From assembly GCA_009377475.1 (NCBI GenBank), contig WHTY01000002.1, positions 1 to 64,000 of the forward strand: a DNA stretch of 64,000 nucleotides, written 5' to 3'. How positions within the stretch are numbered: position 1 is the first letter of the stretch; each line of letters opens with the position of its first letter. The notes under the pieces are model-generated. The model was not told the origin of the DNA, ran no database searches, and was given only the letters and a program-made list of their open reading frames with translations. A program made the position numbers and the translations under genes. The stretch comes from Actinophytocola sp. Its GTDB lineage: Bacteria > Actinomycetota > Actinomycetes > Mycobacteriales > Pseudonocardiaceae. Shown here one piece after another: positions 1 through 64,000 of the stretch.

Positions 1-1
1 C

Positions 2-79
2 GCCGGATACGCCGACCTCAAGGTACCCATCCCCTGGTGGAACAACCGCACCCTACGATTCACCTTCCCACCCCGCTGA
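2..79 (+). CDS. C-terminal tail of a gene entering from the left
   Basis: An open frame runs in from the window edge and ends at TGA 77-79. Only 25 residues are visible; they contain KVPIPWWNN and end RFTFPPR. The tail is rich in Trp, Pro and aromatic residues. I do not recognise the family. The neighbouring MFS gene is convergent, so this tail marks the end of a separate transcription unit. Confidence 0.4.
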   Translation, partial: AGYADLKVPIPWWNNRTLRFTFPPR

Positions 80-136
80 CCACCGCCCGACAGCACACGT
101 GAGACCTCAACACAATTACCGCACCGGGAATCGAGG

Positions 137-1396
137 TTAGGTGCGGCGGAGGAGGGGAAAGCTGAGCACCAGCAGGACGCCCGCGACGACGAAGATCGAG
201 GAGTAGCCCTTCGTGTCCTCGAAGGCGAGCACCGGCAGTGACGCGGTGAACTTCACCGTCAGTCCCGCGAGCAGCGGCCCGATCAGCACGCCGAGCCCGC
301 GGCTGAGCCCGAACACGCCCGCGCCCGTGCCGTGCTCGGACAGCCGGGGCAGCAGGCCCATCAGCAGGGAGTACGGCAGCGTCATCAGGATGACGGCGGC
401 GAAGGCCACCGGCACGACGGCCGCCAGGAACGCGGTGTTCGTCGTCAGCACGGCGGGCAGGAGGCCGATGGTGAACACGACCAGCCCGAACCGCATCGTC
501 TTGCGGTGGCCGTAACGGTCGGCGAGCGTGCCGGACAGCGGCGCCGCCAGGATGGCCGCCCCGCCGACCAGCGCCAACGCGGTGGACGACTGATTCAGCG
601 AGAAGCCGAGGCCGATGGTCAAGTACAGCACCACGAACGTCCGCAGCGCGGCGACCGCACCTTCCCAGCAGGCGTTGGCGCAGAACCACGCCCTGATCCG
701 CGCGTCCCGCGCCAAGATGCCGATTCCGTGCGCGATGCTCGTGCGCTGTGCCGGCGGGGACGGCGACGGCCATGGCTTGCTCCGCAGCGCCAGCCACAAC
801 CCCGCCGTGAACAGCGTGATCGCGGCGGCCCCGACGAGGAACGGCAACGGTTGCGCGAAGCTCAGCAGGAACCCGCCGCCTGAGATGCCCAGCAGCAGTC
901 CCGCCGAGCGCATCCCGCCCTGGAAGCCCAGCGACCTGCCCCGGAACTCGTGCGGCACCAGGTCGGGATAGAGCGCGTAGTACGGTGTGTAGTACGCGAA
1001 GTAGCCGATGAAGAACACGCCGAGCGCCATCACCAGCAGCGTGAGCGTGCCCGCGGCGAGCGGCATCACCACCAGCGCGGCGACCGCCACAACGCCGCCG
1101 CCGGCCACGATGGCCAGCCTGCCGCCGAACCGGCGGCTCAACTGGTCCGACACGCCGCCCGCGAGCACCGGCACGAACAGCGAGAACAGGCCCTCCCCGC
1201 CGATGATCAGTCCGGTCACCGCTGGCCCGGACAGCTCGTGGATGAGGACGGGGCCGTAGGTGGTGACCAGGGTGTAGGCCAGGGCCATGCCGAAGGCGGG
1301 GGAGCCGAGCGCGAACAGGAACGTGCGCTCGTTCCACTGCAGCGCGCGGTGCGACACCGAGGCCCTCGCGTCCCGATGCGCCTCCTCGGCGGGCAT
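137..1396 (-). CDS. MFS transporter
   Basis: A 419-residue protein with about twelve hydrophobic segments, the usual size of a major facilitator superfamily permease. The loop after helix 2 carries a motif-A-like stretch (GGVSDQLSRRFGGR) and the matching loop of the second half carries GTLADRYGHRK, the internal duplication expected of MFS proteins. It should act in the cytoplasmic membrane as a proton-coupled drug, sugar or metabolite porter; the substrate cannot be read from sequence. The ATG at 1396 is preceded by GAAAGGAGG at good spacing, which fixes the start. It is the last minus-strand gene before the window edge and appears monocistronic. Confidence 0.85.
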   Translation of the reverse strand: MPAEEAHRDARASVSHRALQWNERTFLFALGSPAFGMALAYTLVTTYGPVLIHELSGPAVTGLIIGGEGLFSLFVPVLAGGVSDQLSRRFGGRLAIVAGGGVVAVAALVVMPLAAGTLTLLVMALGVFFIGYFAYYTPYYALYPDLVPHEFRGRSLGFQGGMRSAGLLLGISGGGFLLSFAQPLPFLVGAAAITLFTAGLWLALRSKPWPSPSPPAQRTSIAHGIGILARDARIRAWFCANACWEGAVAALRTFVVLYLTIGLGFSLNQSSTALALVGGAAILAAPLSGTLADRYGHRKTMRFGLVVFTIGLLPAVLTTNTAFLAAVVPVAFAAVILMTLPYSLLMGLLPRLSEHGTGAGVFGLSRGLGVLIGPLLAGLTVKFTASLPVLAFEDTKGYSSIFVVAGVLLVLSFPLLRRT

Positions 1397-1445
1397 CCTG
1401 GCCTCCTTTCGGCGGTTCGGTGTTCAGCCCTGCGTCGGCGGAGCG

Positions 1446-1904
1446 TCAGCGCGCGCTGTCGATGTCGCTCGTGCCGCCTGCGCCGTCGGTGCTGCCTGCG
1501 CCGTCCTGTGCGCTGAGCACCGCGAGCCCCGCCGCGAACGCCGTCGACCCGCCCGCGAGCACCAGCACGAGCAGCCGGCCCCGGCGCGGTAGACGTCGCC
1601 AGGACGCGAGCGTCGCCCCGGTGTCCACCGCGTCGGCCGCGCCACCGGCGATGATCCACGGCAGCATGTCTTTCCCGTTCGCCGCAGCGGCGGCCATGCC
1701 GACGCCGAGGCTGAGGTCGCGCCCGCCGAGCGCGCGGGCGAGCACCGCTCCGGCGTGGGGCGGCCGGACCCTGCCGACCCACGGTCGCGCGACGACCGCC
1801 GGTTTGGCCAGGGCCACGACGCCGAGTGCGGCGCGCGCAAGCCCCCACAGCCCTGCGGCGGGCCGTGCTGCGCGGGTGAGATCCCGGCTGAGATCAGTGG
1901 TCAT
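1446..1904 (-). CDS. Small integral membrane protein (DUF4267-like)
   Basis: A 152-residue protein. The start at 1904 (MTTDLSRDL) was chosen because CCGAGGAGGAGCGCCC lies directly upstream; the longer open frame lacks a ribosome site. Four hydrophobic segments can be traced (WGLARAALGVVALAKP, LSLGVGMAAAAANG, LPWIIAGGAADAVDTGA, LLVLVLAGGSTAFAAGLAVL). The layout resembles small DUF4267-type actinobacterial membrane proteins, but that placement is a guess. The last 15 residues are a Gly/Ser/Thr/Asp-rich tail. No enzymatic motif is visible. It lies 49 bp upstream of the MFS gene and could share its transcript. Confidence 0.65.
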   Translation of the reverse strand: MTTDLSRDLTRAARPAAGLWGLARAALGVVALAKPAVVARPWVGRVRPPHAGAVLARALGGRDLSLGVGMAAAAANGKDMLPWIIAGGAADAVDTGATLASWRRLPRRGRLLVLVLAGGSTAFAAGLAVLSAQDGAGSTDGAGGTSDIDSAR

Positions 1905-2080
1905 GGGCGCTCCTCCTCGGTGGCCTCGTGTGGTTGTCGCGGCCGCCCGTCGTGAGGTTGCACCGGTTGCACAGTGGACAGTCCGCTTCCTCAACCTGTA
2001 GCGCGCTTGCTGGCCGAGCGCCAGTTGGCGCACAGCGGCGCACCACGGGGGTACCCGGTGTCGAAACCCGCGCACAGCAA

Positions 2081-2110
2081 CCTGGCGCCGGGCAACGCAC
2101 CGGCGCCAGG
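2081..2110 (-). terminator. GC-rich hairpin behind the DUF4383 gene
   Basis: A perfect 11-bp stem (CCTGGCGCCGG pairing with CCGGCGCCAGG) with an 8-base loop. It lies 17 bp past the stop of the minus-strand gene at 2127-2576. There is no clear U-tract, which is common for actinobacterial terminators. Confidence 0.6.
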
Positions 2111-2126
2111 GTCGTCGTGGTAAGGC

Positions 2127-2576
2127 TCAGCCCGCCCGTCGTGCGAGGCCGCCCGACGCGATCGCGACGACGATGGCCACCACCGCGAGCACCGCGTGCA
2201 GGATGTTGTCCGCCGTGTCGACCGGGATGAGGCCGAGGATGTCGGTGCCAGCGGCGAAGCCCCAGATCGTCACCACGCCGTAGACGACGCCGAACGCGAG
2301 CAGGCCGACTGCCGCCGCCGTCCCGTTCGCCATCACGGCCAGCAGGAAGACGCCGGTCGCGATGTGGACGACGTTGTGCCAACCGTTCACCGCGAAGCCG
2401 AACAGTTGGCCGCTCTCCAAATTGTCGCCGACGGTGAAGCTGCTGTCGCCGAGAAAGAAGCCCAGGATGCCCGCCACCACGAGGACGACGCCGACGACGC
2501 CCGAGGTGAGCTGGGCCAGCGAGCGGGCCGCCCCTGCGGTGGACTTGCTCGCCTGAGTATCCGGGTCCGAGTTCAT
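2127..2576 (-). CDS. DUF4383 family membrane protein
   Basis: A 149-residue protein with four predicted transmembrane segments and the pattern typical of DUF4383: a helix ending GFFLGDSS, then FAVNGWHNVVHIATG, then a helix pair around YGVVTIWGF and LIPVDTADNILHAVLAV. The histidine of NGWHNVVH and the late DTADNILH motif are conserved in that family. Its function is unknown. The start at 2576 (MNSDPDTQ) follows GGAAGGAGAAACC; the upstream MLPHRKEKP extension is rejected for lack of a ribosome site. It ends at a GC-rich hairpin and appears monocistronic. Confidence 0.85.
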   Translation of the reverse strand: MNSDPDTQASKSTAGAARSLAQLTSGVVGVVLVVAGILGFFLGDSSFTVGDNLESGQLFGFAVNGWHNVVHIATGVFLLAVMANGTAAAVGLLAFGVVYGVVTIWGFAAGTDILGLIPVDTADNILHAVLAVVAIVVAIASGGLARRAG

Positions 2577-2802
2577 TGGTTTCTCCTTCCGATGCGGAAG
2601 CACGGGTGTGTTCTGCTGGCTGAACTACACACCTCGGAACGCTGCGACGCTGGCTGAATACCCTGGTGACCGGCGTGTTTGACCGGATCGGGTGACATGG
2701 CCGGTCTGTGCTCATCGGCCGGGCCCGTAGCGGGTTCGTACGCTGCGAACCATGACGGCGGCGTACCCACTTCGCTTCTCCGGCACGCACCGAGACACCG
2801 CG

Positions 2803-3732
2803 TCAGGGCGCGAGGGTGTCGGCGTCGGCGGCGAGGTCGCGCCACCGCAGCACCGGACGTCCACCCAGCCTGCCCGCGCTGTTGGCTGCTGCCGCGACGG
2901 CGAACGCCGCCGCACGCCGGGTGCCTTCGCCGTGGGCGAGCGCCGCGGTGAACGCGCCGATGAGCGCGTCGCCCGCGCCGGTTGTGTCGACGACGTTGAC
3001 GTCGAGCAGCGGGAACAGCTGCCTGCCGGTGCGGCTGACGAACAGGTTGCCCGCGCCGCTGACGGCGAGAACGACGAGGGTGGGGCCGTACTCAAGCAGC
3101 CGGGTCGCCGCGTACGCGGCGGTGGTGACGTCGGTGATCGGCTGCCCGGTGAGCAGTCGCGCCTCGTGCTCGTTCGCGCGGATCACGTGGGTGCGGGACA
3201 ACACTTCGGCGACGTCGTCCTCGGACCCGCTCGGCGCGCCGTAGAGGATGACCCGCGCGCCCGCGTCCCGCGCCAGTCGCGTCGCGAGCAGCATCGCGTC
3301 GAGCGGCTGCTGCAACTGGCAGAGCACCCACCTGGCGCGCTTGATCAGCGACGACGCGGCGAAGACGTCGCCCTCGGTGAGCAGGACGTCGGTGGGGATG
3401 TGCTCCAGGTACCGCCACCGGTGCGTGTTGTCCACGATGTCGGTGATCAGCGCCGTCTGCGCGCCCTCGCGGGAGACGACGTGGCTGACGTCGATGCGGT
3501 CGCTGCGGGCCTGCTCAAGCAGCCGCGCACCGACGGAGTCGTTGCCGACGACGCCGACCAGGGAGACGGGCACCCCGAGCTGGGTGAGCGTGACCGACTG
3601 GTTGGCGCCCTTCCCGCCGAGCATCTCGCGGCGCGTGCGCACCGCGGCGCTGCCGTGCGGGCCTGGGACGTCATCGACCCTGAGGACGAGGTCCCGCGCC
3701 ACCTGTCCGAGCACGACTACCTCATCCGCCAT
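2803..3732 (-). CDS. PfkB-family carbohydrate kinase (ribokinase-like)
   Basis: A 309-residue protein, the usual ribokinase length. The N-terminal substrate region carries LGGKGANQSVTLTQLG near residue 38, and the C-terminal PfkB signature VDTTGAGDALIGAF near residue 245 supplies the anion hole and the catalytic aspartate. It should transfer the ATP gamma-phosphate to a sugar or nucleoside in the cytoplasm; ribose is the best guess, but other pentoses or nucleosides are possible. No sugar transporter or isomerase lies beside it, so context does not refine the substrate. The 226 bp between its stop and the DUF4383 start hold nothing recognisable. Confidence 0.85.
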   Translation of the reverse strand: MADEVVVLGQVARDLVLRVDDVPGPHGSAAVRTRREMLGGKGANQSVTLTQLGVPVSLVGVVGNDSVGARLLEQARSDRIDVSHVVSREGAQTALITDIVDNTHRWRYLEHIPTDVLLTEGDVFAASSLIKRARWVLCQLQQPLDAMLLATRLARDAGARVILYGAPSGSEDDVAEVLSRTHVIRANEHEARLLTGQPITDVTTAAYAATRLLEYGPTLVVLAVSGAGNLFVSRTGRQLFPLLDVNVVDTTGAGDALIGAFTAALAHGEGTRRAAAFAVAAAANSAGRLGGRPVLRWRDLAADADTLAP

Positions 3733-3784
3733 GGTTCAGGCATACCCCAGAGCGGGGCGGATTCACACCACCGGGGTAGTGGCT

Positions 3785-3843
3785 GGTGTCGTGAAGGGCA
3801 TCTTATGGGCACCAGACGCCCATAAGATGCCCTTCACGACACC
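3785..3843 (-). terminator. Perfect 26-bp inverted repeat behind the molybdoenzyme/SulP operon
   Basis: Arms at 3785-3810 and 3818-3843 are exact reverse complements over 26 bp with a 7-base loop. The hairpin begins 8 bp beyond the stop codon of the sulP gene. The core GTGAAGGGCATCTTATGGGC resembles a second perfect hairpin at 15652-15706 (shared TGAAGGG..TCTTA), so it may belong to a dispersed palindrome family used as terminators. Confidence 0.8.
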
Positions 3844-3851
3844 TCCACCCC

Positions 3852-5420
3852 TCACTCCAGCGGGTCCGTGTCCGGCCCGAGCACCCGGTGCGTCAGGCGT
3901 TCGGACTGCGGGGGGATGTCGTGCACTTCGGCCTCCAGCCCGGCGACGCGCGCCTGGTCGAGCACCGACCGCAGGACGAGCGCGCCGGTGGTGTCGATGC
4001 GGCCGAGCCGGTTCAGCTCGATCACGAGGCGGGTGGCGTCCGGGTGGTCGGCGAGCGCGTCGAGCAGCGCGGCGTCCAGCTTCTGCGCGGTGCTGAACCA
4101 CAGCACGCCGCGCGGGGTGAAGGTGAGCACGCCGTCGTGCTCGGCGACGTCGATCTCCAGTTGCAGCGACCGCCACAGGAACACGCCGATCGACAGTGCC
4201 ACCCCTGTCACCACCGCCAGGTCGAGCCGGGGCGCGAGCAGCAGCGTCGCGGCGAACGTCGTCCAGGCGATCAGCGCCTGCGGCAGCGACAGCCGCCACA
4301 GCCGCCACAGCGGACGGATGCGCATCAGGCTGATCACCGACACGATCACGATCGCGCCGAGCACCGCAAGCGGCAGCGGCTCAAGCACGGACGCGAACGG
4401 CAGGAACGCCAGCACCGTCAGCCCGGTGAACGTGCCCGCCATCCTGGTGCGTGCGCCGGAGAGCCGGTTCACCGAGCTGCGGGAGAACGACCCGCCGCAC
4501 GGCATCCCGCCGAACGCCGCCGCCGCGACGTTGGCCGCGCCCTGGCTGATGAACTCACGGTTGGCGCTCCACCGGGTGCGGTCCTCCGACGCGAACCGCC
4601 GCGAGATCGACGCCGCCTCGGAGAACCCGATCAGCGCGATGATGACGCCTGACAACAGCAACGGCGGGAGCTTGGTCCAGGGGAGTTCGTCCAGCGTGAA
4701 CGGCAGGAACCCGGACGGGACCGGGCCGACGACGTCGCCGGAGTAGAAGCCCGCGCCGGACACCGCCATGCCGACGAGCGCCGCCACCAGCACGCCGGGG
4801 AACAGCGCGTGCAGCTTGCGGCCGCCGAGGATGAGCACCGCCGTCGCCGCTGTCATCAGCAGCGCCGCGAGGGCCCAGCGGTCAGGATGCGCGAGCGACC
4901 ACACCGCCGGCAGGATCGGGTTGTCGTAGTCGGGTGGGATCACGCCGAGCGCCTTCGGGAGCTGCGAGCTGGCGATCAGGATCGCGGCGGCCGGCACGAA
5001 CCCGAGCAGCATCGGCTGCGACATCAGGTACGCCACCCAGCCCGCGCGCAGCAGCCCCAGCGCCACCCTGGTCACGCCGACGACGAGGGCGAGCGCGAGC
5101 CCGAGGCCGACGTACTCCGGGCTGCCCGGCGTCGCCATGGTGCTCAGCGCGCCGAACGTCAGCAGCGACGTGATCGCGACCGGCCCGGTCTGGAGGTATG
5201 GCGACGACGCGAACAGCGCCGCGACGATCGGGGGCAGCGCCCCGGCGTAGAGGCCGACGATCGGCGGCATCCCGGCGAGGTCGGCGTAGGCGAGCGACTG
5301 CGGAATGCCGATCATGGCGACGGTGATCCCGGCGAGCAGGTCGTGCCAGAGCCAGCTGCGCAAGGGCGGTCGTCCGCCCTGGTCAGTGCGTCGCATCGCC
5401 GCCAGCTCCCGCAGGTTCAC
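3852..5420 (-). CDS. SulP-family inorganic anion transporter with STAS domain
   Basis: A 522-residue protein. The N-terminal ~400 residues form the hydrophobic SulP/SLC26 core, with the family signature region (ITVAMIGIPQSLAYADLAGMPPIVGLY) near residue 32 and a conserved GGMPCGGSFSRSSVN block near residue 310. The C-terminal ~100 residues are a STAS domain (FTPRGVLWFSTAQKL ... VIELNRLGRIDTTGA). SulP proteins move sulfate, bicarbonate or dicarboxylates across the cytoplasmic membrane. A GTG start at 5420 follows GAGGTGA. It sits 28 bp behind the Mrp gene and is the last gene of the molybdoenzyme operon, so its anion may be that enzyme's substrate or product. Confidence 0.88.
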   Translation of the reverse strand: MNLRELAAMRRTDQGGRPPLRSWLWHDLLAGITVAMIGIPQSLAYADLAGMPPIVGLYAGALPPIVAALFASSPYLQTGPVAITSLLTFGALSTMATPGSPEYVGLGLALALVVGVTRVALGLLRAGWVAYLMSQPMLLGFVPAAAILIASSQLPKALGVIPPDYDNPILPAVWSLAHPDRWALAALLMTAATAVLILGGRKLHALFPGVLVAALVGMAVSGAGFYSGDVVGPVPSGFLPFTLDELPWTKLPPLLLSGVIIALIGFSEAASISRRFASEDRTRWSANREFISQGAANVAAAAFGGMPCGGSFSRSSVNRLSGARTRMAGTFTGLTVLAFLPFASVLEPLPLAVLGAIVIVSVISLMRIRPLWRLWRLSLPQALIAWTTFAATLLLAPRLDLAVVTGVALSIGVFLWRSLQLEIDVAEHDGVLTFTPRGVLWFSTAQKLDAALLDALADHPDATRLVIELNRLGRIDTTGALVLRSVLDQARVAGLEAEVHDIPPQSERLTHRVLGPDTDPLE

Positions 5421-5448
5421 TCATCACCTCGTTGTTCTCACACCACAC

Positions 5449-6564
5449 TCAGACAACACTCAGAGGCAGCGGCACCCCCGCCAGGGACCGCGTCACCACC
5501 GGCAGTCGCGTCGCCACCTCGGTCAACGCCATGGCGGACGGCGCGTCCGGCGTGCTGGCCACCACCGGGGTACCCGCGTCGCCGGACGCGGTCAGCGCGG
5601 CGTCGATCGGGATCTGCCCGAGCAGGTCGGTGTCCAGCTCGTCCGCCAGCCGCTGACCACCGCCGGTGCCGAACAACGCCGTGTGCCTGCCGCACTCGCA
5701 GGCGAGCGCGCTCATGTTCTCCACCACCCCGGCGACCGGCATCCGCATGTCGCGCGCCATCCGCCCCACCCGTGAGGCCACCGACTGCGCCGCGACCTGC
5801 GGCGTGGTGACCGCGAGCAACGCGGCCTGGGGGAGCAGTTCCAGCAGCGACAGCGTGATGTCACCGGTACCGGGCGGCAGATCGATCAGCACAATGTCAG
5901 GGTCGTCCCAGTGTACGTCGGTCAGGAACTGCTCTAACGCCTTGTGCAGCATCGGCCCGCGCCACACGACCGGCTCGTTCTCGTCCACGAAGAACCCCAC
6001 CGACATCAGCCGTACCCCGTGCGCCTCCACCGGCAGCATCAGCCCCTTCAGCGCCACCGGGTTGCGCCGCACCCCGAACAGCTGCGGCACCGAGTAGCCC
6101 CAGACGTCGGCGTCCAGCACGCCCACCCGCTTGCCCTGCGCGGCGAGCGCGACCGCGAGGTTGGCGGTGATGGTGGACTTGCCGACGCCGCCCTTGCCGC
6201 TGGCCACGGCGTAGACGCGGGTGTGCTCGCCGATGCCGGTGGCGCGCTGTTCCCGCAGCCGCTGCGACAGCGCCAGGCGTTCCCGCTCCGACAGCGTGCC
6301 GAAGCTGACCTCGACCGCGCTGACCCCGGCGACCGACAGCGCCGCCGCCGTGACGTCCTCGCGCAGCCGCTCCCGCAGCGGGCAGCTGGACGTCGTCAGC
6401 GCGACCTCGACGTGCACCCGGCCGCCGCGTCCGGCCTGTGCGGCGCGCAGCATGCCAAGCGAGCCCAGGCTCCGGTGGATCTCCGGGTCCTCGACGGCGG
6501 CGACGGCCTCCCACAACGCCGCCTCGTCGACGCCGGTGGTGCGCAGCCGGGTCAGCATGGTCAT
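5449..6564 (-). CDS. Mrp/NBP35-type P-loop ATPase (Fe-S carrier)
   Basis: A 371-residue protein. The N-terminal ~90 residues are a MIP18/DUF59 domain (AVEDPEIHRSLGSLGM), followed by the deviant Walker A ASGKGGVGKSTITANLAVAL near residue 120 and the switch DLPPGTGDITLSL. Mrp proteins bind and transfer [4Fe-4S] clusters to apo-proteins in the cytoplasm; the usual C-terminal CxxC appears here as ACECG. The start at 6564 overlaps the oxidoreductase stop by 4 bp (ATGA), which implies translational coupling. This placement suggests it helps mature the iron-sulfur molybdoenzyme encoded upstream. An in-frame extension upstream of 6564 lies inside that gene and was not used. Confidence 0.87.
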   Translation of the reverse strand: MTMLTRLRTTGVDEAALWEAVAAVEDPEIHRSLGSLGMLRAAQAGRGGRVHVEVALTTSSCPLRERLREDVTAAALSVAGVSAVEVSFGTLSERERLALSQRLREQRATGIGEHTRVYAVASGKGGVGKSTITANLAVALAAQGKRVGVLDADVWGYSVPQLFGVRRNPVALKGLMLPVEAHGVRLMSVGFFVDENEPVVWRGPMLHKALEQFLTDVHWDDPDIVLIDLPPGTGDITLSLLELLPQAALLAVTTPQVAAQSVASRVGRMARDMRMPVAGVVENMSALACECGRHTALFGTGGGQRLADELDTDLLGQIPIDAALTASGDAGTPVVASTPDAPSAMALTEVATRLPVVTRSLAGVPLPLSVV

Positions 6565-9395
6565 TCGGGGCTCTCCGTCCGGTAGCCGCGCCGGGTCGGC
6601 GCGAGGGGGCGCATCATGAACTCCGGCCGTCGCTGCCCGTCCGGCCCGAGCGCGGGCGTCGTCTTCGCCAGCCACTCCCGGTACACCTCGGCGGAGCGGC
6701 GGGTGTCGACGTAGACGTCGCCGTAGCGGTCCTCCGGCCGCGCCGGTTCCATACTGACCTTCTGCAGCCAGCAGTGCATGCCGGAGTGCGGGTCGGGGTG
6801 CACCGCGAACGCCAGGTTCTGGTGCACGCCGGGGTCGCTCCAGTCGATGCGGGACGAGTCCGGATCGGACGAGTCGAACGGCGCCACACCGCCCTTGTGG
6901 CGCAACAGCCAGGTGTGCTCACCGTCCAGATGGGACAGCTCCACCATGCCGGACACCCACCGGCTGCCCTCGCCGGGATGCAGCCGCCACCGTCCCATGT
7001 GGTGCGACAGCGCGCACACGCCGGGCCGGATGCCCTCGGTGACCCACACCCGCGCCACGAAGTAGCCGATCTCGGTGCTGATCCGCACCAGGTCGTCGGT
7101 GCGCACGCCGTGCCGCTTGGCGTCGGTGGAGTTCAGCCACACCGGGTGGGTGTTGGAGATCTCGTTGAGGTACTTGGCGTTGCCGGAGCGGGTGTGGATC
7201 AGCGTCGGCAACCGGAACGTCGGGACCAGCACCAGTTCGCCCGCGTCGACGTCGATCTCCCGCCGCGCGACGTGCGAGCGGATGTAGCCGGGCGTGGCAT
7301 GCTCGCCCTGGCCCCAGTCGCGCATCGCGGTGGCGAACACCTCCAGCTTCCGCGACGGCGTGGGCCAGCCGAACGTGACGTCGCCGTCGTCGTGGCGCAC
7401 GCCGACCGCGCCCGCCTCGCCGAACACCGGCGCGACGGAGTCCAGCGTGACCGGCTTGCGCACCACGCCCTGCTCGTCGACGTCGGTGTCCGCCTGCTCG
7501 TCGTCGGTCAGCGGGCGCTCGTCCACGCGGTAGACGTCGGTGTCCACCTCCACCACGCCGTAGCGGCGCATGTACTCCAGCGGCGTCATGCCCTGCGCGG
7601 CGGCCTTCTCCGGCAGTCCGGGGACGCTGTGCTCGAACACCCACCGGTAGTAGTCGTCGGTGGTCATCTTCTCGCCGGAGCGATACGGCGACTCGAAGTA
7701 CTTGGTGATGCCCAGCGCGCCGTCCGGGTCGATCCGCCAGGACAGCTCGAACCAGAACTCGTTCTCCTCCCACACCTCGCCGGGGTTGGCGTCGCGGGTG
7801 TCGGTGTAATCCTGACCCAGCTTGTCCATCGCGACGCGGCGCACCGGCTGTCGGAACCCGAGCCACCGCCCGGCGTGGGTCTCATACGAATGGGTGTCGT
7901 GGCGTTCGCTGGAATGGCCCATCGGCAGCACGTAGTCGGCGAACTCGGCGGTCTCCGACCACGTCGGGGTCAGCGCGACGTGCAGTCCGATCTTGTCGGG
8001 GTCGGTGAGCGTCTCGATCCAGGTGAAGCCGTCCGGGTTGGTCCAGATCGGGTTGTAGACGCGGGAGAAGTAGACGTCGAGGGTCCCGCGTCCCTCGCGG
8101 AGGAAGTGCGGCAGCAGGAACGACAGCTCGTTGGTCGCCAGGGGGTATTCGCGGGGCCAGATCAGCTCGTTCCAGTGCTCGTGGTGGCCGGGCATGTTGG
8201 GGCCCTGCGGGATGAACTTGTGCCACCCGTTCGGGCTGGTGCCGCCGCGTCCGCCGATGCTGCCGGTCAGCGCGAGCACGAACCACAGCGCCCGCGCCAC
8301 CTGCCAGCCGCCGAGGTTGCCCGCAGCGGCGGCGCGCCAGATGTGGGCGGAGAGCCTGCCGTCGCAGTCCGCGACGATCTCGGCGATCTCCGCGATCCGC
8401 TCGACCGGCACCTGCGCTTCCTCGGCGGCGAAGTCGAACGTGAACTCGGCGTAGTCGGCGGTGATGCGGTCGAGGAAGGTGTCGAAGTCCTGCGCGGCGT
8501 CCGGGTGGAGTTCGGCCAGGTAGGTCTGCCAGTTGAGCCAGCGGCGCAGGAACGCCTCGTCGATGCGCCGGGTGCGCAGCAGGTACGACGCGACTGCGAG
8601 CAGGATCGCGGCCTCGCTGCCCGGCCACGGCGCCAGCCAGGCGTCGGCGTGCGCGGCGGTGTTGGACATCCTCGGGTCGAGCACGACCAGCTTCGCGCCG
8701 GACTGCTTGCCCTCCATGATCCGCTGGGCGTGCGGGTTGAAGTAGTGCCCGGTCTCGAGGTGGCTGGACAGCAGCAGGATCACCTTGGCGTTGGCGTGGT
8801 CCGCCGAGGGTCGGTCGAAGCCGGTCCACAGCGACATGCCGAGCCGGGTACCCGCCGAGCAGATGTTGGTGTGGGTGTTGTGGCCGTCCACGCCCCAGGT
8901 GTTGAGGACGCGCTCGGTGAAGCCGTCCTCGCCGGGACGTCCGACGTGATACATGACGTCCTCGTGGCGGCCATCCGTGATCGCGGTGCTGATCCGGCTC
9001 GCGATGTCGTTGAGGGCGTCGTCCCAGCTGACGCGCTCCCACTGGCCCGCGCCGCGCTCGCCGGTGCGCCGCAGCGGGTAGAGGATGCGCTCCGGGTCGT
9101 TGAGCTGGTTGACGGTCGCCGGTCCCTTGGCGCAGTTTCGCCCGCGCGAGCCGGGGTGCGCGGGGTTGCCTTCCAGCTTCTTGACCGAGAGGTCGTCCTT
9201 GTCGACGTAGGCGAGCAGCCCGCAGGCGCTCTCGCAGTTGAAGCACGTGGTGGGGATCAGCATGTAGGAGTGCGGCACCTTGCGCGGGTGTGCCTTGGCG
9301 TCGTACTCGACGTGGTTGTCCCACGAGGACACCGGCGGGAAGTTGCGCAGGTGCTCGTGACGGCGGGCGCCTGGGAGGTCCGGTTCTACGCTCAT
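6561..9395 (-). CDS. Molybdopterin-dependent oxidoreductase, large catalytic subunit
   Basis: A 944-residue member of the DMSO-reductase/formate-dehydrogenase superfamily. The N-terminus has a [4Fe-4S] motif (CFNCESACG, fourth Cys in NCAKGPATVNQL) near residue 51. The bis-MGD domains follow; the cysteine in NTHTNICSAGTRLG near residue 180 is a plausible Mo ligand, and HLETGHYFNPHAQRI follows it. There is no twin-arginine signal, so it should be cytoplasmic. Formate dehydrogenase, thiosulfate/polysulfide reductase and SoeA-type sulfite dehydrogenase are the candidates; the SulP partner favours a sulfur oxyanion, but this is inference. It starts 10 bp behind the NrfD stop. Confidence 0.85.
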   Translation of the reverse strand: MSVEPDLPGARRHEHLRNFPPVSSWDNHVEYDAKAHPRKVPHSYMLIPTTCFNCESACGLLAYVDKDDLSVKKLEGNPAHPGSRGRNCAKGPATVNQLNDPERILYPLRRTGERGAGQWERVSWDDALNDIASRISTAITDGRHEDVMYHVGRPGEDGFTERVLNTWGVDGHNTHTNICSAGTRLGMSLWTGFDRPSADHANAKVILLLSSHLETGHYFNPHAQRIMEGKQSGAKLVVLDPRMSNTAAHADAWLAPWPGSEAAILLAVASYLLRTRRIDEAFLRRWLNWQTYLAELHPDAAQDFDTFLDRITADYAEFTFDFAAEEAQVPVERIAEIAEIVADCDGRLSAHIWRAAAAGNLGGWQVARALWFVLALTGSIGGRGGTSPNGWHKFIPQGPNMPGHHEHWNELIWPREYPLATNELSFLLPHFLREGRGTLDVYFSRVYNPIWTNPDGFTWIETLTDPDKIGLHVALTPTWSETAEFADYVLPMGHSSERHDTHSYETHAGRWLGFRQPVRRVAMDKLGQDYTDTRDANPGEVWEENEFWFELSWRIDPDGALGITKYFESPYRSGEKMTTDDYYRWVFEHSVPGLPEKAAAQGMTPLEYMRRYGVVEVDTDVYRVDERPLTDDEQADTDVDEQGVVRKPVTLDSVAPVFGEAGAVGVRHDDGDVTFGWPTPSRKLEVFATAMRDWGQGEHATPGYIRSHVARREIDVDAGELVLVPTFRLPTLIHTRSGNAKYLNEISNTHPVWLNSTDAKRHGVRTDDLVRISTEIGYFVARVWVTEGIRPGVCALSHHMGRWRLHPGEGSRWVSGMVELSHLDGEHTWLLRHKGGVAPFDSSDPDSSRIDWSDPGVHQNLAFAVHPDPHSGMHCWLQKVSMEPARPEDRYGDVYVDTRRSAEVYREWLAKTTPALGPDGQRRPEFMMRPLAPTRRGYRTESPE

Positions 9396-9405
9396 GTCGA
9401 TCCTC

Positions 9406-10224
9406 TCAGGACAGTGGGACGTCTTGGCCCGCGCGGACGAACACGCTCTCGTAGATCAGCAGGGCGGCCTGGACCAGCAGACCGGCCACGGCGGCGACCA
9501 GCAGCGTGCCCGCCGCCCATGCGGTTCCGGCGACGGCGGCGGCGAGCGCGGCGAGCCCGACGCCGCCGGTCCAGAACAGCCGGGCGTAGCGGCCGTGGGT
9601 GACCATGTGTGCGGCGGTCGCGGCCTGCTTGCTGGTGTGCCTGCCCAGGAACTCGAACAGCACCATCACGACGTGCCCGAGCGTGCCAAGCGTCAGAGCC
9701 GCCAGCAGCAGGGCGGTCGCTTCGGCGTCAAGCCCGGCGCCGATGCCAGCGAGCGCCATGGCGCCCGCGCCGACCATGACCGCCTGCACGATCAGGTGCC
9801 AGAACAGCAGCGGCGACTGCCACAGGTCGCGGCCCTCGGCCTGACCGAACAGGAACCCGGTGTAGCCCGCCGTCATCGCGGCGGCGACCAGCGCGGGCAC
9901 GGCCAGCCAGTCGTAGACGGTGTCGGGGGCACCGAGGATGCCCGCCGCCAGCCACGCCGTGAACAGCGCCGCGCCCGCCGCGAGCACGATCGCGCCCCAG
10001 AACATCCACGAGCGCGGGTTGGGTTTGAGCAGGATGTAGAGGAACCGCTCCGGGCGTTTCAGGTCCCAGACCAGCAGCGCGCCGGTGATGCCGATGCCCG
10101 CGACGCCGAGCGCGGGCGCGACGACGTCGCCCACGACGGCGAGGTCGATGCCCGCCAGGTGCGCCAGCGCGGCCAGCAGCATCGCGCCCGCGCCGACCGC
10201 CTTGGTCCACAGATACGTCGTCAC
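9406..10224 (-). CDS. NrfD/DmsC-like membrane anchor (separated by frameshift from its Fe-S half)
   Basis: About eight to nine hydrophobic segments typical of NrfD/PsrC/DmsC quinone-interacting anchors (VVAPALGVAGIGITGALLVWDL, LFWHLIVQAVMVGAGAM, LGTLGHVVMVLFEFLGRHT). The frame stays protein-like well upstream of 10224 to about 10419 (NTGPNVFYLGADRAVLDP, HPRPWGWRVTTYLWTK) and would join the upstream Fe-S frame if one copy of a tandem AGAAC at 10420-10429 were removed. The original gene was therefore probably a single Fe-S/NrfD fusion of about 508 residues. As written, a GTG at 10224 overlapping the Fe-S stop could restart translation. It should pass electrons between the molybdoenzyme and quinone. 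Confidence 0.75.
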   Translation of the reverse strand: MTTYLWTKAVGAGAMLLAALAHLAGIDLAVVGDVVAPALGVAGIGITGALLVWDLKRPERFLYILLKPNPRSWMFWGAIVLAAGAALFTAWLAAGILGAPDTVYDWLAVPALVAAAMTAGYTGFLFGQAEGRDLWQSPLLFWHLIVQAVMVGAGAMALAGIGAGLDAEATALLLAALTLGTLGHVVMVLFEFLGRHTSKQAATAAHMVTHGRYARLFWTGGVGLAALAAAVAGTAWAAGTLLVAAVAGLLVQAALLIYESVFVRAGQDVPLS

Positions 10225-10931
10225 CCGCCAGCCCCACGGGCGGGGGTGGGCGGTGTTGAGGGTGGTGCGGGCCTGGGTGACCGGGTCGGTCGGCAGGTCG
10301 CGGGAGACCTCGCGGCGGTGCTCGTCGGGGCGGGCCCAGAGGTAGGAGTCGCCGACCGGGGCGGCGGTCGGGTCCAGCACGGCGCGGTCGGCGCCGAGGT
10401 AGAAGACGTTCGGGCCGGTGTTCTGTTCTGCTCCGGCGCGCGCACCTGCGTGGGGTTCTGGTTGACCAACTTGGCGATGCCGCTCTGCGGGTCGTCCAGG
10501 TCGCCGACCCAGATGGAGTGAGTGGGACAGACGACGACGCACGCGGGTTCGAGCCCTTCGTCGACGCGGTGGGCGCAGAAGTTGCATTTGGCGGCGGTGT
10601 TGGTGTCGGCGTCGAGGTAGATGGCGTCGTACGGGCAGCCCTGCATGCACGCCTTGCAACCGATGCAGCGCTCGTTGTCGAAGTCGACGATGCCGTCGTC
10701 GCGTGTGAACAGCGCCTGGGTCGGGCAGATCGTCACGCACGGTGCGTCGGTGCAGTGGTTGCATCGCATGACCCCGAAGTCACGGGTGGTAGCGGGGAAC
10801 TCGCCCGACTCGACGTACTTCACCCAGGTGCGGAACTGGCCGACCGGGACGTCGTGCTCGGTCTTGCAGGCCACGGTGCAGGCATGACAGCCGATGCAGG
10901 TGTGCTGGTCGATGGCGAAGCCATACCGCAT
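10221..10931 (-). CDS. 4x[4Fe-4S] ferredoxin-like electron-transfer subunit, frameshifted C-terminus
   Basis: The first ~165 residues are a DmsB/HybA-type protein with four cysteine groups: CIGCHACTVACK, CNHCTDAPCVTICP, CIGCKACMQGCP and CNFCAHRVDEGLEPACVVVCP, enough for four [4Fe-4S] clusters. It should shuttle electrons from the molybdenum subunit to the membrane anchor. After APEQN the frame turns into a low-complexity Pro/Arg/Thr/Ser tail typical of an out-of-frame reading, while the neighbouring frame carries sensible sequence into NrfD; a 5-bp tandem duplication explains the break. The start at 10931 (MRYGFAIDQ) follows GGAGGTCGCCCC. It is the first gene of the operon, divergent from the LysR gene. 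Confidence 0.8.
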   Translation of the reverse strand: MRYGFAIDQHTCIGCHACTVACKTEHDVPVGQFRTWVKYVESGEFPATTRDFGVMRCNHCTDAPCVTICPTQALFTRDDGIVDFDNERCIGCKACMQGCPYDAIYLDADTNTAAKCNFCAHRVDEGLEPACVVVCPTHSIWVGDLDDPQSGIAKLVNQNPTQVRAPEQNRTPARTSSTSAPTAPCWTRPPPRSATPTSGPAPTSTAARSPATCRPTRSPRPAPPSTPPTPARGAGG

Positions 10932-11010
10932 GGGGCGACCTCCGAGGGCGAGCACCGCGAGACGTCACTGACTCACTGTGACCGTATTAGCGGTGCACTC
11001 GGCGCGGTAC

Positions 11011-11064
11011 TAACCTTGGCTTTGGGAGGTCCAAACCTGGGCTTGGGAGTGGGAGGTGGGCGCC
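11011..11064. promoter_or_regulatory. Candidate LysR operator and decisive ribosome site
   Basis: The divergent intergenic stretch holds TTTGG-GAGGT-CCAAA (11021-11035), a perfect 5-bp dyad with a 5-base spacer, and a related second pair (CCAAACCTGGGCTTGG, 11031-11046). This is a plausible LysR-type binding region for control of both directions. GGGAGGTG at 11051-11058 is best spaced for the GTG at 11065, which decides that start. Confidence 0.5.
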
Positions 11065-11991
11065 GTGCCGTTGCCCTCGCGGGTGCCCGAACTGGGCGCG
11101 CTCGACCTGCTGCTCAGCGTCGCGCGCCTGGGCAGCCTGGGCAAAGCGGCCCGCGAGCGCGGCATCTCGCAGCCCGCCGCCGCGTCGCGAATTCGCACGA
11201 TGGAGCGACTGATCGGTGTGCCGCTGATCGTCCGCTCCAACACGGGTTCCCGGCTCACCGAGAACGGCGCGATGATCGCCGACTGGGCGCGGCGGGTAGT
11301 CGACGCGGCGGGCGAGCTGGACGCGGGCATCGAGGCGCTGCGCAACGAGCAGGCCAGCCGGGTTCGACTGGCGTGCAGCATGACGATCGCGGAGTACCTG
11401 TTGCCGCGCTGGTTGTCCGAGCTGCGACGACGACTGGCCACGGCGTCGATCGGCTTGCAGGTCGTGAACTCGGTGCTGGTCGCGGAGAAGGTGCTCAGTG
11501 GGGACGTCGATCTCGGGTTCGTGGAGGGCGCCGAAGTCAGCGAGGGGCTGGAGTCGCATGTGGTCGCCACCGACGAGCTGCTGCTTGTGGTGCCGCACAA
11601 CCACGTGTGGGCCACCCGCCGCGATCCGGTGACCGCCGACGAACTCGCCCGCACGCCGCTGATCAGCCGCGAGCCCGGTTCCGGCACCCGCTACGTGCTG
11701 GACCACGAGCTGGCGCGGCTCGGTTTCACCGACGACGACCGGCCGGAGCCCATCATGGAGCTGTCCTCAACGACGGCGATCAAGGCCGCGGTCGAGGCGG
11801 GGATCGGTCCCGCCGTGCTCAGCTCGCTGGTGCTCGCCGACGACGTCGCGGCGGGCAAGGTCGTCGTCGTGCCGACGTCCGGATTGGACCTGCGCCGCAC
11901 GCTGCGGCTGGTGCTGCGCGCGGGGGAGCAGCTCGGTCCGGTGCTGCGCGACGTCGTCGCGGCGACGCGGCAGTTGCGGCAGTTGGTGTGA
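11065..11991 (+). CDS. LysR-family transcriptional regulator
   Basis: A 308-residue protein. The N-terminal winged helix-turn-helix reads LLLSVARLGSLGKAARERGISQPAAASRIRTMERLIGVPLI, the standard LysR recognition region, followed by a LysR substrate-binding domain (VRLACSMTIAEYLLPRWL ... LTTDELLLVVP-like block ... GSGTRYVLDH). The GTG at 11065 has GGAGGTG six bases upstream; the GTG at 11056 overlaps that ribosome site and is rejected. It is divergent from the molybdoenzyme operon across about 130 bp and is the obvious candidate regulator of that operon. The coinducer is unknown; CysB/Cbl-like control by sulfur would fit a sulfite enzyme but is not shown. Confidence 0.88.
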   Translation: MPLPSRVPELGALDLLLSVARLGSLGKAARERGISQPAAASRIRTMERLIGVPLIVRSNTGSRLTENGAMIADWARRVVDAAGELDAGIEALRNEQASRVRLACSMTIAEYLLPRWLSELRRRLATASIGLQVVNSVLVAEKVLSGDVDLGFVEGAEVSEGLESHVVATDELLLVVPHNHVWATRRDPVTADELARTPLISREPGSGTRYVLDHELARLGFTDDDRPEPIMELSSTTAIKAAVEAGIGPAVLSSLVLADDVAAGKVVVVPTSGLDLRRTLRLVLRAGEQLGPVLRDVVAATRQLRQLV

Positions 11992-12002
11992 GCGCCGCGC
12001 CC

Positions 12003-12353
12003 CTACTGCTTCGCGACGAGTCCCTGGCGGCGGCCCGCCTCCTCGGCCATGACGCCGCGCAGGACGTCGATCGCCTCGACGAGCTGGGGATACCGCAGCG
12101 AGTAGAAGATGCTGGTGCCGCGCCGGGTGGCGTCGACGACGCCGCGTTCGCGCAGCATCGCCAGGTGCTGCGACACGTTCGGCTGCGTGGTTTCGAGCAT
12201 GGTGCAGAGCTCCCCGACCGAGCGGCTGCCGTCCGCGAGCGCGTACATCAGCATGAGTCGCTTGGGGTCGTTGAGCGCCTTGCAGAGGCTCGCCGTCAGT
12301 TCGTGCAGCTCAGCCCGCAAGGCCGGATCGAGTCCCGAAACCTGATCGCCCAT
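12003..12353 (-). CDS. ArsR-family winged-helix repressor
   Basis: A 116-residue protein with the ArsR/SmtB fold: LCKALNDPKRLMLMYALADGSRSVGELCTMLETTQPNVSQHLAMLRERGVV, then the wing RRGTSIFYSLRYP. One cysteine lies in the first helix (LCKAL) and one in ELCTML; the classical metal motif ELCVCDL is absent, so it may sense thiols or redox rather than metal. The start at 12353 (MGDQVSG) was preferred over a longer Ser/Arg-rich extension that runs into the next intergenic palindrome. It is convergent with the LysR gene, 11 bp apart. Its targets are unknown. Confidence 0.85.
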   Translation of the reverse strand: MGDQVSGLDPALRAELHELTASLCKALNDPKRLMLMYALADGSRSVGELCTMLETTQPNVSQHLAMLRERGVVDATRRGTSIFYSLRYPQLVEAIDVLRGVMAEEAGRRQGLVAKQ

Positions 12354-12430
12354 GCTCACAGAGTAGTGGGACGGGCACTCCGTGACACCGCTTTCGGTGT
12401 AGTCATGCCTGGTTCGCCGCGCCACCGCGT

Positions 12431-12484
12431 GTTGATCTGAAGACATCTCGGTCGTGATAGCGACACAAACGTCGTCAGATCGAC
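12431..12484. repeat. Dispersed ~54-bp imperfect palindrome, copy 1
   Basis: It begins GTTGATCTGAAGAC and ends GTCGTCAGATCGAC, with imperfectly complementary arms. Similar elements lie at 58832-58880 and 59916-59969; the last is nearly perfect. It lies upstream of the ArsR gene and the DUF5709 gene in an otherwise empty 235-bp gap. Confidence 0.7.
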
Positions 12485-12588
12485 AACGTCCGTACGCTGG
12501 AAACCGCACTCGACGGCGGCGATGTTTCGCCGCCGCGTGGCGAGTCAACCCTCCCTGTGACAGCGATGCCGCCTGATGGGAGGTCGCC

Positions 12589-13110
12589 ATGACGGAGGGC
12601 AAGGACCCCGGCACGCCGCCGCAGGACACCGGCATGCCCGACGACGTCGAGACCGATCCGGCGGCGCTGAACAGCAGCGAAGACCTCGACGAGGACCGCC
12701 TCAAGGTCGATCCGCTTGAGACCGGCGTCGAGCCGCCCGAGCAGTGGTCGGCGGCCGAGCACTACGACCGGACGCCGTTCGAGCAGGAGCAGGGCGAGAC
12801 CCTGGAAGATCGGATTCAGCAGGAACAGCCGGACACCGAGGCGTCCGCGCCGCCGGACCCGCCGGTGTCGGCGACCCCGGTCAGCGAGCTGGACGCGTCG
12901 ATGGACGACCCGGCGGTGGACCCCGAGGAACCGCTGGTGCGCGAAGAGGAACCGCTGGTGCGCGAACAATTCGACGTGGAAGAACCGCCCTCGGACGCCG
13001 AGCGGCGCGGTCAGAGCGCGGACAAGGCAGGCGGCTCGGTCGCCAACGCGCTCCGCGAGCCCCACGACCCGCCCGACACGCCGAAGCCACCCGACCGCGC
13101 GGAGGAGTGA
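12589..13110 (+). CDS. DUF5709 acidic protein
   Basis: A 173-residue, strongly acidic protein without cysteines. The N-terminal part shows the DUF5709 pattern: LDEDRLKVDPLETGVEPPEQWS, then GETLEDRIQQEQPD. The rest is Pro/Glu/Asp-rich and probably disordered. Function is unknown; the family is restricted to actinobacteria. A ribosome site (GGGAGGTCGCC) precedes the ATG. An exact 21-bp tandem duplication at 12925-12966 repeats EEPLVRE in frame, a sign of replication slippage. The gene stands alone and runs into a strong bidirectional hairpin. Confidence 0.82.
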   Translation: MTEGKDPGTPPQDTGMPDDVETDPAALNSSEDLDEDRLKVDPLETGVEPPEQWSAAEHYDRTPFEQEQGETLEDRIQQEQPDTEASAPPDPPVSATPVSELDASMDDPAVDPEEPLVREEEPLVREQFDVEEPPSDAERRGQSADKAGGSVANALREPHDPPDTPKPPDRAEE

Positions 13111-13151
13111 GCGGCAGGGCCGACCCCCCGACGAGTGTCGGCCCTGCCGCT
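13110..13151. terminator. Bidirectional terminator between DUF5709 and LigD-type genes
   Basis: A perfect 15-bp stem (AGCGGCAGGGCCGAC pairing with GTCGGCCCTGCCGCT) with a 12-base loop fills the 39 bp between two convergent genes and even overlaps both stop codons. It should serve both transcripts. Confidence 0.8.
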
Positions 13152-14055
13152 ATCCCCGCAGCTCCGCCAACCGGCGCGCCGCCTCGCCTGGCGAGCAGGC
13201 CAGGCGTTTGTCGTGCAGCCGCTGCCACGGGTCGGTCTTCTGCGCCAACCGCCGGTGCAGGCGCCGCATGTCCCAGCCGGTCGACCACGCGCCGGCCAGC
13301 TCGCTCCAGTCGATCGGCACGGCGCAGGCCGCGCCGGGCCGGGCGCGCACCGAGTACGGCGCGATGAACGTCTGTCCATAGCCATTGCGGTTGACGTCCA
13401 GGAAGATCCGCTCACCCCGGCGTTCCTTGCGGAACTCCGTGGTGAGCCGGTGCGGGTCGGCGGCGACCAGGGTGTCGGCGATGTCGGCCGCGAGCCGCCG
13501 CACCTGGTCGGCGTCCGCCGACTGGTCAAGCGGTGCGACGACGTGAAAGCCGCGCCCACCGGTGGCTTGCAGGTAGGCGAGCAGCCCCAGCTCCCCGAAC
13601 AGGTCCCGCAGCCGCCGCGCCACGCTCCGGACCTCCCCGATCGCGGCGGACCCTTCCGGTGGATCGATGTCGATCACCAGCAGGTCAGGGCAGTCCAACG
13701 CGGCCGTCGTCGACGGCCAGATGTGGAACTCGATCGCGGCCTGGTCGGCCAGGTACGTCAGCGCCGCCTCGCTGGTGGCGAGCACCGCACGCTGGGTACC
13801 GCCCTCGCGCAGCGGCACGTCCGCCGTGTCCAGCCATTTCGGGAAGTGCTCCGACGCCTGCTTCTGCATGAAGCCGTCGGCGTCGATGCCGTCGGGGTAG
13901 CGCCGCAGCGTGAGCGGACGGTCCCGCAGGTGCGGCAGCATCACCTCGGCCACGTGGTGCATGTGGTCGGCGAGGTCGCCCTTGGTGAGCCCCGCCTGCG
14001 CGAACAGCACCTTGTCCTGGTTCGAGATCGGGACCTCACGCCCCACGATCGGCAT
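13150..14055 (-). CDS. LigD-type primase-polymerase domain protein
   Basis: A 301-residue stand-alone polymerase domain of the archaeo-eukaryotic primase type found in LigD. Visible motifs are the metal-binding DLLVIDIDPPEG near residue 128, GGRGFHVVAPL near 165, and the late WSELAG region. N-terminal ISNQDKVLFAQAGLTKGDL and RPLTLRRYPDGIDADGFMQK match the family. Such proteins fill gaps or add ribonucleotides during Ku-dependent end joining; no ku or ligase gene is nearby. The start at 14055 follows GAGGAGGCTCCC and lies 20 bp inside the upstream gene, so the two are coupled. Confidence 0.85.
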   Translation of the reverse strand: MPIVGREVPISNQDKVLFAQAGLTKGDLADHMHHVAEVMLPHLRDRPLTLRRYPDGIDADGFMQKQASEHFPKWLDTADVPLREGGTQRAVLATSEAALTYLADQAAIEFHIWPSTTAALDCPDLLVIDIDPPEGSAAIGEVRSVARRLRDLFGELGLLAYLQATGGRGFHVVAPLDQSADADQVRRLAADIADTLVAADPHRLTTEFRKERRGERIFLDVNRNGYGQTFIAPYSVRARPGAACAVPIDWSELAGAWSTGWDMRRLHRRLAQKTDPWQRLHDKRLACSPGEAARRLAELRG

Positions 14056-15193
14056 GGGAGCCTCCTCGGTAGCGGCGCAGCACGCCGAACCCGTCCTGCA
14101 ACGCCACCTCGTCCCCGACGACGACGAGGTCGGCGCCGACGGCGAGCGCGGCGAGTGGCAGCGCCTCGTCCGCGCGGTCCTGGTCGACCACCGAGAGGCC
14201 GAGCTCCTCAAGCACCTCGGGATCGGTGGCGAGCTCGATCGGATCGGCGCCGGTGTAGACGCGCTGGTCGTCGTCCGCGCCGATCAACAGCGCGGCCACG
14301 TTCGCCTCGCGCAACGCGGCGCACACGGAGCTGAGGCCCTGCACCCCGAGGCCGTCGACGCCCTGGGCCAGCTCGGCCCGGAACTGGTCGGCGCGCGCGG
14401 CGGTCCGCTGCCGCTCCCGCTCGGCCACGAGGGTGTTGACCTCCTGCTCGAGCGCGTCGCCGTACTCGGCCTGGATGCGTCCGCCGTCGCCGACGTCGAC
14501 GATCTGGTCGTGCAGCCGGTCGGGGAGCGCGTCCCGCAGCCAGCGCCTGCCCTGCACCTCGCCGGAGAGCACGATCAGCTCCGCGCCGACCGCGTCCGCG
14601 ACCTTGGTGATGTCGTCCGCGACGAGATGGATGTTCTGTCGGACGGTCTCCTGCACGTGCTCCCGGTCGTGCCTGCGCGGGAGCCCGGCGTTGCTGCCCG
14701 CCTCGTGCACCGGGTGCTCGGAGCCGAGCACCGGATGCCGGTACGCGACCTCGCCGGAGTTGTCGATCCCGGTGACCTCGGCGCCGATCTTGTCGACGGT
14801 GGCGACGACGTGCGGCACCGTCGGCGGCGCGTGCGCGACGAGCGGCACCAGGTAGGGCAGTGTGGACCACCGCGCCACTGACCGCTCTGGCGGCTCACCG
14901 AGCGCGCGGTCGACCAGCACCTGACCGCCGGAGGCGATCATGCCACGTCCGCCGGGCCCAACTGGGTACGGTGCGGCCCACACAGCGTCTTCCAGTGCCG
15001 TGATCGTCTCCGGGTCCGCGCCCTGCGTCCTGAGGTCGTCGGCCAGTTCGCGCCAGGTCAGCTCCAGCACCTTGGTGGCGTCCTCGGTGGTGTGCGAGCT
15101 GTCGTAGTACACCGAAGCGAACGGCGTTCCCCGGGTGCGTCGCGCCCTGCTTACCAGCTCACGCAGGCCCGAATCCACCGCGATGTCCACCAT
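14036..15193 (-). CDS. Rv2629-like release-factor/Vms1-family protein (baeRF)
   Basis: A 385-residue protein matching the bacterial/archaeal release-factor-1-like group that includes Rv2629 and Vms1-like peptidyl-tRNA hydrolases. Clues are the N-terminal SVYYDSSHTTEDA block, the central EVAYRHPVLGSEHPVHEAG and RHDREHVQETVRQNI, then LIVLSGEVQGRRWL and a C-terminal eL30-like fold (AALLIGADDDQRVYTG). These proteins are thought to rescue stalled ribosomes or act under stress. AAGGGAGGTC precedes the ATG. It overlaps the LigD-type gene by 20 bp; a joint role in stress survival is possible but unproven. Confidence 0.82.
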   Translation of the reverse strand: MVDIAVDSGLRELVSRARRTRGTPFASVYYDSSHTTEDATKVLELTWRELADDLRTQGADPETITALEDAVWAAPYPVGPGGRGMIASGGQVLVDRALGEPPERSVARWSTLPYLVPLVAHAPPTVPHVVATVDKIGAEVTGIDNSGEVAYRHPVLGSEHPVHEAGSNAGLPRRHDREHVQETVRQNIHLVADDITKVADAVGAELIVLSGEVQGRRWLRDALPDRLHDQIVDVGDGGRIQAEYGDALEQEVNTLVAERERQRTAARADQFRAELAQGVDGLGVQGLSSVCAALREANVAALLIGADDDQRVYTGADPIELATDPEVLEELGLSVVDQDRADEALPLAALAVGADLVVVGDEVALQDGFGVLRRYRGGSHADRGA

Positions 15194-15264
15194 GACCTCC
15201 CTTGCGCCGGGTGTCTTCGTCAGTCACGGAGTACCCAGCCGTGGCGCGGATCAATCCGCGCTGG

Positions 15265-15579
15265 TCAGCCCGGCTCGCCGCGATGTTTGCGGTGCAGCAC
15301 CCAGCCGAAGTCGACGACGAGACCCGCCGCGACGGCGAACATCACGACGCCGAGCCACACCATGTCGCCGACGGCGACCCACAGCACCCCGACGGCGACC
15401 CACAGCACCCCGACGGCCGCGCACAGCACCGCGCCGAGCCCGGCAAGCCACAGCCGCAGCGTCAACGCGCTGTACATCGGCGCGGCGCCAGCCCAGCCGC
15501 CGGTCGGGTCGTGATAGTCCGGGAGCCCGCGTTCGTAGTCCTCCCGAGTGAGCTTGCGGCGGGGTTTGCGCGTACTCAT
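15265..15579 (-). CDS. Small membrane protein, probably DUF6343
   Basis: A 104-residue protein with a basic N-terminus (MSTRKPRRKLTREDYERG), then YSALTLRLWLAGLGAVLCAAVGVLW, which matches the DUF6343 pattern of a short arginine-containing membrane helix. Two or three hydrophobic helices follow. A 21-bp tandem duplication at 15369-15410 repeats VGVLWVA within the membrane region, lengthening a helix or loop by seven residues. Function is unknown. It stands alone between the release-factor-like gene and a long palindrome. Confidence 0.7.
   Translation of the reverse strand: MSTRKPRRKLTREDYERGLPDYHDPTGGWAGAAPMYSALTLRLWLAGLGAVLCAAVGVLWVAVGVLWVAVGDMVWLGVVMFAVAAGLVVDFGWVLHRKHRGEPG
15369..15416. repeat. 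In-frame 21-bp tandem duplication inside the DUF6343 gene
   Basis: Two exact copies of a 21-bp unit (15369-15389 and 15390-15410), plus six bases of a third, encode repeated VGVLWVA. The duplication keeps the reading frame. Confidence 0.85.
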
Positions 15580-15651
15580 ACGAGTGGGGTAGCCACTGCG
15601 GGCGCGGCTAATCCCTCGCGCTGCTGGCCGTGGTGGTCAGGCGGCGGTAGG

Positions 15652-15706
15652 TGCGATGAAGGGATTCTTACTTGCGTCAGACGCAAGTAAGAATCCCTTC
15701 ATCGCA
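15652..15706 (-). terminator. Perfect 27-bp palindrome behind the quinone-reductase gene
   Basis: Arms 15652-15678 and 15680-15706 are exact reverse complements over 27 bp around a single central base. It lies 4 bp after the stop of the minus-strand gene at 15711. The arm shares TGAAGGG..TCTTA with the hairpin at 3785-3843. Confidence 0.8.
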
Positions 15707-15710
15707 GCCC

Positions 15711-16670
15711 CTACGCCCGGGCGGGTGGCGTGCCGTCCCCGAACGGCCGCCCGCCGAGCTGTTCGCGGCCGTGCGGAGTGTCCCAGCCGGACAGGTCAGG
15801 GCCGAGCGGCACGATGCCCGTCGGGTTGATGTTGGTGTGAACCAGGTAGTAGTGGCGCTTGATGTGGTCGAAGTCGACCGTGTCTCCGAACCCCGGCGTC
15901 TGGTACAGGTCCCGCGCGTACGCCCACAGCACCGGCATCTCGGCGAGCTTGTTCCGGTTGCACTTGAAGTGGTTGTGATACACCGCGTCGAACCGCACCA
16001 GCGTCGTGAACAGCCGGATGTCTGCCTCGGTGATGGTGTCGCCGACCAGGAACCGCTGCCGCTCAAGCCGCTCGGACAGCGCGTCCAGCCGCGTGAACAA
16101 CCGGTGGTAGGCGTCGGCGTACGCCTCCGGCCGCCTGGCGAAGCCCGCCTGGTAGACGGCATTGTTGACGTCGGTGAACACGGCGTCGTTGATCTCATCG
16201 ATCTCGGCCCGCAGGGGCTCCGGGTAGAGGTCCGGCGCACCCTCTCGGTGGTAGGCGCGCCACTCGGTCGCGAAGTCCAGCGTGAGCTGCGGATAGTCGT
16301 TGCTGACCAGCTTCCCGCTCGGGACGTCGACCAGCGCGGGCACGCTGATGCCGCCGGTGTAGTCCGGGTCGGCCTTGTAGTACGCCTCGGACAGGAACCG
16401 GATGCCCAGCACCGGGTCGTGGTCACCGGGGTCGAGGGTGAACCGCCAACTGCGCTCGTCCTGGATCGGGTCGGCGACCGCGACGGAGAGGACGTCTTCC
16501 AGGCCAAGCAGTCGCCGCGAGATCAGCCCCCGGCTGGCCCACGGGCACGCCTTGCTCACCACCAGCCGGTACCGGCCGGGCTCAACGGGCCACCCGGACG
16601 AACCATCGGCGGTCACCCGGTCGGCGAACGCGTTGGGGGCGCGGACGAACTCGGTCGTCTGCGTGCTCAT
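15711..16670 (-). CDS. Glutathionyl-hydroquinone-reductase-type (Xi-class GST) protein
   Basis: A 319-residue protein with a thioredoxin-like N-terminal domain carrying the catalytic Cys in SKACPWASR near residue 42, and an all-helical C-terminal domain with RFDAVYHNHFKCNRNKL near residue 233, both signatures of Xi-class transferases such as YqjG/EcmB. They remove thiols from thiol-hydroquinone adducts. Actinobacteria use mycothiol, so the natural partner here is probably mycothiol; that is inference, supported by the MshC-like gene directly upstream. CGTAAGGAGTGATTCC sets the ATG at 16670. A perfect palindrome terminates the gene. Confidence 0.87.
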   Translation of the reverse strand: MSTQTTEFVRAPNAFADRVTADGSSGWPVEPGRYRLVVSKACPWASRGLISRRLLGLEDVLSVAVADPIQDERSWRFTLDPGDHDPVLGIRFLSEAYYKADPDYTGGISVPALVDVPSGKLVSNDYPQLTLDFATEWRAYHREGAPDLYPEPLRAEIDEINDAVFTDVNNAVYQAGFARRPEAYADAYHRLFTRLDALSERLERQRFLVGDTITEADIRLFTTLVRFDAVYHNHFKCNRNKLAEMPVLWAYARDLYQTPGFGDTVDFDHIKRHYYLVHTNINPTGIVPLGPDLSGWDTPHGREQLGGRPFGDGTPPARA

Positions 16671-16703
16671 GGAATCACTCCTTACGTATACGGGCCGGGC
16701 AGC

Positions 16704-17828
16704 TCAGCCGAGCCCGAGCACGGACACCATCGCGCGTGCCGCGTCGCCGCCGCTGTCGATGGCTATGTCCACCGCGTGCGGCACGTTCAGGTCGGTGGCC
16801 AGCGCCGTGCGCAGCTCGTCCTCGGCGGCTGCGGTGTCGGCGGTGCGACGGCCCGCCGCGCTGTAGAGCGCCGCCAGGCGCTCCGCCGCCGTGTCGAGCA
16901 GCGCCGGGGTGTAGTCCCAGGACTGGTGCCACGGCCGGTCCAGGATCATCATCCGCACCACCGCCGCAGCGTGGTCGGTCAGCAGGTCGGAGATCAGCAC
17001 CAGGTTCCCGGACGACTTCGCCATCTTCTCGCCGTCAACGGTCACCACCCCGACGTGCAGCCACGACCGCGTGTACGGCCGCACGCCGGTCAGCGCCTCG
17101 GCCATCGCGGCGTGACAGGCGTGGTGCGGGTAGGTCAGGTCGGCGCCGCCCGCGTGGACGTCGACACCGACACCGAACGTCGACGACGCCATGGCCACGC
17201 ACTCGGCGTGCCAGCCGGGACGCCCCCGGCCCCACGGCGAGTCCCAGCCGACCCGGTCGGGGCCGCACGCCTGCCAGATCGCGACGTCCAGCGGGTCGTG
17301 CTTGGCCGGGTCGTCCGGCTGCCCGCCGAACTCGGCGGCCAGCTCCAGCGCGGTCGCCCGGTCGATCCCGGCGTGGCCGGGGATGTCGGCGCCCCGGAAG
17401 TACACGCTGCCGTCGGCGACGTAGGCGTGCCCGGAGCGCACCAGGTGCCGCGCGAGCCTGACGACGTGCGGGATGTAGCGGTGGGCGCGGGGCTCGTGGC
17501 GCGGCGTGCGGACCTTGAGGTTCGTCATGTCGGTGTCGAACTGGAACTGCCCGACGGCGGCGTACCAGTCGGCGTCGGTGCCCGCCCGCGCGGCGGCCTC
17601 GTCCAGGACGTCGTCCACGTCGGTGACGTTGCGGCAGATCTCGGCGTCCACCCCGAGCTGCCAGAGCGCCCGCGCGAGGACGTCCACCCAGACGAACGTC
17701 GCCGCGTGCCCGAGATGGGTGACGTCGTAAGGCGTGATGCCGCAGGCGTACACCCGCGCGCGATCGAGCAACGGCACCGTCCGCTCGCCGAGCACCAGCG
17801 TGGCGTCGGCGTCCCACTTCGCGTTCAT
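16704..17828 (-). CDS. MshC-like cysteine ligase (cysteinyl-tRNA-synthetase paralogue)
   Basis: A 374-residue class-I aminoacyl-tRNA-synthetase-like catalytic core without the tRNA-binding tail. ACGITPYDVTHLGHA near residue 29 is the MshC version of the HIGH motif with its zinc cysteine; GWHAECVAM and DLTYPHHACH supply the other zinc ligands; KMAKSSGNLVL is the KMSKS loop. MshC joins cysteine to GlcN-inositol in mycothiol synthesis. The protein is shorter at the N-terminus than the well-known mycobacterial enzyme and may instead be a paralogue with another amine acceptor. It lies 33 bp upstream of the thiol-dependent quinone reductase gene, a fitting pair. Confidence 0.75.
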   Translation of the reverse strand: MNAKWDADATLVLGERTVPLLDRARVYACGITPYDVTHLGHAATFVWVDVLARALWQLGVDAEICRNVTDVDDVLDEAAARAGTDADWYAAVGQFQFDTDMTNLKVRTPRHEPRAHRYIPHVVRLARHLVRSGHAYVADGSVYFRGADIPGHAGIDRATALELAAEFGGQPDDPAKHDPLDVAIWQACGPDRVGWDSPWGRGRPGWHAECVAMASSTFGVGVDVHAGGADLTYPHHACHAAMAEALTGVRPYTRSWLHVGVVTVDGEKMAKSSGNLVLISDLLTDHAAAVVRMMILDRPWHQSWDYTPALLDTAAERLAALYSAAGRRTADTAAAEDELRTALATDLNVPHAVDIAIDSGGDAARAMVSVLGLG

Positions 17829-17884
17829 GGTCCGAGTATGCCGCCGCGTCCCAACCGCGGACAGGACTCCGGGGCCGGTGCGTG

Positions 17885-18481
17885 TCACCTGCGGTGTTCG
17901 TCCAGCTCCTGCCACTCGCGTTCCCACGCGGCGTAGCGGTCGCGGTCCAGCCGGACGCACATCAGCAGGTAGATCCCGGCGAGCGCGGTGACGAACACCA
18001 GCCAACTGCCGATCGTCGTCATCACCGCGGCGGTGATCGTCTGGTTCGCGGCGAAGGGAGCGCTCGTTCGAGTGCCCTCGGCGTTTACCCAGATGGCGAC
18101 CGTGTCGCCGACATTCGCGCCAGCGGACACGGGAATTTCGCCCTCGTGCCGCTGACCATCCCGAGTGATCCACGCTGCCAGCGCCGTTGCCTGGCGCGGT
18201 GTCTGCCACGCCGCCGCAGCGGGCTGGTGGCTCACCGGCGCCTCGTCCACCAGTTCGGCGTTCACCTGGTAGCGGTCCTGCTGCTGCGCTGCGGCGCGGT
18301 CGGTGAGGCTGGCGTGGTAGCTGAAGCCATACGCGGCCAGCAGTGGCGCCGCGAGCAGCGCGAGCGCGATGACGGCCGCCGCGAGCCGGGCCTGGCGGCG
18401 GTCCGACGGTCTGATGAGCGGGTTCCCGCCGGGCTGGAGCGCCGACCAGAGCGCGAAACCCGAAGTTGTCGTGCCGAACAT
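17885..18481 (-). CDS. Rv1733c-type two-helix membrane protein
   Basis: A 198-residue protein with two transmembrane segments (AAAVIALALLAAPLLAAYGFSYH and TTIGSWLVFVTALAGIYLLMCVRLD) flanking an extracytoplasmic domain (WQTPRQATALAAWITRDGQRHEGEIPVSAGANVGDTVAIWV). This is the Rv1733c family layout; function is unknown, although the mycobacterial member is a dormancy-regulon gene. The ATG at 18481 is favoured because AGGAG lies 7 bases upstream. Another ATG at 18496 contains that ribosome site and is less likely. The gene lies 56 bp upstream of the MshC-like start. Confidence 0.78.
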   Translation of the reverse strand: MFGTTTSGFALWSALQPGGNPLIRPSDRRQARLAAAVIALALLAAPLLAAYGFSYHASLTDRAAAQQQDRYQVNAELVDEAPVSHQPAAAAWQTPRQATALAAWITRDGQRHEGEIPVSAGANVGDTVAIWVNAEGTRTSAPFAANQTITAAVMTTIGSWLVFVTALAGIYLLMCVRLDRDRYAAWEREWQELDEHRR

Positions 18482-18663
18482 GACCTGACTCCTCATGCCA
18501 CGGACTGTGTTTACATCGTGTTCGGAGCCGACCACCGAATCGAAGGGTGTTCTGGCGGTTTTGTCGGGGAGTGGGTACCCCGGTTCGCGAACGTCAACCA
18601 TGAGACCAACGGCCTTGGCGACACGCGTTCAGTGGTTCCTTGCCCTCGCCTGACGCGGCGGTG

Positions 18664-19506
18664 ATGCTGGCGTGGGAACGTCGGGGAAGGAACCGTGCTG
18701 TGCTGCGCAGAACTGGGATCGCCGCCGGGACGGCGGCGGCAGCGGTGGTGGCCGCCACCGTGCTTGTCATGCTTCTCGGCGTCACACCGATCGGTGAACG
18801 TGCGGTCGGCGAACCGCGCACGACGTCCCCACCCGCAGGGACCACCACAGCGCCCACCACGCCGCCGTTCCCGCCGGAGCTGGCTGGCAAGGACGTCAAA
18901 CGCATCCCGACGTCACGGAAGGTCGTCGCGCTGACCTTCGACGCGGGCGGCAACGGCGGCGGCACCACCAGCATCCTGGACACCCTCGACCGGACCGGCG
19001 TCCCGGCGGCGTTCTTCCTGACCGGCGCGTTCGCTCAAGGCGCTCCTGACGCGGCGCGGGCGATCGTGAACTCGGGCCACCGCATCGGCAACCACTCGGA
19101 GACGCACCCGGAGTTCAGCAAGCTCACCAACGCGGAGATCGGCGCGGAGGTGGCCTTCGCCGAGCGCACGCTCGGGGATCTCGGCGCCGACACGAGGCCG
19201 TTGTTCCGGTTCCCGTACGGCGACCGCAACGACCGCGCCATCCGGGCGGTCAACGACGTCGGGTACCTGACGGTGGGCTGGACCGTCGACACCGCAGGCT
19301 GGCAGGGGCCAAGCGCCGGTGCGACCAAGGAGAAGGCCGTTCGGCGCGTGCTCGACACCTTGCGGCCGGGCCAGATCGTGCTGGCGCACGTCGGCGCGCA
19401 CCCGTCCGACGGGTCCACGATCGACGCCGACGCGCTGCCGACGATCATCCGCGAGGTGCGCGAGCGCGGCTACCGGTTCGTCGGCCTCGACATGCTGCTG
19501 TCCTGA
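18664..19506 (+). CDS. Polysaccharide deacetylase (NodB-homology), membrane anchored
   Basis: A ~280-residue protein with an N-terminal signal anchor (TAAAAVVAATVLVMLLGV), a Pro/Thr linker, then a NodB domain. Motifs are VALTFDAGGNGGG (catalytic/metal Asp region, TFDAG rather than TFDDG), HRIGNHSETHPEF (metal His pair), RFPYGDRN, DTAGWQG and IVLAHVG. It should remove acetyl groups from cell-wall or capsular polysaccharide outside the membrane. The ATG at 18664 and GTG at 18661 are equally possible; a TTG further upstream has no good ribosome site. It is divergent from the Rv1733c-type gene. Confidence 0.85.
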   Translation: MLAWERRGRNRAVLRRTGIAAGTAAAAVVAATVLVMLLGVTPIGERAVGEPRTTSPPAGTTTAPTTPPFPPELAGKDVKRIPTSRKVVALTFDAGGNGGGTTSILDTLDRTGVPAAFFLTGAFAQGAPDAARAIVNSGHRIGNHSETHPEFSKLTNAEIGAEVAFAERTLGDLGADTRPLFRFPYGDRNDRAIRAVNDVGYLTVGWTVDTAGWQGPSAGATKEKAVRRVLDTLRPGQIVLAHVGAHPSDGSTIDADALPTIIREVRERGYRFVGLDMLLS

Positions 19507-19545
19507 CGCGAGCCACCCTTGTCACGTCGTGAGAAGCTTTCGGAT

Positions 19546-21372
19546 GTGGATCACGATACGAACGGCGCGGTGCTCGCCCCGATGCTGGGCACGGTGGTGC
19601 GGGTCGCGGTGAGCGACGGCGCGCGGGTTCGCTCGGGTCAGCAGCTCGTCGTGCTGGAGTCGATGAAGATGGAACACATCGTCGCCGCGCCGCACGCGGG
19701 CGTGGTCGCGCGGGTGGCGGTGGCCGAGGGTGAGACGGTGCGCCGCGACGAGCGGCTGCTGGACGTCGTCGCCGCTGCGGAGCCGGTCGCGGAGGACCCA
19801 GCCGACACCGAGGACGACTTGGCCGCCGTGCGCGCCGACCTGGACGAGGTGCGGCGCCGGCACGCCGTCGGACAGGACGCGCAGCGCCCGGACGCCGTCG
19901 CCAAGCGGCACGACGCCGGGCGGCGCACCGCGCGGGAGAACATCGCCGCGCTCTGCGACGAGGGCACCTTCCTGGAGTACGGGCCGCTCGTGGTCGCCGC
20001 GCAACGGCAGCGCCGCTCGCTGGATGACCTGATCGACCGCACCCCGGCTGACGGCCTCGTCGGCGGGTTGGCGCGGGTCAACGGCGCGCTGGTCGGGGAG
20101 GCGGCGGCGCAGTGCGCGGTGCTGTCCTACGACGCGACGGTGCTGGCGGGCACCCAGGGCGCGTACAACCACCTCAAGAAGGACCGGCTGTTCGACGTCG
20201 CCTCGCGTCGGCGGCTGCCGGTGGTGCTCTATGCCGAGGGTGGCGGGGGACGGCCCGGCGACGTCGACATCCCCACGGTGTCCGGCTTGCAGGTGATGGC
20301 GTTTCACCTGTTCGCGAAGCTCAGCGGGCAGGTGCCGTTGGTCGGCATCGCCTCGGGCCGGTGCTTCGCGGGTAACGCGGCGCTGCTTGGCTGCTGCGAC
20401 GTCGTGATCGCGACGCGGGACGCCACGATCGGCATGGGCGGTCCCGCGATGATCGAGGGCGGCGGGCTCGGCACGTACGAACCCGACGAGGTCGGCCCCA
20501 TCGACGTCCAAGCGCCCAACGGCGTGGTCGACGTCGTTGTGGCGGACGAGACCGAGGCGACCGAGGTCGCGCAGCGGTACCTGTCGTACTTCCAGGGCGC
20601 GCTCGCGGAGTGGTCCAGCGCGGACCAGCGGCGGCTGCGGCAGGCGGTGCCGGAGAACCGGGTGCGGGTCTACGACGTCCGCGCGGTGATCGACACCCTG
20701 GGCGACACCGGCAGCGTGCTGGAACTGCGGCGGGATTTCGGCCACGGCATCATCACCGCGCTGGTGCGGATCGAGGGGAAACCGTACGGGCTGATCGCGA
20801 ACAACCCGGCGCACCTCGGCGGCGCGATCGACAGCGAGGCCGCCGACAAGGCGTCCCGGTTCCTGCAGTTGTGCGCCGCGCATGGGCTGCCGATCGTGTC
20901 GTTGTGCGACACGCCGGGGTTCATGGTCGGCCCGGACGCCGAGCGGACCGCGACCGTGCGGCACGTCAGCCGGATGTTCGTCACCGGCGCGAACCTGCGG
21001 GTGCCGATGTGCGTGATCGTGCTGCGCAAGGCGTACGGGCTGGGCGCGATGGCGATGGCGGGGGGCAGCCTCACCGTGCCGGTCGCGACGGTGTCCTGGC
21101 CGACCGGTGAGCTCGGCGGCATGGGGCTGGAAGGCGCGGTCAAGCTCGGCTTCCGCAAGGAGTTGGACGCGGTGTCCGACCCCGAGGAGCGGCAGCGGCT
21201 GTTCGACCAGATGGTGGCGATGGCCTACGAGCACGGCAAGGCGCTGAACGCGGCGTCGGTGTTCGAGATCGACGACGTCATCGACCCCGCCGACACCCGC
21301 CGCTGGATCACGACGACCCTGGCGGACCCGCCGCGCGAGCCGGGTGGACGTGCGTTCGTGGACACCTGGTGA
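19546..21372 (+). CDS. Fused biotinyl-domain / acyl-CoA carboxyltransferase
   Basis: A 608-residue protein. The first ~75 residues are a biotinyl domain with the lysine in VLESMKMEHIV near residue 38. Residues ~100 to the end are a carboxyltransferase with two crotonase-fold halves (AYNHLKKDRL, GIASGRCFAGNAAL, GGPAMIEGGGLG; second half NNPAHLGGAIDSEAADKASR, CDTPGFMVGPDAE). It should carboxylate an acyl-CoA, with a separate biotin carboxylase encoded elsewhere. Fusing BCCP to carboxyltransferase rather than to biotin carboxylase is the less common order. The GTG at 19546 follows GAGAAG; a TTG at 19519 is the alternative. Confidence 0.85.
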   Translation: MDHDTNGAVLAPMLGTVVRVAVSDGARVRSGQQLVVLESMKMEHIVAAPHAGVVARVAVAEGETVRRDERLLDVVAAAEPVAEDPADTEDDLAAVRADLDEVRRRHAVGQDAQRPDAVAKRHDAGRRTARENIAALCDEGTFLEYGPLVVAAQRQRRSLDDLIDRTPADGLVGGLARVNGALVGEAAAQCAVLSYDATVLAGTQGAYNHLKKDRLFDVASRRRLPVVLYAEGGGGRPGDVDIPTVSGLQVMAFHLFAKLSGQVPLVGIASGRCFAGNAALLGCCDVVIATRDATIGMGGPAMIEGGGLGTYEPDEVGPIDVQAPNGVVDVVVADETEATEVAQRYLSYFQGALAEWSSADQRRLRQAVPENRVRVYDVRAVIDTLGDTGSVLELRRDFGHGIITALVRIEGKPYGLIANNPAHLGGAIDSEAADKASRFLQLCAAHGLPIVSLCDTPGFMVGPDAERTATVRHVSRMFVTGANLRVPMCVIVLRKAYGLGAMAMAGGSLTVPVATVSWPTGELGGMGLEGAVKLGFRKELDAVSDPEERQRLFDQMVAMAYEHGKALNAASVFEIDDVIDPADTRRWITTTLADPPREPGGRAFVDTW

Positions 21373-21413
21373 CCGTGCGCTGACCCTGGCCGCGACAGGT
21401 ACGGTCGCGGGCG

Positions 21414-22730
21414 ATGAGTGAACAGCGCACTGAGCAGATCGTCAGCATCCTGGAGAACGCCTTCGCCGAGCGGGTCCGGCGCGGCCCCGCCGCGTTCCGG
21501 AAACGGTTCCGCAAGATGGCGGCGGACCCGTTCGCGTTCTATCGCGGCTCGGCGGCGTTGTTCTTCGCGGACATGGCCGAGCGGGAGGATCCGTGGGCAA
21601 CCGGCGCGCTGTCGCGGGTGTGGATCCACGGCGACCTGCACGCGGAGAACTTCGGCACCTACCTCAACGACCAGGGCTGGCTGATCTTCGACGTCAACGA
21701 CTTCGATGAGGCTTACCTCGGCCACTTCACGTGGGACCTGCAGCGCTGCGCGGCCAGCCTCGCGCTGATCGGCTGGCGCAAGGCGTTTCCGGACGACGTC
21801 ATCGACGAGCTGATCGCCCGCTTCATCCGGTCCTATGTGGAGCAGGTCTCCTACTACACCAGTTCGGAACGGGACCAGGACTGGGCGCTGCGCCTGGACA
21901 ACGCGCGCGGCCCGGTCCGGGACACACTCCTGGCCGCGCGGTCGGCCAGCCGGATCGACCTGCTCACGGCGAACACGGCGGTCATCGGGGAGGACCGGCA
22001 GTTCGTCGAAGGCCCCGGTGTGCGGCGGCTCGACGACGACGAGCACGACCGGGTCATGCGGGCATACCAGCGTTATCTGGACACCATCCCGCAGTCCAAG
22101 CGGGCGTCGAGCGACATCGCGTTCGCGGTCAAGGACGTCGTCGGGCGCTCCGGGTTCGGCATCGGCAGCGCGGGACTGCGGGCCTACAACCTGCTGCTGG
22201 AAGGCCACAGCCAGGCGCTGGAGAACGACGTGATCCTCTCGGTGAAGGAAGGCAACGTCGCGGCGGCGAGCGCGGTGGTGCACGACGACCGGCTGGCAGG
22301 GGCGTTCGAGCACCACGGCCACCGGACCGCGCTGTCGCAGCGGGCGTTGCAGGTCCACACCGACCCGTACCTTGGCTGGACCGAGATCGACGGCACCGGG
22401 TTCGTCGTCAGCGAGTTGTCGCCGTACGAGACCGACCTGGAATGGGACGACCTGACGGAACCGGGTGAGATCACCGAGTTGGTGACCGATCTGGGCAAGG
22501 CGACCGCCAAGATGCACTGCGTCGCCGACGCCGACGCCGAGGGGCTCGCCGTGGAGGAGCAGGTGGAGGATTTGGTGCTGGCGCGCGTCGACGGGCACGT
22601 CGGCGAGCTGGTCCGGTGGGTGCAGGACTTCGCCCGCGAGTACGCCGAGTGCACCCGCGCTGATCACGCCCGGTTCGTGGACGCCTTCCGGCACGGGGCG
22701 TTCGGCGGGGTGAGTGCGGTGGCGGGGTAG
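21414..22730 (+). CDS. DUF2252 protein (kinase-like fold)
   Basis: A 438-residue protein matching DUF2252: FRKRFRKMAADPFAFYRGSAALF near residue 27, then VWIHGDLHAENFGTYLN and the metal-binding-like FDVNDFDEAYLGHFTWDL, and IAFAVKDVVGRSGFGIGSAGL. The HGDLHAENFG and DVNDFD motifs resemble aminoglycoside-phosphotransferase catalytic loops, so a small-molecule kinase role is possible but unproven. It starts 41 bp behind the carboxyltransferase gene on the same strand and may be cotranscribed. The last 67 bp overlap the convergent glycosylase gene. Confidence 0.85.
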   Translation: MSEQRTEQIVSILENAFAERVRRGPAAFRKRFRKMAADPFAFYRGSAALFFADMAEREDPWATGALSRVWIHGDLHAENFGTYLNDQGWLIFDVNDFDEAYLGHFTWDLQRCAASLALIGWRKAFPDDVIDELIARFIRSYVEQVSYYTSSERDQDWALRLDNARGPVRDTLLAARSASRIDLLTANTAVIGEDRQFVEGPGVRRLDDDEHDRVMRAYQRYLDTIPQSKRASSDIAFAVKDVVGRSGFGIGSAGLRAYNLLLEGHSQALENDVILSVKEGNVAAASAVVHDDRLAGAFEHHGHRTALSQRALQVHTDPYLGWTEIDGTGFVVSELSPYETDLEWDDLTEPGEITELVTDLGKATAKMHCVADADAEGLAVEEQVEDLVLARVDGHVGELVRWVQDFAREYAECTRADHARFVDAFRHGAFGGVSAVAG

Positions 22731-23401
22731 CACCTCAGCGCGTGGCGGTGTCCGGTCAGCCAGTTCCGCCGGGGCACCCGGCCCGCGTCGATGGCCTGCC
22801 GCAGCACCGTGCACATGCGGGTGCGCAGTCGTCCGCACTCGCGCGCGCTGAGCGCGGACGCGCGGATGCGGGCCCGCCACAGGGTCTCGTCAGCCAGCAG
22901 CGTGCCGAGCCCTGCGATCTCCGACTGGTCCAGCAGCAACGCCTTCACCTGCCGGTCCCGCTGCGCCAGCAGGTCGCAGAGTCGCTGGCGAGACACCTCG
23001 GTCGCGTCCACGCCGAGGTCGCCGAGCACCCGCTCGCGGTCGGCGTCGCCGCGCGTCAGGTGCAGGCCCTCCAGCTTGCGCATGTCGCGGTAGCGCAGCT
23101 CGCCGTCGTCGAACGCGAACACCACGCGGTCGTGGCGGTGCTCCTGCTCGTTCGCGTCCGACCACTCCAGGCTGCCGGTCATGCCGAAATGCAGCAGCAC
23201 GGCGTCGTCCGAGCCGCGCACGGGGGCGATCAGCCACTTGCCGTGCCGACGCGCCGGGCCGAACCGCGCTCCGTCGAGCGCCGTCGTCAGCGTGCGGGGG
23301 CCGGTGCCCCGCACCACCTGAGCGTCGCGCACGCGCACCGCGCCCCGGGCGTGGTCGTTGAACACGCGGCGGAAGCCTTCGACGTCGGCGAGTTCCGGCA
23401 T
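22664..23401 (-). CDS. Fpg/Nei-family DNA glycosylase, C-terminus shortened
   Basis: A 245-residue protein starting MPELADVEGF, with the catalytic Pro2-Glu3 pair. GKWLIAP supplies the conserved lysine, LLHFGMTGSLEW the strand region, and DQSEIAGLGTLLADETLW the helix-two-turn-helix. It should excise oxidised bases and cleave the abasic site. Most family members end in a Cys4 zinc finger; here only two cysteines follow (LRCYPATALTPPNAPC) and the protein stops, overlapping the convergent DUF2252 gene by 67 bp. DNA binding by the missing finger may be lost or replaced, so activity is uncertain. Confidence 0.8.
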   Translation of the reverse strand: MPELADVEGFRRVFNDHARGAVRVRDAQVVRGTGPRTLTTALDGARFGPARRHGKWLIAPVRGSDDAVLLHFGMTGSLEWSDANEQEHRHDRVVFAFDDGELRYRDMRKLEGLHLTRGDADRERVLGDLGVDATEVSRQRLCDLLAQRDRQVKALLLDQSEIAGLGTLLADETLWRARIRASALSARECGRLRTRMCTVLRQAIDAGRVPRRNWLTGHRHALRCYPATALTPPNAPCRKASTNRA

Positions 23402-23410
23402 GGATCAGTG

Positions 23411-23647
23411 TCAGTCGCGCTTGGCCTTACCGTGCTTGCGCTGCTCGGCGCCGGACTGTTCCTCGGCGCTGAAGTCGTCCGAGAGCCTGCCGACGAAGGT
23501 TTCGGATCCGTGCCCGGCCGCGGTGTCGCGCCCACTGCGTTGCGGGCGGGAGGACGCCACAGTGGGGTCGGTTGGGACGTCGGACTCCCTCGGGGTGTCG
23601 ACGGGCTGCCGGAACCGTTCCCAGAACCAGCGAATCCATCGGGGCAT
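23411..23647 (-). CDS. Small hypothetical protein
   Basis: A 78-residue protein beginning MPRWIRWFWERFRQP, then polar and Gly/Ser/Asp-rich, ending in a basic KHGKAKRD tail. No family is recognised. The Trp/Arg-rich amphipathic N-terminus could attach to membrane. AGGTGAGTGTC before the ATG supports this start; the GTG at 23656 is an alternative. It sits 9 bp upstream of the glycosylase gene start and may be cotranscribed. Confidence 0.55.
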   Translation of the reverse strand: MPRWIRWFWERFRQPVDTPRESDVPTDPTVASSRPQRSGRDTAAGHGSETFVGRLSDDFSAEEQSGAEQRKHGKAKRD

Positions 23648-23730
23648 GACACTCACCTCGTTCGTCTCGACGCCGTCGAGACCCCGAGTACCCCGTGGCG
23701 CGGGCGGTCACACCTGGAGCGCTGTGCCGG

Positions 23731-24579
23731 TCACGCCGTGGTGGCGATCCGCTGCTCAGGCACCGGGTCGTCGTCGGAGCCCAGGATCGGCGCGGCGTCG
23801 GCCAGCATCCGGCCCAGGGCGCGCACCCGTTCCGCGAGCCCATCCTTGAGCTGCCGTAGCGCGTCGGCTTCCCGCTGTGCCGCCTGCACGATCCGCGAGG
23901 CTTCGGCACGGGCGTTGGCGACGATGCGCTCGGCGTCCGCCTGCGCGGTACGCCGCTGCTCGGCGATGTCCCGGCGCGCCTCGACCCGCCGGGCAAGCAT
24001 GGCGATCTCGAAATCCTTCGTGACCTGCTTGCGGTGCTGCTCGGTCGCCTCGTCCAGCTCGATGCGGCGACGCTCCGCTTCGCGCGACATCGTCTCGGCC
24101 TCGCTGTGGGCGCGGGCCATCAGCTCGCGGTACTCGGTCACCATCGCGGCCCGTTGCGCTTCAAGGTCCGCGAGGAACCACTCGGACCGTTTCCGCAGCC
24201 GCTGCGCCGTGTCGTGCGCGGTGCTCCAGGTGTGCTCGGCGGCGGCCTGCGCGCGTGTGGTGATCTCGGCGGCTTCCTGCCGGGCGAGTTCGACCATCCG
24301 CCGCAGCCGTCCCGGCACCGCCTCGGGGTCGATCGGCGTGCGGCACACCTGGTCCAGCCGCACACGCAGGTCGCGGACCTCGGATCGGCTCGCTTCCAGT
24401 TGTGTGGCGAGGCTTTCCGTCTCGGCCGCAGCGGCGTCGCGATCGGCGGTCACCAGGCGTAGCTCGGCCTCGACGCCGTGGACGTACCGGCGCACCTGGT
24501 CGCGGTCGTAGCCGCGCCACGAGACGTCGAAGTCGGTGCGCAACGGCACCAGATCATCCCGGATGTCCAGCGATTCCAT
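23731..24579 (-). CDS. DivIVA-like coiled-coil protein
   Basis: A 282-residue protein. An N-terminal DivIVA-type segment (LRTDFDVSWRGYDRDQVRRYVHGVEAEL) is followed by ~200 residues of almost uninterrupted charged, alanine-rich coiled coil (AERRRIELDEATEQHRKQV, RTAQADAERIVANARAEA). Such proteins act as scaffolds at the pole or septum or along the cell. GTGGAGGTTGGG precedes the ATG at 24579. It is the first gene before a ~375-bp divergent regulatory gap. A Wag31 orthologue is unlikely: that gene normally follows the cell-division cluster and has a longer conserved N-terminus. Confidence 0.78.
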   Translation of the reverse strand: MESLDIRDDLVPLRTDFDVSWRGYDRDQVRRYVHGVEAELRLVTADRDAAAAETESLATQLEASRSEVRDLRVRLDQVCRTPIDPEAVPGRLRRMVELARQEAAEITTRAQAAAEHTWSTAHDTAQRLRKRSEWFLADLEAQRAAMVTEYRELMARAHSEAETMSREAERRRIELDEATEQHRKQVTKDFEIAMLARRVEARRDIAEQRRTAQADAERIVANARAEASRIVQAAQREADALRQLKDGLAERVRALGRMLADAAPILGSDDDPVPEQRIATTA

Positions 24580-24954
24580 CCCAACCTCCACCACGCACGA
24601 CTCGGTGTCGAGCTTAGTCGAGCACCGGCCGTTCGCGCCGGGTCGACGTCTGGCGATTGCCGTCACAGTGTCGGACGCGCCGACACGGGCGGACATGGAT
24701 GGTATCGCCGGCGTCGCGAGCAGTTGATCTACCTCACTCCTTGGGTTACGAAAAGTACCCGACAAAACGGAAATAATCTGGCAACGCAGGGAGCAAGGTT
24801 GATCAAACTCGCGTAGGGCGCGGCAGTGCAACACCCCCGGTACCTATCCGATCGGACAGGTACGGCCATCGGTGTGAACGGTGTGTCGCCTGTCACCAAA
24901 GTATTACGCTGGTGGGGTTCTGGCCGCGACATCGAACCACCGAGGAGTGTTCTC
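24580..24954. other. Divergent intergenic region upstream of the dead alcohol-dehydrogenase cassette
   Basis: No gene is visible. It is more AT-rich than its surroundings (GGTTACGAAAAGTACC, CAAAACGGAAATAATC) and should hold promoters for both directions. The clearest element is the palindrome at 24840-24863. Confidence 0.6.
24840..24863. promoter_or_regulatory. 24-bp operator-like palindrome
   Basis: GTACCTATCCGATCGGACAGGTAC spelled in halves (GTACCT-AT-CCGATCGG-AC-AGGTAC) is a palindrome with one mismatched pair. It lies 92 bp upstream of the GTG of the broken alcohol dehydrogenase. The form is typical of TetR-type operators, but no TetR gene adjoins. Confidence 0.55.
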
Positions 24955-25345
24955 GTGTCTCACGTGACCCCGGCCATCGATGCGATGCCGCCAGGCGCGC
25001 TCGCCTGGTCCCAGCCGGACCACAACGGCGCCGACCTGCTCAGCGACCCGGACAGCGGCACGCTGCCGGACGAGCTGAGCGGCCCCCGCGCTGCCCGGCC
25101 GGACTCCATCGAGGCGGCGTTCCAGCTCGCCAAGTTCCACGCCCCGGAGATCGTGCTCGGCCCCGGCTCGCTCGCCGAGCTGGGGCACGCCGCGCTGCGG
25201 GTGGGGGCCAGGAAGCCGTTCGTCGTCACCGACGGCGGCATCCAGGAGGCGGGGTGGGTGTCCGAGGCGGTGGGACACCTGCAGCTGGCGGGTCTTCGCC
25301 CGATCGTGTGGTCCGATGTCACGCCGAACCCGAAGGACCACGAGC
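24955..25345 (+). pseudogene. Iron-containing alcohol dehydrogenase, N-terminal remnant
   Basis: About 130 residues of a group-III alcohol dehydrogenase remain: FQLAKFHAPEIVLGPGSLAEL, then RKPFVVTDGGIQEAGWV and LRPIVWSDVTPNPKDHE. At about 25345, just before the GGGS nucleotide-binding loop, the frame stops resembling a dehydrogenase and the DNA continues as an out-of-frame sensor kinase. Some 250 residues including the metal ligands are gone, so this cannot be an enzyme. The start GTG with GAGGAG upstream is intact, as is an upstream operator-like palindrome. The best explanation is one deletion removing the dehydrogenase 3' end and the kinase 5' end. Confidence 0.8.
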
Positions 25346-26358
25346 CCATGGGAGGCGGAGCACGACGACGTCACCGACGTCAACGCGGACTACCAGCACA
25401 CCGGGATCGTGCGGGTCGGCATGACGCTGGACGGCGAGCCCGTCGGCGGCATCGCCGCGCGGCCCGGCCCCGCCGTCACGGTCGCCGACACCGACCTGGC
25501 GCTGCTGCGGGTGCTGGCCAACCACGCCGCCGTCGCGCTACACAACTCGTTCCTGCTGCACGCCACGACGCGGCTGCGGGGCAGGACCGCGCAACTGTCG
25601 GAGACGGCGGAGCAGCGCGCCCGCGACCTGGCCGCGCGCAACGCCGAGCTGGCCGAGACGCAGCAGCGGCTCATCGCGGCGATGCAGCGGCAGGCGCTCG
25701 ACGACGAGCGGCACCGCATCGCGCGGGAGCTGCACGACAGCGTCACCCAGGACGTGCTGTCGGCGGGTATGACGATCGAGCTGTGCCGGTCGGAGCTGCT
25801 CGACGGCCCGGATGACGTGGGGCCGACGATCGAACGACTCGGCGCAGCGAAGGACCTCACGCGGCACGCGGTGGAGCGGCTGCGGGCGGCGATCTACGCG
25901 CTGCACCACACGGCGGAGGAGTCGTCCGGCTCGCTGCCGGTGCTGCTGCAACGGCTGTCAACGGTGCACCTGCCGAGCGATCTGAAGGTGCAGGTCAGGG
26001 TGTCCGGCGAGCCGGTGGCGTTGCCGGGCGAGGCCGAGCACTCGCTGCTGCGGCTCACCGGCGAGGCGCTGTTCAACACCGTCATGCACACCACAGCGAC
26101 CCAGGCGCAAGTGCGGCTGCGGTACCAGGCGCGATCGTGCTCACGATCTCCGACGACGGCGACGGCGACCCGGCGCAGCTTCGCAAGATGCTGCGGCTCG
26201 CGTCGGCCGCCGACCTCGGCGGCGGGCACCGGGGACTGGCGAACATGGCGGCGCGCATCGCGGACCTCGACGGCACGATGTCGATCCGCAAGTCACGCCT
26301 CGGCGGCATCATGCTGCGGTTCGAGATTCCGGCACCACAGCACGAGAACAGACACTGA
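25346..26358 (+). pseudogene. GAF-type sensor histidine kinase, 5'-truncated and frameshifted
   Basis: The remaining frame begins EAEHDDVTDVNADYQHTG, a partial GAF domain (VGGIAARPGPAVTVADTDLALLRVLANHAAVALHN), followed by a coiled coil and a HisKA_3 box ERHRIARELHDSVTQDVLSA with the phospho-acceptor His. Near 26126-26130 one base is missing, and the ATPase part (IVLTISDDGDGDPAQL, GGHRGLANMAARIADLDG) continues in another frame to 26358. Sensor N-terminus and ATPase are therefore both disrupted. In mycobacteria I recall a similar kinase/regulator pair next to alcohol dehydrogenase and NDMA-dependent methanol dehydrogenase genes; that would fit this locus but was not checked. Confidence 0.8.
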
Positions 26359-26373
26359 CAGGAGGGCGGCGGG

Positions 26374-27037
26374 ATGACCGTGCGAGAGCAGGCGACCCCG
26401 ATGCGACCAGCGGACCCGCGCGAGCACACGGGCAGACGTGCACTGACCATCGTGCTCGTCGACGATCACGCGATCGTCCGGCAGGGACTGCGCTCGATCC
26501 TGGAACGCGAGGAGGACATGCGCGTGGTGGGGGAGGCGACCACCGCCGCCGAGGCGAGGGCGGTGATCGACCGGCTCCGCCCGGACATCGTGCTGTTCGA
26601 CCTCAAGCTGTCCACCGGATCGGACACCGAGGGCCTGACGGTGTGCTCGGAGCTGACCGAGCGGTACCCGGACATCGGCGTGCTTGTGCTGACGACGTTC
26701 CTGGACGATGCCCTGGTGCTGGAGGCGATCCGCAGGGGCGCGAAGGGCTACGTGATCAAGGACGTCGACACGAGCGGACTGGTGTCGTCGATCCGGGCGG
26801 TGTCGCGCAACGAGAGCGCGTTCGACTCGCACCACGCCGGACGAGCCGACGCTGACCGATCGCGAACAGGGCGTGCTTGAGCTGCTGGCGCACGGGCTGA
26901 GCAACCGCGACATCGGCCGCAGGCTGTACATCTCGGAGACCACCGTGAAGTTCCACGTCCGCAACATCATGCGAAAGCTGTCCGCGTCCAGCCGCGCCGA
27001 GGCGGTCTACGAGGCCAGCAAGATGGGGCTGATCTAG
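26374..27037 (+). pseudogene. NarL/LuxR-type response regulator, frameshifted
   Basis: The receiver domain is intact (TIVLVDDHAIVRQGL, phospho-acceptor Asp in DIVLFDLKLS, VLVLTTFLDDALVLEAIRRGAKGYVIKD). After NESAFDSH at about 26832 the frame breaks; the DNA-binding domain (EPTLTDREQGVLELLAHGLSNRD, then TTVKFHVRNIMRKL) resumes in another frame and ends at 27037. The linker also looks about ten residues short, so a small deletion rather than one-base slippage is likely. The gene follows the broken kinase by 15 bp and was clearly its partner. As written, only a receiver domain would be made. Confidence 0.82.
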
Positions 27038-27076
27038 GGGTGGGCCCCGCTCGGCGCTCGAGGCCGACCTCCGGCG

Positions 27077-27724
27077 TTACCCCACCAGCGGCGAGCCGAG
27101 CCGCAGCCCAGTGCCGCCGGTGGCCAGCGAGGTGACGTGGAAGAACAAGTAAGCGCCGACGGCGACGAACGAGAACACCACGATGCCCGCAGCGGTCTGC
27201 ATGCTCGCCGAGCCGGTCAGCGTCGCCGCGAGCACCAGCGCCAGTGACAGCGTGATCAGGCCGAACAACACGGTGAACGCGAGCGGGAGCCGCAACGTGG
27301 CGAGGGTGAGCAGACTGATCGTGGCCAGCCACGCGATGAGGAAGATCTCCTGCGTCGCGACGGCGGACTCGGCGGGAACGCCGAACCAGCCGTGCGTCAA
27401 TCCGAGAACCAGTGCCGCGTAGCTGAGCCAGAATCCGGTGAACACCCCGAAGATGGCGGCGACCGCGTTCTGGCCGAGCGCCGCGGCCCAGACCGCCGCG
27501 ATCAGCTGCCCGACTCCGGTCGCGACGAGGATGATGGCGATGGGGGCGCCCGCCGCCTCGGCGGGCACGTAGCCGACAAGCGTCAGACCGAGCGCGATGG
27601 CGCCGACGAGAAACGTCGGCACGCCGATCAGCGCCGGATCGCCTGCCAGCGGACCCGAAGGGCTCGGCGCGGGCTCGGGGGCGGTATCGGTCGGTTCCGG
27701 GGCGATCTGTTCGTGGGTTGGCAT
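27077..27724 (-). CDS. GPR1/FUN34/SatP-family acetate transporter
   Basis: A 215-residue membrane protein with a Pro/Glu-rich cytoplasmic N-terminus and six hydrophobic segments. The family signature normally written NPAPLGL appears as GDPALIGVPTFLVGAIALGL near residue 29; GVFTGFWLSYAALVLGL and WLATISLLTLATLRLPLAF match later parts. SatP proteins import acetate or succinate with protons. The start at 27724 follows GGAAGGAGCACCC. It lies downstream of the methyltransferase gene on the same strand and convergent with the dead response regulator. Uptake or export of the acid formed by alcohol oxidation is a reasonable guess. Confidence 0.82.
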   Translation of the reverse strand: MPTHEQIAPEPTDTAPEPAPSPSGPLAGDPALIGVPTFLVGAIALGLTLVGYVPAEAAGAPIAIILVATGVGQLIAAVWAAALGQNAVAAIFGVFTGFWLSYAALVLGLTHGWFGVPAESAVATQEIFLIAWLATISLLTLATLRLPLAFTVLFGLITLSLALVLAATLTGSASMQTAAGIVVFSFVAVGAYLFFHVTSLATGGTGLRLGSPLVG

Positions 27725-27836
27725 GGGTGCTCCTTCCGCTGATGGGATGGTTACCTGAGCAGGGTGGCGCACATCACTCCTCCCGGTCGCCGCGCAGGAA
27801 GGCGGTGCTGGCCTCGTCTTTCGGTCAGGCGGACAG

Positions 27837-28718
27837 CTAGCCTGCGGTGTCGATGACGAGCCAGCCGCCGTGGTGCTCGGTGACGGTGAACGGCCGTCCG
27901 CTGGCGATGCCGAGGTCGGTCAGCGCGTCGACGTCGAACGTGCGGACGTGGCCGTAGGTGGCATCGGGGACGTCTTCGAACGGCACCGCGATCACGACCC
28001 AGTTCGCGGCCAGCCGCACCGCCTCGGCGACGACCCGGACGCCCTCCGCCGGATCGAGGTGCTCCAGCAGGTGCAGCGCCGTGACGGTGTCGACTGACCG
28101 GTTCGGCAGCGGCACGCTGGTGGCGTCGCAGGCCAGGGTGTCGAGCGGCACGTGCCGGGAGTGCGCGACGTCCGCCAGCAGCCGCATCGCGCCAGGGACG
28201 ACGTCCGACGCGATCACCGAGGTGTCGCCGCGCTCGGCGAGCAGCAGCGGGAAGAAGCCGAAGCAGGACGCCAGGTCGAGCACCCTGCCGGGCGGGGTGA
28301 GCTGGCGAGCCCGCTCGTACACCGGCACCATCTCCGCGATGACCGAACCCGGCGCGCCGCCGCCCATCGCGGTCTGGCGGATCTTGGCGAGCGTGTTGGA
28401 GTAGAACGTGCGCCACGCCAGCATCGGGTCGGGCACCGTCGAGCGCACGATGCCGCTGAACACCCGCTCGAAGACGTCGTTGCCGGAGAGCCAGCCCGGA
28501 CGGAAGAGCTCGACGTCGAGCAGCCCGGCCAGGTCGTTGTCCAGCTGGTCAGGCCGTAATCCGTGGCGCAGCTCGATCTGGCCACCGTGTCTGCGGAGCT
28601 GGAAGTGCGCTGTCGTGGTGATGACGTCCGCTCGGTCGCGGCGTCGCTCGCCGTGCACCACCCGCACCCGGACGTCGCGGTCGCGGCCCAGCGCCAGCGG
28701 GTCGGGCGCCGCGCTCAT
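27837..28718 (-). CDS. mftM: SAM-dependent methyltransferase, probably mycofactocin methyltransferase MftM
   Basis: A 293-residue protein. The N-terminal ~110 residues (TTAHFQLRRHGGQIELRHGL, LFRPGWLSGNDVFERVFSGI) are not part of the methyltransferase fold. A class-I Rossmann domain follows: VLDLASCFGFFPLLLAE (motif I), VIASDVVPGAM, LACDATSVPLPNRSVDTVTALHLLEHL. The position beside NDMA-dependent methanol dehydrogenase and remnants of an alcohol two-component system strongly suggests MftM, which methylates the oligosaccharide of the redox cofactor mycofactocin; I recall the mycobacterial mftM in the same kind of neighbourhood. Its ATG overlaps the VWA stop by 4 bp, so the genes are coupled. Confidence 0.7.
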   Translation of the reverse strand: MSAAPDPLALGRDRDVRVRVVHGERRRDRADVITTTAHFQLRRHGGQIELRHGLRPDQLDNDLAGLLDVELFRPGWLSGNDVFERVFSGIVRSTVPDPMLAWRTFYSNTLAKIRQTAMGGGAPGSVIAEMVPVYERARQLTPPGRVLDLASCFGFFPLLLAERGDTSVIASDVVPGAMRLLADVAHSRHVPLDTLACDATSVPLPNRSVDTVTALHLLEHLDPAEGVRVVAEAVRLAANWVVIAVPFEDVPDATYGHVRTFDVDALTDLGIASGRPFTVTEHHGGWLVIDTAG

Positions 28719-30239
28719 CGGCCCACTAACTCGATAGTGAGGTCCCGAGCGGTGCGCTCCAGCCCGGACAGGTCGCGCACCACTCGCACCCGGTCGCAGT
28801 ATTCGGCGTAGTCGGGCAGGTCGCAGCCGCCGAGACCCCACGAGTAGCGCGGCTCCGGCGTGAGCCAGATGGTCTCGCGCGCCCGGCGGGTCAGCTCCGC
28901 GAACCCGGCGAGGTTCGGGTCGTTGCCGCTGCCCCTGCCGTCACCGAGCACCAGCAACGTCGTCCGCCGGGTGACCGACGAGGCGTACTCGCTGACGAAC
29001 TCGCTGAACACGGCGCCGTAGTCGGAGTTCGCGTTGACATCGAGGACGTCGCCGCCGAAGATCAGCCCCAGCGCGCGGTCGGCGGGATGGTCCGCGAACA
29101 GCTCCGTCGTCTCGGCGACGTCCGCCACGAACGCGAACGACCGCACCTGCGCGAACAGATCCTGGAGGCCGTGCACCAGGTGCAGCGTGAACCGCGCCGT
29201 CGCCCGCACGGACAGGCTGACGTCGGCTAGCACGACCAGCCGGGGCTTGTCCTCGGTGCGCCGCACGGTGACCGGCGCGAACGGCACGCCGTCGTAGCGC
29301 ATGTTGCGGCGCATCGTCTTGCCGGGATCGACCCTGCCCACCGGCGACACCCCGCCTGCGGTGGGTCAGCGCGCCCCGTAGCGTGCGCGCCAGCCTGCGC
29401 AACGACTCCTCCAGGTCGGCGCGCTCCCGCTCAGCGACACTGTCCACGGTGGCCACCCGCTGTTCACGGGACTCGACGGCGCGGGTCTCAAGCGAGAGCA
29501 ACGCCTCAAGGTGCCGCTTGAGCGCCTGCGGCAAGTTCGCCAGCACGCCAGCCATCCGCTTGCGCAACGCGGCGGCGTCGGACTCGTCGCCGGTCTGGTC
29601 CTCCTGGTCGTTGAGCCAGCCGAGCAGCGCCTCGGACTCCGCGATGGTCAGCTCGGCGTCCACCGTGGTGCCGGAATCGCCCGCGAGCTTGCCGGGTGTG
29701 CCGGCGCCGTGCAGTCGTTCGGTGTCGAGTTGCACGCGGTAGCCCTCGCTGCCCGCGACGACGTCGTTGTCCTTGGAGAACACGATCTCGTCGGTCAGCG
29801 AAGCGATGTCGATCTTGTTCGCCTCCTGGTGCAGGTTGTAGCGCTGCGCCAGGTCCTCCTGGTCGAAGTAGTCGCGGATGCTAGACGGCTTGCCGTGCTC
29901 GTGGCCCTGCTGGGGCGTCTGGCTCGGCTCGTCGGACAGCGTGAACGACTCCAGCCCGCCGGTGTCGGTGAGGTCGTCGTGCTCGTGGCTGTGGCCGTGC
30001 CCGTGGTCCTCGCCGCCGACCTTCACCAGCGCGAAGAAGGCGTCGAAGACCTCGTCGAACGTCGGCTCGTCGCGCCGGTCCTTGACCAGCGCGACCCGCA
30101 GCGCCGCCCGCAGCCGTTCCTTGTCGGCGAGCACGCCCGGCTGCGCGGCGCAGCGGAGCGCGTCCAGCACCTCGGGCACCGAGACGCGCACCCCGTACAG
30201 CCGCAGCAGCCGGACGAACCGGTGGATCGTGGCTTCCAC
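28715..30239 (-). pseudogene. VWA-domain protein with His-rich segment, single-base frameshift
   Basis: The GTG at 30239 (EATIHRFVRLLRLYGVRVS) follows AAGGGGGC. The first ~295 residues contain a His-rich stretch (GGEDHGHGHSHEHDD) near residue 75 and a helical middle. At a run of four C at 29350-29353 the frame shifts; the rest continues in the next frame with a von Willebrand A domain whose metal site is PRLVVLADVSLSVRATARF (DxSxS), then LLVLGDGRGSGNDPN. Removing one base restores a ~508-residue protein. VWA proteins of this type partner MoxR/NorQ-class AAA+ ATPases to activate metalloenzymes. Sequencing error in the homopolymer is a real possibility. Confidence 0.8.
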
Positions 30240-30250
30240 CGCGTGCCCCC

Positions 30251-31423
30251 TTACAACGCCCTGCGACGGGCGAACGAGCGGCTGCCCTGCCCGGAGTTCA
30301 CCGGCATCCGCTGCGGCTTCCCCGACGAGTTGCCGTAGTACCCGTCGTCGAACCGGCCCGGTTCGTCCTTGGCCGCCCGCACCGCCGCGCCATCGGGCTC
30401 GTCGTGGTGGTGATGCCCGTTGTGCGAGTGATGATGGTGGTGGCCGTGCCCGTGCGAGTGGCCCAGCGACGCTGGCACCTCGGTGTTCGGGTCGACAAGG
30501 CGCGGCAAGGCGTCCAGGGTCTTGTCGACGTCCTTGTCGTACTTGACCACCACCGACACCGTGTCCGCCAGCACCTGCGCCGACAGCTCCTCCGCGCCGA
30601 GCACCGCGAGCGTGCGGGCCCAGTCGATCGTCTCCGAGATGCTGGGTGCCTTGCGCAGCTCCAGCTCCCGCAGCCCGCGCACGATGTGCACCAGCTGCTC
30701 GGCCAGCGCGTCGGGCAGCCCCGTCCGGTTGCTGCGCACGATCTCCAGCTCCCGCTCCGCCGCCGGATAGTCGAGGAACAGGTGCAGGCAGCGCCGTTTC
30801 AGCGCCGCCGCGAGGTCGCGGGTGTTGTTCGACGTCAGTACGACGTAGGGCCGTTGGTCCGCCGTGAACGTGCCGACCTCCGGGATGGAGATCTGGTACT
30901 CGCCCAGCATCTCCAGCAGCACCGCCTCCAGGGCCTCGTCCGCCCGGTCCACCTCGTCGACCAGCAGGACGGCGGGCTGTTCCGAGCGCACCGCTGCCAG
31001 CAGCGGCCGGGGCGCGAGGAACCGTTCGGAGAAGAACACGCTCTCCTGCGCCCCGATGCGTGTCACGGCGTCGTCGAGCGTGGCGGCGTCGGCCACCACC
31101 TCGCCGATCTTGTCCCGCAGCATCTGGGTGTAGAGCAGCTGCTTGCCGTAGTCCCAGTCGTAGAGCGCCTTGGTCTCGTCCTGGCCTTCGTAGCACTGCA
31201 ACCGGATCAGCCTGCGCCCGGTCGCCGCCGCCAGCACCTTCGCGAGCTCGGTCTTGCCGACCCCGGCAGGCCCCTCGATCAGCACCGGCTTGTCCAGCCG
31301 GGTCTGCAGGAAGACCGTGGTGGCCAGCCGGGAGTCGGCGATGTAGCCCTGCTCCGCCAGCGCGGTGCCGACGGCGTGGACGGAGTCAAACGCCGCCGGG
31401 TGAGATCCATTGCCTGCGCTCAT
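30251..31423 (-). CDS. MoxR-type AAA+ ATPase with His-rich C-terminal tail
   Basis: A 390-residue protein. The AAA+ core has Walker A IEGPAGVGKTEL near residue 50, Walker B AVLLVDEVDRADEALEAVLLEML near 152, and sensor-1 YVVLTSNNTRDL. After ~305 residues comes a histidine-rich segment (GHSHGHGHHHHHSHNGHHHH) able to bind Ni, Zn or Co. MoxR-class ATPases with VWA partners remodel enzymes to insert or activate metal centres (NorQ/NorD, CbbQ/CbbO). Here ATPase and VWA protein both carry His clusters and lie behind a metal-dependent methanol dehydrogenase. The VWA gene starts 11 bp later. The ATG at 31423 follows CGAAGGGACACGC. Confidence 0.88.
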   Translation of the reverse strand: MSAGNGSHPAAFDSVHAVGTALAEQGYIADSRLATTVFLQTRLDKPVLIEGPAGVGKTELAKVLAAATGRRLIRLQCYEGQDETKALYDWDYGKQLLYTQMLRDKIGEVVADAATLDDAVTRIGAQESVFFSERFLAPRPLLAAVRSEQPAVLLVDEVDRADEALEAVLLEMLGEYQISIPEVGTFTADQRPYVVLTSNNTRDLAAALKRRCLHLFLDYPAAERELEIVRSNRTGLPDALAEQLVHIVRGLRELELRKAPSISETIDWARTLAVLGAEELSAQVLADTVSVVVKYDKDVDKTLDALPRLVDPNTEVPASLGHSHGHGHHHHHSHNGHHHHDEPDGAAVRAAKDEPGRFDDGYYGNSSGKPQRMPVNSGQGSRSFARRRAL

Positions 31424-31454
31424 GCGTGTCCCTTCGGAGTGCGAGTGCGCGGTG

Positions 31455-31509
31455 CGGGCCGAAGGTGCCCTTGGGTACCGAATATGTACCCAAGGGCACC
31501 TTCGGCCCG
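31455..31509 (-). terminator. Perfect 24-bp hairpin between methanol dehydrogenase and the AAA+ gene
   Basis: Arms 31455-31478 and 31486-31509 are fully complementary with a 7-base loop (CGAATAT). It begins 4 bp after the dehydrogenase stop and ends 31 bp before the AAA+ start. It can terminate transcription or act as a partial stop that lowers expression of the activator genes relative to the enzyme. Confidence 0.75.
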
Positions 31510-31513
31510 GCCG

Positions 31514-32806
31514 TCAGCTGAGCAGGTCATCCAGCTCGCCGTTCATGCAGTGGTCCACGACCGGGCGGACGGTCTCGAACGTGCACTCCTTCGGGTTGCC
31601 CGGCGTGCACGCGTCGCCGAGGACGTGGTTGGTGATGCGGTCGACGTCGGTGTCGTCGCCCTTGATCACCGATGCCTGCTCGTAGAACTTCGTCGGTCCC
31701 TGCCCGAGGCGGTTCTTCGAGTAGGTGTCCTGCTTGACGTCCACGAACCGCTCCGGGATGCCGACGTCGCGCAGCAGCCGGATCGACGCGGCCAGCGCGG
31801 CGTCCGCGGCTTGGACGTCGGTCATGCCGTGGGTGTCCACGCCCATCGCTTCCGCCATCTCCGCGAACCGCTTGTACGCCACCGGCATGTTGAACGCCCA
31901 CACCCTCGGCAGCGCGATCGCGTTGTTGAGGCCGTGGTGGGTGTCGTAGAACGCGCTCACCGCGTGCGAGATGGAGTGGATGATGCCCAGCCCGCCGGAG
32001 TTGAACGCCTGCGCGGCGATGTACTGCGCGTACATCATGCCCTCGCGGCCGGACAGCTCGGTCGGGTTCCAGGTGGCTTGCCGCAGGTTCTCGGCGGTGA
32101 GCTTGATCGCGCGCAGCGCGTTGCCAAGCGACGGCTCGAAGTTCAGCCGCGACACGTACGGCTCGGAGGCGTGCGCCAGCACGTCGAACCCGCACTGCGC
32201 GGTGTAGTCGATCGGGCAGTCGTAGTACAACGTCGGGTCGTCGATCGCCAGTGACGTCACCGAGGCGTCGTCGAACGCGACGTACTTGTGCGGGTTGTCC
32301 GGGTCGGTGGTGGTGTCGGTGATGACGTATGCCCACGACGTCTCCGAGCCGGTGCCCGCCGTGGTGGACACTGCGATGTGCGGCGGGTTGCTCGGGTTCT
32401 CGGACTTGTTGAAGCCCTCGAAGTCGTTGACGTTGCGGCCGTCGTGCGCGACCGAGATCCGCGCGCCCTTGCAGGCGTCGTGCGAGGAACCGCCGCCGAT
32501 GGAGACGAAGCTGTCGCATTTGTTCTGCTGATAGAGCGACACCGCGTCCATCACGTTGTAGTCCTTCGGGTTGGACTCCACCTCGTCGTACACGACGACG
32601 TCCAGCCCGTGGTACTTCATGGACTCGACGATCTTGTGCACGGTGTCCGACCCGCGCAGCCCGGTGGTCATCACCAGCGTCTTCGTGAAGCCGAGGTTCT
32701 TGGCCTCGGGGCCGATCATCTCGTGCCCGCCGGGGCCCATCAGGGCGCGCGGGAACGGGTGGAACTCCTTGATCGGGAACGGCTTGAGTAGTTCGTCTAC
32801 CTGCAT
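31514..32806 (-). CDS. mno: NDMA-dependent (mycofactocin-linked) methanol dehydrogenase
   Basis: A 430-residue group-III alcohol dehydrogenase of the Mno/Mdo type. Visible blocks are FVSIGGGSSHDACKGARI near residue 110 (nucleotide-binding loop), VSTTAGTGSETSWAYVITD, and the metal region FDVLAHASEPYVS ... GLGIIHSISHAVSAFYDTHHGLNNAIALP. Such enzymes oxidise methanol or other primary alcohols with tightly bound NADP(H), and cannot exchange it with free cofactor, so electrons leave through mycofactocin or artificial NDMA. The ATG at 32806 follows CGGAAGGTACAGACAC. It heads the locus with the AAA+/VWA/methyltransferase operon. 1,3-propanediol or other short diols are alternative substrates. Confidence 0.88.
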   Translation of the reverse strand: MQVDELLKPFPIKEFHPFPRALMGPGGHEMIGPEAKNLGFTKTLVMTTGLRGSDTVHKIVESMKYHGLDVVVYDEVESNPKDYNVMDAVSLYQQNKCDSFVSIGGGSSHDACKGARISVAHDGRNVNDFEGFNKSENPSNPPHIAVSTTAGTGSETSWAYVITDTTTDPDNPHKYVAFDDASVTSLAIDDPTLYYDCPIDYTAQCGFDVLAHASEPYVSRLNFEPSLGNALRAIKLTAENLRQATWNPTELSGREGMMYAQYIAAQAFNSGGLGIIHSISHAVSAFYDTHHGLNNAIALPRVWAFNMPVAYKRFAEMAEAMGVDTHGMTDVQAADAALAASIRLLRDVGIPERFVDVKQDTYSKNRLGQGPTKFYEQASVIKGDDTDVDRITNHVLGDACTPGNPKECTFETVRPVVDHCMNGELDDLLS

Positions 32807-33130
32807 GTGTCTGTACCTTCCGTGAGCCGCGTGTTGCGGTGACGCTATGGCGGGCGTCACCACGGCGGGAACAGCTCGGCGCGAAAACCGTCGAGGTGAC
32901 ACGGCGAAACCGGCCGGTCGAGCCGGGCGGGCACCTGCCCGGCCGGACGGTGCGCGGGCGCGGGGCGCCGTACCGCCGCCTCGCGAAGCCCGCCGCTCCC
33001 GCCTGGTCCAGCGCCCGCCCCGCCTGGCCCAGCGCCCGCCCCCCACTGGACAGCGCCGTGCGGGACGGCGCCGTGCGGGACCCGGCGGACGGCGGACGGA
33101 CGGCGAACGCCGAGGTGGCGTGACGCGCCG
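32807..33130. other. Promoter region of methanol dehydrogenase and extreme-GC spacer
   Basis: No convincing gene. The first 60 bp hold an 8-bp inverted repeat upstream of the dehydrogenase. The remainder is extremely GC-rich and contains two near copies of CCCGCCTGG.CCAGCGCCCG at about 33000-33043. TerC, on the same strand, ends at 33131. Confidence 0.55.
32838..32861. promoter_or_regulatory. Inverted repeat upstream of methanol dehydrogenase
   Basis: GGTGACGC (32838-32845) and GCGTCACC (32854-32861) are perfect 8-bp arms separated by 8 bases, 32 to 55 bp upstream of the start codon. This is a good candidate operator for a dimeric regulator of the dehydrogenase. Confidence 0.5.
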
Positions 33131-34135
33131 TCAGCGGCGCGCGGACTCGCGCTCGCGGCGCGCCTGCATGGCGCCGGAGTGCGCCCGCGCCGTGGGGTCG
33201 CGGCGGACCTTGACCAGGCTGGCGACCGTCACCACGGCCAGTACCACCACGATCACGCCGAGGCTCGCCAGCGTGGGGATCTCCGGCACGCTCGTGCTGA
33301 TGTCCTCGTGCGCCCACTGCAACAGCAGCTTCACGCCGATGAACCCGAGGATGATCGACAGCCCCGTCGACAGGTACACGAGGCGGTCCAGCAGGCCCTT
33401 CACCAGGAAGTACAGCGCCCGCAGGCCGAGCAGCGCGAAGGCGTTCGCGGCGGACACGATGTACGGCTCCTTGGTGATGCCGTAGACGGCAGGGATTGAG
33501 TCGACGGCGAACAGCACGTCGATGGTGCCGATGACCAGCAGCACGAGGAACAGCGGCGTCACCATGCGGCGGCCGTCCACCCGCGTGACAAGCTTGCCAT
33601 CGACGTAGTCGTCGGTCAGCGGCAGCACCCGGTGCGCGGTGCGGACGACCAGGCTGTTCTCGACGTCCTGGTCCTCGTCGCGGTGCCGGAACAGCTGGAC
33701 CGCCGTGTAGATCAGCAGCAGCCCGAACAGCAGGAACACGAACGAAAACAGCGAGATCAGGCCCGCGCCGATCGCGATGAACACCGCGCGCATGGCCAGC
33801 GCCAGCGCGATGCCGAACGTGAGCACCTTCTGCTGATGCCGCTCCGGCACGCTGAACGTCGTCATGATGACGACGAACACGAAGAGGTTGTCGACCGAAA
33901 GGCTCTTTTCCACGAGATAGCCGGTGAAGTACTCGACGCCGAGGTCGCTGCCGTGCGCCGTCGTGAACCAGACACCGAACAGCACCGCGACGAGGATGTA
34001 GCACACCGACCACGCGGTCGCCTCGCCGAAGCGGATCCGGTGCGGGCGCACGGCCGCCACGACCAGGTCCACCGTGAGCAGCGCGACCACGAGCCCCACG
34101 GTGAGGGCCCACGTGCCCCAACCGATCTGCAGCAT
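33131..34135 (-). CDS. TerC/Alx-family membrane protein
   Basis: A 334-residue protein with about nine transmembrane segments. The TerC signature is clear: YLVEKSLSVDNLFVFVVIMTTF near residue 74 and, in the second half, LVLLVIGTIDVLFAVDSIPAVYGITKEPYIV, both with the conserved acidic residue and Asp pair. TerC/Alx proteins export manganese or help metalate secreted enzymes; tellurite resistance is an older association. The ATG at 34135 has only a weak ribosome site. It lies 54 bp behind the FHA gene on the same strand. No manganese riboswitch is visible in the short upstream gap. Confidence 0.87.
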   Translation of the reverse strand: MLQIGWGTWALTVGLVVALLTVDLVVAAVRPHRIRFGEATAWSVCYILVAVLFGVWFTTAHGSDLGVEYFTGYLVEKSLSVDNLFVFVVIMTTFSVPERHQQKVLTFGIALALAMRAVFIAIGAGLISLFSFVFLLFGLLLIYTAVQLFRHRDEDQDVENSLVVRTAHRVLPLTDDYVDGKLVTRVDGRRMVTPLFLVLLVIGTIDVLFAVDSIPAVYGITKEPYIVSAANAFALLGLRALYFLVKGLLDRLVYLSTGLSIILGFIGVKLLLQWAHEDISTSVPEIPTLASLGVIVVVLAVVTVASLVKVRRDPTARAHSGAMQARRERESARR

Positions 34136-34189
34136 CGGCGAGGTGGCTACCCTGATCGCCGCTTCGCTACACCCGGAGCTGTCCGGGCG

Positions 34190-34654
34190 TCACCGCCCGG
34201 TGAGGAACACCAGCCGGAACTTGCCGATCTGCACCTCGTCGCCGTGCGACAGCTCGGTCTCGTCGGTCGGGTGCCGGTTGACGTAGGTGCCGTTCAGGCT
34301 GCCGACGTCGCGCAGCAGGAACCGCGTCTCCCTGCGGCGGAACTCGACGTGATGCCGCGAGACCGTCGTGTCGTCGAGGAAGATGTCGCTGTCCGGGTGC
34401 CGCCCCACGCTGACGATCTCCTTCTCGAGCAGGAACTGCGAGCCGACGTTGGGTCCGCGTTTGACCACGAGAAGCGCCGATCCCGCCGGGATGCGGGCCT
34501 CGACCACCTCCCCTTCGGGCTGGGCTGTGCCGGTGCCCGCGTCGTTGCGGAAAGTGGGCGTGAAGTACGACGTCCCCTCCGGGGCTTCTCCGGGGCGGTC
34601 GTCCGGCTCGGAACTCATGCTCACGTCGGCCAACTCCTCGTTCATGCTGCTCAT
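34190..34654 (-). CDS. GarA-like FHA-domain protein
   Basis: A 154-residue protein. The FHA domain matches GarA/Rv1827/OdhI: IPAGSALLVVKRGPNVGSQF, then VGRHPDSDIFLDDTTVSRHH, GSLNGTYVNR and GDEVQIGKFRLVFLTG. GarA binds 2-oxoglutarate-metabolising enzymes and is switched off when a protein kinase phosphorylates threonine in an N-terminal ETTS-type motif. Here the equivalent region reads EAPEGTSYFTPTF, so the motif is changed, and the protein stops right after the FHA domain. It may be a paralogue with altered control. The start at 34654 follows AGAGAGCCAGGC. Confidence 0.82.
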   Translation of the reverse strand: MSSMNEELADVSMSSEPDDRPGEAPEGTSYFTPTFRNDAGTGTAQPEGEVVEARIPAGSALLVVKRGPNVGSQFLLEKEIVSVGRHPDSDIFLDDTTVSRHHVEFRRRETRFLLRDVGSLNGTYVNRHPTDETELSHGDEVQIGKFRLVFLTGR

Positions 34655-34999
34655 GCCTGGCTCTCTCGTCGTGCGCTGCGTGTCACCGTAGTGGTCCGGC
34701 CCAGAACGGGCGAAGCGTACAAAGTTCTAGCACCAACACCGGGCGTCCGGCGTGGAAAGCGGAATGGGGACTACCGATTTTCGGCAAGACTATGCCCCCG
34801 GACGTGGTTTTCGCGACGTCTTCGCGCCGTCAACAGTAGGGATAGCTGCTCCGATTCGCTACGCCCGCCGCGAGCGCGGCCCGGCTGGCGAACTCAGCCT
34901 CGTCGCGGATTCACCTGTTGATCAGCATCATGTCACTCCATAGAGTGACGCGGCCGTTACCGTCGCTCGCTGGTCGGTGCACCTGCGATTGGAGCTGTC
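34655..34999. other. Divergent intergenic region with a small dyad
   Basis: 345 bp without a credible gene, between the FHA gene (minus) and the secreted hydrolase (plus). It contains GTCACTC-CATA-GAGTGAC (34932-34949), a perfect 7-bp dyad with 4-base loop about 50 bp upstream of the hydrolase start, a possible operator or leader hairpin. Nothing else is recognised. Confidence 0.5.
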
Positions 35000-37039
35000 A
35001 TGCCGGATCTCCGCCCGCTGTCCCGACTCCGATCCCGCTGGCGTGGCGCCGCGGCGGTGGTCACGCTGGCGCTGGTGAGCGCCGGGCTCGGCGCGCCCGC
35101 TGCCGCCGCGACGTCCCCGGACGTCATGCTCAGCGAGGCCTACGGCGGGGGCGGCGACTCCGGCGCCTCCTACGCGAACGACTTCGTCGAGCTGCACAAC
35201 CGCGGCGGCGCGCCGGTGGACCTCGCCGGGTGGTCGGTGCAGTACGCGGCGTCGACCGGCACGAACTGGTCGGTCACCGCGCTGTCCGGGTCGATCGCGC
35301 CCGGCGGGAAGTACCTCGTCGAACTGGCCGCCGGGTCCAGCGGCGACGGCGCGCCGCTGCCCGCGCCGGACGCCACCGGTGGCACGCGCATGTCCGCCTC
35401 GTCGGGCAAGGTCGCGCTCGTCACCAGCGCCAGCGAGCTGACCTGCGGCAGCGACTGCGACAGCGCGTCCGGCGTGCGGGACTTCCTCGGCTACGGCAGC
35501 GCGAACGACTACGAGACGTCGCCCGCGCCCACGCTGTCCAACACCACCTCCGCCACCCGCGTCGACCCCAGCGGCGACACCGACGACAACGCCGCTGACT
35601 TCGCCGCGCTGTCACCGAGCCCGGAGAACGGCGTCTCGACCGGCGGCGCGGCCCGGTCGTGCTCGACGTCCGGCACCTGGACGCCGGGTGAGCTGACCAC
35701 CTACTGGTTCGACGTCGAACAGGGCGACGCGCAGCTCGTCGTCGGCCCGACCGGCAGGACGTTGCTCATCGACCTGGGCGAGACCGCGTGGAACTCCACC
35801 GGCGCCAACACCAGGGCCACGCTGGTCGCGCGGCAGATCCGCGAGATCTGCGGCATCGCGTCCGGCCCGGTGCACCTGGACTACGTGATGGCCTCGCACC
35901 ACCACCTCGACCACATCGGCTACGCCGCCAACCCGAACGACACGTCCACCGTGGGCAACGGGCTCTACCAGCTGCTCACGCCGGCCGACGTCGGCGGTTT
36001 CGGGTTCACCGTGGGGCAACTGATCGACCGCGACGGCGGCGGGTGGACCGACGCCAACGGCGACGGCGACTGCGACGTCGGCACGTCGTCCGCGCCGTCG
36101 AACGAGATCGACTGGCACCACGCGGGCACGACGTCGCAGACGTCGCGGCGCTGGATCTGCTGGCTTCACGGCCCAGCGGGGCAGGCGGACCGCGCGATCA
36201 TCGACGGGCACGTGCTGCGGCTGACCAACGGCGACCCGTGGCCCGCGCTCGACCTCGGCGACGGCGTCATGGCGGAGATCGTCATGGCCAACGCCAAGGG
36301 CGTCATGCAGGCCGACGGTGTCACCCCGGTCTCCGGGGACCACACCAGCGACGCCACGCCACCGAGCGAGAACGACTACTCCATCGGTCTGCGGATCGCG
36401 TATGGGCCGTTCGTGTACGCGACGGCGGGCGACAGTGACGGCGAGTACGACACCAGCAGCTTCGGCTACACCTACAACGACATCGAGGCGCACCTCGTCA
36501 CCGCGTTCGGTGAGGTTGCCGCCGCCCGCGCGAACCACCACGGCTCCACGCACTCGTCGTCCGACTCGTACGTGAGCGGGCTGAGCCCGCAGGTCGGGTT
36601 CATCTCTTGCGGCAGCAACAGCTACGGCCACCCCGCGAACCGGGTGCTGGACGCCTTCCGCGCGGTCGGCGCCGACATCTACCTCGCCAACGACCCGTGC
36701 GACACCGATGACCCGACCGGCGCGCGGATCGACTACTCCGGCACGTTCAACGACAACGGCACGGTGGCACTGGTGAGCAGGCGGCGGTGCTCGACGTGCG
36801 CGACCGGCGCGCGCACGTCCGAACCGTGCGCACACCGCACGTCGACGGCTGGGTCGCGCGGCGCTTCCTCACGGAGCTGCCGCCACGGGGCCGCCGTTGC
36901 GGGTGAGCGTCCTGCCATTCGAGTGACAACGAACGTCGGCATTCCAGCGCTTGGCGCGGCATGCCGCGAAAGACGGCAGAACGTACTCCCACGCGCACGG
37001 ACTGTCAGGTACCGTTGCAGTCGTCGCTCTTACGGGTGA
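35000..37039 (+). CDS. Secreted lamin-tail / metallo-beta-lactamase-fold hydrolase
   Basis: A Sec signal (AAAVVTLALVSAGLGAPAAAA) is followed by a lamin-tail domain (VMLSEAYGGGGDSGASYANDFVELHNRG, residues ~42-200) and a ComEC-like metallo-beta-lactamase fold (WFDVEQGDAQLVV, ASHHHLDHIGYAA, later ANHHGSTHSSS, residues ~230-585). It should be an exported phosphodiesterase or nuclease-like enzyme. The 679-residue frame ends in ~85 residues of Arg/Ser/Cys-rich sequence that look out of frame after VALVSR near 36775; another frame there reads DVRDRRAHVRTVRTPHVDG and ends at 36906, so a frameshift near the 3' end is likely. The ATG follows TTGGAGCTGTC. Confidence 0.8.
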   Translation: MPDLRPLSRLRSRWRGAAAVVTLALVSAGLGAPAAAATSPDVMLSEAYGGGGDSGASYANDFVELHNRGGAPVDLAGWSVQYAASTGTNWSVTALSGSIAPGGKYLVELAAGSSGDGAPLPAPDATGGTRMSASSGKVALVTSASELTCGSDCDSASGVRDFLGYGSANDYETSPAPTLSNTTSATRVDPSGDTDDNAADFAALSPSPENGVSTGGAARSCSTSGTWTPGELTTYWFDVEQGDAQLVVGPTGRTLLIDLGETAWNSTGANTRATLVARQIREICGIASGPVHLDYVMASHHHLDHIGYAANPNDTSTVGNGLYQLLTPADVGGFGFTVGQLIDRDGGGWTDANGDGDCDVGTSSAPSNEIDWHHAGTTSQTSRRWICWLHGPAGQADRAIIDGHVLRLTNGDPWPALDLGDGVMAEIVMANAKGVMQADGVTPVSGDHTSDATPPSENDYSIGLRIAYGPFVYATAGDSDGEYDTSSFGYTYNDIEAHLVTAFGEVAAARANHHGSTHSSSDSYVSGLSPQVGFISCGSNSYGHPANRVLDAFRAVGADIYLANDPCDTDDPTGARIDYSGTFNDNGTVALVSRRRCSTCATGARTSEPCAHRTSTAGSRGASSRSCRHGAAVAGERPAIRVTTNVGIPALGAACRERRQNVLPRARTVRYRCSRRSYG

Positions 37040-37425
37040 CAGCTACTCGGTGAACTGGCAGGGGAGCGCGTGGGCTTGGACAGGACCATCGGCGTGCTGA
37101 AACGCCATCGGCCTCTGGTGCTATCAGCTGTCGCGGTTACGCATCAGTCGTGTCCCTCCGTGCGTGAGTCTGGGCTGGTCAGAATGGGATCAAGCGAGTC
37201 AGCTGTCGCGGTTGCGCATCGCGGGCATCCTTTCCTGAGTCGGCGGGAAGTGGTCAGCACGGCTTCGTGGAACTCAGGAGTCACGGTTCGACACTGGAGG
37301 CACCTCCCATCGCAGGGTTGGGGGAGAACGACGAGTGCTTCACCGGATAGTGTGAAGCGTCACGGCGTCCGAACTCCCGGTGGGGGCAATCTCGACGTGC
37401 TACCGGTAGTGCAGAGCCAGTCACC
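37040..37425 (+). other. Lower-GC leader region upstream of the diguanylate cyclase
   Basis: About 386 bp clearly less GC-rich than the surroundings. It holds a 22-bp direct repeat with one mismatch (TCAGCTGTCGCGGTTACGCATC split as two halves; copies at 37124-37145 and 37199-37220) and several small stem-loops, such as CTCCC..GGGGGAG near 37305. A GTG at 37070 with AGGGGAG upstream could open a 124-residue frame overlapping the cyclase start, but its composition is not protein-like. A structured 5' leader is the best guess; no known riboswitch class is recognised. Confidence 0.4.
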
Positions 37426-38790
37426 ATGGGTGGTGGCGACCTGATGCGGTGGACGGATCGTATTGTCCTTCTTTCCCACGGTCGAGGGAACTCTTCCGGG
37501 GGAACGACGAAAGTTTCCAACGGATACGGTTCGGTGTGGCGCGCGCTGAGTAGGCACGGCGGCTACGCGCTGGTCGCCGACCTCGCCGCCGTCGCGTTGT
37601 GCCTGCTCGCTGTCTGGTCCGCGCCGGTGCCCACCAGCGAGGACATCCTGGGTTTCTGCGTGCTGGCCGTCGCGCTGGCGGCGCACCTCGTCGTCGTCTG
37701 GCGCGGGGAGGAACGTCGCCGTGACCGGGCGATGGGTGGGCCGGTCTTCGACATGACCAGCGTGTGGACGTTCGCGGCCGTTGTGGTGCTGCCCGCGTCG
37801 CTGGCGCTCGCGCTGATCGTCGGCATGCGGATCGGGACGTACCGGATGCGGCGCAGGCCGTGGTGGCGCTATCTGTTCGGCACCGCCGTCATCCTGGCCT
37901 CGGCCGCCGCCGCGGAACTCGTGTTCGCGACCATGCTTGGGGGCACAAACGCCCCGCTCAGCGGTGGCGGCATCGCGGACCAGGCCCTGATGCTCGCGGC
38001 GCTCGCCGCAGCGGGCGGCGTGTACTGGCTGGTGCAGGCCGCCGCGCATGCCGGCATGATCACGCTCACCCTGCCCGGCGAACGTTTCCGCGAGCAGTGG
38101 GGCACCCGTACGGACAACCTGATCGAGGCGAGCACGCTCGCGGTCGGTGGGCTGCTCGGCGTCGTGATGACGCACGGCGCGCTGTACCCGCTGCTGGTGC
38201 TGGTAGTGCTGGCGCCGTTGAACCTGTTGCTCGCCGACCGGCAGGCGGACGCGGCGGAACTGCGCGAGCGCGCTCGCACCGACGCGCGAACCGGGCTGCT
38301 CAACGCGCGCGGCCTCGCGGAGCAGGGCGCCCGCGTGCTGCAGCGGTGCGAGGCGGCGGCCTCGCCCGCCGCGATGCTCATCATCGACCTTGACCACTTC
38401 AAGTCGATCAACGACTCCTGGGGCCACCCCGCAGGGGACGTAGTGCTCAGCGCGGTCGGGCGCGTGCTGCAACACGCCGTGCGGCCCGGTGACGTCGCGG
38501 CGCGGGATGGCGGCGAGGAGTTCGTCGTCGTCCTGCCGGACACCACGATCGCGGACGCCGCCGTCGTGGCGGACCGTATCCGCGCCGAGTTGGCCGCGCT
38601 GGAAGTCGTCGCCAGCGACAAGAACGGCGCGCCGATCCTGATCACGGACCGGACCGCGTCGATCGGCGTCGCCGCGCAGCCGGACCACGGGACGACGTAC
38701 GACGACCTGCGTCGCGCGGCCGACGCCGCGCTGTACGAGGCGAAGAACACCGGTCGCGACCGGACGGTGCTGGTCACCGACGCCGGGTGA
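37426..38790 (+). CDS. Membrane-bound diguanylate cyclase (GGDEF)
   Basis: A 454-residue protein. Six to seven hydrophobic segments occupy residues ~45-280 (a MASE-like sensor of unknown type). The GGDEF domain follows: RTDARTGLLNARGL, IIDLDHFKSINDSWGHPAGD, then the active-site GGEEF near residue 367. RPGD lies five residues before GGEEF, which matches the RxxD inhibitory site, so product feedback is expected. It should synthesise cyclic di-GMP from GTP at the membrane. ATG 37426 and ATG 37444 are both possible starts; neither has a strong ribosome site. The gene is convergent with the IclR gene, 9 bp apart. Confidence 0.88.
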   Translation: MGGGDLMRWTDRIVLLSHGRGNSSGGTTKVSNGYGSVWRALSRHGGYALVADLAAVALCLLAVWSAPVPTSEDILGFCVLAVALAAHLVVVWRGEERRRDRAMGGPVFDMTSVWTFAAVVVLPASLALALIVGMRIGTYRMRRRPWWRYLFGTAVILASAAAAELVFATMLGGTNAPLSGGGIADQALMLAALAAAGGVYWLVQAAAHAGMITLTLPGERFREQWGTRTDNLIEASTLAVGGLLGVVMTHGALYPLLVLVVLAPLNLLLADRQADAAELRERARTDARTGLLNARGLAEQGARVLQRCEAAASPAAMLIIDLDHFKSINDSWGHPAGDVVLSAVGRVLQHAVRPGDVAARDGGEEFVVVLPDTTIADAAVVADRIRAELAALEVVASDKNGAPILITDRTASIGVAAQPDHGTTYDDLRRAADAALYEAKNTGRDRTVLVTDAG

Positions 38791-38799
38791 TCTCTCGGC

Positions 38800-39630
38800 T
38801 CACGTCTCCGCGTGCCCGGCTGGCGGTGTGCCGCCCAGCCTGCGGGTGAGCGCGTCGGCGGTGGCGACCACGTGCTGGGCGAGCGTCGGCCACGTCTCGG
38901 GTGGCCGGGCGGTGCGTCGGAACGGCACCGCGATGCTGGCGACGGGATGTCCGTTGTGGTCGAACGACGGCGCCGCGACACACGCCAGTTCGGGCGTGAC
39001 CAGCCCGTCCTCGACGGCCCAGCCCCGCCGCCGTTCGGTGCCCAGCACCGACCGCAGCTCCGGCAGGTTGCGCGGGCCAGCGCCGGTGCGGGTGGGGAAC
39101 GAGTCCTTGCTGGGGAACAGCGCCCGCACCTGCTCCCGCGGCAGATGCGCCAGCAGCGCGCGACCGGACGCGGTGAGGTGTGCGGGCAGGCGCACGCCGA
39201 CGTCGGTGACCAGCGTCGTCGGGTGTTCCGGCTGGACTTTGAGCAGGTAGAGCAGTTCCGCGCCGTGCAGCACGGCCAGGTGCGCGGTGTCGCCGACCTC
39301 GGTGACCAGCCGCGTCAGCAGCGGGCGCGCGAGGTGCTCCAGCGGGTCGTGCCGCAGGTACGCCGAGCCGAGTTCGAACACGCCCAGCCCCAGGCCGTAC
39401 CGGTGTCGTTCGGGGAGGTGCACCACCAGGCCTTCGTCGACCAGCACCGACAGCAGGTGGTACATCGAGCTGCGCGGCACGTCCAGCGCCCGCGCCAAGG
39501 CCGCGGCGGGCAGCGGATCTGGACTGGCCGCCAGGCGACGCAGCACGGCGACGGCCGTCCGCACGGCGGGCACGTTGCTGGCCGCGCCGCGTGCGGTGTT
39601 CGTGCCGCGCTGTGGTGTCGACTCCGCCAT
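38800..39630 (-). CDS. IclR-family transcriptional regulator
   Basis: A 276-residue protein with an N-terminal winged helix (AVRTAVAVLRRLAASPDPLPAAALARALDVPRSSMYHLLSVLVDEG) and a C-terminal IclR effector domain (VGDTAHLAVLHGAELLYLLKVQPEHP, LTASGRALLAHLPREQVRALF, SIAVPFRRT). IclR proteins regulate small-molecule catabolic operons; none adjoins, so the target is unknown. The ATG at 39630 has GGGAG six bases upstream, preferred over the GTG at 39636. It is convergent with the diguanylate cyclase gene and stands upstream of a toxin-antitoxin pair. Confidence 0.87.
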   Translation of the reverse strand: MAESTPQRGTNTARGAASNVPAVRTAVAVLRRLAASPDPLPAAALARALDVPRSSMYHLLSVLVDEGLVVHLPERHRYGLGLGVFELGSAYLRHDPLEHLARPLLTRLVTEVGDTAHLAVLHGAELLYLLKVQPEHPTTLVTDVGVRLPAHLTASGRALLAHLPREQVRALFPSKDSFPTRTGAGPRNLPELRSVLGTERRRGWAVEDGLVTPELACVAAPSFDHNGHPVASIAVPFRRTARPPETWPTLAQHVVATADALTRRLGGTPPAGHAET

Positions 39631-39666
39631 CCGCACTCCCTGGTGTCTGCGATGTCAGACCCTAGC

Positions 39667-40116
39667 TCAGAGCGGCACGACGTCGATGGCGTGATCGAAC
39701 CGCGCGAAGTCGCCGACGTTGAGCGTCACCAGCGTGTGGACGCCGTGCGTCAGCATGGTGGCCACGATGTTCGCGTCGTGTACCTGCTTGCCCCCGCACG
39801 TCGTCGTGGTGAGTAGGTCAAGCATCCGGTCGGCGACCTTGTCGTTCTCCGCGAGCAGGTGGAGACGGTCGCGCAACGCCGTGATGTTGGCGATCGCGTC
39901 CGGTTGCGGGAGTCCCAGTCCGTTCCGTTCCACTGGCCGTGTGGCCACCGACAGGTACTCCCGCAGGATCTGGCCGCTGGTGTAGAGCACGGTGCCCCGT
40001 GCGGGCCAGTCGTCCAGTGCGGCGCGTGCGCGGTCGAACTCGGGTCTACCCGTATCGGTGGCCGACAGCAGTACGTTGGTGTCGAGGACGACGCGGTCAG
40101 CGACCTTCGTCGTCAT
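39667..40116 (-). CDS. vapC: PIN-domain toxin (VapC family)
   Basis: A 149-residue PIN-domain protein. Acidic residues of the metal site are visible: VVLDTNVLLSA near residue 9, SGQILREYLSV, and the late KQVHDANIVATMLTHGVHTLVTLNVGDFARF with DxxI and D pairs. VapC toxins cleave tRNA or rRNA. It overlaps the upstream antitoxin gene by 20 bp, which is the expected arrangement. All active-site acids appear present, so the toxin is probably functional. The RNA target cannot be inferred. Confidence 0.87.
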   Translation of the reverse strand: MTTKVADRVVLDTNVLLSATDTGRPEFDRARAALDDWPARGTVLYTSGQILREYLSVATRPVERNGLGLPQPDAIANITALRDRLHLLAENDKVADRMLDLLTTTTCGGKQVHDANIVATMLTHGVHTLVTLNVGDFARFDHAIDVVPL

Positions 40117-40327
40117 AGATGTCCTCTCGCCGCCACGTTGCGGTTACCGATGTCCTGGTCGTGGCCAGCTGGATGGGTCGCGGCGGCTGCGCTGGGGCGG
40201 ATTCCGCAGCCGCATTCTCGAGGATGTCCAGTAGCTCTTGCTGCATTGATCTCCCATGTCGCGCCGCGCGCTCCCGCAATGCGGCGAGCGTCGGCTCCGG
40301 CACGTTCCGGATATGGATGGCGGGCAT
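40097..40327 (-). CDS. vapB: Antitoxin partner of the PIN toxin (FitA/VapB-like)
   Basis: A 76-residue protein starting MPAIHIRNVPEPTLAALRERAARHGRSMQQELLDILENAA, a ribbon-helix-helix of the FitA type. The C-terminal part (TSVTATWRREDIYDDEGR) is the likely toxin-binding tail. It overlaps vapC by 20 bp. A dyad immediately upstream of the start is a good autoregulatory operator. Confidence 0.87.
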   Translation of the reverse strand: MPAIHIRNVPEPTLAALRERAARHGRSMQQELLDILENAAAESAPAQPPRPIQLATTRTSVTATWRREDIYDDEGR

Positions 40328-40331
40328 GTGT

Positions 40332-40357
40332 CGATGATAGCGCTATCGCTAGCATCG
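40332..40357. promoter_or_regulatory. Operator-like dyad upstream of vapB
   Basis: The core GATAGCGCTATC (40336-40347) is a perfect 12-bp palindrome; the wider CGATG...CATCG arms (40332-40357) extend it. It lies 5 bp upstream of the antitoxin ATG, the expected place for ribbon-helix-helix autorepression, and the spacing suggests a leaderless or nearly leaderless mRNA. Confidence 0.65.
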
Positions 40358-40366
40358 GTCGAACTG

Positions 40367-41479
40367 TTACAACTCCCCGAACGCCCGCTCGGCGGTGCGG
40401 ACGAGCAATGCCAGCTTGCGGCGTTGATCCTCGATGCTGAGGGCGTTGCCCAGCAGCGACGTCGCGAAGCCGCATTGAGTGCCGAGCGCGAGCCGGTCCC
40501 GGCCGATCACGTCGCTCGCCTCGCGGATGCGCGCCAGCAGCGCGTCCTCGGCTTCCAGCTCGGGCCGTTTCGTCGTGATCAGCCCGAGCACCACCGTCGT
40601 GTCGTCGGGCGCGAGTCGCAGTGGCGCGAAGTCCCCGGAGCGTTCGTCGTCGTACTCCAGCAGCAGGCGGTCGGCGTCCACGGTGCCGAACAGTTCGTGG
40701 GCGATCGCGTCGTAGCCGCCGGACACCAGCCACCGGCTCTGTTGGTTGCCCCGGCACAGGTGAAACCCAGCGGTGGCGGGCCGAGCCGCCGCGATGACCG
40801 CATTGTCGAGTTCGACGCCGTACGCCAACCACCGCTCGGCGGGCCAGCCGCGCCGCTCGTAGAAGTCGCGCCACGCCGGGTCCACCAGCAGCGGGTAGTG
40901 CGGCGCGTCGAGCTGCACGTACTGGCACCCCAGCCGCACCAGCTCCCGCACCTCGTCGCACAGGATCTGCGTGACGTCGCCCAGGAAGTCGTCCAGCGTG
41001 CGGTACGGCCCTCGCTCCGGCGACCACAGGCTCGCGAACAGCGTCGGGCTCGGCAGCGTCACCTTCGCGGTCACGTCGTCGGCACACGAGCGCAGGAACG
41101 TGAACTCCTCGGCGGCCAGGTTGCGGCGTTTCCGCAGCGGACCGGTGACGGCGAGGTCGGCGGGCCGGTCCAGGCTGGTGTCCCCGAACTCGTCGGAACG
41201 CCACTTGCCCCACAGCCAGGCGTCCAACCCCGCGCCGGTGATGCCGTCCACGGACGCGGCCAGCTCGCTCTGGAACGACTCGCGGCGCAACTCGCCGTCG
41301 GTGACCACCGGCATCCCGACGTCGTGCTGCAGTGCGACGACCTCCCGGACGGCCCGGTCCTCGATCCCCTTGAACTCGGCGGCGGACAGGGTGCCGTCGG
41401 CGTACGCCGATCGGGCGATCAGCAGGTAGTCCGGTCGGAGTAGGCTGCCGACGTGCTCCGCGCGGGCAGTGACGGTCAT
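40367..41479 (-). CDS. MetE C-terminal-domain-like methyltransferase
   Basis: A 370-residue protein resembling the catalytic (C-terminal) half of cobalamin-independent methionine synthase, as in YxjG/YxjH. Features are AEHVGSLLRPDYLL, VTDGELRRESF near residue 62, the zinc-region LGCQYVQLDAPHYPLL and FHLCRGNQQSRW with the expected His and Cys, and RLALGTQCGFATSL. It may transfer a methyl group from a methylated donor to homocysteine or a related thiol. Full-length metE lies 4.5 kb away. Its start is only 22 bp from the divergent B12-binding-type gene, so both messages probably have very short leaders. Confidence 0.82.
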   Translation of the reverse strand: MTVTARAEHVGSLLRPDYLLIARSAYADGTLSAAEFKGIEDRAVREVVALQHDVGMPVVTDGELRRESFQSELAASVDGITGAGLDAWLWGKWRSDEFGDTSLDRPADLAVTGPLRKRRNLAAEEFTFLRSCADDVTAKVTLPSPTLFASLWSPERGPYRTLDDFLGDVTQILCDEVRELVRLGCQYVQLDAPHYPLLVDPAWRDFYERRGWPAERWLAYGVELDNAVIAAARPATAGFHLCRGNQQSRWLVSGGYDAIAHELFGTVDADRLLLEYDDERSGDFAPLRLAPDDTTVVLGLITTKRPELEAEDALLARIREASDVIGRDRLALGTQCGFATSLLGNALSIEDQRRKLALLVRTAERAFGEL

Positions 41480-41501
41480 ACGTCGAGGCTACGGTGGGGG
41501 C

Positions 41502-42398
41502 ATGCGGATCGTGTCGCTGTTGCCATCGGCCACCGAGATCGTCTTCGCGCTCGGCGCGGGTGACGACCTCGTCGGGGTGACGGTCGAGTGCGACTACCCG
41601 CCCGAGGCGCGGGACCGGCGCATCGTGTCGACCAGCACGCTGCCCGACGGACTGTCCGCCGCCGAGATCGACGCGGTGGTCGCCCAGCGCACGGCGGCAG
41701 GGGAGGACGTCTACCGGCTTGATCAGGACGCGCTCGCCGACCTCGACGCCGACCTGGTGCTCACCCAGGACCTGTGCGCGGTGTGCTCCGTCGACGTCAG
41801 CCGAGTGCGCCACGCGCTCGACTTCCTCGGCAGCTCGGCGGACGTCGTCAACGTCGATCCCCGCACGCTGCCAGAAGTGTTCGAGTCCATCCGCGCCATC
41901 GGTACCGCCATCGGTCGGACGTCCCAGGCCGAGCGGCTGGTGCGGGAGTTGACCGAGCGGCTGGACGCCATCCACGACACCGTGGCGGGCCGTCGCCGCG
42001 TGCCCACGCTGGTGCTGGAGTGGACCGACCCGCCGTACGCGCCGGGGCACTGGATCCCGGACATGGTGACGGCGGCGGGCGGCGACTGCGTGCTCGGCCG
42101 GGCCGGCGAGCGCTCGCTGCGCACCGACTGGGACGCCGTCGCGACGTCCGGGGCCGCGGTGGTGGTCGCCGCGCCGTGCGGCTTCGACCTGGCCGACTCC
42201 GCCGCGCTCGCCGCCGACGTCGTTGATCGCGAGGTGCTGGGCGCGGGGCTGCCGGTGTGGGCGGTGGACGCGAACGCGTTCTTCGTGCGCCCTGGTCCCC
42301 GGCTCGTGGACGGCGTGGCGGTGCTGGCGACCATCCTGCATTCGGAGGTCGTCGGCGCGCCGGATCCCAGCCACGCCCGCGCGGTGCGCGCGGCGTAG
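41502..42398 (+). CDS. BtuF-like periplasmic-binding-fold protein without signal peptide
   Basis: A 298-residue protein starting MRIVSLLPSATEIVFALGAGDDLVGVTVECDYPPEAR, the classic BtuF/helical-backbone binding domain (ABC-type cobalamin or iron-chelate binding). Other conserved points are DLVLTQDLCAVCSVD and PTLVLEWTDPPYAPGHWIPDMV. No signal peptide or lipobox is present and no permease or ATPase follows, so it is probably a cytoplasmic member annotated elsewhere as cobalamin-binding protein; its role is unknown. It is divergent from the MetE-like gene, a suggestive pairing of B12 and methionine functions. Confidence 0.8.
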   Translation: MRIVSLLPSATEIVFALGAGDDLVGVTVECDYPPEARDRRIVSTSTLPDGLSAAEIDAVVAQRTAAGEDVYRLDQDALADLDADLVLTQDLCAVCSVDVSRVRHALDFLGSSADVVNVDPRTLPEVFESIRAIGTAIGRTSQAERLVRELTERLDAIHDTVAGRRRVPTLVLEWTDPPYAPGHWIPDMVTAAGGDCVLGRAGERSLRTDWDAVATSGAAVVVAAPCGFDLADSAALAADVVDREVLGAGLPVWAVDANAFFVRPGPRLVDGVAVLATILHSEVVGAPDPSHARAVRAA

Positions 42399-42471
42399 CA
42401 ATGGACTCCGGGATCATGCGGCGAGCGGTCTTCGCCGGTGGAGCGGATTCCGGATCCGGACTTCCCAGTTC

Positions 42472-42555
42472 GTGTCCTGCATTCAGAACGCTGTGTTCGT
42501 CATTCACGACGCCGTGTTCTGCGCTCAGGACGCTGTGTTCCGCATTCGGAACGCG
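42472..42555. repeat. Tandem array of four 21-bp mini-hairpins
   Basis: Four consecutive 21-bp units (42472-42492, 42493-42513, 42514-42534, 42535-42555) follow the pattern GTGTTC..CATTC..GAACGC. Each unit is a small inverted repeat around CATT or GCTC; unit 4 has a perfect GTTCCG/CGGAAC stem, unit 3 pairs with one G-U, unit 1 has one mismatch, unit 2 pairs TCGT/ACGA. The stem letters differ between units but stay paired. It occupies the gap between two convergent genes. Confidence 0.8.
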
Positions 42556-42599
42556 GCGGCGAGCCGTTCGCGGAGCGCGAACACCGGAGATTGGGCCAC

Positions 42600-43805
42600 T
42601 CAGCCAGGCAGAAACTCCCCGATTCCGGCCAGCAGCCGATCGACGTCGTCGTCATTCGTATACGACGCCATGCCGATACGTAAGCCGCCGGAGTCGCCCA
42701 AACCGAGCCATCGGGACGCCTCGATCGCATAAAACGATCCAGACGGCGCATGCACATCCCGGTCCGCCAGGAAGCGATACGCGTCGCGGGTGTCGTGGTG
42801 CGCGAAGGTGACCAGCAACGTCGGCGTGCGGTCGCTCGCGCGGGAGCGAATGGCGAACCCGTCGAACGCGGACAGCCCCTGCTCGACCCGCGCGCACAGC
42901 CGGTCCTCGTGCTCGGCCATCGCGGCGTACGCGGCGGCGAGCCGGTCACGACGACTACCCGTCGCCTCCGGAACGAGCCCGGCGAGGAAGTCCACGGCGG
43001 CGCGGGTGCCCGCCAGTAGCTCGTACGGCAACGTCCCCAGCTCGAACCGCTCCGGAACCGCGTCGGTCGACGGCAGCAACTTGTCCGGCCAGAGCGTCTC
43101 CAGCAGGTCCGGCGGGGCCGCGACGACGCCATGGTGCGAGCCGAGGAACTTGTACGGCGAGCAGGTGAAGAAGTCCGCGCCGAGCCGTTCGACGTCGACC
43201 AGCGCGTGCGCCGTGTAGTGCACCCCGTCCACATACAGCAGCGCGCCAGCCCGATGGACGTCGGCGGCGATCTCCGCGACGGCGGGCCGCGTGCCAATCA
43301 GGTTGGACGCCGCCGTGACGGCCACCAGCCGGGTGCGGTCCGACAGCACCGCGCGTACGTGCTCCGGCGTGAGCTCGCCGGTGACTGGGTCGAACTCCGC
43401 CCACCGCACGGTCGCGCCCGCCCGCTCGGCGGCCTGCACCCACGGCCGGACGTTGGCGTCGTGGTCGAGCCGTGAGACGACCACCTCGTCGCTGGGTGAC
43501 CACGTCTTCGCGAGCGCGCGGGATACGTCGTAGGTGAGCTGGGTGGCGCTGCGCCCGAACACGATCCCCGACGGCGACGCGCCGAGCAGGTCCGCCATCG
43601 CCGCCCGCGCCTCGGTGACGATCGCGTCCGCGTTCCGCTCGCCCGGCAGGCGACTGCCCCGATTCGACAGTGGACGCGCCAGCGCTTCGCTGATCGCGTC
43701 GATCACGGGCTGCGGCGTCTGCGTGCCGCCCGGCCCGTCGAAGTGGGCGATCCCGGCGGCGAGCGCGGGGACCTGGGCACGGATCGCGGCGACGTCGTAC
43801 GGCAC
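42600..43805 (-). CDS. Cysteine-desulfurase-like PLP enzyme (class V aminotransferase fold)
   Basis: A ~401-residue protein. Recognisable parts are the N-terminal FDGPGGTQTPQPVIDAISEAL, GIVFGRSATQLTYDVSRALA, RLDHDANVRPWVQAAERAGA, LYVDGVHYTAHALVDV (Asp for the pyridine nitrogen) and the PLP lysine in FFTCSPYKFLGSHHGV. It matches the cysteine-desulfurase-like subfamily that is separate from IscS/SufS; the physiological substrate is unknown. GTG 43805 has TAGGAG at good spacing; GTG 43811 partly overlaps that site. The downstream gap holds the 21-bp hairpin array. Confidence 0.83.
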   Translation of the reverse strand: MPYDVAAIRAQVPALAAGIAHFDGPGGTQTPQPVIDAISEALARPLSNRGSRLPGERNADAIVTEARAAMADLLGASPSGIVFGRSATQLTYDVSRALAKTWSPSDEVVVSRLDHDANVRPWVQAAERAGATVRWAEFDPVTGELTPEHVRAVLSDRTRLVAVTAASNLIGTRPAVAEIAADVHRAGALLYVDGVHYTAHALVDVERLGADFFTCSPYKFLGSHHGVVAAPPDLLETLWPDKLLPSTDAVPERFELGTLPYELLAGTRAAVDFLAGLVPEATGSRRDRLAAAYAAMAEHEDRLCARVEQGLSAFDGFAIRSRASDRTPTLLVTFAHHDTRDAYRFLADRDVHAPSGSFYAIEASRWLGLGDSGGLRIGMASYTNDDDVDRLLAGIGEFLPG

Positions 43806-43885
43806 GGACACTCCTACGGGTGCGGGTGGTGATCAACGAACGACGGTATCCGGCCAACCGTGTGCGGGAAAAGCCCGGCAGGACA

Positions 43886-44385
43886 TCAGCCGACGACGGC
43901 GTGCCGCACCTCGGCGTAGCGGTCCCTGATCAGCTGACCGGCGTCGTCAACGCCGGAGAACACGCTGGCGTGACGCAGCGGCCAGTCCGGCGGCTCCGGC
44001 GTGCCGGTCGAGGCCGTCGAGGTCCGTGCCGAGCATGCGGGCCGTCGCGCCAAGCACCCGCGCGGCGTTGAGCGTGCACACCAGCGGCAGGAACCGGCCG
44101 GTCGCGTCCGCGAACCCCGCGACGGTGCCGCTCGCGTCGGCCACCGAGCCGGGATGGACGGCGAACACCGTGCCGCTGGTGCCGATGGAGACGACGACGT
44201 CGCCGGGCCGAGTGCGGCGCCCGAGCGCGGCGCCCGTGTTGTCGCTGGTGCCAGGCGCGACCACCGCGCCCGTGTCGAGCTCACCGACCACTTCGGACGG
44301 TGCGGTGACCCGGGGCAGCGCCACGTGTGTGCCGAAGGCGAGGGACACGACGTCGTGCCGGTACGCGCGTTCGGCGGGGGACGGC
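43886..44385 (-). pseudogene. Xylulokinase/FGGY-kinase remnant
   Basis: Only the middle of an FGGY carbohydrate kinase is readable: LPRVTAPSEVVGELDTGAVV, then DVVVSIGTSGTVFAVHPG and GRFLPLVCTLNAARVLGATA. The N-terminal half is missing beyond about 44385. After GTDLDGLDRHA the sequence jumps, out of frame, to a plausible kinase C-terminus (DDAGQLIRDRYAEVRHAVVG, ending at 43886), so about 150 residues have been deleted there too. It cannot encode an enzyme. It abuts, head to head, another 5'-truncated gene. Confidence 0.75.
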
Positions 44386-44829
44386 GCGCTCGTGGGCGTC
44401 GTCGTGGACCCGGCGCATGGCGAGACGTTCACCGCGATACGCGGCGACGGTGCCTATCGCAACGGCGAACCACCGCGGGTGAACCAGCGTGTCGGTGCCG
44501 CGATGGCGTTGGTCGGCACCGGCTTCTCGTACCAGCGGGAGTCGCGGCACCGGCAGGGTGAGCTGGTGGCGCGGCTGCTGCCGATGGTGCGGGACGCGCG
44601 CCGCACCGGTTCGTGCGCGGAGGACCTGTGCGCGGTCGCGGCGGGACGTCTCGACGCCTTCCTGGAGGACGAGCTCGCGCCGTGGTACTGGGCGGTTGGC
44701 GCCCTCATCGCGCGGGAAGCCGGTGCGACCGTCAGCCTGCTCCGGGAGGGTGCCGACAAGCCCGGGTTGCTGGTGGCCGCGCCGACGCTGCACCGGGAGT
44801 TGGCGGGACTGATCGACAGCCCGGTGTGA
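44386..44829 (+). pseudogene. Inositol-monophosphatase-family remnant (5' truncated)
   Basis: The readable part begins GALVGVVVDPAHGETFTAIRGDGAYRNG and continues with VALVGTGFSYQRESR-like sequence, TGSCAEDLCAVAAGRLDAFLE and WAVGALIAREAGATVSLL, then stops at TGA 44827-44829. The first ~110 residues with the metal-binding DPIDGT region are absent. The late catalytic motif usually written WDxAAG reads WYWAVG, so the metal-binding Asp is also lost. There is no start codon context of its own. Confidence 0.75.
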
Positions 44830-44907
44830 TTCCCGGTGCGTATCGCACGCTCGATCCGTCCGGCGGGTCGGCGTCATAAGCCGTACCGCGCCAGGTATGC
44901 TCAAGCG

Positions 44908-44932
44908 CGAGGTGCCGGGAGTTGGCACCTCG
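44908..44932. other. 9-bp hairpin downstream of the phosphatase remnant
   Basis: CGAGGTGCC-GGGAGTT-GGCACCTCG, a perfect stem followed by TTGTGGGG. It could terminate transcription from the left or form part of the leader of the coiled-coil gene at 45071. The rest of the 241-bp gap shows nothing else. Confidence 0.5.
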
Positions 44933-45070
44933 TTGTGGGGAAGCCCGTAGAGCCGATTGTGTCCGTCCGGGCTTCGCAGGAGATCGCATCCGCGCCAACG
45001 GCTGGCGCGTGCGAGCGCTCCTGCCAGCAAACCCACTGCCGCCACGGCGGCCTGACGGATAGGATGGCTC

Positions 45071-45571
45071 ATGTCCAATGGTCTCAAAGACCTGGAATGG
45101 CGAGTAACCAAACTCGAGGATCAAACACGGATAGCGGCGAGTGACGCGGCCGAAGCGCGGCTACTCGCTCGCGCGGCTGATCGGGATGTGTCGAACATGC
45201 ATGCAGCGGTACTGGCCAACCAAAATCTGATCAACGCGCTGCGTCAGACACAGCTCGAACAAGACATGAAGCTGACGGCAGTCGACGCCAAGGTCGACAA
45301 CCTGACTGGGGTCGTCGCCGAGCAGGGCATGGTGTTGTCGGAGCACACCGCGACGCTTGCGCAGCACTCGACGATCCTGGATCAGCACACCGCGACGCTG
45401 GCGGAACACGGCCAGAAGCTGGACGCGCTGAACGACCGGGTCGACGCGCTCGACGCGAAGGTCGACGAGTTGGACGCGAAGGTCGACGAGAAGTTCGACT
45501 CGCTGGACAAGAAGATCGACAGTCGGTTCGAGGAGGTCGTGGCGCTGCTGCGGCAACGCACCGACGCCTAG
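45071..45571 (+). CDS. Coiled-coil hypothetical protein
   Basis: A 166-residue, acidic, cysteine-free protein that is almost entirely heptad repeat. The middle has EHTATLAQHSTILDQHTATL, an approximate 7-residue repeat of (E/Q)HxxTL; the C-terminal third is VDALDAKVDELDAKVDEKFD, then DSLDKKIDSRFEEVVALL. It should form a long parallel coiled coil. Similar short proteins in actinobacteria have no known function. GC content is lower than in the neighbours. A strong hairpin starts 7 bp after the stop. Confidence 0.75.
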   Translation: MSNGLKDLEWRVTKLEDQTRIAASDAAEARLLARAADRDVSNMHAAVLANQNLINALRQTQLEQDMKLTAVDAKVDNLTGVVAEQGMVLSEHTATLAQHSTILDQHTATLAEHGQKLDALNDRVDALDAKVDELDAKVDEKFDSLDKKIDSRFEEVVALLRQRTDA

Positions 45572-45577
45572 CGGGTA

Positions 45578-45626
45578 GCCGGTGTGTGGTGGCCGGGCTA
45601 TTCCGGCCAGGCCACCACACACCGGC
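45578..45626 (+). terminator. 17-bp hairpin behind the coiled-coil gene
   Basis: GCCGGTGTGTGGTGGCC (45578-45594) pairs perfectly with 45610-45626 across a 15-base loop, directly after the stop codon at 45571. Confidence 0.75.
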
Positions 45627-45644
45627 CGAACCTCGGGCCCTGTC

Positions 45645-45901
45645 ACGGCTGCACCTGGATGATCGTGGAGCCGAACGCCGGCGACCGGCTGGCGGACAAC
45701 CTCAACCCGTTCGGGCGGATCTTCTACTCCGCGTCCACGATGATCTGCGTGCCCGCCTCCAAGCGCCAGGAGGTCGGGCTCGCGCTCGGCGCGCAGGCAG
45801 GCGAGGCTCGCATCCGTGACGTCGTGGAGCGTGCGGGCTTCACCCGGTTCCGCCGGGCGACCGAGACACCGTTCAACGCCGTGTACGAAGCACGGCCGTA
45901 G
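45645..45901 (+). pseudogene. C-terminal remnant of a class-I methyltransferase
   Basis: About 85 residues match the end of an actinobacterial SAM-dependent methyltransferase family: WMIVEPNAGDRLADNLNPFG, RIFYSASTMICVPASKRQEV, GLALGAQAGEARIRDVV and FTRFRRATETPFNAVYEARP. Everything N-terminal, including the SAM-binding motifs, is missing; upstream lies only the terminator of the coiled-coil gene. An open frame from 45584 runs through but its first 20 residues derive from that hairpin. It is a relic rather than a gene. Confidence 0.7.
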
Positions 45902-45913
45902 GCGCTGACGTGC

Positions 45914-45955
45914 CGTGCTGGGTCCGTGCGGGTGACGCCGCACGGTCCCAGCACG
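45914..45955. terminator. 18-bp hairpin between convergent remnant and metE
   Basis: Arms 45914-45931 and 45938-45955 (CGTGCTGGGTCCGTGCGG and its complement) pair with one mismatch around a 6-base loop. It lies 9 bp past the metE stop and serves the minus strand. Confidence 0.75.
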
Positions 45956-45964
45956 CATGTGGCG

Positions 45965-48253
45965 CTAGGACAGCGACTCGCGCACCGTCGCTGTCGCGCG
46001 GACGACGTTCGCCAACGCCTCGTCCACCTCGGCATAGCCCCGCGTCTTGAGCCCGCAGTCGGGATTCACCCACAGCCGATCCGCTGGCACCGCGCGCAAC
46101 GCGGCCCGCAGCAGGTCCGCGATCTCCGCCGGTTCCGGGACCCGCGGCGAGTGGATGTCGTACACGCCAGGCCCGACGCCCCGGTCGAAGCCGACCGCGT
46201 TGAGGTCGTCCAGCACCTCCATGCGAGAGCGGGCCGCCTCGATGCTGGTGACGTCGGCGTCCAGTGCCACGATCGCGTCAATGACGTCGCCGAACTCGGA
46301 GTAGCACAGATGGGTGTGGATCTGCGTCGAGTCGGCCACCCCGGACGTCGCCAGCCGGAACGCCTCCACCGCCCAGTCGAGGTACGCCTTGTGCCGCTGC
46401 GCCCGCAACGGCAACAGCTCCCGCACGGCAGGTTCGTCGACCTGCACCACCCGGACGCCCTCCGCTTCAAGGTCGCGCACCTCGTCGCGGATCGCCAGCG
46501 CCACCTGCCGCGCGGTCTCCGCCATCGGCTGGTCGTCGCGCACGAACGACCACGCCAGAATCGTCACCGGCCCGGTCAGCATGCCCTTCACCGGCTTGTC
46601 GGTGAGCTGCTGCGCATACCGCGCCCACTCCACGGTGATCGGCACGGGTCGCGCGACGTCGCCGTACAGGATCGGCGGTCGCACACACCGCGAGCCGTAG
46701 GACTGCACCCACCCATTGTCGGTGGCGGCGAACCCGGTCAGCTGCTCGGCGAAGTACTGCACCATGTCGTTGCGTTCCGGCTCGCCGTGCACCAGGACGT
46801 CGAGCCCGAGCCGTTCCTGCAACCGGATGACACGCTCGATCTCGCTACGCATCCGATCGGTGTACGTCGTCGGATCGAGTGCACCGGTGCGGAGCGCGGC
46901 ACGCGCCGTGCGGACGTCGGTGGTCTGCGGGAACGAGCCGATCGTGGTCGTCGGCAACGGCGGCAGGCGCAACGACTTCTGCTGCGCGCGCCGCCGCGCC
47001 GCGTAGTCGCCGCGTCGGGTGTGCTCCGGGCGCAACGACGCCAGCCGCGCGTGCACTCGGTCGTCGTGCACGCCCTCGGCGGCGGCGCGGTCCGCGACCG
47101 CCGCCCGCGCCTCGGCCAGCTCGGTCGCCACGACGTCCCTGCCCTCGCGCAGCGCCCGGCCAAGCACGACGACCTCGCGGACCTTTTGCGCGGCGAACGC
47201 CAGCCACGACTTCACGCGCGCATCGAGCCGCGTCTCCGCATCGACGTCGTAGGGCACGTGCAGCAGCGAACACGACGTGCTTACCGCGACCTCGCCCGCG
47301 AAGCCAAGCAGCGTCGCCGCCGTCGTGAGCGCGTGGTCGAGATCGGCGCGCCAGATGTTGCGACCGTCGACCAGCCCGGCGACGAGCGTCTTGTCCCGCA
47401 GGTTCCGGCACATCGACAGCGTGTCCACTGTGGACGGCGCGGCGACGAGGTCGGCACTCAGCGCCTCCACCGGCGACGACGCCAGCACCGGCAGCGCGTC
47501 GCCGAGATTGCCGAAGTAACCCGCCACCAGCAGGTTCGGCCGTTCGGTCAGCTGACCCAGCGCGTGGTACGTCTCGCGCAGCGCGTCCAGCTCGTCCTGC
47601 GTCCGGTCCGCCGCGAACGCGGGCTCGTCGAGCTGCACCCACTCCGCCCCTGCGCGGCGCAACTGCCGCAACAGCTCGGCGTAAATCGCCAGCAGCTCGC
47701 CGAGCTTGTCCATCGGCCGGAACGACTCGGGAGCGTCGTCGTCCGGTTTGGACAGCAGTAGGAACGTCAGCGGCCCCACCATCACCGGGCGCGTTGTGAC
47801 GCCAAGCTCGGCCGCCTCGCGGTACTGCTCGACCGGCGTCCGGTCGGCCAGTGTGAACCGCGTGTCCGGCCCGATCTCCGGCACCAGGTAGTGGTAGTTC
47901 GTGTCGAACCACTTCGTCATCTCCAGGGGCGGCGTCGACGCCACGCCGCGCGCCATCGCGAAGTACGTGTCCAGCGGATTCAGGCCGATGTCGGTGAAGC
48001 GCCGGGGGACGGCGTCGACCATGACCGCCGTGTCCAGGAGGTGGTCGTAGAACGAAAAGGTGTTGCCTGGCACCGAGTCCAGGCCGGCGGCGGCGAGCGA
48101 ACGCCACGTGTCGGCGCGCAGCTCCCGCGCTACCGCGCGCAGCTCCGCCTCGCTGCCGCGCGACGCCCAGTACCGCTCCAGGGCGCGTTTGAGTTCCCGG
48201 TTCGGGCCTATCCGGGGGTAGCCAAGGACTGTCGATCCGATCGTGCTGGTCAA
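45965..48253 (-). CDS. metE: Cobalamin-independent methionine synthase
   Basis: A 762-residue protein, full length for MetE. The N-terminal domain starts [20 protein letters not shown]; the catalytic domain carries TTIGSFPQT near residue 438, [23 protein letters not shown], the zinc ligands in THLCYSEF and the late [12 protein letters not shown] cysteine. It transfers the methyl group of 5-methyltetrahydropteroyl-triglutamate to homocysteine. The start is a TTG at 48253 preceded by CGAGGAGAGAGCG, giving the canonical N-terminus. A cobalamin riboswitch lies upstream, so the gene should be switched off when B12 allows the MetH route. Confidence 0.95.
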
Positions 48254-48397
48254 CGCTCTCTCCTCGCGAGCTCGACGACAACGGCGCCGAGGTCAGGGGA
48301 GGGGTACGTGCGACCAGCACGACAGCGTGGGCCACTGCGGCTGATCGTCCGCCAGGTCCTCCCGCGAGACCTCGGACCACGCGCACCGGGCGGCGCG

Positions 48398-48590
48398 CGT
48401 ACCGGTGGCAGGTCTTCGGACTCGCGGGCGTGTCCCGACTTCCGCCAGGCGTCTCTACTAGCCGTCGCTTCCCAGACCGTGTCGGTCCAGTGCGGTCCCG
48501 GTCGCGACCGGGCACGGCGTTCGTTCCCGCACACCGCTGCGGGGCAGTCCCGGATTCGCACCGGGTTCCCTCTTGCCTCGTCCGCCCACA
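48398..48590 (-). ncRNA. Cobalamin (AdoCbl) riboswitch controlling metE
   Basis: Read on the minus strand, the element contains, in order, GAGGCAAGAGGGAACCCGGT, GAATCCGGGACTGCCCCGCA, GCGGTGTGCGGGAACGAA, CACTGG..GGGAAGCG and the closing GTCCGAAGACCTGCCACCGG. These are the conserved core segments of the B12 riboswitch class. About 145 bp separate it from the metE start; in that stretch GC-rich stems could form the terminator or ribosome-site sequestering structure. Confidence 0.92.
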
Positions 48591-48778
48591 CGTCGTGGGC
48601 GAGCGAACCACCAGCACCACCCACCGTAGTGATCACGCGCGGGACGGCAAGGGCGTTCCGCGCCGCGAGAGCCACGTCACATCGCGGCTTCGCCGGGCAA
48701 ATGGTCGCGAGAAACCGACACACCGCACCGAATCCGGCCTGAAGCGCGCCATATCCCTGGCGAAGTCGTAGCGCCGGG

Positions 48779-49339
48779 TCACTGGAACAGCGGCGTCAGT
48801 TCCTCGACGACGACGTCAAGTGGCTCAGTGCTGCGTTCCGCGCGGCAGAGCACCACCGCGCCTTCGATCGCCGCGACCGCGACCTTCGCCAACCGCTTCG
48901 ACCGCTCGCTGGGGAGTCCGGCCGCGATCAGCAGCTCGCGGAGTTTCTCCTGCCACGCCCAGAAGATCTCGCGGACGGCGTCGGCGGCTTCGGGCAGGTC
49001 GCCCCGGTTGTCGACGGCGAGCGCGACGACGGGGCACCCGGCCTGGAAATCGCTCTCGGTCAACGTGCGCCGCCAGTGGTCCACGAAGGTGTCGAGCACG
49101 ACGTCCGGCTCACCGGCGGCGGGCCGGATCTGCCTGCCGATGTGGTTGCCCGCCTGCCGCACGGCGCTGAGCACCATCTCGTTCCGGCCGTGGGGGAAGT
49201 GGTGGTACACCGACCCGCGCGGCGCGCCGCTGTGCGCGAGGACGGCGTCGATGCTGACGCCCGAGGCGCCGCGCTCCTGCAGGAGGGTCACGGCGCTGTC
49301 GACCATGCGCTGCCGCGTCCGTCCCGGTAGGCGTTTCAT
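48779..49339 (-). CDS. TetR-family transcriptional regulator
   Basis: A 186-residue protein with a TetR N-terminus: RTRQRMVDSAVTLLQERGASGVSIDAVLAHSGAPRGSVYHHFPHGRNEMV. The C-terminal part (FVDHWRRTLTESDFQAGCPVVALAVD, FWAWQEKLRELLIAAGL) resembles the LmrA/YxaF subgroup that controls drug exporters. The ATG at 49339 follows GATCGAGGG. Its ligand and targets are unknown; no exporter adjoins, so it may regulate itself or distant genes. The AT-rich upstream stretch holds a possible operator. Confidence 0.85.
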   Translation of the reverse strand: MKRLPGRTRQRMVDSAVTLLQERGASGVSIDAVLAHSGAPRGSVYHHFPHGRNEMVLSAVRQAGNHIGRQIRPAAGEPDVVLDTFVDHWRRTLTESDFQAGCPVVALAVDNRGDLPEAADAVREIFWAWQEKLRELLIAAGLPSERSKRLAKVAVAAIEGAVVLCRAERSTEPLDVVVEELTPLFQ

Positions 49340-49383
49340 CCCTCGATCATCCCCTCGTGGTGCGTCGGCATCCCGCGACGTTC

Positions 49384-49412
49384 GGTTACCCAATATCTAC
49401 TATGACATAACC
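49384..49412. promoter_or_regulatory. AT-rich promoter/operator region of the TetR gene
   Basis: GGTTA (49384-49388) and TAACC (49408-49412) flank CCCAATATCTACTATGACA, a local AT-rich island in very GC-rich DNA, 45 to 73 bp upstream of the TetR start. A promoter with an overlapping repressor site is plausible. Confidence 0.4.
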
Positions 49413-49528
49413 ACTAGAATGCCGCCAGGCCGGGTTCGGAGAGGACGGTGCGCGGGAGATAGGCGCGGATGCGAGAGGTGCCGTGACGACGTCCGTCGGG
49501 CGACGTCCGCCGTCGGGCGTGCCTACCC

Positions 49529-50674
49529 CTACCGGGCGGGCTCCGCGTGGTGGCCGTTCGTCGCGGTGTTCGTCGCGGTGTTCGCCGCGTCGCTGTCGGG
49601 GAGCACGGCGGGCGGATGGCCGTAGGACAGCTCCGCGTGCAGCCGCGTACCGATGGGGTAGTGGGTGGTGTGCGGCTGCAGCGACCGCAACTGGCGTCCG
49701 GAGTCCAACCGCACCGTGTGCAGGATGAACCCGCCCTGGAACTCGGTGTCAACGACGCAGGCGGCACCCACGGTACCTGCGTGGTCGACCGTGCCAGCCG
49801 TGCCAGTCGTGCCATTGCTGGCGGGCCGCAGCACCACCTCGTGCGGCCGCACCATGACCTCCAGGGCATCCACGCGCCCGACGACGTCCTCCGGCGCCCG
49901 CACCGACCCGGCCTCGGTCACCAGCATGTCGCCGGTCAACGTCGCGGGCAGGAAGTCTGCGTCGCCCATGAACGTCGCCACGAACCGGTTCGCGGGCGTG
50001 TGGAACACCGGCTCCGGCGCGCCGAGCTGTTCGATGCGGCCCGCGCGCATCACCGCGACCCGGTCGCCGATGGCCAGCGCCTCGGCCTGGTCGTGCGTGA
50101 CGAACACTGCCGCCGTGCCGGTCTTACGCAGCAGCTCCAGAGTGTCCGCGCGGATCTGCGTGCGCAGGTGCCGGTCCAGATTGGAGAACGGCTCGTCCAG
50201 CAGCAGCAGCTCCGGCCTTGGCGCGAGCGCGCGGGTCAGCGCCACCCGCTGCTGCTCGCCACCGGACAGCTCGTGCGGGTACCGATCTGCCAGTCGCGCC
50301 ATCGCGATCATGGCAAGGGCTTCGGCGACGCGCTCTCGACGTCGAGAGCCGGACAGCCCCGTCAGTCCGAACGCGACGTTCTCCGCCACCGTCAGGTGCG
50401 GGAACAGCGCGTGATCCTGGAACACGATGCCGACGTCGCGGCGCTCCGGCGGGCACCACACGCCGTCCCCGGCCACGACGTCGCCGCCGACCCGCACGAC
50501 ACCCGCGTCCGGCTCCTCCAGCCCGGCGATGAGCCGCAGCAACGTCGACTTCCCGCAGCCGGACGGCCCGACGAGCGCCAGGATCTCGCCCTCGTCGAGG
50601 TGCAGGTCCAGTGTGGACACGGCGGGCACCGTGCCGTAGTCCTTGCGGACCCCGTCCAGTTCCAGCGCGTTCAC
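49529..50674 (-). CDS. Iron(III)-type ABC transporter ATP-binding protein (FbpC-like)
   Basis: A 381-residue protein. Walker A LVGPSGCGKSTLLRLIAGL near residue 36, Q-loop VFQDHALFPHLTVAEN, signature LSGGEQQRVALTRAL and Walker B LLLLDEPFSNLD are all present, followed by a TOBE-like C-terminal regulatory domain. It energises import of the substrate bound by the lipoprotein encoded two genes upstream. The GTG at 50674 overlaps the permease stop by 4 bp. The last residues contain a small repeat (TATNTATNGHH). Thiamine or 2-aminoethylphosphonate uptake systems are alternatives, but the iron box upstream favours iron. Confidence 0.87.
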   Translation of the reverse strand: MNALELDGVRKDYGTVPAVSTLDLHLDEGEILALVGPSGCGKSTLLRLIAGLEEPDAGVVRVGGDVVAGDGVWCPPERRDVGIVFQDHALFPHLTVAENVAFGLTGLSGSRRRERVAEALAMIAMARLADRYPHELSGGEQQRVALTRALAPRPELLLLDEPFSNLDRHLRTQIRADTLELLRKTGTAAVFVTHDQAEALAIGDRVAVMRAGRIEQLGAPEPVFHTPANRFVATFMGDADFLPATLTGDMLVTEAGSVRAPEDVVGRVDALEVMVRPHEVVLRPASNGTTGTAGTVDHAGTVGAACVVDTEFQGGFILHTVRLDSGRQLRSLQPHTTHYPIGTRLHAELSYGHPPAVLPDSDAANTATNTATNGHHAEPAR

Positions 50675-52356
50675 CGTGCTCCCTCCAGACGGTCCTTGCC
50701 GACCAGCAGTACGACGGGGACGAGCGCCACCGCCACGATCGTCAGCGCGGGCAGCGCCGCGCTTTCCCACCGGCTTTCCGACGCCAACTGGTACGTCCAC
50801 ACCGAGAGCGTGTCGAAGCCGAACGGCCGCAGGAGCAGCACGATCGGTAGCTCCTTGAGCGCGTCGATGGTCACCAGCACCAGCGCGGTGACGACGCCGG
50901 TGCGCACCAGCGGCAGGTGCACCCTGCCCAGCACCCGCGCCGGGGACGCGCCCAGCGACAATGCCGAGGCCGTCATCGACGGGCTGACCTTGGTGAAGCT
51001 GGCGTCGATGCTCTGGTAGCTCAGGGCGAGGAACCGGACGACGTAGGCGTAGATGATGCCGACGACCGAGCCGGTCACCAGCAGGCCGGTGCCGCCGGGA
51101 ACGCCGAGCGCCTCCAGCCCGGTGTCGAGGTGGGCGAACGCGATCAGCACGCCGATGGCGACGACGACGCCGGGGATGGCGTAGCCGACCGTGGTGGCCT
51201 GCGCGGCGATCCTGATGAGCCTGCCGCCGGTCATGCGGGTGCTGTGCGTGATGAGCAGCCCGATCACGGCGCAGCTCACGGCGGCGATCGCGCCGACGAC
51301 GAGGCTGTTGGTGAGGTAGCCCGCGTAGCGCGGGTCGAACAGGTTGGTCGCGCCGTCGATCAGGTCCGCGCCGGACCACCACAGCAACTGCGCGGCGGGC
51401 AGGCCGAACGCGGCGGCGAGCACGACGGCGCAGGTGCCGGTCGCCAGCCAACGACGTGCGCCGGTGAGCCGCACGGTGGCGAGCCCGCGACCCCGGCCGC
51501 CCTTCTGGTGGTAACGCGCCCTGCCCCGCAGCAGCCGTTCCACCGCAATCACGGCGACGGCGAACAGCAGCACCAGCCCAGCCAGCTCCGTGGCGGCGGC
51601 GCGGTCGAACTGGCCCTTCCACACCTGGTAGACGCCGACGGACACGGTCTCGACGTTGAAGTACGACACCGTGGCGAAGTCGGTCAGCGTCTCCATCAGC
51701 ACCAACGCCAACCCTGCGGCCAGCGACGGCCGGGCAAGCGGCAGGACGACCCGGATCGCAGCGCGGCTCCGGCTCGCGCCGAGGGTGCGGGCCGCCTCGA
51801 ACGTCGCGGGCGCCTGCTCCAGCAACGCCGAGCGCACCAGCAGGTAGACGTACGGATAGAGACTCAGTGAGAGCACCAGCGCGGCGGCGGGCAGCGAGCG
51901 GACGTCCGGGAACCAGACGTCCGGCCCGAATGCCGCGCGCAGCCCGGACTGCACCGGACCGGGCGCGTCGAAGATCGCGAGGAAGACGAACCCCAGCACG
52001 TAGGCGGGCATTGCCAGAGGCAGCACGAGCAGCCAGCGGAACACCCGGTTGCCGGGGAACCGGTGGACGGTCACCAGCCAGGCCAGCCCCGCGCCCAGCA
52101 GCACCGTGCCGATGGTGACCCCGAGCATCAGGGCGAGCGTGTCGCCGATCATGCCGGGCAACACCGTGGCCCACAGCCGCGCCCAGACGTCCGGCGTCGG
52201 GGTGAGCGTCCCCACCGTGACCTCGGCGACCGGGATGACGACGACCGCCGCCACCGCCACGACCAGCAGCGTCCACCCGAACCGCCTGCCGGTACGCCGT
52301 CGCGCGCGGGCCGGAGGTTCCGGCGTCGCGCGCGGCGGGGCGGGGGCAGTCGTCAC
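50671..52356 (-). CDS. Iron(III)-type ABC transporter permease (FbpB-like)
   Basis: A 561-residue protein with two permease units in one chain, about twelve transmembrane helices, as usual for FbpB/ThiP-type systems. Each half has the EAA loop: FEAARTLGASRSRAAIRVVL and ASALSLGASPARVLGRVHL. It forms the membrane channel for the FbpA/FbpC-like partners. The GTG at 52356 overlaps the stop of the binding-protein gene (GTGA). The three genes form a tightly coupled operon. Confidence 0.87.
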   Translation of the reverse strand: MTTAPAPPRATPEPPARARRRTGRRFGWTLLVVAVAAVVVIPVAEVTVGTLTPTPDVWARLWATVLPGMIGDTLALMLGVTIGTVLLGAGLAWLVTVHRFPGNRVFRWLLVLPLAMPAYVLGFVFLAIFDAPGPVQSGLRAAFGPDVWFPDVRSLPAAALVLSLSLYPYVYLLVRSALLEQAPATFEAARTLGASRSRAAIRVVLPLARPSLAAGLALVLMETLTDFATVSYFNVETVSVGVYQVWKGQFDRAAATELAGLVLLFAVAVIAVERLLRGRARYHQKGGRGRGLATVRLTGARRWLATGTCAVVLAAAFGLPAAQLLWWSGADLIDGATNLFDPRYAGYLTNSLVVGAIAAVSCAVIGLLITHSTRMTGGRLIRIAAQATTVGYAIPGVVVAIGVLIAFAHLDTGLEALGVPGGTGLLVTGSVVGIIYAYVVRFLALSYQSIDASFTKVSPSMTASALSLGASPARVLGRVHLPLVRTGVVTALVLVTIDALKELPIVLLLRPFGFDTLSVWTYQLASESRWESAALPALTIVAVALVPVVLLVGKDRLEGAR

Positions 52357-53363
52357 TCGTAACCGACCTCGTTCATGACTTCGATGGCCGTGCTGTTCAG
52401 CTCGCCGTAGGCCTGCGCGTTGATCGGTTCGAAGTCGAACTCGCCGAAGTCCTTGATAATCGGTTCGGGCTCGACGTCCGGGTTGACCGGGTACTCGTGG
52501 TTGCCGTCGACGAAGGTGTTCTGCCCCTTGGTGGCCAGCCACTCGATGAGCTGGCGGGCCTGCTTCGGGTTGTCGGAGTTGGCGATCACGCCCGCGCCGG
52601 AGATGTTGACGTGGGTGCCGCGGCCGTCCTGGTTCGCCCAGAACGGCGTCACCGACAGGTCGGGGTTCTCCGCGAGCAGGCGGGCGAGGTAGTAGTGGTT
52701 GGTCAGGCCGACGTCGCAGGTCCCGGCGTCGATGTTCTCCAGGATCTGGACGTCGTTGCTGAAGACCTCGACGTCGTTGTCGACCCAGCCCTGCACGATC
52801 TCGGTGGCGCGCTCCTTGCCGTGCTCGTCGATCATGGCGGCGACCAGCGACTGCGTGTACGGGCTGGTGGACTCGCGCATGCAGAGCCGTCCCTGCCACT
52901 TCGGGTCGGCCAGGTCCGCGTACGTCTGCTCGCTGGCGAACTCGGACGGCGTGACCTTGTCCGGGTTGTACATCACGGTGCGGGCGCGCATGGCCAGCCC
53001 GTACCAGCGCTGGTCGGGGTCGCGCAGCCCCTCGGGCACCGCGTCCTGCAGCTTGGACGAGTCGAGCTTGCTGAGCAGGCCGTCCTCGGCCGCCTTCCAG
53101 AGGTTGCCCGCGTCGACCGTCATGTAGATGTCGCCGGTGGTGTCCTCGCCCTCGGCGGAGATGCGTTCGCGCAGCTCGGCGTCGGAGCCGCTCAGGAACT
53201 CGACGGTGATGCCGGTTTCGTCTTCGAACTGCGTGAACGCCTGCTCGAGGTCGTAGTGCCGACCGGTGTACACCTGCAGGTCGGCTTCCTCCCCGGACAG
53301 GACGCCGCAGCCGCTGACGACGAACACGAGGGCCGAGACCACGGCAAGCACGGGCGAGCGCAT
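52353..53363 (-). CDS. Iron(III)-type substrate-binding lipoprotein (FbpA-like)
   Basis: A 336-residue lipoprotein: signal VLAVVSALVFVVSGCGVL with lipobox VSGC. The mature part begins LQVYTGRHYDLEQAFTQFEDETGI, the FbpA/FutA fold in which the His and Tyr of YTGRHY contact iron, and the paired tyrosines appear in CDVGLTNHYYLARLL near residue 228. It captures ferric ion or a chelate outside the membrane. The ATG at 53363 follows AGTGAGGAGTGCG. An IdeR-like box lies about 80 bp upstream, so expression should rise when iron is scarce. Confidence 0.87.
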   Translation of the reverse strand: MRSPVLAVVSALVFVVSGCGVLSGEEADLQVYTGRHYDLEQAFTQFEDETGITVEFLSGSDAELRERISAEGEDTTGDIYMTVDAGNLWKAAEDGLLSKLDSSKLQDAVPEGLRDPDQRWYGLAMRARTVMYNPDKVTPSEFASEQTYADLADPKWQGRLCMRESTSPYTQSLVAAMIDEHGKERATEIVQGWVDNDVEVFSNDVQILENIDAGTCDVGLTNHYYLARLLAENPDLSVTPFWANQDGRGTHVNISGAGVIANSDNPKQARQLIEWLATKGQNTFVDGNHEYPVNPDVEPEPIIKDFGEFDFEPINAQAYGELNSTAIEVMNEVGYE

Positions 53364-53443
53364 CGCACTCCTCACTTGACCGGCTCCTACCGGGTCGAAG
53401 GGCCGGCGCACCGGTGCGTTGTCACTGGATCAGGTCAGGGATA

Positions 53444-53462
53444 GCTTAGGCAAAGCTAACAC
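53444..53462. promoter_or_regulatory. IdeR/DtxR-like iron box
   Basis: GCTTAGGCAAAGCTAACAC resembles the actinobacterial iron box (TTAGGTTAGGCTAACCTAA type), with TTAGG...GCTAAC conserved. It is located about 80 bp upstream of the binding-protein start, in the promoter region of the iron transporter operon. Confidence 0.7.
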
Positions 53463-53475
53463 GGTGAGCAACGAC

Positions 53476-54252
53476 TCAGCGTGCCCCTGCCGATTGTGTG
53501 GTGCGAACCTCAGCCGGCCGGTGGGGCATGCGGATGATCTCGGTCGGCAGTTCCGCCAGCGTCGGGCCGCTCGGTCGGCGCGGGCGCCACACCATGTCGA
53601 TGAGGATGAGCGCCTGCAACAGGATGGCGCCGATGAGCCAGCCCGCGATGATGTCGGTGATCCAGTGGGTGTCGAGGTACCAGGTGATCAGGCCCATCAA
53701 CAGGGAGAGCCCGATGACGATGCGGACGGCGGCCTGCCGTCGTTGCAGGTAGCCGTAGGTGATGAGGATGTAGGCGAGCAGGCCCCATGTGATCACGACG
53801 TTGGCGGTGTGGCCGGACGGGAAGATCATGCCGTCCACGAACGGCTCGGTGTCGCCGAACTGCGGCTTGCCCCGCCCGTAGGTCAGCTTGAGCACGCCAA
53901 CGAAGAAGTTGACGGCGAGCAGCGCGACGACGCTGAGCACGATCGGCCGCCAGGTGCGCTGGAACCGGGCCAACGTCGCCGAGCAGCCAAGCAGCACGCC
54001 CGCGATCGGCTCACGCTGGCCGATGTGGTCCGCGCCGAGCGCGACGGCGGTCAGGATCGGGTGCTCTTTGGCGTCGACGATGGTGCGGGCGGCGCGATCG
54101 ATGAAGATCAACACGCCGTCGTCGACCCACACTTGGACCAGCACCACAAGGAGCAGGGCCAAACACAGCGCGAGCCGCAGCACGGACGGCCGATGTTCCG
54201 TGACCATGGTTCGTAGCGCGGTCCGCAGTGCGGTCCGCAGTGCGGACGTCAT
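53476..54252 (-). CDS. PAP2-superfamily membrane phosphatase
   Basis: A ~258-residue protein with about six transmembrane segments and the three PAP2 phosphatase motifs: KLTYGRGKP (KxxxxxxRP), FPSGHTANVVI (PSGH), and TWYLDTHWITDIIAGWLIG (SRxxxxxHxxxD-like; the first Arg position is degenerate). It should dephosphorylate lipid phosphates such as undecaprenyl pyrophosphate or phosphatidic acid on the outer face. The ATG at 54252 gives an N-terminus MTSALRTALRTALRT built from a 12-bp tandem repeat; ATG 54207, just after it, is equally possible. It is divergent from the universal stress protein gene. Confidence 0.8.
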   Translation of the reverse strand: MTSALRTALRTALRTMVTEHRPSVLRLALCLALLLVVLVQVWVDDGVLIFIDRAARTIVDAKEHPILTAVALGADHIGQREPIAGVLLGCSATLARFQRTWRPIVLSVVALLAVNFFVGVLKLTYGRGKPQFGDTEPFVDGMIFPSGHTANVVITWGLLAYILITYGYLQRRQAAVRIVIGLSLLMGLITWYLDTHWITDIIAGWLIGAILLQALILIDMVWRPRRPSGPTLAELPTEIIRMPHRPAEVRTTQSAGAR

Positions 54253-54568
54253 CGTCGAGGACGCCGGTGGGGACAGAGACGTCGTCGCGGATGAGGGCCA
54301 TGCGCCGGCGCTCACAGCACCATCCTTGGATCCGTGGGGGGTGGGCAGGGGCTTCTTCTGAGGCTGCCACCAGCGACGTCGCCGTTTCCACTGCCGCATC
54401 CCGGCACGATCGGGACAATCGGGCGGCAACGTAGCGAACTCCGGCCCCGTTTGGGGGTTTCGGTGGGAAATGTCGTGACCAGGATTACCTAGCCGGTGGA
54501 GCGGGAACACCGTTCGCGGCGTCGCCGTGGTGGGCGCTGCTGCCAGAAACCAGACGAGGAGGGAGCGG

Positions 54569-55450
54569 ATGTCCGAACCGCAGTCAATTCCGCAGGATGC
54601 CGTGATTGTCGGGTTCGATGCCTCGGACCACTCCCGCAGGGCGGTGTCGTGGGCGGCCGCCGAGGCCGCGTCGACCGGACGGGACCTGGTGATCGTGCAG
54701 TCCTACGAGTGGTCCGTTTCGATGATCGGGAGCTACGACGAGCGGCTCCGGCGGCACACGTCGGATCAGGTCGAGGAGATGGCGGCGGAGGTCGGTGTGA
54801 ACCACCCGGAGTTGTCGGTGCACACCCGGGTTCCCGACGGGCGTGCGGAGGAGACGATCCCCGAATTGCTGGCCGACAGCGCGTCCCGGCTGCTGGTGCT
54901 CGGCGCGAGCGGGCTCGGCGCGGTGTCGCGCGTCGTCCTGGGCTCCACGGCGGCCGCGCTGGTTCGCACCGTGCATGTGCCGATCGTCGTCGTCCGGGGT
55001 GAGCAGTCCGCGCCGAGTGCCGCGCCGGTGATCGCGGGCCTGGATGGGACGTCGGCGGGCGACCGAGCGGTGGAGTTCGCGTTCGACTTCGCCGCCCGTC
55101 ACGGCGCACCGGTGCGGGTGGTGCATGTCGTGGCGGGCACGTCGCACGCGCCGACGGGAGTGCCCACCGCGTACCCGAGGGATCCGCTGGCGGAGGAGGA
55201 GACGCCGACCGAGGACGCGGTGGCACTCCGCGTGGAACGGCTGCTGGCGGACCACCCGGTCAAGGACGTCGAGACCGAGGTCGTCGTCGGCCAGCCCGCC
55301 GGGGCGTTGATGGACGCCGCCGCCGACGCGCAGCTACTGGTCGTGGGCACGCATGGGCGTGGCCTGCTGGACCGCATCATCCTCGGCTCGGTCAGCCACG
55401 CCGTGCTGTACCACGCGCCCTGCCCGGTGGGGCTGCTGCACCCGCAGTAG
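54569..55450 (+). CDS. Universal stress protein with two UspA domains
   Basis: A 293-residue tandem UspA protein. Domain 1 starts AVIVGFDASDHSRRAVSWAAAEA and ends with the ATP-binding motif LVLGASGLGAVSRVVLGSTA; domain 2 starts PVIAGLDGTSAGDRAVEFAFDFA and ends VVGTHGRGLLDRIILGSVSHAV. Both carry the G-2x-G-9x-G(S/T) signature, so ATP binding is expected. Such tandem proteins are common dormancy or stress genes in actinobacteria. The ATG at 54569 follows GAGGAGGGAGCGG. The ~315 bp upstream of it to the PAP2 start hold only a divergent promoter region. Confidence 0.9.
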   Translation: MSEPQSIPQDAVIVGFDASDHSRRAVSWAAAEAASTGRDLVIVQSYEWSVSMIGSYDERLRRHTSDQVEEMAAEVGVNHPELSVHTRVPDGRAEETIPELLADSASRLLVLGASGLGAVSRVVLGSTAAALVRTVHVPIVVVRGEQSAPSAAPVIAGLDGTSAGDRAVEFAFDFAARHGAPVRVVHVVAGTSHAPTGVPTAYPRDPLAEEETPTEDAVALRVERLLADHPVKDVETEVVVGQPAGALMDAAADAQLLVVGTHGRGLLDRIILGSVSHAVLYHAPCPVGLLHPQ

Positions 55451-55475
55451 TGCGTGAGGCTGCGCGTTTCACGCA
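55451..55475. terminator. Short hairpin between convergent USP and DeoR genes
   Basis: TGCGTGA (55451-55457) pairs with TCACGCA (55469-55475) directly behind the USP stop. The stem is only 7 bp, so this is a weaker terminator candidate than others in the window. Confidence 0.45.
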
Positions 55476-55482
55476 GGATCGC

Positions 55483-56262
55483 TCACGCCTTGATGACGCG
55501 CACCCCGGCCTGTTCGATGCGGCTGACGGCGTCCGCCGGGGCGCTCGCGTCGGTGACCAGCACGTCGACGTCCTCGATCGGGCAGATCCGCGCGAACGCG
55601 CGGCGGCCCAGCTTGGAGCCGTCCGCGACCACCACGACCTGCTTGGCGCGGGCGACCATCAGCGTGTTGATGCTGGCCTCGCCCTCGTGGTGGGCGCACG
55701 CGCCGTGCTCGGCGTCGATGCCGTTCACGCCGAGGAAAACGACGTCGAGGCTGAGCCGCTCCAGGATCGGCGTGGCCAGCGGCCCGATCAGCTCGTACGA
55801 CTGGGTGCGCGCGACCCCACCGGTGACGACGACCTTCAGGTGCGGGCGCACGGTCAGCTCGTTGGCGATGTTGAGCGCGTTGGTCACGAAGGTGACCTGG
55901 CTGCCCGCGTGCTGCAGCTCGGCGGACGTCGCGATGTGGCGGGCGACCTCGGTGGTCGTCGTGCCGCCGTTGCTGGCCACGATCGCGCCCGGCGTGACCA
56001 GCTCGACGGCGGCCTTGCCGATGCGCTGCTTCTCGGGTGCGTGCTTGGCGGTCTTGTAGCGCAGCGGCAGGTCGTAGGCGGTCGCGTTCGGCACGGCGCC
56101 GCCGTGGGTGCGGGTCAGCAGCTGCTGGCGGGCGAGGGTGTCCAGGTCACGGCGGATGGTCGCTGCGGAGACGGTCAGCTCGCGCGCCACGTCGTCGACG
56201 TCGAGGGCGCCTCGCTCGGCGAGCAGGTCGAGCAACGTGTTGAGACGGCTGTACTTGCTCAT
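55483..56262 (-). CDS. DeoR/GlpR-family sugar-phosphate repressor
   Basis: A 259-residue protein with an N-terminal DeoR helix-turn-helix (LNTLLDLLAERGALDVDDVARELTVSAATIRRDLDTLARQQLLTRTHGGAV) and the DeoR C-terminal sensor domain (ASNGGTTTTEVARHI, VFLGVNGIDAEHGACAHH, VVVADGSKLGRRAFARI), which binds a phosphorylated sugar. Divergent from the SIS/kinase/nagA operon across a 121-bp gap that holds an inverted repeat, it is the probable repressor of amino-sugar use here (AgaR-like). The ATG at 56262 follows CGGAGAGGGAGAC. Confidence 0.88.
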   Translation of the reverse strand: MSKYSRLNTLLDLLAERGALDVDDVARELTVSAATIRRDLDTLARQQLLTRTHGGAVPNATAYDLPLRYKTAKHAPEKQRIGKAAVELVTPGAIVASNGGTTTTEVARHIATSAELQHAGSQVTFVTNALNIANELTVRPHLKVVVTGGVARTQSYELIGPLATPILERLSLDVVFLGVNGIDAEHGACAHHEGEASINTLMVARAKQVVVVADGSKLGRRAFARICPIEDVDVLVTDASAPADAVSRIEQAGVRVIKA

Positions 56263-56324
56263 GTCTCCCTCTCCGTCGGTGCCGGTAATGTCGTTGCGCG
56301 AATGTGAGTGATTCTGTCAATATT

Positions 56325-56340
56325 GTGCACGAACGTGCAC
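56325..56340. promoter_or_regulatory. Operator of the amino-sugar operon
   Basis: GTGCAC-GAAC-GTGCAC, a 6-bp inverted (also direct) repeat in the AT-richer divergent promoter (CTGTCAATATT just upstream). It is placed 43 bp before the SIS gene start; a good DeoR/AgaR binding site. Confidence 0.6.
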
Positions 56341-56383
56341 TAGTCCGCAGCCCGCTGGATCACCACTGTAGAAGGGGCCCACC

Positions 56384-57265
56384 ATGACGCACATCGACGT
56401 CGAACTCGCTAGCCAACCGCGGCTCTGGCGCAGGGCCGCGGAGCTGGCGGCGAGCAGCGCGGACACGTTGCCGCGCCGGGGGCAGCGCGTCGCCGTCGTC
56501 GGGTGCGGCACGTCGTTGTACATGGCGCAGACCTACGCCGCGCTGCGGGAGGCCAGCGGGCACGGGGAGACGGACGCGTTCCCGGCGTCCGAGATGCCGT
56601 CGCGGCGCTATGACGCCGTCGTGGCGCTGACCCGCTCCGGCACGACGACGGAGGTGGTCGACCTGCTGACGCGGCTGCGCGGCACGGTCCCGACCACGGT
56701 GCTCACCGCCGACCCGGACACGCCGGTCATGGACGTCGCCGACCGCGCCCTCGTGCTGGACTTCGCCGACGAGCGGTCCGTCGTGCAGACGCGCTCGGCG
56801 ACGTGCGCCCTGGTGCTGCTCCGCGCGCACCTCGGGCTGGACGTCGATACGCTGGTGGCCGACGGCGAGGCGGCGTTGGCGGCGGACCTGCCCGCCGGGG
56901 CGGTGGAGCGCACGCAGTTCACGTTTCTCGGCACCGGGTGGACGGTCGGGCTGGCGAACGAGGCCGCGCTGAAGCTGCGGGAGGCGGCGCTGGCGTGGGC
57001 GGAGTCGTATCCGGGGATGGAGTACCGGCACGGTCCGATGAGCGTGAGCGACGAGCGCAGCGTCGTGTGGGTGCTGGGCACGCCGCCGCGTGGGCTCGCG
57101 GACGAGGTGCGTCGCACCGGCGCGCTGTGGGTGGCGGCCGAGCGCGACCCACTGGCCGAGGTGATCCGGGTGCAGCGGCTCGCGGTCGCGCTGGCCGCGC
57201 GGGACGGGGTCGACCCCGACCACCCGCGCAACCTCACCCGGTCGATCATCCTCACGCCCGCCTGA
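56384..57265 (+). CDS. SIS-domain sugar isomerase/deaminase (AgaS/GlmS-isomerase-like)
   Basis: A 293-residue protein with two SIS domains. The first has VAVVGCGTSLYMAQTYAALRE and VVALTRSGTTTEVVDLL (phosphosugar-binding Ser/Thr); the second has FLGTGWTVGLANEAALKLREAA and YPGMEYRHGPMSV. This is the layout of the GlmS isomerase domain and of AgaS-type deaminase/isomerases acting on amino-sugar phosphates. It lies first in an operon with a ROK kinase and a nagA remnant under the divergent DeoR regulator, so glucosamine- or galactosamine-6-phosphate deamination is the likely role. Confidence 0.85.
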   Translation: MTHIDVELASQPRLWRRAAELAASSADTLPRRGQRVAVVGCGTSLYMAQTYAALREASGHGETDAFPASEMPSRRYDAVVALTRSGTTTEVVDLLTRLRGTVPTTVLTADPDTPVMDVADRALVLDFADERSVVQTRSATCALVLLRAHLGLDVDTLVADGEAALAADLPAGAVERTQFTFLGTGWTVGLANEAALKLREAALAWAESYPGMEYRHGPMSVSDERSVVWVLGTPPRGLADEVRRTGALWVAAERDPLAEVIRVQRLAVALAARDGVDPDHPRNLTRSIILTPA

Positions 57266-57282
57266 GCCGGATACCGTTGGGC

Positions 57283-58191
57283 ATGGCTTCGGAGTGCGTT
57301 CTCGCTGTCGACGTCGGCGGGACGTCGGTGAAAGCGGCCGTGGTGGACGCGCGCGGCGCGGCCATCGCCCCGGTGACCGTGCCGACGTCGAGTGGCGCGG
57401 ACGCCGTTGCCGACCAGGTCGCCGCGCTTGCGGACGAGCTGACCGCCGTAGCGAATGGGCGCGGGTTGACGCCGGTCGCACTCGGAGTCGTCGTTCCTGG
57501 ACTCGTGGACGAGGACACCGGGACGGTGCTGCTCGCGGGCAACCTCGGCTGGCGGGACGTACCCATGCGGGCGTTGGTGGAGAAGCGGGTGAGCCTGCCG
57601 GTCGCGTTCGGACACGACGTCCGCGCTGGGGGGCTCGCGGAGGCGGTGCTCGGTGCTGGGCGTGACGCGGGCGACCACCTGTTCGTGGCGATCGGCACCG
57701 GGGTCGCGGGCGCGGTGATGCTCGAGGGCGCGGCGTACAGCGGCGGCGGGTACGCCGGGGAGATCGGGCACATCGTCGTCGAGCCGGACGGCGACGCCTG
57801 CGCGTGCGGCGGCCGGGGGTGCCTGGAGGCGGTGACGTCGGCGCGCGCGATCGCGCGGCGGTATGCCTCCCGCGCGGGTGAGGAGGTGTCGGCTGCGGAG
57901 GTCGCGTCGCGCGCTGTGGCGGGCGACGTCGATGCGGTCGCGGTGTGGGACGCCGCCGTGGCTGGGCTGGCGGAGGCGTTGCGGGTCTGTCTGTGCGTGC
58001 TCGCGCCGGAGTTGGTCGTGGTCGGCGGCGGGCTGGCGGCGGCGGGGGAGCAGTTGCTGGGCCCGTTGCGGGCGCGGATGGCGGAGCGGTTGACGTTCCA
58101 GCGCGTGCCGCGTGTGGTGCCCGCTGAGCTGGGGGAGCGGGCGGGATGTCTTGGCGCCGGGCTGTTGGCGTGGCGGGAGGTGCGACCGTGA
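57283..58191 (+). CDS. ROK-family sugar kinase (N-acetylglucosamine-kinase-like)
   Basis: A 302-residue ROK kinase. The ATP site is LAVDVGGTSVKAAVVDARG at the N-terminus; the catalytic Asp is in AFGHDVRAGGLAEAV; the zinc-binding ROK motif is GEIGHIVVEPDGDACACGGRGCLEA split around residue 160 (His plus CxCGxxGC). It should phosphorylate an N-acetylated hexosamine taken up by a non-PTS route. It starts 17 bp behind the SIS gene and its stop overlaps the GTG of the nagA remnant. Confidence 0.87.
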   Translation: MASECVLAVDVGGTSVKAAVVDARGAAIAPVTVPTSSGADAVADQVAALADELTAVANGRGLTPVALGVVVPGLVDEDTGTVLLAGNLGWRDVPMRALVEKRVSLPVAFGHDVRAGGLAEAVLGAGRDAGDHLFVAIGTGVAGAVMLEGAAYSGGGYAGEIGHIVVEPDGDACACGGRGCLEAVTSARAIARRYASRAGEEVSAAEVASRAVAGDVDAVAVWDAAVAGLAEALRVCLCVLAPELVVVGGGLAAAGEQLLGPLRARMAERLTFQRVPRVVPAELGERAGCLGAGLLAWREVRP

Positions 58192-58821
58192 CGGTGCTGT
58201 CCGGCGCGCGGGAGGCTATCGCGCGCCTCGCCGACGTGGGTGTCGTCGCTGCGCTTGGCCACACCGACGCCACGTACGCGCAGGCCAGCGCGGGGATCGA
58301 CGCGGGCAGCACGCTGGCAACGCACCTCTACAACGGGATGCGTCCGGTGCACCACCGCGAGCCCGGTGTCGTGACCGGCGCGCTGGGCGACGACCGCATT
58401 GCGGTCGAGCTGATCCACGACGGTGTGCACCTGCATCCGGCGATCGTCCGGGACGCCTTCGCGCGCTGGCGCGGATCGCGTGGCGCTGGTGACCGACGCG
58501 ATGACGGCAGCGGGCGCTGGTGACGGGGACTACGACCTGGGTGGACAGCGGGTCGTCGTCACCGACGGCATCGCCCGCCTCTGCGACGGCGGTGCGATCG
58601 CGGGCAGCACCCTCACCATGGACGTCGCGCTCCAGCGCACGGTCCACGACGCCGGAGTGTCCATCGTGGACGCTGTGCGCGCAGCCGCCACGACTCCCGC
58701 CCGCGTCCTCGGTCTAGCCGACGTCGGTGCCATCCAACCCGGGCACCGAGCCGACCTCGTCGTCCTCAACGCCGACCTCACCGTCCGCGCGGTAATGCGC
58801 CACGGCACCTGGGTCACGTGA
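58188..58821 (+). pseudogene. N-acetylglucosamine-6-phosphate deacetylase, internally deleted and frameshifted
   Basis: The GTG at 58188 gives VTVLSGAR, a normal NagA N-terminus, but the next residues are already EAIARLADVGVVAALGHTDATYAQ, which belong near residue 180. About 170 residues, including the first metal-binding HxH, are gone in frame. The barrel then reads LATHLYNGMRPVHHREPGVV and ELIHDGVHLHP. Near 58461-58468 two bases are missing from a GC repeat; the end (DRVALVTDAMTAAGAGDG ... PGHRADLVVLNADL) continues in another frame to 58821. The enzyme cannot be active. Its loss blocks the deacetylation step between kinase and SIS deaminase. Confidence 0.82.
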
Positions 58822-58831
58822 CCAGTCGGGA

Positions 58832-58880
58832 GTTGATCTGACGACGTTTCGGTTGTCATAACGACCCAAACGTCTTCAAA
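58832..58880. repeat. Dispersed palindrome, copy 2 (degenerate)
   Basis: It begins GTTGATCTGACGACGTTTCGG and continues TTGTCATAACGACCCAAACGTCTTCAAAG, closely related to the copy at 59916-59969 but with a decayed right end. It lies 11 bp after the nagA remnant. Confidence 0.7.
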
Positions 58881-59023
58881 GTCCGCCGTGCCTCTGCGTG
58901 TCCGTCCCGAAGATGTACATAACGCAGGCTCGTAGGACGCGGATGGTGCCAGCGGCACCTCAGTTTGTCCACATTATCGCCGGACTGCCCCGACGGACGT
59001 CGAGCACCGCGATCGTGGGCGAC

Positions 59024-59911
59024 ATGACGATGGTCGGCAACCACAGCAGCGTCCTGACAGTTAGGGAGGCGCAGACGTTCCTGACGACGGGCGAAATCCG
59101 TGCGTGCGTCGTGAGTGGACGTTGGCAACGGGCGCACCGAGGCGTGCTCGTGGCGCACAACGGCCCGCTCACCCCGGACGAGGAGTTGTGGGTGTGCCTA
59201 CTCGCTGCCCCGCCTGGCTCGGCGTTGGCCGGACCTACGGCCGCACGACTGGAGGGCTTACGTGGGTTCGAATCGACGACGACCCATGTCGTGGTGCCGC
59301 ATGGGCAGCGCGGAGTCCGGCGTGAGCGCGTGACCGTGTTACGATCGAGCCGGTTGGGACCCGAGGACGTCCACCCGCTCCGCGCGCCACGACGTACCTG
59401 CGTGGAACGCAGCGTGCTCGACATGGCCAGCACCGCACGCAGTCCGCGTGTGGCACGCGCGCCGCTGCTTGCTGTGGTCCAGCAGGGGCTCACCATCCCT
59501 GACCGACTCCGGGACGCCTTGGCGCGGCGCGGCCAGTGCCGACATCGTTCGTTGATCACCGAGACGATCGACGACGCGGAAGGTGGTATTCAGTCGCTTC
59601 CCGAGCGGGAGTTCGCCCAGATCCTGCGCAGGTGCGGACTTCCGCAGCCGACCCGCCAGTGCGTCGTCCGCAGACCCGATGGCCGGTATTACCTTGACGC
59701 CGACTGGGAGGACTACGACCTGTCGGCCGAGGTCCACGGCTTGCCGCACCTGGAAGTGCGGAACTGGGATGCCGATCTCGATCGGCACAACGAGCTGACC
59801 ATCGATGGCAGGCGGTTGGTGCAGTTCGCGTCGTACGCTGTGCGACACTCACCCGATCGCGTTGGCGATCAGGTAGAGCGTGGACTTCGGCGCGGCGGAT
59901 TTCGGCGATAG
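59024..59911 (+). CDS. AbiEi-like N-terminal / DUF559-type C-terminal protein
   Basis: A ~295-residue protein. The N-terminal SSVLTVREAQTFLTTGEIRACVVSGRWQRAHRGVLVAHNG is the winged-helix seen in AbiEi-type antitoxin domains (here written in two parts); the C-terminal DGRYYLDADWEDYDLSAEVHG ... DRHNELTIDGRRLVQF resembles DUF559/Vsr-like nuclease folds with the D...E pattern. Such AbiEi-DUF559 proteins occur in many copies in actinobacteria, usually without a toxin partner, as here. Function is unknown. Several ATG/GTG choices exist; 59024 was chosen because the upstream part is not protein-like. GC content and codon use are less extreme than in the neighbours. Palindrome copies flank the gene on both sides. 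Confidence 0.72.
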   Translation: MTMVGNHSSVLTVREAQTFLTTGEIRACVVSGRWQRAHRGVLVAHNGPLTPDEELWVCLLAAPPGSALAGPTAARLEGLRGFESTTTHVVVPHGQRGVRRERVTVLRSSRLGPEDVHPLRAPRRTCVERSVLDMASTARSPRVARAPLLAVVQQGLTIPDRLRDALARRGQCRHRSLITETIDDAEGGIQSLPEREFAQILRRCGLPQPTRQCVVRRPDGRYYLDADWEDYDLSAEVHGLPHLEVRNWDADLDRHNELTIDGRRLVQFASYAVRHSPDRVGDQVERGLRRGGFRR

Positions 59912-59915
59912 TGGT

Positions 59916-59969
59916 GTTGATCTGAAGACGTTTCGGTCGTCATCGCGACGGAAACGTCTTCAGATCAAC
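59916..59969. repeat. Dispersed palindrome, copy 3 (nearly perfect)
   Basis: Arms 59916-59934 and 59951-59969 (GTTGATCTGAAGACGTTTC and its complement) pair perfectly over 19 bp; an inner GTCG/CGAC pair extends the stem. It begins 4 bp after the stop of the AbiEi-like gene and probably also serves as terminator. Confidence 0.8.
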
Positions 59970-59976
59970 TGCGCGG

Positions 59977-60005
59977 GACAGGACAAGCGCCGTGCCGGTC
60001 CTGTC
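59977..60005 (-). terminator. Hairpin directly behind the chitinase gene
   Basis: GACAGGAC (59977-59984) pairs with GTCCTGTC (59998-60005) across a 13-base loop, immediately after the chitinase stop on the minus strand. Confidence 0.6.
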
Positions 60006-61619
60006 TTATCCCAGGCCGTTGGCTATCGCGGTGATCAGCTCGCCGTCTGTCGTGTCACCGGACAGCTCCCAGAAGAACGCGCCGCCGAGGCCGTGCTGGC
60101 GGACGTACGACATCTTCCCGCCGATGGTGCTCGGCGTGTCGTAGCTCCACCACTGCTCACCGCAGTGGGCGTACGCGGTCCCGGCGACGGTGCCCGTGGC
60201 AGGGCACCGCTCGACAAGCACCTTGTAGTCCTCGACGCCCTTCTCGTATGTGCCTGGTGCCGCACCGGTCGCGGAGCCGCCCGGCTCGGACTGCGTCACG
60301 CCGGTCCAGCCGCGACCGTAGAACCCGATGCCCAGCAACAACTTCCCGCCCGGAATGCCCATGTCGGCCAGCTTCGTGATGGCCGCGTCGGAGTTGAAGC
60401 CTTGCTGCGGGATGCCGTCGTAGGCGGTCAGCGGCGAGTGCGGCGCCGTCGGGCCCTGCGACGCCCACGCGCCGAAGAAGTCGTACGTCATCACGTTGTA
60501 CCAGTCGACGTACTGCGCGGCCCCGGCGTAGTCGGCCTGCTCCATCTTGCCGCCGCCGGAGGCGTCCGCCGTGATCGCGGCCGTGACCAGCGCATCGGAG
60601 CCGAAGCGGGCACGCAGCGCGCCCATCAGGTCCTTGTACGCGCTGAAGCCGCTGTTGTCGCAGCTCAAGCCACAGGCGTTCGGGTACTCCCAGTCGATGT
60701 CGATGCCATCGAAGACGTCGGCCCACCGGGAATCCTCGACCAGCTGGTAGCAGGACTCCGCGAACGCCGCCGGGTTCTGCGCCGCCTCACCGAAGCCGCC
60801 GGACCACGTCCAGCCGCCGAACGACCACAGGATCTTCAGGTCGGGATGTAGCTCCTTCAGCTTGCGGAGCTGGTTGAAGTTGCCTCGCAGCGCACCGGCG
60901 TCCCACGTGTCCGCCTCACCGTCCACGCTGGACGCGGCGTCGTAGAACTTGTCGTAGGCGGCGTAACTGTCGCCGATGGTGCACTTGCCGTTCTGTACGT
61001 TGCCGAACGCGTAGTTGATGTGCGTCAGCTTGTCTGCCGACCCGCTCGTCTCGACGTCCTTCACGTGGTAGTCGCGGCCGTAGACGCCCCACTCGGTGAA
61101 GGACCCGAGGTTCTTCGCGCCCCCGGTGTCCGGCGGCGGGGCAGTCGTCGTGGTCGTCGGCGACGTCGTCGTAGTCGTGGTGGTCGTAGTCGTCGTTGGC
61201 GGCGGGGGAGTCCCACCGCCGCACGGCTCGTCGTTGACCAGGCAGTTGGTCGGCGGCGCGGACTCCCCGCTGGTGTTGACGACGAAGCCGAAGCTGACCT
61301 GCTCACCGGGATCGACGGTGCCGTTCCAACCCAGGTTCCGCACCGTGACGTGCTGACCATCGACCGTGTGGTCGCCGTCCCACAGCGAGCTGATCCGCTG
61401 CCCATGTGGCAGGTCGAACTCCACCGTCCAGCTCGACAACTCGCTGGCGCTGCCGTTGGCGATCGTGTACTTGCCCTCGTAGCCGGTGCTCCAGTCGCTG
61501 CTCATGCTGAAGCTCGCCGTGACGCCGGTGGCGCCACTCGCGGGTACCACCGCCAGCGCGGTGATGACCGTTCCGATCGCGACGAAGAGGGCGACGAGGT
61601 GCCATCGAATCGTGGACAT
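60006..61619 (-). CDS. Secreted GH18 chitinase with cellulose/chitin-binding module
   Basis: A 537-residue protein. A Sec signal (LVALFVAIGTVITALAVVPASGA) is followed by a CBM2-type module (VTASFSMSSDWSTGYEGKYTI ... LGWNGTVDPGEQVSFGFV), a Thr/Pro linker, and a GH18 barrel. The catalytic motif is FDGIDIDWEYP (DxxDxDxE), near residue 300; KILWSFGGWTWSGGF is the SxGG strand, and YNVMTYDFFGAW and WWSYDTPSTIGGK complete the active site. It should hydrolyse chitin outside the cell. GCAAGGAGGCAC fixes the ATG at 61619. The neighbours are amino-sugar genes, a ROK repressor and a sugar-binding protein. Confidence 0.92.
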   Translation of the reverse strand: MSTIRWHLVALFVAIGTVITALAVVPASGATGVTASFSMSSDWSTGYEGKYTIANGSASELSSWTVEFDLPHGQRISSLWDGDHTVDGQHVTVRNLGWNGTVDPGEQVSFGFVVNTSGESAPPTNCLVNDEPCGGGTPPPPTTTTTTTTTTTSPTTTTTAPPPDTGGAKNLGSFTEWGVYGRDYHVKDVETSGSADKLTHINYAFGNVQNGKCTIGDSYAAYDKFYDAASSVDGEADTWDAGALRGNFNQLRKLKELHPDLKILWSFGGWTWSGGFGEAAQNPAAFAESCYQLVEDSRWADVFDGIDIDWEYPNACGLSCDNSGFSAYKDLMGALRARFGSDALVTAAITADASGGGKMEQADYAGAAQYVDWYNVMTYDFFGAWASQGPTAPHSPLTAYDGIPQQGFNSDAAITKLADMGIPGGKLLLGIGFYGRGWTGVTQSEPGGSATGAAPGTYEKGVEDYKVLVERCPATGTVAGTAYAHCGEQWWSYDTPSTIGGKMSYVRQHGLGGAFFWELSGDTTDGELITAIANGLG

Positions 61620-61733
61620 GTGCCTCCTTGCCTCAGGCAGACAAGAAGGCGGGCAGGTGTGCGACACATTGGCGGCCACCCCGGCGCGGATGTCAACCCC
61701 ATCACCCCGGAATGACTGCGAATGGCGCAGTCG

Positions 61734-62930
61734 TCACGTCGTCGCGGTCGAGTCCAGAAGTTCCTCGCGCGCCCGTTCCAGCGCGGCGTAGAGCGCGCCG
61801 CGCAGCACGGGGTTGCCGTCCACTTCGGTCACCGCGATGTGCGGCGTGACCGGGCAGATCCGCCCGACCGCGCGGTTGATCCGCGTAGCGAGCTGCGAGC
61901 CGCCCGCGCGGCCCAGCTCGCCCGCGATGACGAGCAGCTCCGGGTCCAGCACGATGCCGACGGACGCCACGCCGAGCGAGATCCGTGTCGCCAGCTCGTC
62001 AAGGAACCCACTATCCGCAGAGGACACCGCAGCCGCGACGCAGTCCACCGCATTCGGAGCGGACAGCCCGTGCTCGCGGGCGAGGTCCACGACGGCGTCC
62101 GCGCCGACCAGCGACCCGAACCCACCGGCGAGCGCGGGCGTGCCCCAGGACTGCGACTCACGCACCGAGTCGGGCAGCGGCACGCCCGGCACCGGCAGGT
62201 AGCCGATCTCGCCCGCGCCGCCGGAGCGACCCCGATACAGCCGCCTGCTGAGCATGATCGCCATGCCGACGCCTCGGTCGATCCAAATCAGACAGAAGTC
62301 CTCGACGTCGGTGGCCGCGCCGTACTCCCGCTCGGCGATCGCCACGAGGTTGACGTCGTTCTCGATCAACACCGGACGTCGAAGATCGGTGCGCAGGCCG
62401 TCCAGCACGCCCTCGTGCCAGTGCGGCAGGTCGAACGCGAACCGCATGTCCCCAGTGCGCGGGTCCAGCACGCCGGGCGTGCCGATGACGACGGCGCTGA
62501 GCTGCGCCTCCGCCACGCCCGCCGACGCGCAGGCGCGCGCGAGGGCGTCGTGGACGACGCGCACCGGCTCCGCCTGGCCGTTCGGGTCGACGGTCACCTC
62601 GGTGGCCTGCGAACCGGTGATGTCAGTGATGTCGGTGATGCCGACCGTGACCGAGTTCGGGCCGACGTCGAGCCCCGCGACGTATGCGCTGCCGGGGATC
62701 ACCCCGTACAGCGCCGCGTTCGGACCACGGCCGCCCGCCTGCTCGCCGACCAGGCCGATCAGCCCGCGCTCCTGGAGCCGGGACAGCAGCTGCGACGCCG
62801 TGACCTTGGACAACCCGGTCCGTTCGCCGATCTGGGCTCGGGTCAGCGGACCGGTGTCGAGCAGCAGTTCCAGCGCCGCGCGGTCGTTCAGCTCGCGCAG
62901 GAGCTGGGGGGTGCCCGGACGTCGGCTCAT
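61734..62930 (-). CDS. ROK-family transcriptional repressor (NagC/XylR-type)
   Basis: A 398-residue protein. The N-terminal winged helix is LLLDTGPLTRAQIGERTGLSKVTASQLLSRLQERGLIG; the ROK domain follows (YVAGLDVGPNSVTVGITDI, VVIGTPGVLDP, IENDVNLVAIAEREYG, GRSGGAGEIGYLPVPG). The zinc-binding CxCGxxGC of ROK kinases is absent, as in many ROK repressors, so it is probably not a kinase. It is divergent from the sugar-binding lipoprotein gene and likely controls sugar uptake and perhaps the chitinase. The ATG at 62930 follows GCAAGGAGATGCGCG. Confidence 0.87.
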   Translation of the reverse strand: MSRRPGTPQLLRELNDRAALELLLDTGPLTRAQIGERTGLSKVTASQLLSRLQERGLIGLVGEQAGGRGPNAALYGVIPGSAYVAGLDVGPNSVTVGITDITDITGSQATEVTVDPNGQAEPVRVVHDALARACASAGVAEAQLSAVVIGTPGVLDPRTGDMRFAFDLPHWHEGVLDGLRTDLRRPVLIENDVNLVAIAEREYGAATDVEDFCLIWIDRGVGMAIMLSRRLYRGRSGGAGEIGYLPVPGVPLPDSVRESQSWGTPALAGGFGSLVGADAVVDLAREHGLSAPNAVDCVAAAVSSADSGFLDELATRISLGVASVGIVLDPELLVIAGELGRAGGSQLATRINRAVGRICPVTPHIAVTEVDGNPVLRGALYAALERAREELLDSTATT

Positions 62931-62969
62931 CGCGCATCTCCTTGCGACAAATATTCGTGTCTTCCGAAT

Positions 62970-62982
62970 AGGAAAGTTTCCT
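62970..62982. promoter_or_regulatory. Palindrome in the divergent ROK/ABC promoter
   Basis: AGGAAA-G-TTTCCT is a perfect 6-bp dyad within an unusually AT-rich stretch (ACAAATATTCGTGTCTTCC ... TGTTAGTTTACC) between the repressor and the sugar-binding protein. It is a likely ROK repressor operator overlapping the ABC promoter. Confidence 0.6.
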
Positions 62983-63155
62983 GTTAGTTTACCAGAGGGG
63001 TCGATCGGCCCTGCACAACGCAGACACCGGCGGGCAGGTGGTTGCGAGGACCGTGCGGGTCGTGGCGTGAGGGCGTCACGACCCGCACGACCGTTCGAGA
63101 ACCCGGCGCCGCGCATGGTCGTGCGCCCGCACCTCAATCCCACGGAGGGAAACCC

Positions 63156-64000
63156 GTGAAACGTCTTCTTTGCAGTCTTGCCGCGATCGGGCTCGCGGCC
63201 ACCGCGTGCGGTGGCACGGACCAGCCCGCGGCCGACGAACCCAGCGGCCCGACGGAGATCCGGCTCTGGCTCAACGGCCCCGACACCCCGCAGCCGATGC
63301 GCGACTGGCTCACCGAGACCTTCGAGAAACAGAACCCCGGCGCCACGCTGACCATCGAGGAACAGCAGTGGGAGGGGCTGGTCGACCGGCTGACGACGTC
63401 GTTGTCCAGCGAAAGCGAGACCCCGGACGTCGTCGAGGTCGGCAACACCCAGGCGGCCACCTTCAGCACCGCTGGCGCGTTCAGCGACATCACCGGCATG
63501 CTGCCGCAGCTCGGCGGCGACGATCTGCTGTCCGGCTTCGTCGAGGCGGGCAGCGCCGACGGCAAGACGTACGCCGTGCCGCTCTACGCCGGATCGGCAT
63601 ACGTCTTCTACCGCAAGGACCTCTTCGAACAGTCCAATCTCGACGTCCCGGAGACGATGGCCGAGTTCGTCGACGCGGCGACCACCCTCAAAGAGGACAA
63701 CGTCGACGTCAAGGGCTTCTCCGGGTTCTGGCTGCCCGGTCAGGACTGGCGCGACGGCGTGGCGTTCGTGTGGGACGCGGGCGGCGAGCTGGCTGTGGAG
63801 AACGGCGGCTGGCAGGGCGCATTGTCCACACCGGACTCGATCACTGGCTTGGAGCGCGTGCGGACGTTGTTCCAGGAAGCGTCCGGCGCGCCGAAGGACG
63901 GCAACGAGGCCGAGCCGGAAGTGCCGTTCTGCGCCGGTCAGATCGGCATGATGCTGCGGCCCGGCTGGGTCATGGGCAGTATCGCGGACTCCGAGGTCGG
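63156..64000 (+). CDS. Sugar ABC transporter substrate-binding lipoprotein (partial)
   Basis: The first ~281 residues of an extracellular solute-binding protein, cut by the window edge. It has a lipoprotein signal KRLLCSLAAIGLAATACGG (lipobox ATAC), then EIRLWLNGPDTPQPMRDWLTE, ESETPDVVEVGNTQAATFS, GKTYAVPLYAGSAYVFYRKDL and GFSGFWLPGQDWRDGVAF, the family-1 sugar-binding pattern. It should capture a sugar or oligosaccharide for an importer encoded further right. A GTG start follows CACGGAGGGAAACCC. Beside a chitinase and an amino-sugar operon, chitobiose or GlcNAc (NgcE/DasA-like) is the favoured ligand. Confidence 0.85.
   Translation, partial: MKRLLCSLAAIGLAATACGGTDQPAADEPSGPTEIRLWLNGPDTPQPMRDWLTETFEKQNPGATLTIEEQQWEGLVDRLTTSLSSESETPDVVEVGNTQAATFSTAGAFSDITGMLPQLGGDDLLSGFVEAGSADGKTYAVPLYAGSAYVFYRKDLFEQSNLDVPETMAEFVDAATTLKEDNVDVKGFSGFWLPGQDWRDGVAFVWDAGGELAVENGGWQGALSTPDSITGLERVRTLFQEASGAPKDGNEAEPEVPFCAGQIGMMLRPGWVMGSIADSEV

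Follow-up and report, generated by a model that had tools for sequence, protein, structure and literature searches.

The stretch of the Actinophytocola sp. genome analysed here (the window, 64,000 nucleotides) carries on its minus strand a set of four genes proposed in an initial annotation, namely a methanol dehydrogenase of the Mno type, a MoxR-class ATPase, a VWA-domain protein and a methyltransferase, all of which are present (Table 1). The dehydrogenase belongs to the TIGR04266 family (684.1 bits, curated cut-off 625), and its putative metal ligands, D208, H212, H277 and H291, are the same in all 45 Mno sequences aligned; the ligand positions of the iron-containing alcohol dehydrogenase (ADH) family, one Asp and three His, are presumed here from lactaldehyde reductase. 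The best NCBIfam matches of the ATPase and of the VWA protein are NF047784 and NF047783, and the two are called MadB and MadC below, MadB scoring 381.7 bits and hence staying under the curated cut-off of 475. The methyltransferase, previously labelled a probable mycofactocin methyltransferase, is an MftM (NF041255, 348.2 bits, cut-off 200). Since madC starts with a GTG (30239) only 11 bases past the madB stop, and mftM, starting with an ATG at 28718, shares 4 bases with the end of madC, madB, madC and mftM look coupled.

Table 1. Features of the mno locus in the window.
Feature	Position	Strand	Details
mno, NDMA-dependent methanol dehydrogenase, iron-containing ADH family	31514..32806	-	430 aa; TIGR04266, PF00465, PF25137
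madB-like gene, MoxR-class AAA+ ATPase, NorQ/CbbQ type	30251..31423	-	390 aa; NF047784, Foldseek
madC-like gene, first frame: N-terminal helical domain and linker	29351..30239	-	
madC-like gene, second frame: CoxE-type VWA domain, MIDAS DxSxS	28715..29350	-	PF05762, NF047783
mftM, mycofactocin oligosaccharide methyltransferase	27837..28718	-	NF041255
MadB His cluster, residues 322-340, 13 His, predicted disordered C-terminal tail	30404..30460	-	
MadC His cluster DHGHGHSHEHDD, linker start	29973..30008	-	
Perfect inverted repeat, 24-base arms, 7-base loop, mno/madB gap	31455..31509	.	
Damaged Fe-ADH/MnoS-like/MnoR-like remnant, two frame breaks	25066..27034	+	tblastn, L114 and L113 proteins

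The His clusters noticed at the outset in MadB and MadC are both there, and so is the VWA domain (PF05762, 103 bits on the second madC frame), but, unnoticed at the outset, madC is not a single open frame: its first frame runs up to '...ALTHRRR' and the gene is split at about 29350, at a run of four G. Against NF047783 (cut-off 600), the two pieces score 93.6 and 184.2 bits, the latter over positions 293-494, and intact MadC proteins of the same branch, at 244.9-299.3 bits, likewise stay under the cut-off. A programmed frameshift is unlikely, because madC is unbroken in the 17 other full-length copies found in the order survey described below, as it is in the nine closest named loci aligned with it. 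Either a sequencing or assembly error or a real mutation could account for the break. Scanning the window for reading frames by base composition gives seven same-strand frame changes, two of which, at 25.3 and 29.3 kb, are breaks noted here. In the damaged remnant on the opposite strand, the first part of a second Fe-ADH is fused to an MnoS-like histidine kinase and an MnoR-like response regulator follows; in relatives, these genes stand near the operon. As to the inverted repeat between mno and madB, it is a copy of a repeat dispersed in this genome, with 59 matches on each strand, which rules it out as an operon-specific element; at other loci the mno/madB gap folds well in some cases and not in others. 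In the window, the repeat may lower read-through into madBC.

The initial annotation also held that the ATPase/VWA pair goes with Mno-type dehydrogenases. In a survey of 150 genomes of the order (MadC at E <= 1e-20, at most nine candidates scored per genome), a full-length MadC lies about 1.1-1.4 kb downstream of Mno at 18 of 18 loci, in 17 genomes (the copy of the window being in two pieces), while none of the 133 genomes without Mno has a full-length MadC at this threshold; MadB stands between the two genes at all 15 loci retrieved. A second survey, of 296 genomes of the phylum with Mno or Mno-like genes defined by a TIGR04266 score of at least 360 bits, found such a gene in 18 genomes, directly followed by madB in 17 and by the contig end in the eighteenth. 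One genome (G367) has two operon types, each with its own MadB and MadC, and at one locus with Mno and MadB (L084, genome G130) MadC is missing from the 9 kb downstream. The claimed association is thus borne out for full-length MadC, which in the order survey occurs nowhere but beside Mno, though not for looser relatives of MadB (E <= 1e-30), which occur in 162 of the 296 phylum genomes, mostly without Mno. Pfam searches with 10 proteins encoded next to unlinked MadB/MadC pairs, at six loci, point to no common target; the families are unrelated and include a thioesterase, MarR, radical SAM, peptidases, RecQ and an acyl-CoA dehydrogenase.

The two His clusters follow the same linkage. A cluster in the MadB tail is found at 33 of 47 Mno-linked loci, or 32 of 44 when L088, L167 and L174, whose Mno match is weak or cut, are left aside, while all 88 unlinked MadB tails lack one; the MadC motif is likewise absent from all 75 unlinked MadC that could be scored. 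The unlinked set includes six near-identical pairs and seven loci with less than 1600 bases upstream of MadB, outside which Mno could therefore lie. Among the 46 linked loci with a MadC, 30 have both clusters, 14 have neither, and 2 have the cluster in MadB together with a degenerate form of the motif in MadC, so that both partners are alike in 44 of 46, a count that rests partly on related sequences. On the tree, there are three independent contrasts on firm branches, where nearly all pairings agree and a sign test is not significant; two relatives within one genus (L239 and L240) differ in both clusters at once. Conservation of the clusters, on which the early proposal depended, is split: they occur in many lineages, at the same two places in Actinomycetota of several orders and in one alphaproteobacterial MAG (L123), but the 14 linked loci without them comprise Rhodococcus and mycobacterial-type operons, four others of the order, and L128, L085, L167 and L174. 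Because of these 14 loci, the clusters can hardly be required for basic activity and are not essential to the machine. Operons with the clusters include those of Nocardioides and Streptomyces ochraceiscleroticus (loci L117, L118 and L114).

The His-rich stretches are probably metal-binding, and could serve as metal stores. They might instead sense or scavenge metal and so turn the ATPase on or off with its supply, or be low-complexity repeats drifting without a role, as their variable length, their absence from several lineages and their turnover on the tree (at least three and at best six changes for the MadB tail, eight for the MadC motif) could suggest. This is improbable given that the clusters keep the same two places over long distances, come both or neither in nearly all linked loci and never occur in unlinked tails, and that a short fixed form, MYEMHRSxHKHxH, recurs in 10 loci of another clade. 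Gene order and clusters are more than a chance arrangement, since other phyla show the same order and the clusters sit at constant positions.

The predicted structures place both clusters in flexible segments. Judged by its sequence and its model, MadB is a MoxR AAA+ ATPase of the NorQ/CbbQ type: it has Walker A and B motifs, the Walker A residues as well as D156 and E157 being invariant or nearly so in alignments, and Foldseek gave NorQ or CbbQ chains as the 21 best matches to the model, with NorQ closest. Residues 320-390, which include the His cluster, have pLDDT values below 50, and the tail is thus predicted to be disordered; by analogy, it would start at the place matching the NorQ C-terminus. 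For MadC, the model of a homologue (L111) gives the order helical N-terminal domain, disordered linker and VWA domain, and the place equivalent to the His cluster is predicted to be disordered. A VWA partner gene with the parts expected of a NorQD-like system thus adjoins madB. The matches listed for the MadC model include no NorD chain, and the MadC sequence profile gave no match to the PDB at E 0.01. The cluster segments would correspond to the NorQ C-terminus in MadB and to the NorD linker in MadC, the latter being described as required for iron insertion.

Gene linkage, paired clusters, the predicted fold of MadB and the location of the clusters in segments predicted to be disordered are the basis for an interpretation in which MadB and MadC together make up an ATP-driven machine of the NorQ/NorD kind that serves Mno specifically. 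That they insert metal into Mno or activate it, with metal-binding modules of their own, has, in our estimate, about an even chance of being right. MadB would be the ring motor, MadC would bind folded or part-folded Mno through its N-terminal domain and the VWA/MIDAS face, and ATP hydrolysis would stretch the MadC linker, allowing the active-site metal, most likely zinc, to be inserted or replaced. The clusters of the MadB tail and of the base of the MadC linker would hold metal ions near the meeting place of the two proteins and pass them to the site, in many lineages including that of the window. This fuller version, in which two matched His modules feed the site of a cytosolic ADH with or without mycofactocin, is a plausible though more tentative proposal. 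We infer complex formation, opening of the target, the identity of the metal and its transfer.

Linkage of the genes fits metal insertion, reactivation and assembly alike. The pair could be a reactivase that opens Mno and frees a dead-end complex, be it oxidised or damaged NADP(H), a bound inhibitor or a formaldehyde adduct, as CbbQO does on Rubisco, bringing no metal and having acquired the His clusters secondarily. CbbQO is reportedly among the multiple rubisco activases of chemoautotrophs. The existence of such multiple activases (PMC4660213), the NADP(H) held by Mno according to the title of Bystrykh 1993 (cited in PMC11303327), the presence of CbbQ among the nearest folds of MadB and the lineages that manage without His clusters are all consistent with reactivation, which we nevertheless regard as rather unlikely, as it leaves unexplained why clusters of a metal-binding type are present or absent jointly in both partners.

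Mno-type enzymes are nicotinoprotein dehydrogenases responsible for oxidising methanol and ethanol in mycobacteria and their relatives (PMC11778925, PMC11303327). They are described as similar to the decameric Bacillus methanol dehydrogenase (PMC11303327), and the cage of RavA with decameric LdcI (PMC6987120) offers a precedent for a pair that would help Mno subunits into a decamer. Such an assembly role, which we hold to be improbable, does not account for the His clusters. Moreover, we know of no such pair needed for making the related multi-chain enzymes with solved structures (e.g. 8zwd, 3bfj), which were apparently produced without one. At the threshold set, no residue of the aligned Mno sequences separates systems with His clusters from those without.

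A tie of the pair to mycofactocin itself is not supported. If MadB and MadC loaded this cofactor or coupled it to Mno, rather than serving the dehydrogenase, one could point to mftM, which 17 of the 47 linked loci have downstream and in the same orientation, and to the six phylum genomes with Mno over the cut-off, all of which have MftC and MftM over theirs. The genome of the window itself has an MftC gene elsewhere (C8:410-1426). However, 11 of the 12 phylum genomes with a distant Mno-like enzyme have neither MftC nor MftM over the cut-off, and 10 of these 11 keep a MadB with its His tail beside the Mno-like gene, the contig ending there in the eleventh. These surveys weaken mycofactocin loading to the point of making it very improbable.

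Mno-type enzymes are difficult to move into other hosts. A dedicated activator, if the proposal of a metal inserter or activator is true, could explain this difficulty, and the MoxR/VWA field would gain a client with a simple assay, with natural pairs with and without His modules on offer, both types even within G367.

The mno operon is already known from Mycobacterium smegmatis and the family names MadB and MadC already exist at NCBI. By titles and the beginnings of abstracts, the open literature yielded no functional work on MadB/MadC or on a His-rich MoxR/VWA pair, nor the origin of the two names. New here are the tracking of the dehydrogenase by the pair, the pairing of the His clusters, their location in segments predicted to be disordered, and the retention of MadB and its His tail without the mycofactocin maturase.

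In published gene descriptions, the M. smegmatis operon msmeg_6242-6238 comprises an ADH (6242), an AAA ATPase (6241) and a hypothetical protein (6240), the last taken as the MadC counterpart by position, and its region further includes a second alcohol dehydrogenase, MnoS, MnoR, a SAM methyltransferase and msmeg_6237 (PMC7174638, PMC11303327). The window differs in that its MadB branch mostly has His clusters, that mftM directly follows madC, and that the opposite strand carries the second dehydrogenase and MnoSR, in damaged form. In favour of the proposed machine, expression of 6240-6242 falls together in zur and smtB mutants and that of 6242 on zinc excess; in the tables of the same report, however, 6240-6242 have no entry under zinc chelator and no Zur site marked (PMC7174638). 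This zinc response is a lowering and may be indirect. Relative to NF047784 and NF047783, the branch of the window lies lower (MadB at 382 against 475 bits, intact MadC at 245-299 against 600), and in the sample genomes whose MadC exceeds the cut-off (G278, G288, G367 and G422) the His clusters are absent from that operon.

MadC shares the CoxE-type VWA domain (PF05762) with CoxD/CoxE, of which CoxD takes part in assembling the metal cluster of CO dehydrogenase (PMC3471820), whereas the gene beside the pair in the window encodes a dehydrogenase of another family; none of six stretches scanned in the window, five of them the operon itself, encodes a CO dehydrogenase subunit. The Rubisco activase CbbQ/CbbO also joins a MoxR ATPase to a VWA partner (PMC13036017) and CbbQ is among the best folds, but its client and presumed action, repair and not metal loading, are different. 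Closest is NorQ/NorD, which inserts iron into nitric oxide reductase: the predicted MadB fold is nearest to NorQ, and MadC would have the same order of N-terminal domain, flexible linker and VWA domain. In contrast to NorQ/NorD, in whose descriptions as consulted His clusters go unmentioned, the system described here carries such clusters on both partners, and its client would be an alcohol dehydrogenase.

The window carries the gene set proposed in the initial annotation, namely a gene for an NDMA-dependent methanol dehydrogenase (Mno) accompanied on the same strand by those for a MoxR-class ATPase, a VWA protein and a methyltransferase, the last of which had been suspected of acting on mycofactocin and does exceed the cut-off of the mycofactocin methyltransferase (MftM) model. 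The ATPase and the VWA protein best match MadB (NorQ/CbbQ-type) and MadC (CoxE-type), respectively. Both proposed His clusters are also present, with 13 His in residues 322-340 of the ATPase and DHGHGHSHEHDD in the VWA protein (30008-29973). The initial annotation nonetheless missed that the VWA gene is split: its N-terminal part and its VWA domain are in different frames, with a break around 29350, where four G stand in a row, and the gene occupies a single frame in 17 other full-length copies from our survey of the order and in the nine closest loci of named genomes.

Features of the methanol dehydrogenase region
Feature	Position	Strand	Basis
Remnant: second Fe-ADH start, MnoS-like kinase, MnoR	25066-27034	+	Genes accompanying the operon in relatives
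Gpr1/Fun34/YaaH-type (acetate transporter-like) protein, next to mftM	27077-27772	-	PF01184, 64.5 bits; below cut-off of NCBI acetate transporter model
Methyltransferase gene (MftM)	28718-27837	-	MftM model, 348 bits (cut-off 200)
VWA gene (MadC-like)	30239-28715	-	Best match NCBI MadC model, below cut-off
MoxR-class ATPase gene (MadB-like)	31423-30251	-	Best match NCBI MadB model, below cut-off
Palindrome between mno and madB	31455-31509		Perfect, 24 bases, 7-base loop
mno	32806-31514	-	TIGR04266, 684 bits (cut-off 625)

Across 296 genomes of the phylum, a Mno or Mno-like gene (TIGR04266, at least 360 bits) was found in 18, above the cut-off in 6 and in two pieces in 2. A MadB match lies downstream on the same strand in 17 of them, with at most 300 bases between profile matches; in the eighteenth, G163, the contig stops after a further 363 bases. 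Whether the pair exists mostly without Mno depends on how widely it is drawn. At E <= 1e-30, 162 of the 296 genomes carry a loose MadB relative, so that the wide family is not Mno-specific. Full-length MadC (profile start 1-9, end at 486 or beyond), in contrast, ties the pair to Mno-type dehydrogenases: among 150 genomes surveyed in the order, of which 17 have Mno above cut-off (18 loci), its 17 intact copies and the split copy of the window all adjoin Mno, and it was found in none of the 133 genomes without Mno (E <= 1e-20; at most nine candidates scored per genome). One locus counts against strict pairing: L084 has Mno and a His-tailed MadB, yet the 9 kb retrieved downstream contain no MadC. 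A second MadC copy devoid of His cluster follows the His-bearing one and precedes MftM in another locus (L074:5427-6944), and the genome of the window encodes two more MadB relatives; both lack a His tail and a neighbouring Mno, and one of them has a VWA partner.

Named genomes scanned with the MadB alignment gave at least 583 relatives, of which the best 80 were retained. The nine closest, from Actinomycetospora, Mycobacterium sp. 236, Streptomyces ochraceiscleroticus, Halopolyspora, Mycolicibacterium litorale F4, two Nocardioides, Amycolatopsis rhizosphaerae and a Pseudonocardiales MAG, all have Mno directly upstream (85-89% identity) and MadC downstream. Among the other 71, a Mno or Mno-like gene is directly upstream in six: an alphaproteobacterial MAG (L123), a Competibacteraceae MAG (L128), two Rhodococcus-type genomes (L161, L170) and, with a weaker match, two Geobacter-type MAGs (L167, L174). 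In Anaeromyxobacter (L185), a weaker Mno-like gene comes after MadC, and none was seen at the remaining 64, some on contigs that end too early to tell. A quick tree was built from 88 MadB cores (47 linked to Mno or a Mno-like gene, that of the window, and 40 of the 88 unlinked, chosen by best score); in it, the unlinked ones form one side of a single supported branch (SH-aLRT 96).

The pair could accompany the cofactor rather than the enzyme. The mycofactocin maturase MftC is above cut-off in all six phylum-survey genomes with Mno above cut-off, the window's included (with a partial match in G237), and MftM in the same six of 32 genomes tested. Among the 12 genomes with a more distant Mno-like gene, however, MftC was found in G156 alone, and profile matches to neither MftC nor MftM were above cut-off in the other 11, which are 75 to 100% complete. 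Ten of these 11 have a His-tailed MadB (G163 being cut off by its contig end), and the pair therefore tracks the dehydrogenase, not the cofactor.

Conservation of the His clusters is partial. In 135 MadB sequences from 134 of 135 stretches (L071-L190 and L236-L250; L077 yielded none), a tail cluster (at least four His within 20 residues) is present in 33/47 linked versus 0/88 unlinked, counts for which Fisher values are unusable as probabilities because of relatedness and six near-identical unlinked pairs; it is 32/44 once three weak or cut Mno matches are removed. Among 46 linked loci having MadC, 30 show both the tail cluster and the MadC motif (HxHxH), 14 neither, two the tail with a degenerate motif, and none the motif alone, which is also missing from all 75 scorable unlinked MadC. 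The 14 loci without clusters comprise two Rhodococcus-type, four mycobacterial-type, four more of the order, two Geobacter-type, L128 and L085. L239 and L240, which share a genus within the family of the window, differ in both clusters together. On the tree, the tail requires six changes, at least three of them forced, and the MadC motif eight; in three independent contrasts on firm branches, a number too small to reach significance, MadC is concordant in nearly all of 200 pairings. In another clade, ten loci share a short fixed tail, MYEMHRSxHKHxH, in most cases together with HDHDH-like MadC motifs. One genome, G367, has two Mno-MadB-MadC operons (L236, L237) of differing types, with separate MadB and MadC in each; one is of the mycobacterial type without clusters, the other of the window type with them, making a natural test pair.

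MadB tails also differ in median length (63 residues linked versus 24.5 unlinked) and in a C-terminal G-x-R-S/A/T-F or AFRG-type motif, present in 24/47 linked (e.g., L071) versus 0/88 unlinked, retained in the His-less L239, L249 and L250, and perhaps a docking peptide. In the predicted MadB structure (mean pLDDT 73.6), the AAA+ core is mostly firm and the chain is disordered from residue 320 on, a segment that contains the His cluster; NorQ and CbbQ chains make up its 21 best PDB matches. MadC was modeled from the unchanged sequence of the L111 homologue (mean pLDDT 65.6, pTM 0.44), giving a helical N-domain that reaches about residue 91, a disordered region (residues 92-224) with the His cluster near its start, then a long helix and the VWA domain. 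By analogy with NorQ/NorD, the two clusters would sit close together.

Damage extends to the plus-strand remnant. Just the start of the second Fe-ADH is left, joined at 25340-25344 to the MnoS-like histidine kinase, with loss of about 300 Fe-ADH residues and about the first 150 of the kinase; frames break in MnoS around 26122-26149 and in the response regulator MnoR around 26798-26841. This reflects either decay or sequence or assembly error. The palindrome is a dispersed element of this genome: 18 bases of its arm recur 59 times per strand over 5.27 Mb (up to two mismatches), many as facing pairs among the matches listed.

The M. smegmatis operon msmeg_6242-6238 has been described as under MnoSR control (PMC11303327), and MftM is known (PMC11778925). 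In tables of a zinc study (PMC7174638), mutation of zur lowers genes 6240-6242 by 24-28 fold and mutation of smtB by 4.6-6.4 fold; zinc excess lowers 6242 4.6 fold, with 3.7 and 3.0 fold in parentheses for 6241 and 6240, and a zinc chelator raises 6237 7.4 fold, with blank entries for 6240-6242. MSMEG_6241 protein increases together with 6242 in mycofactocin mutants (PMC8406134). Among the papers listed by our literature searches, we recognized none on the function of the ATPase/VWA pair or on a His-rich MoxR/VWA pair.

The MadB/MadC pair is thus likely a dedicated activator of Mno, whose metal ligands are conserved in 45/45 sequences. Metal insertion or exchange is the leading mechanism, to which we give about an even chance, and reactivation of Mno by the pair ranks next. 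Mno-MadB-MadC belongs with the MoxR/VWA machines that activate client proteins, and the new point is its paired, optional His modules.
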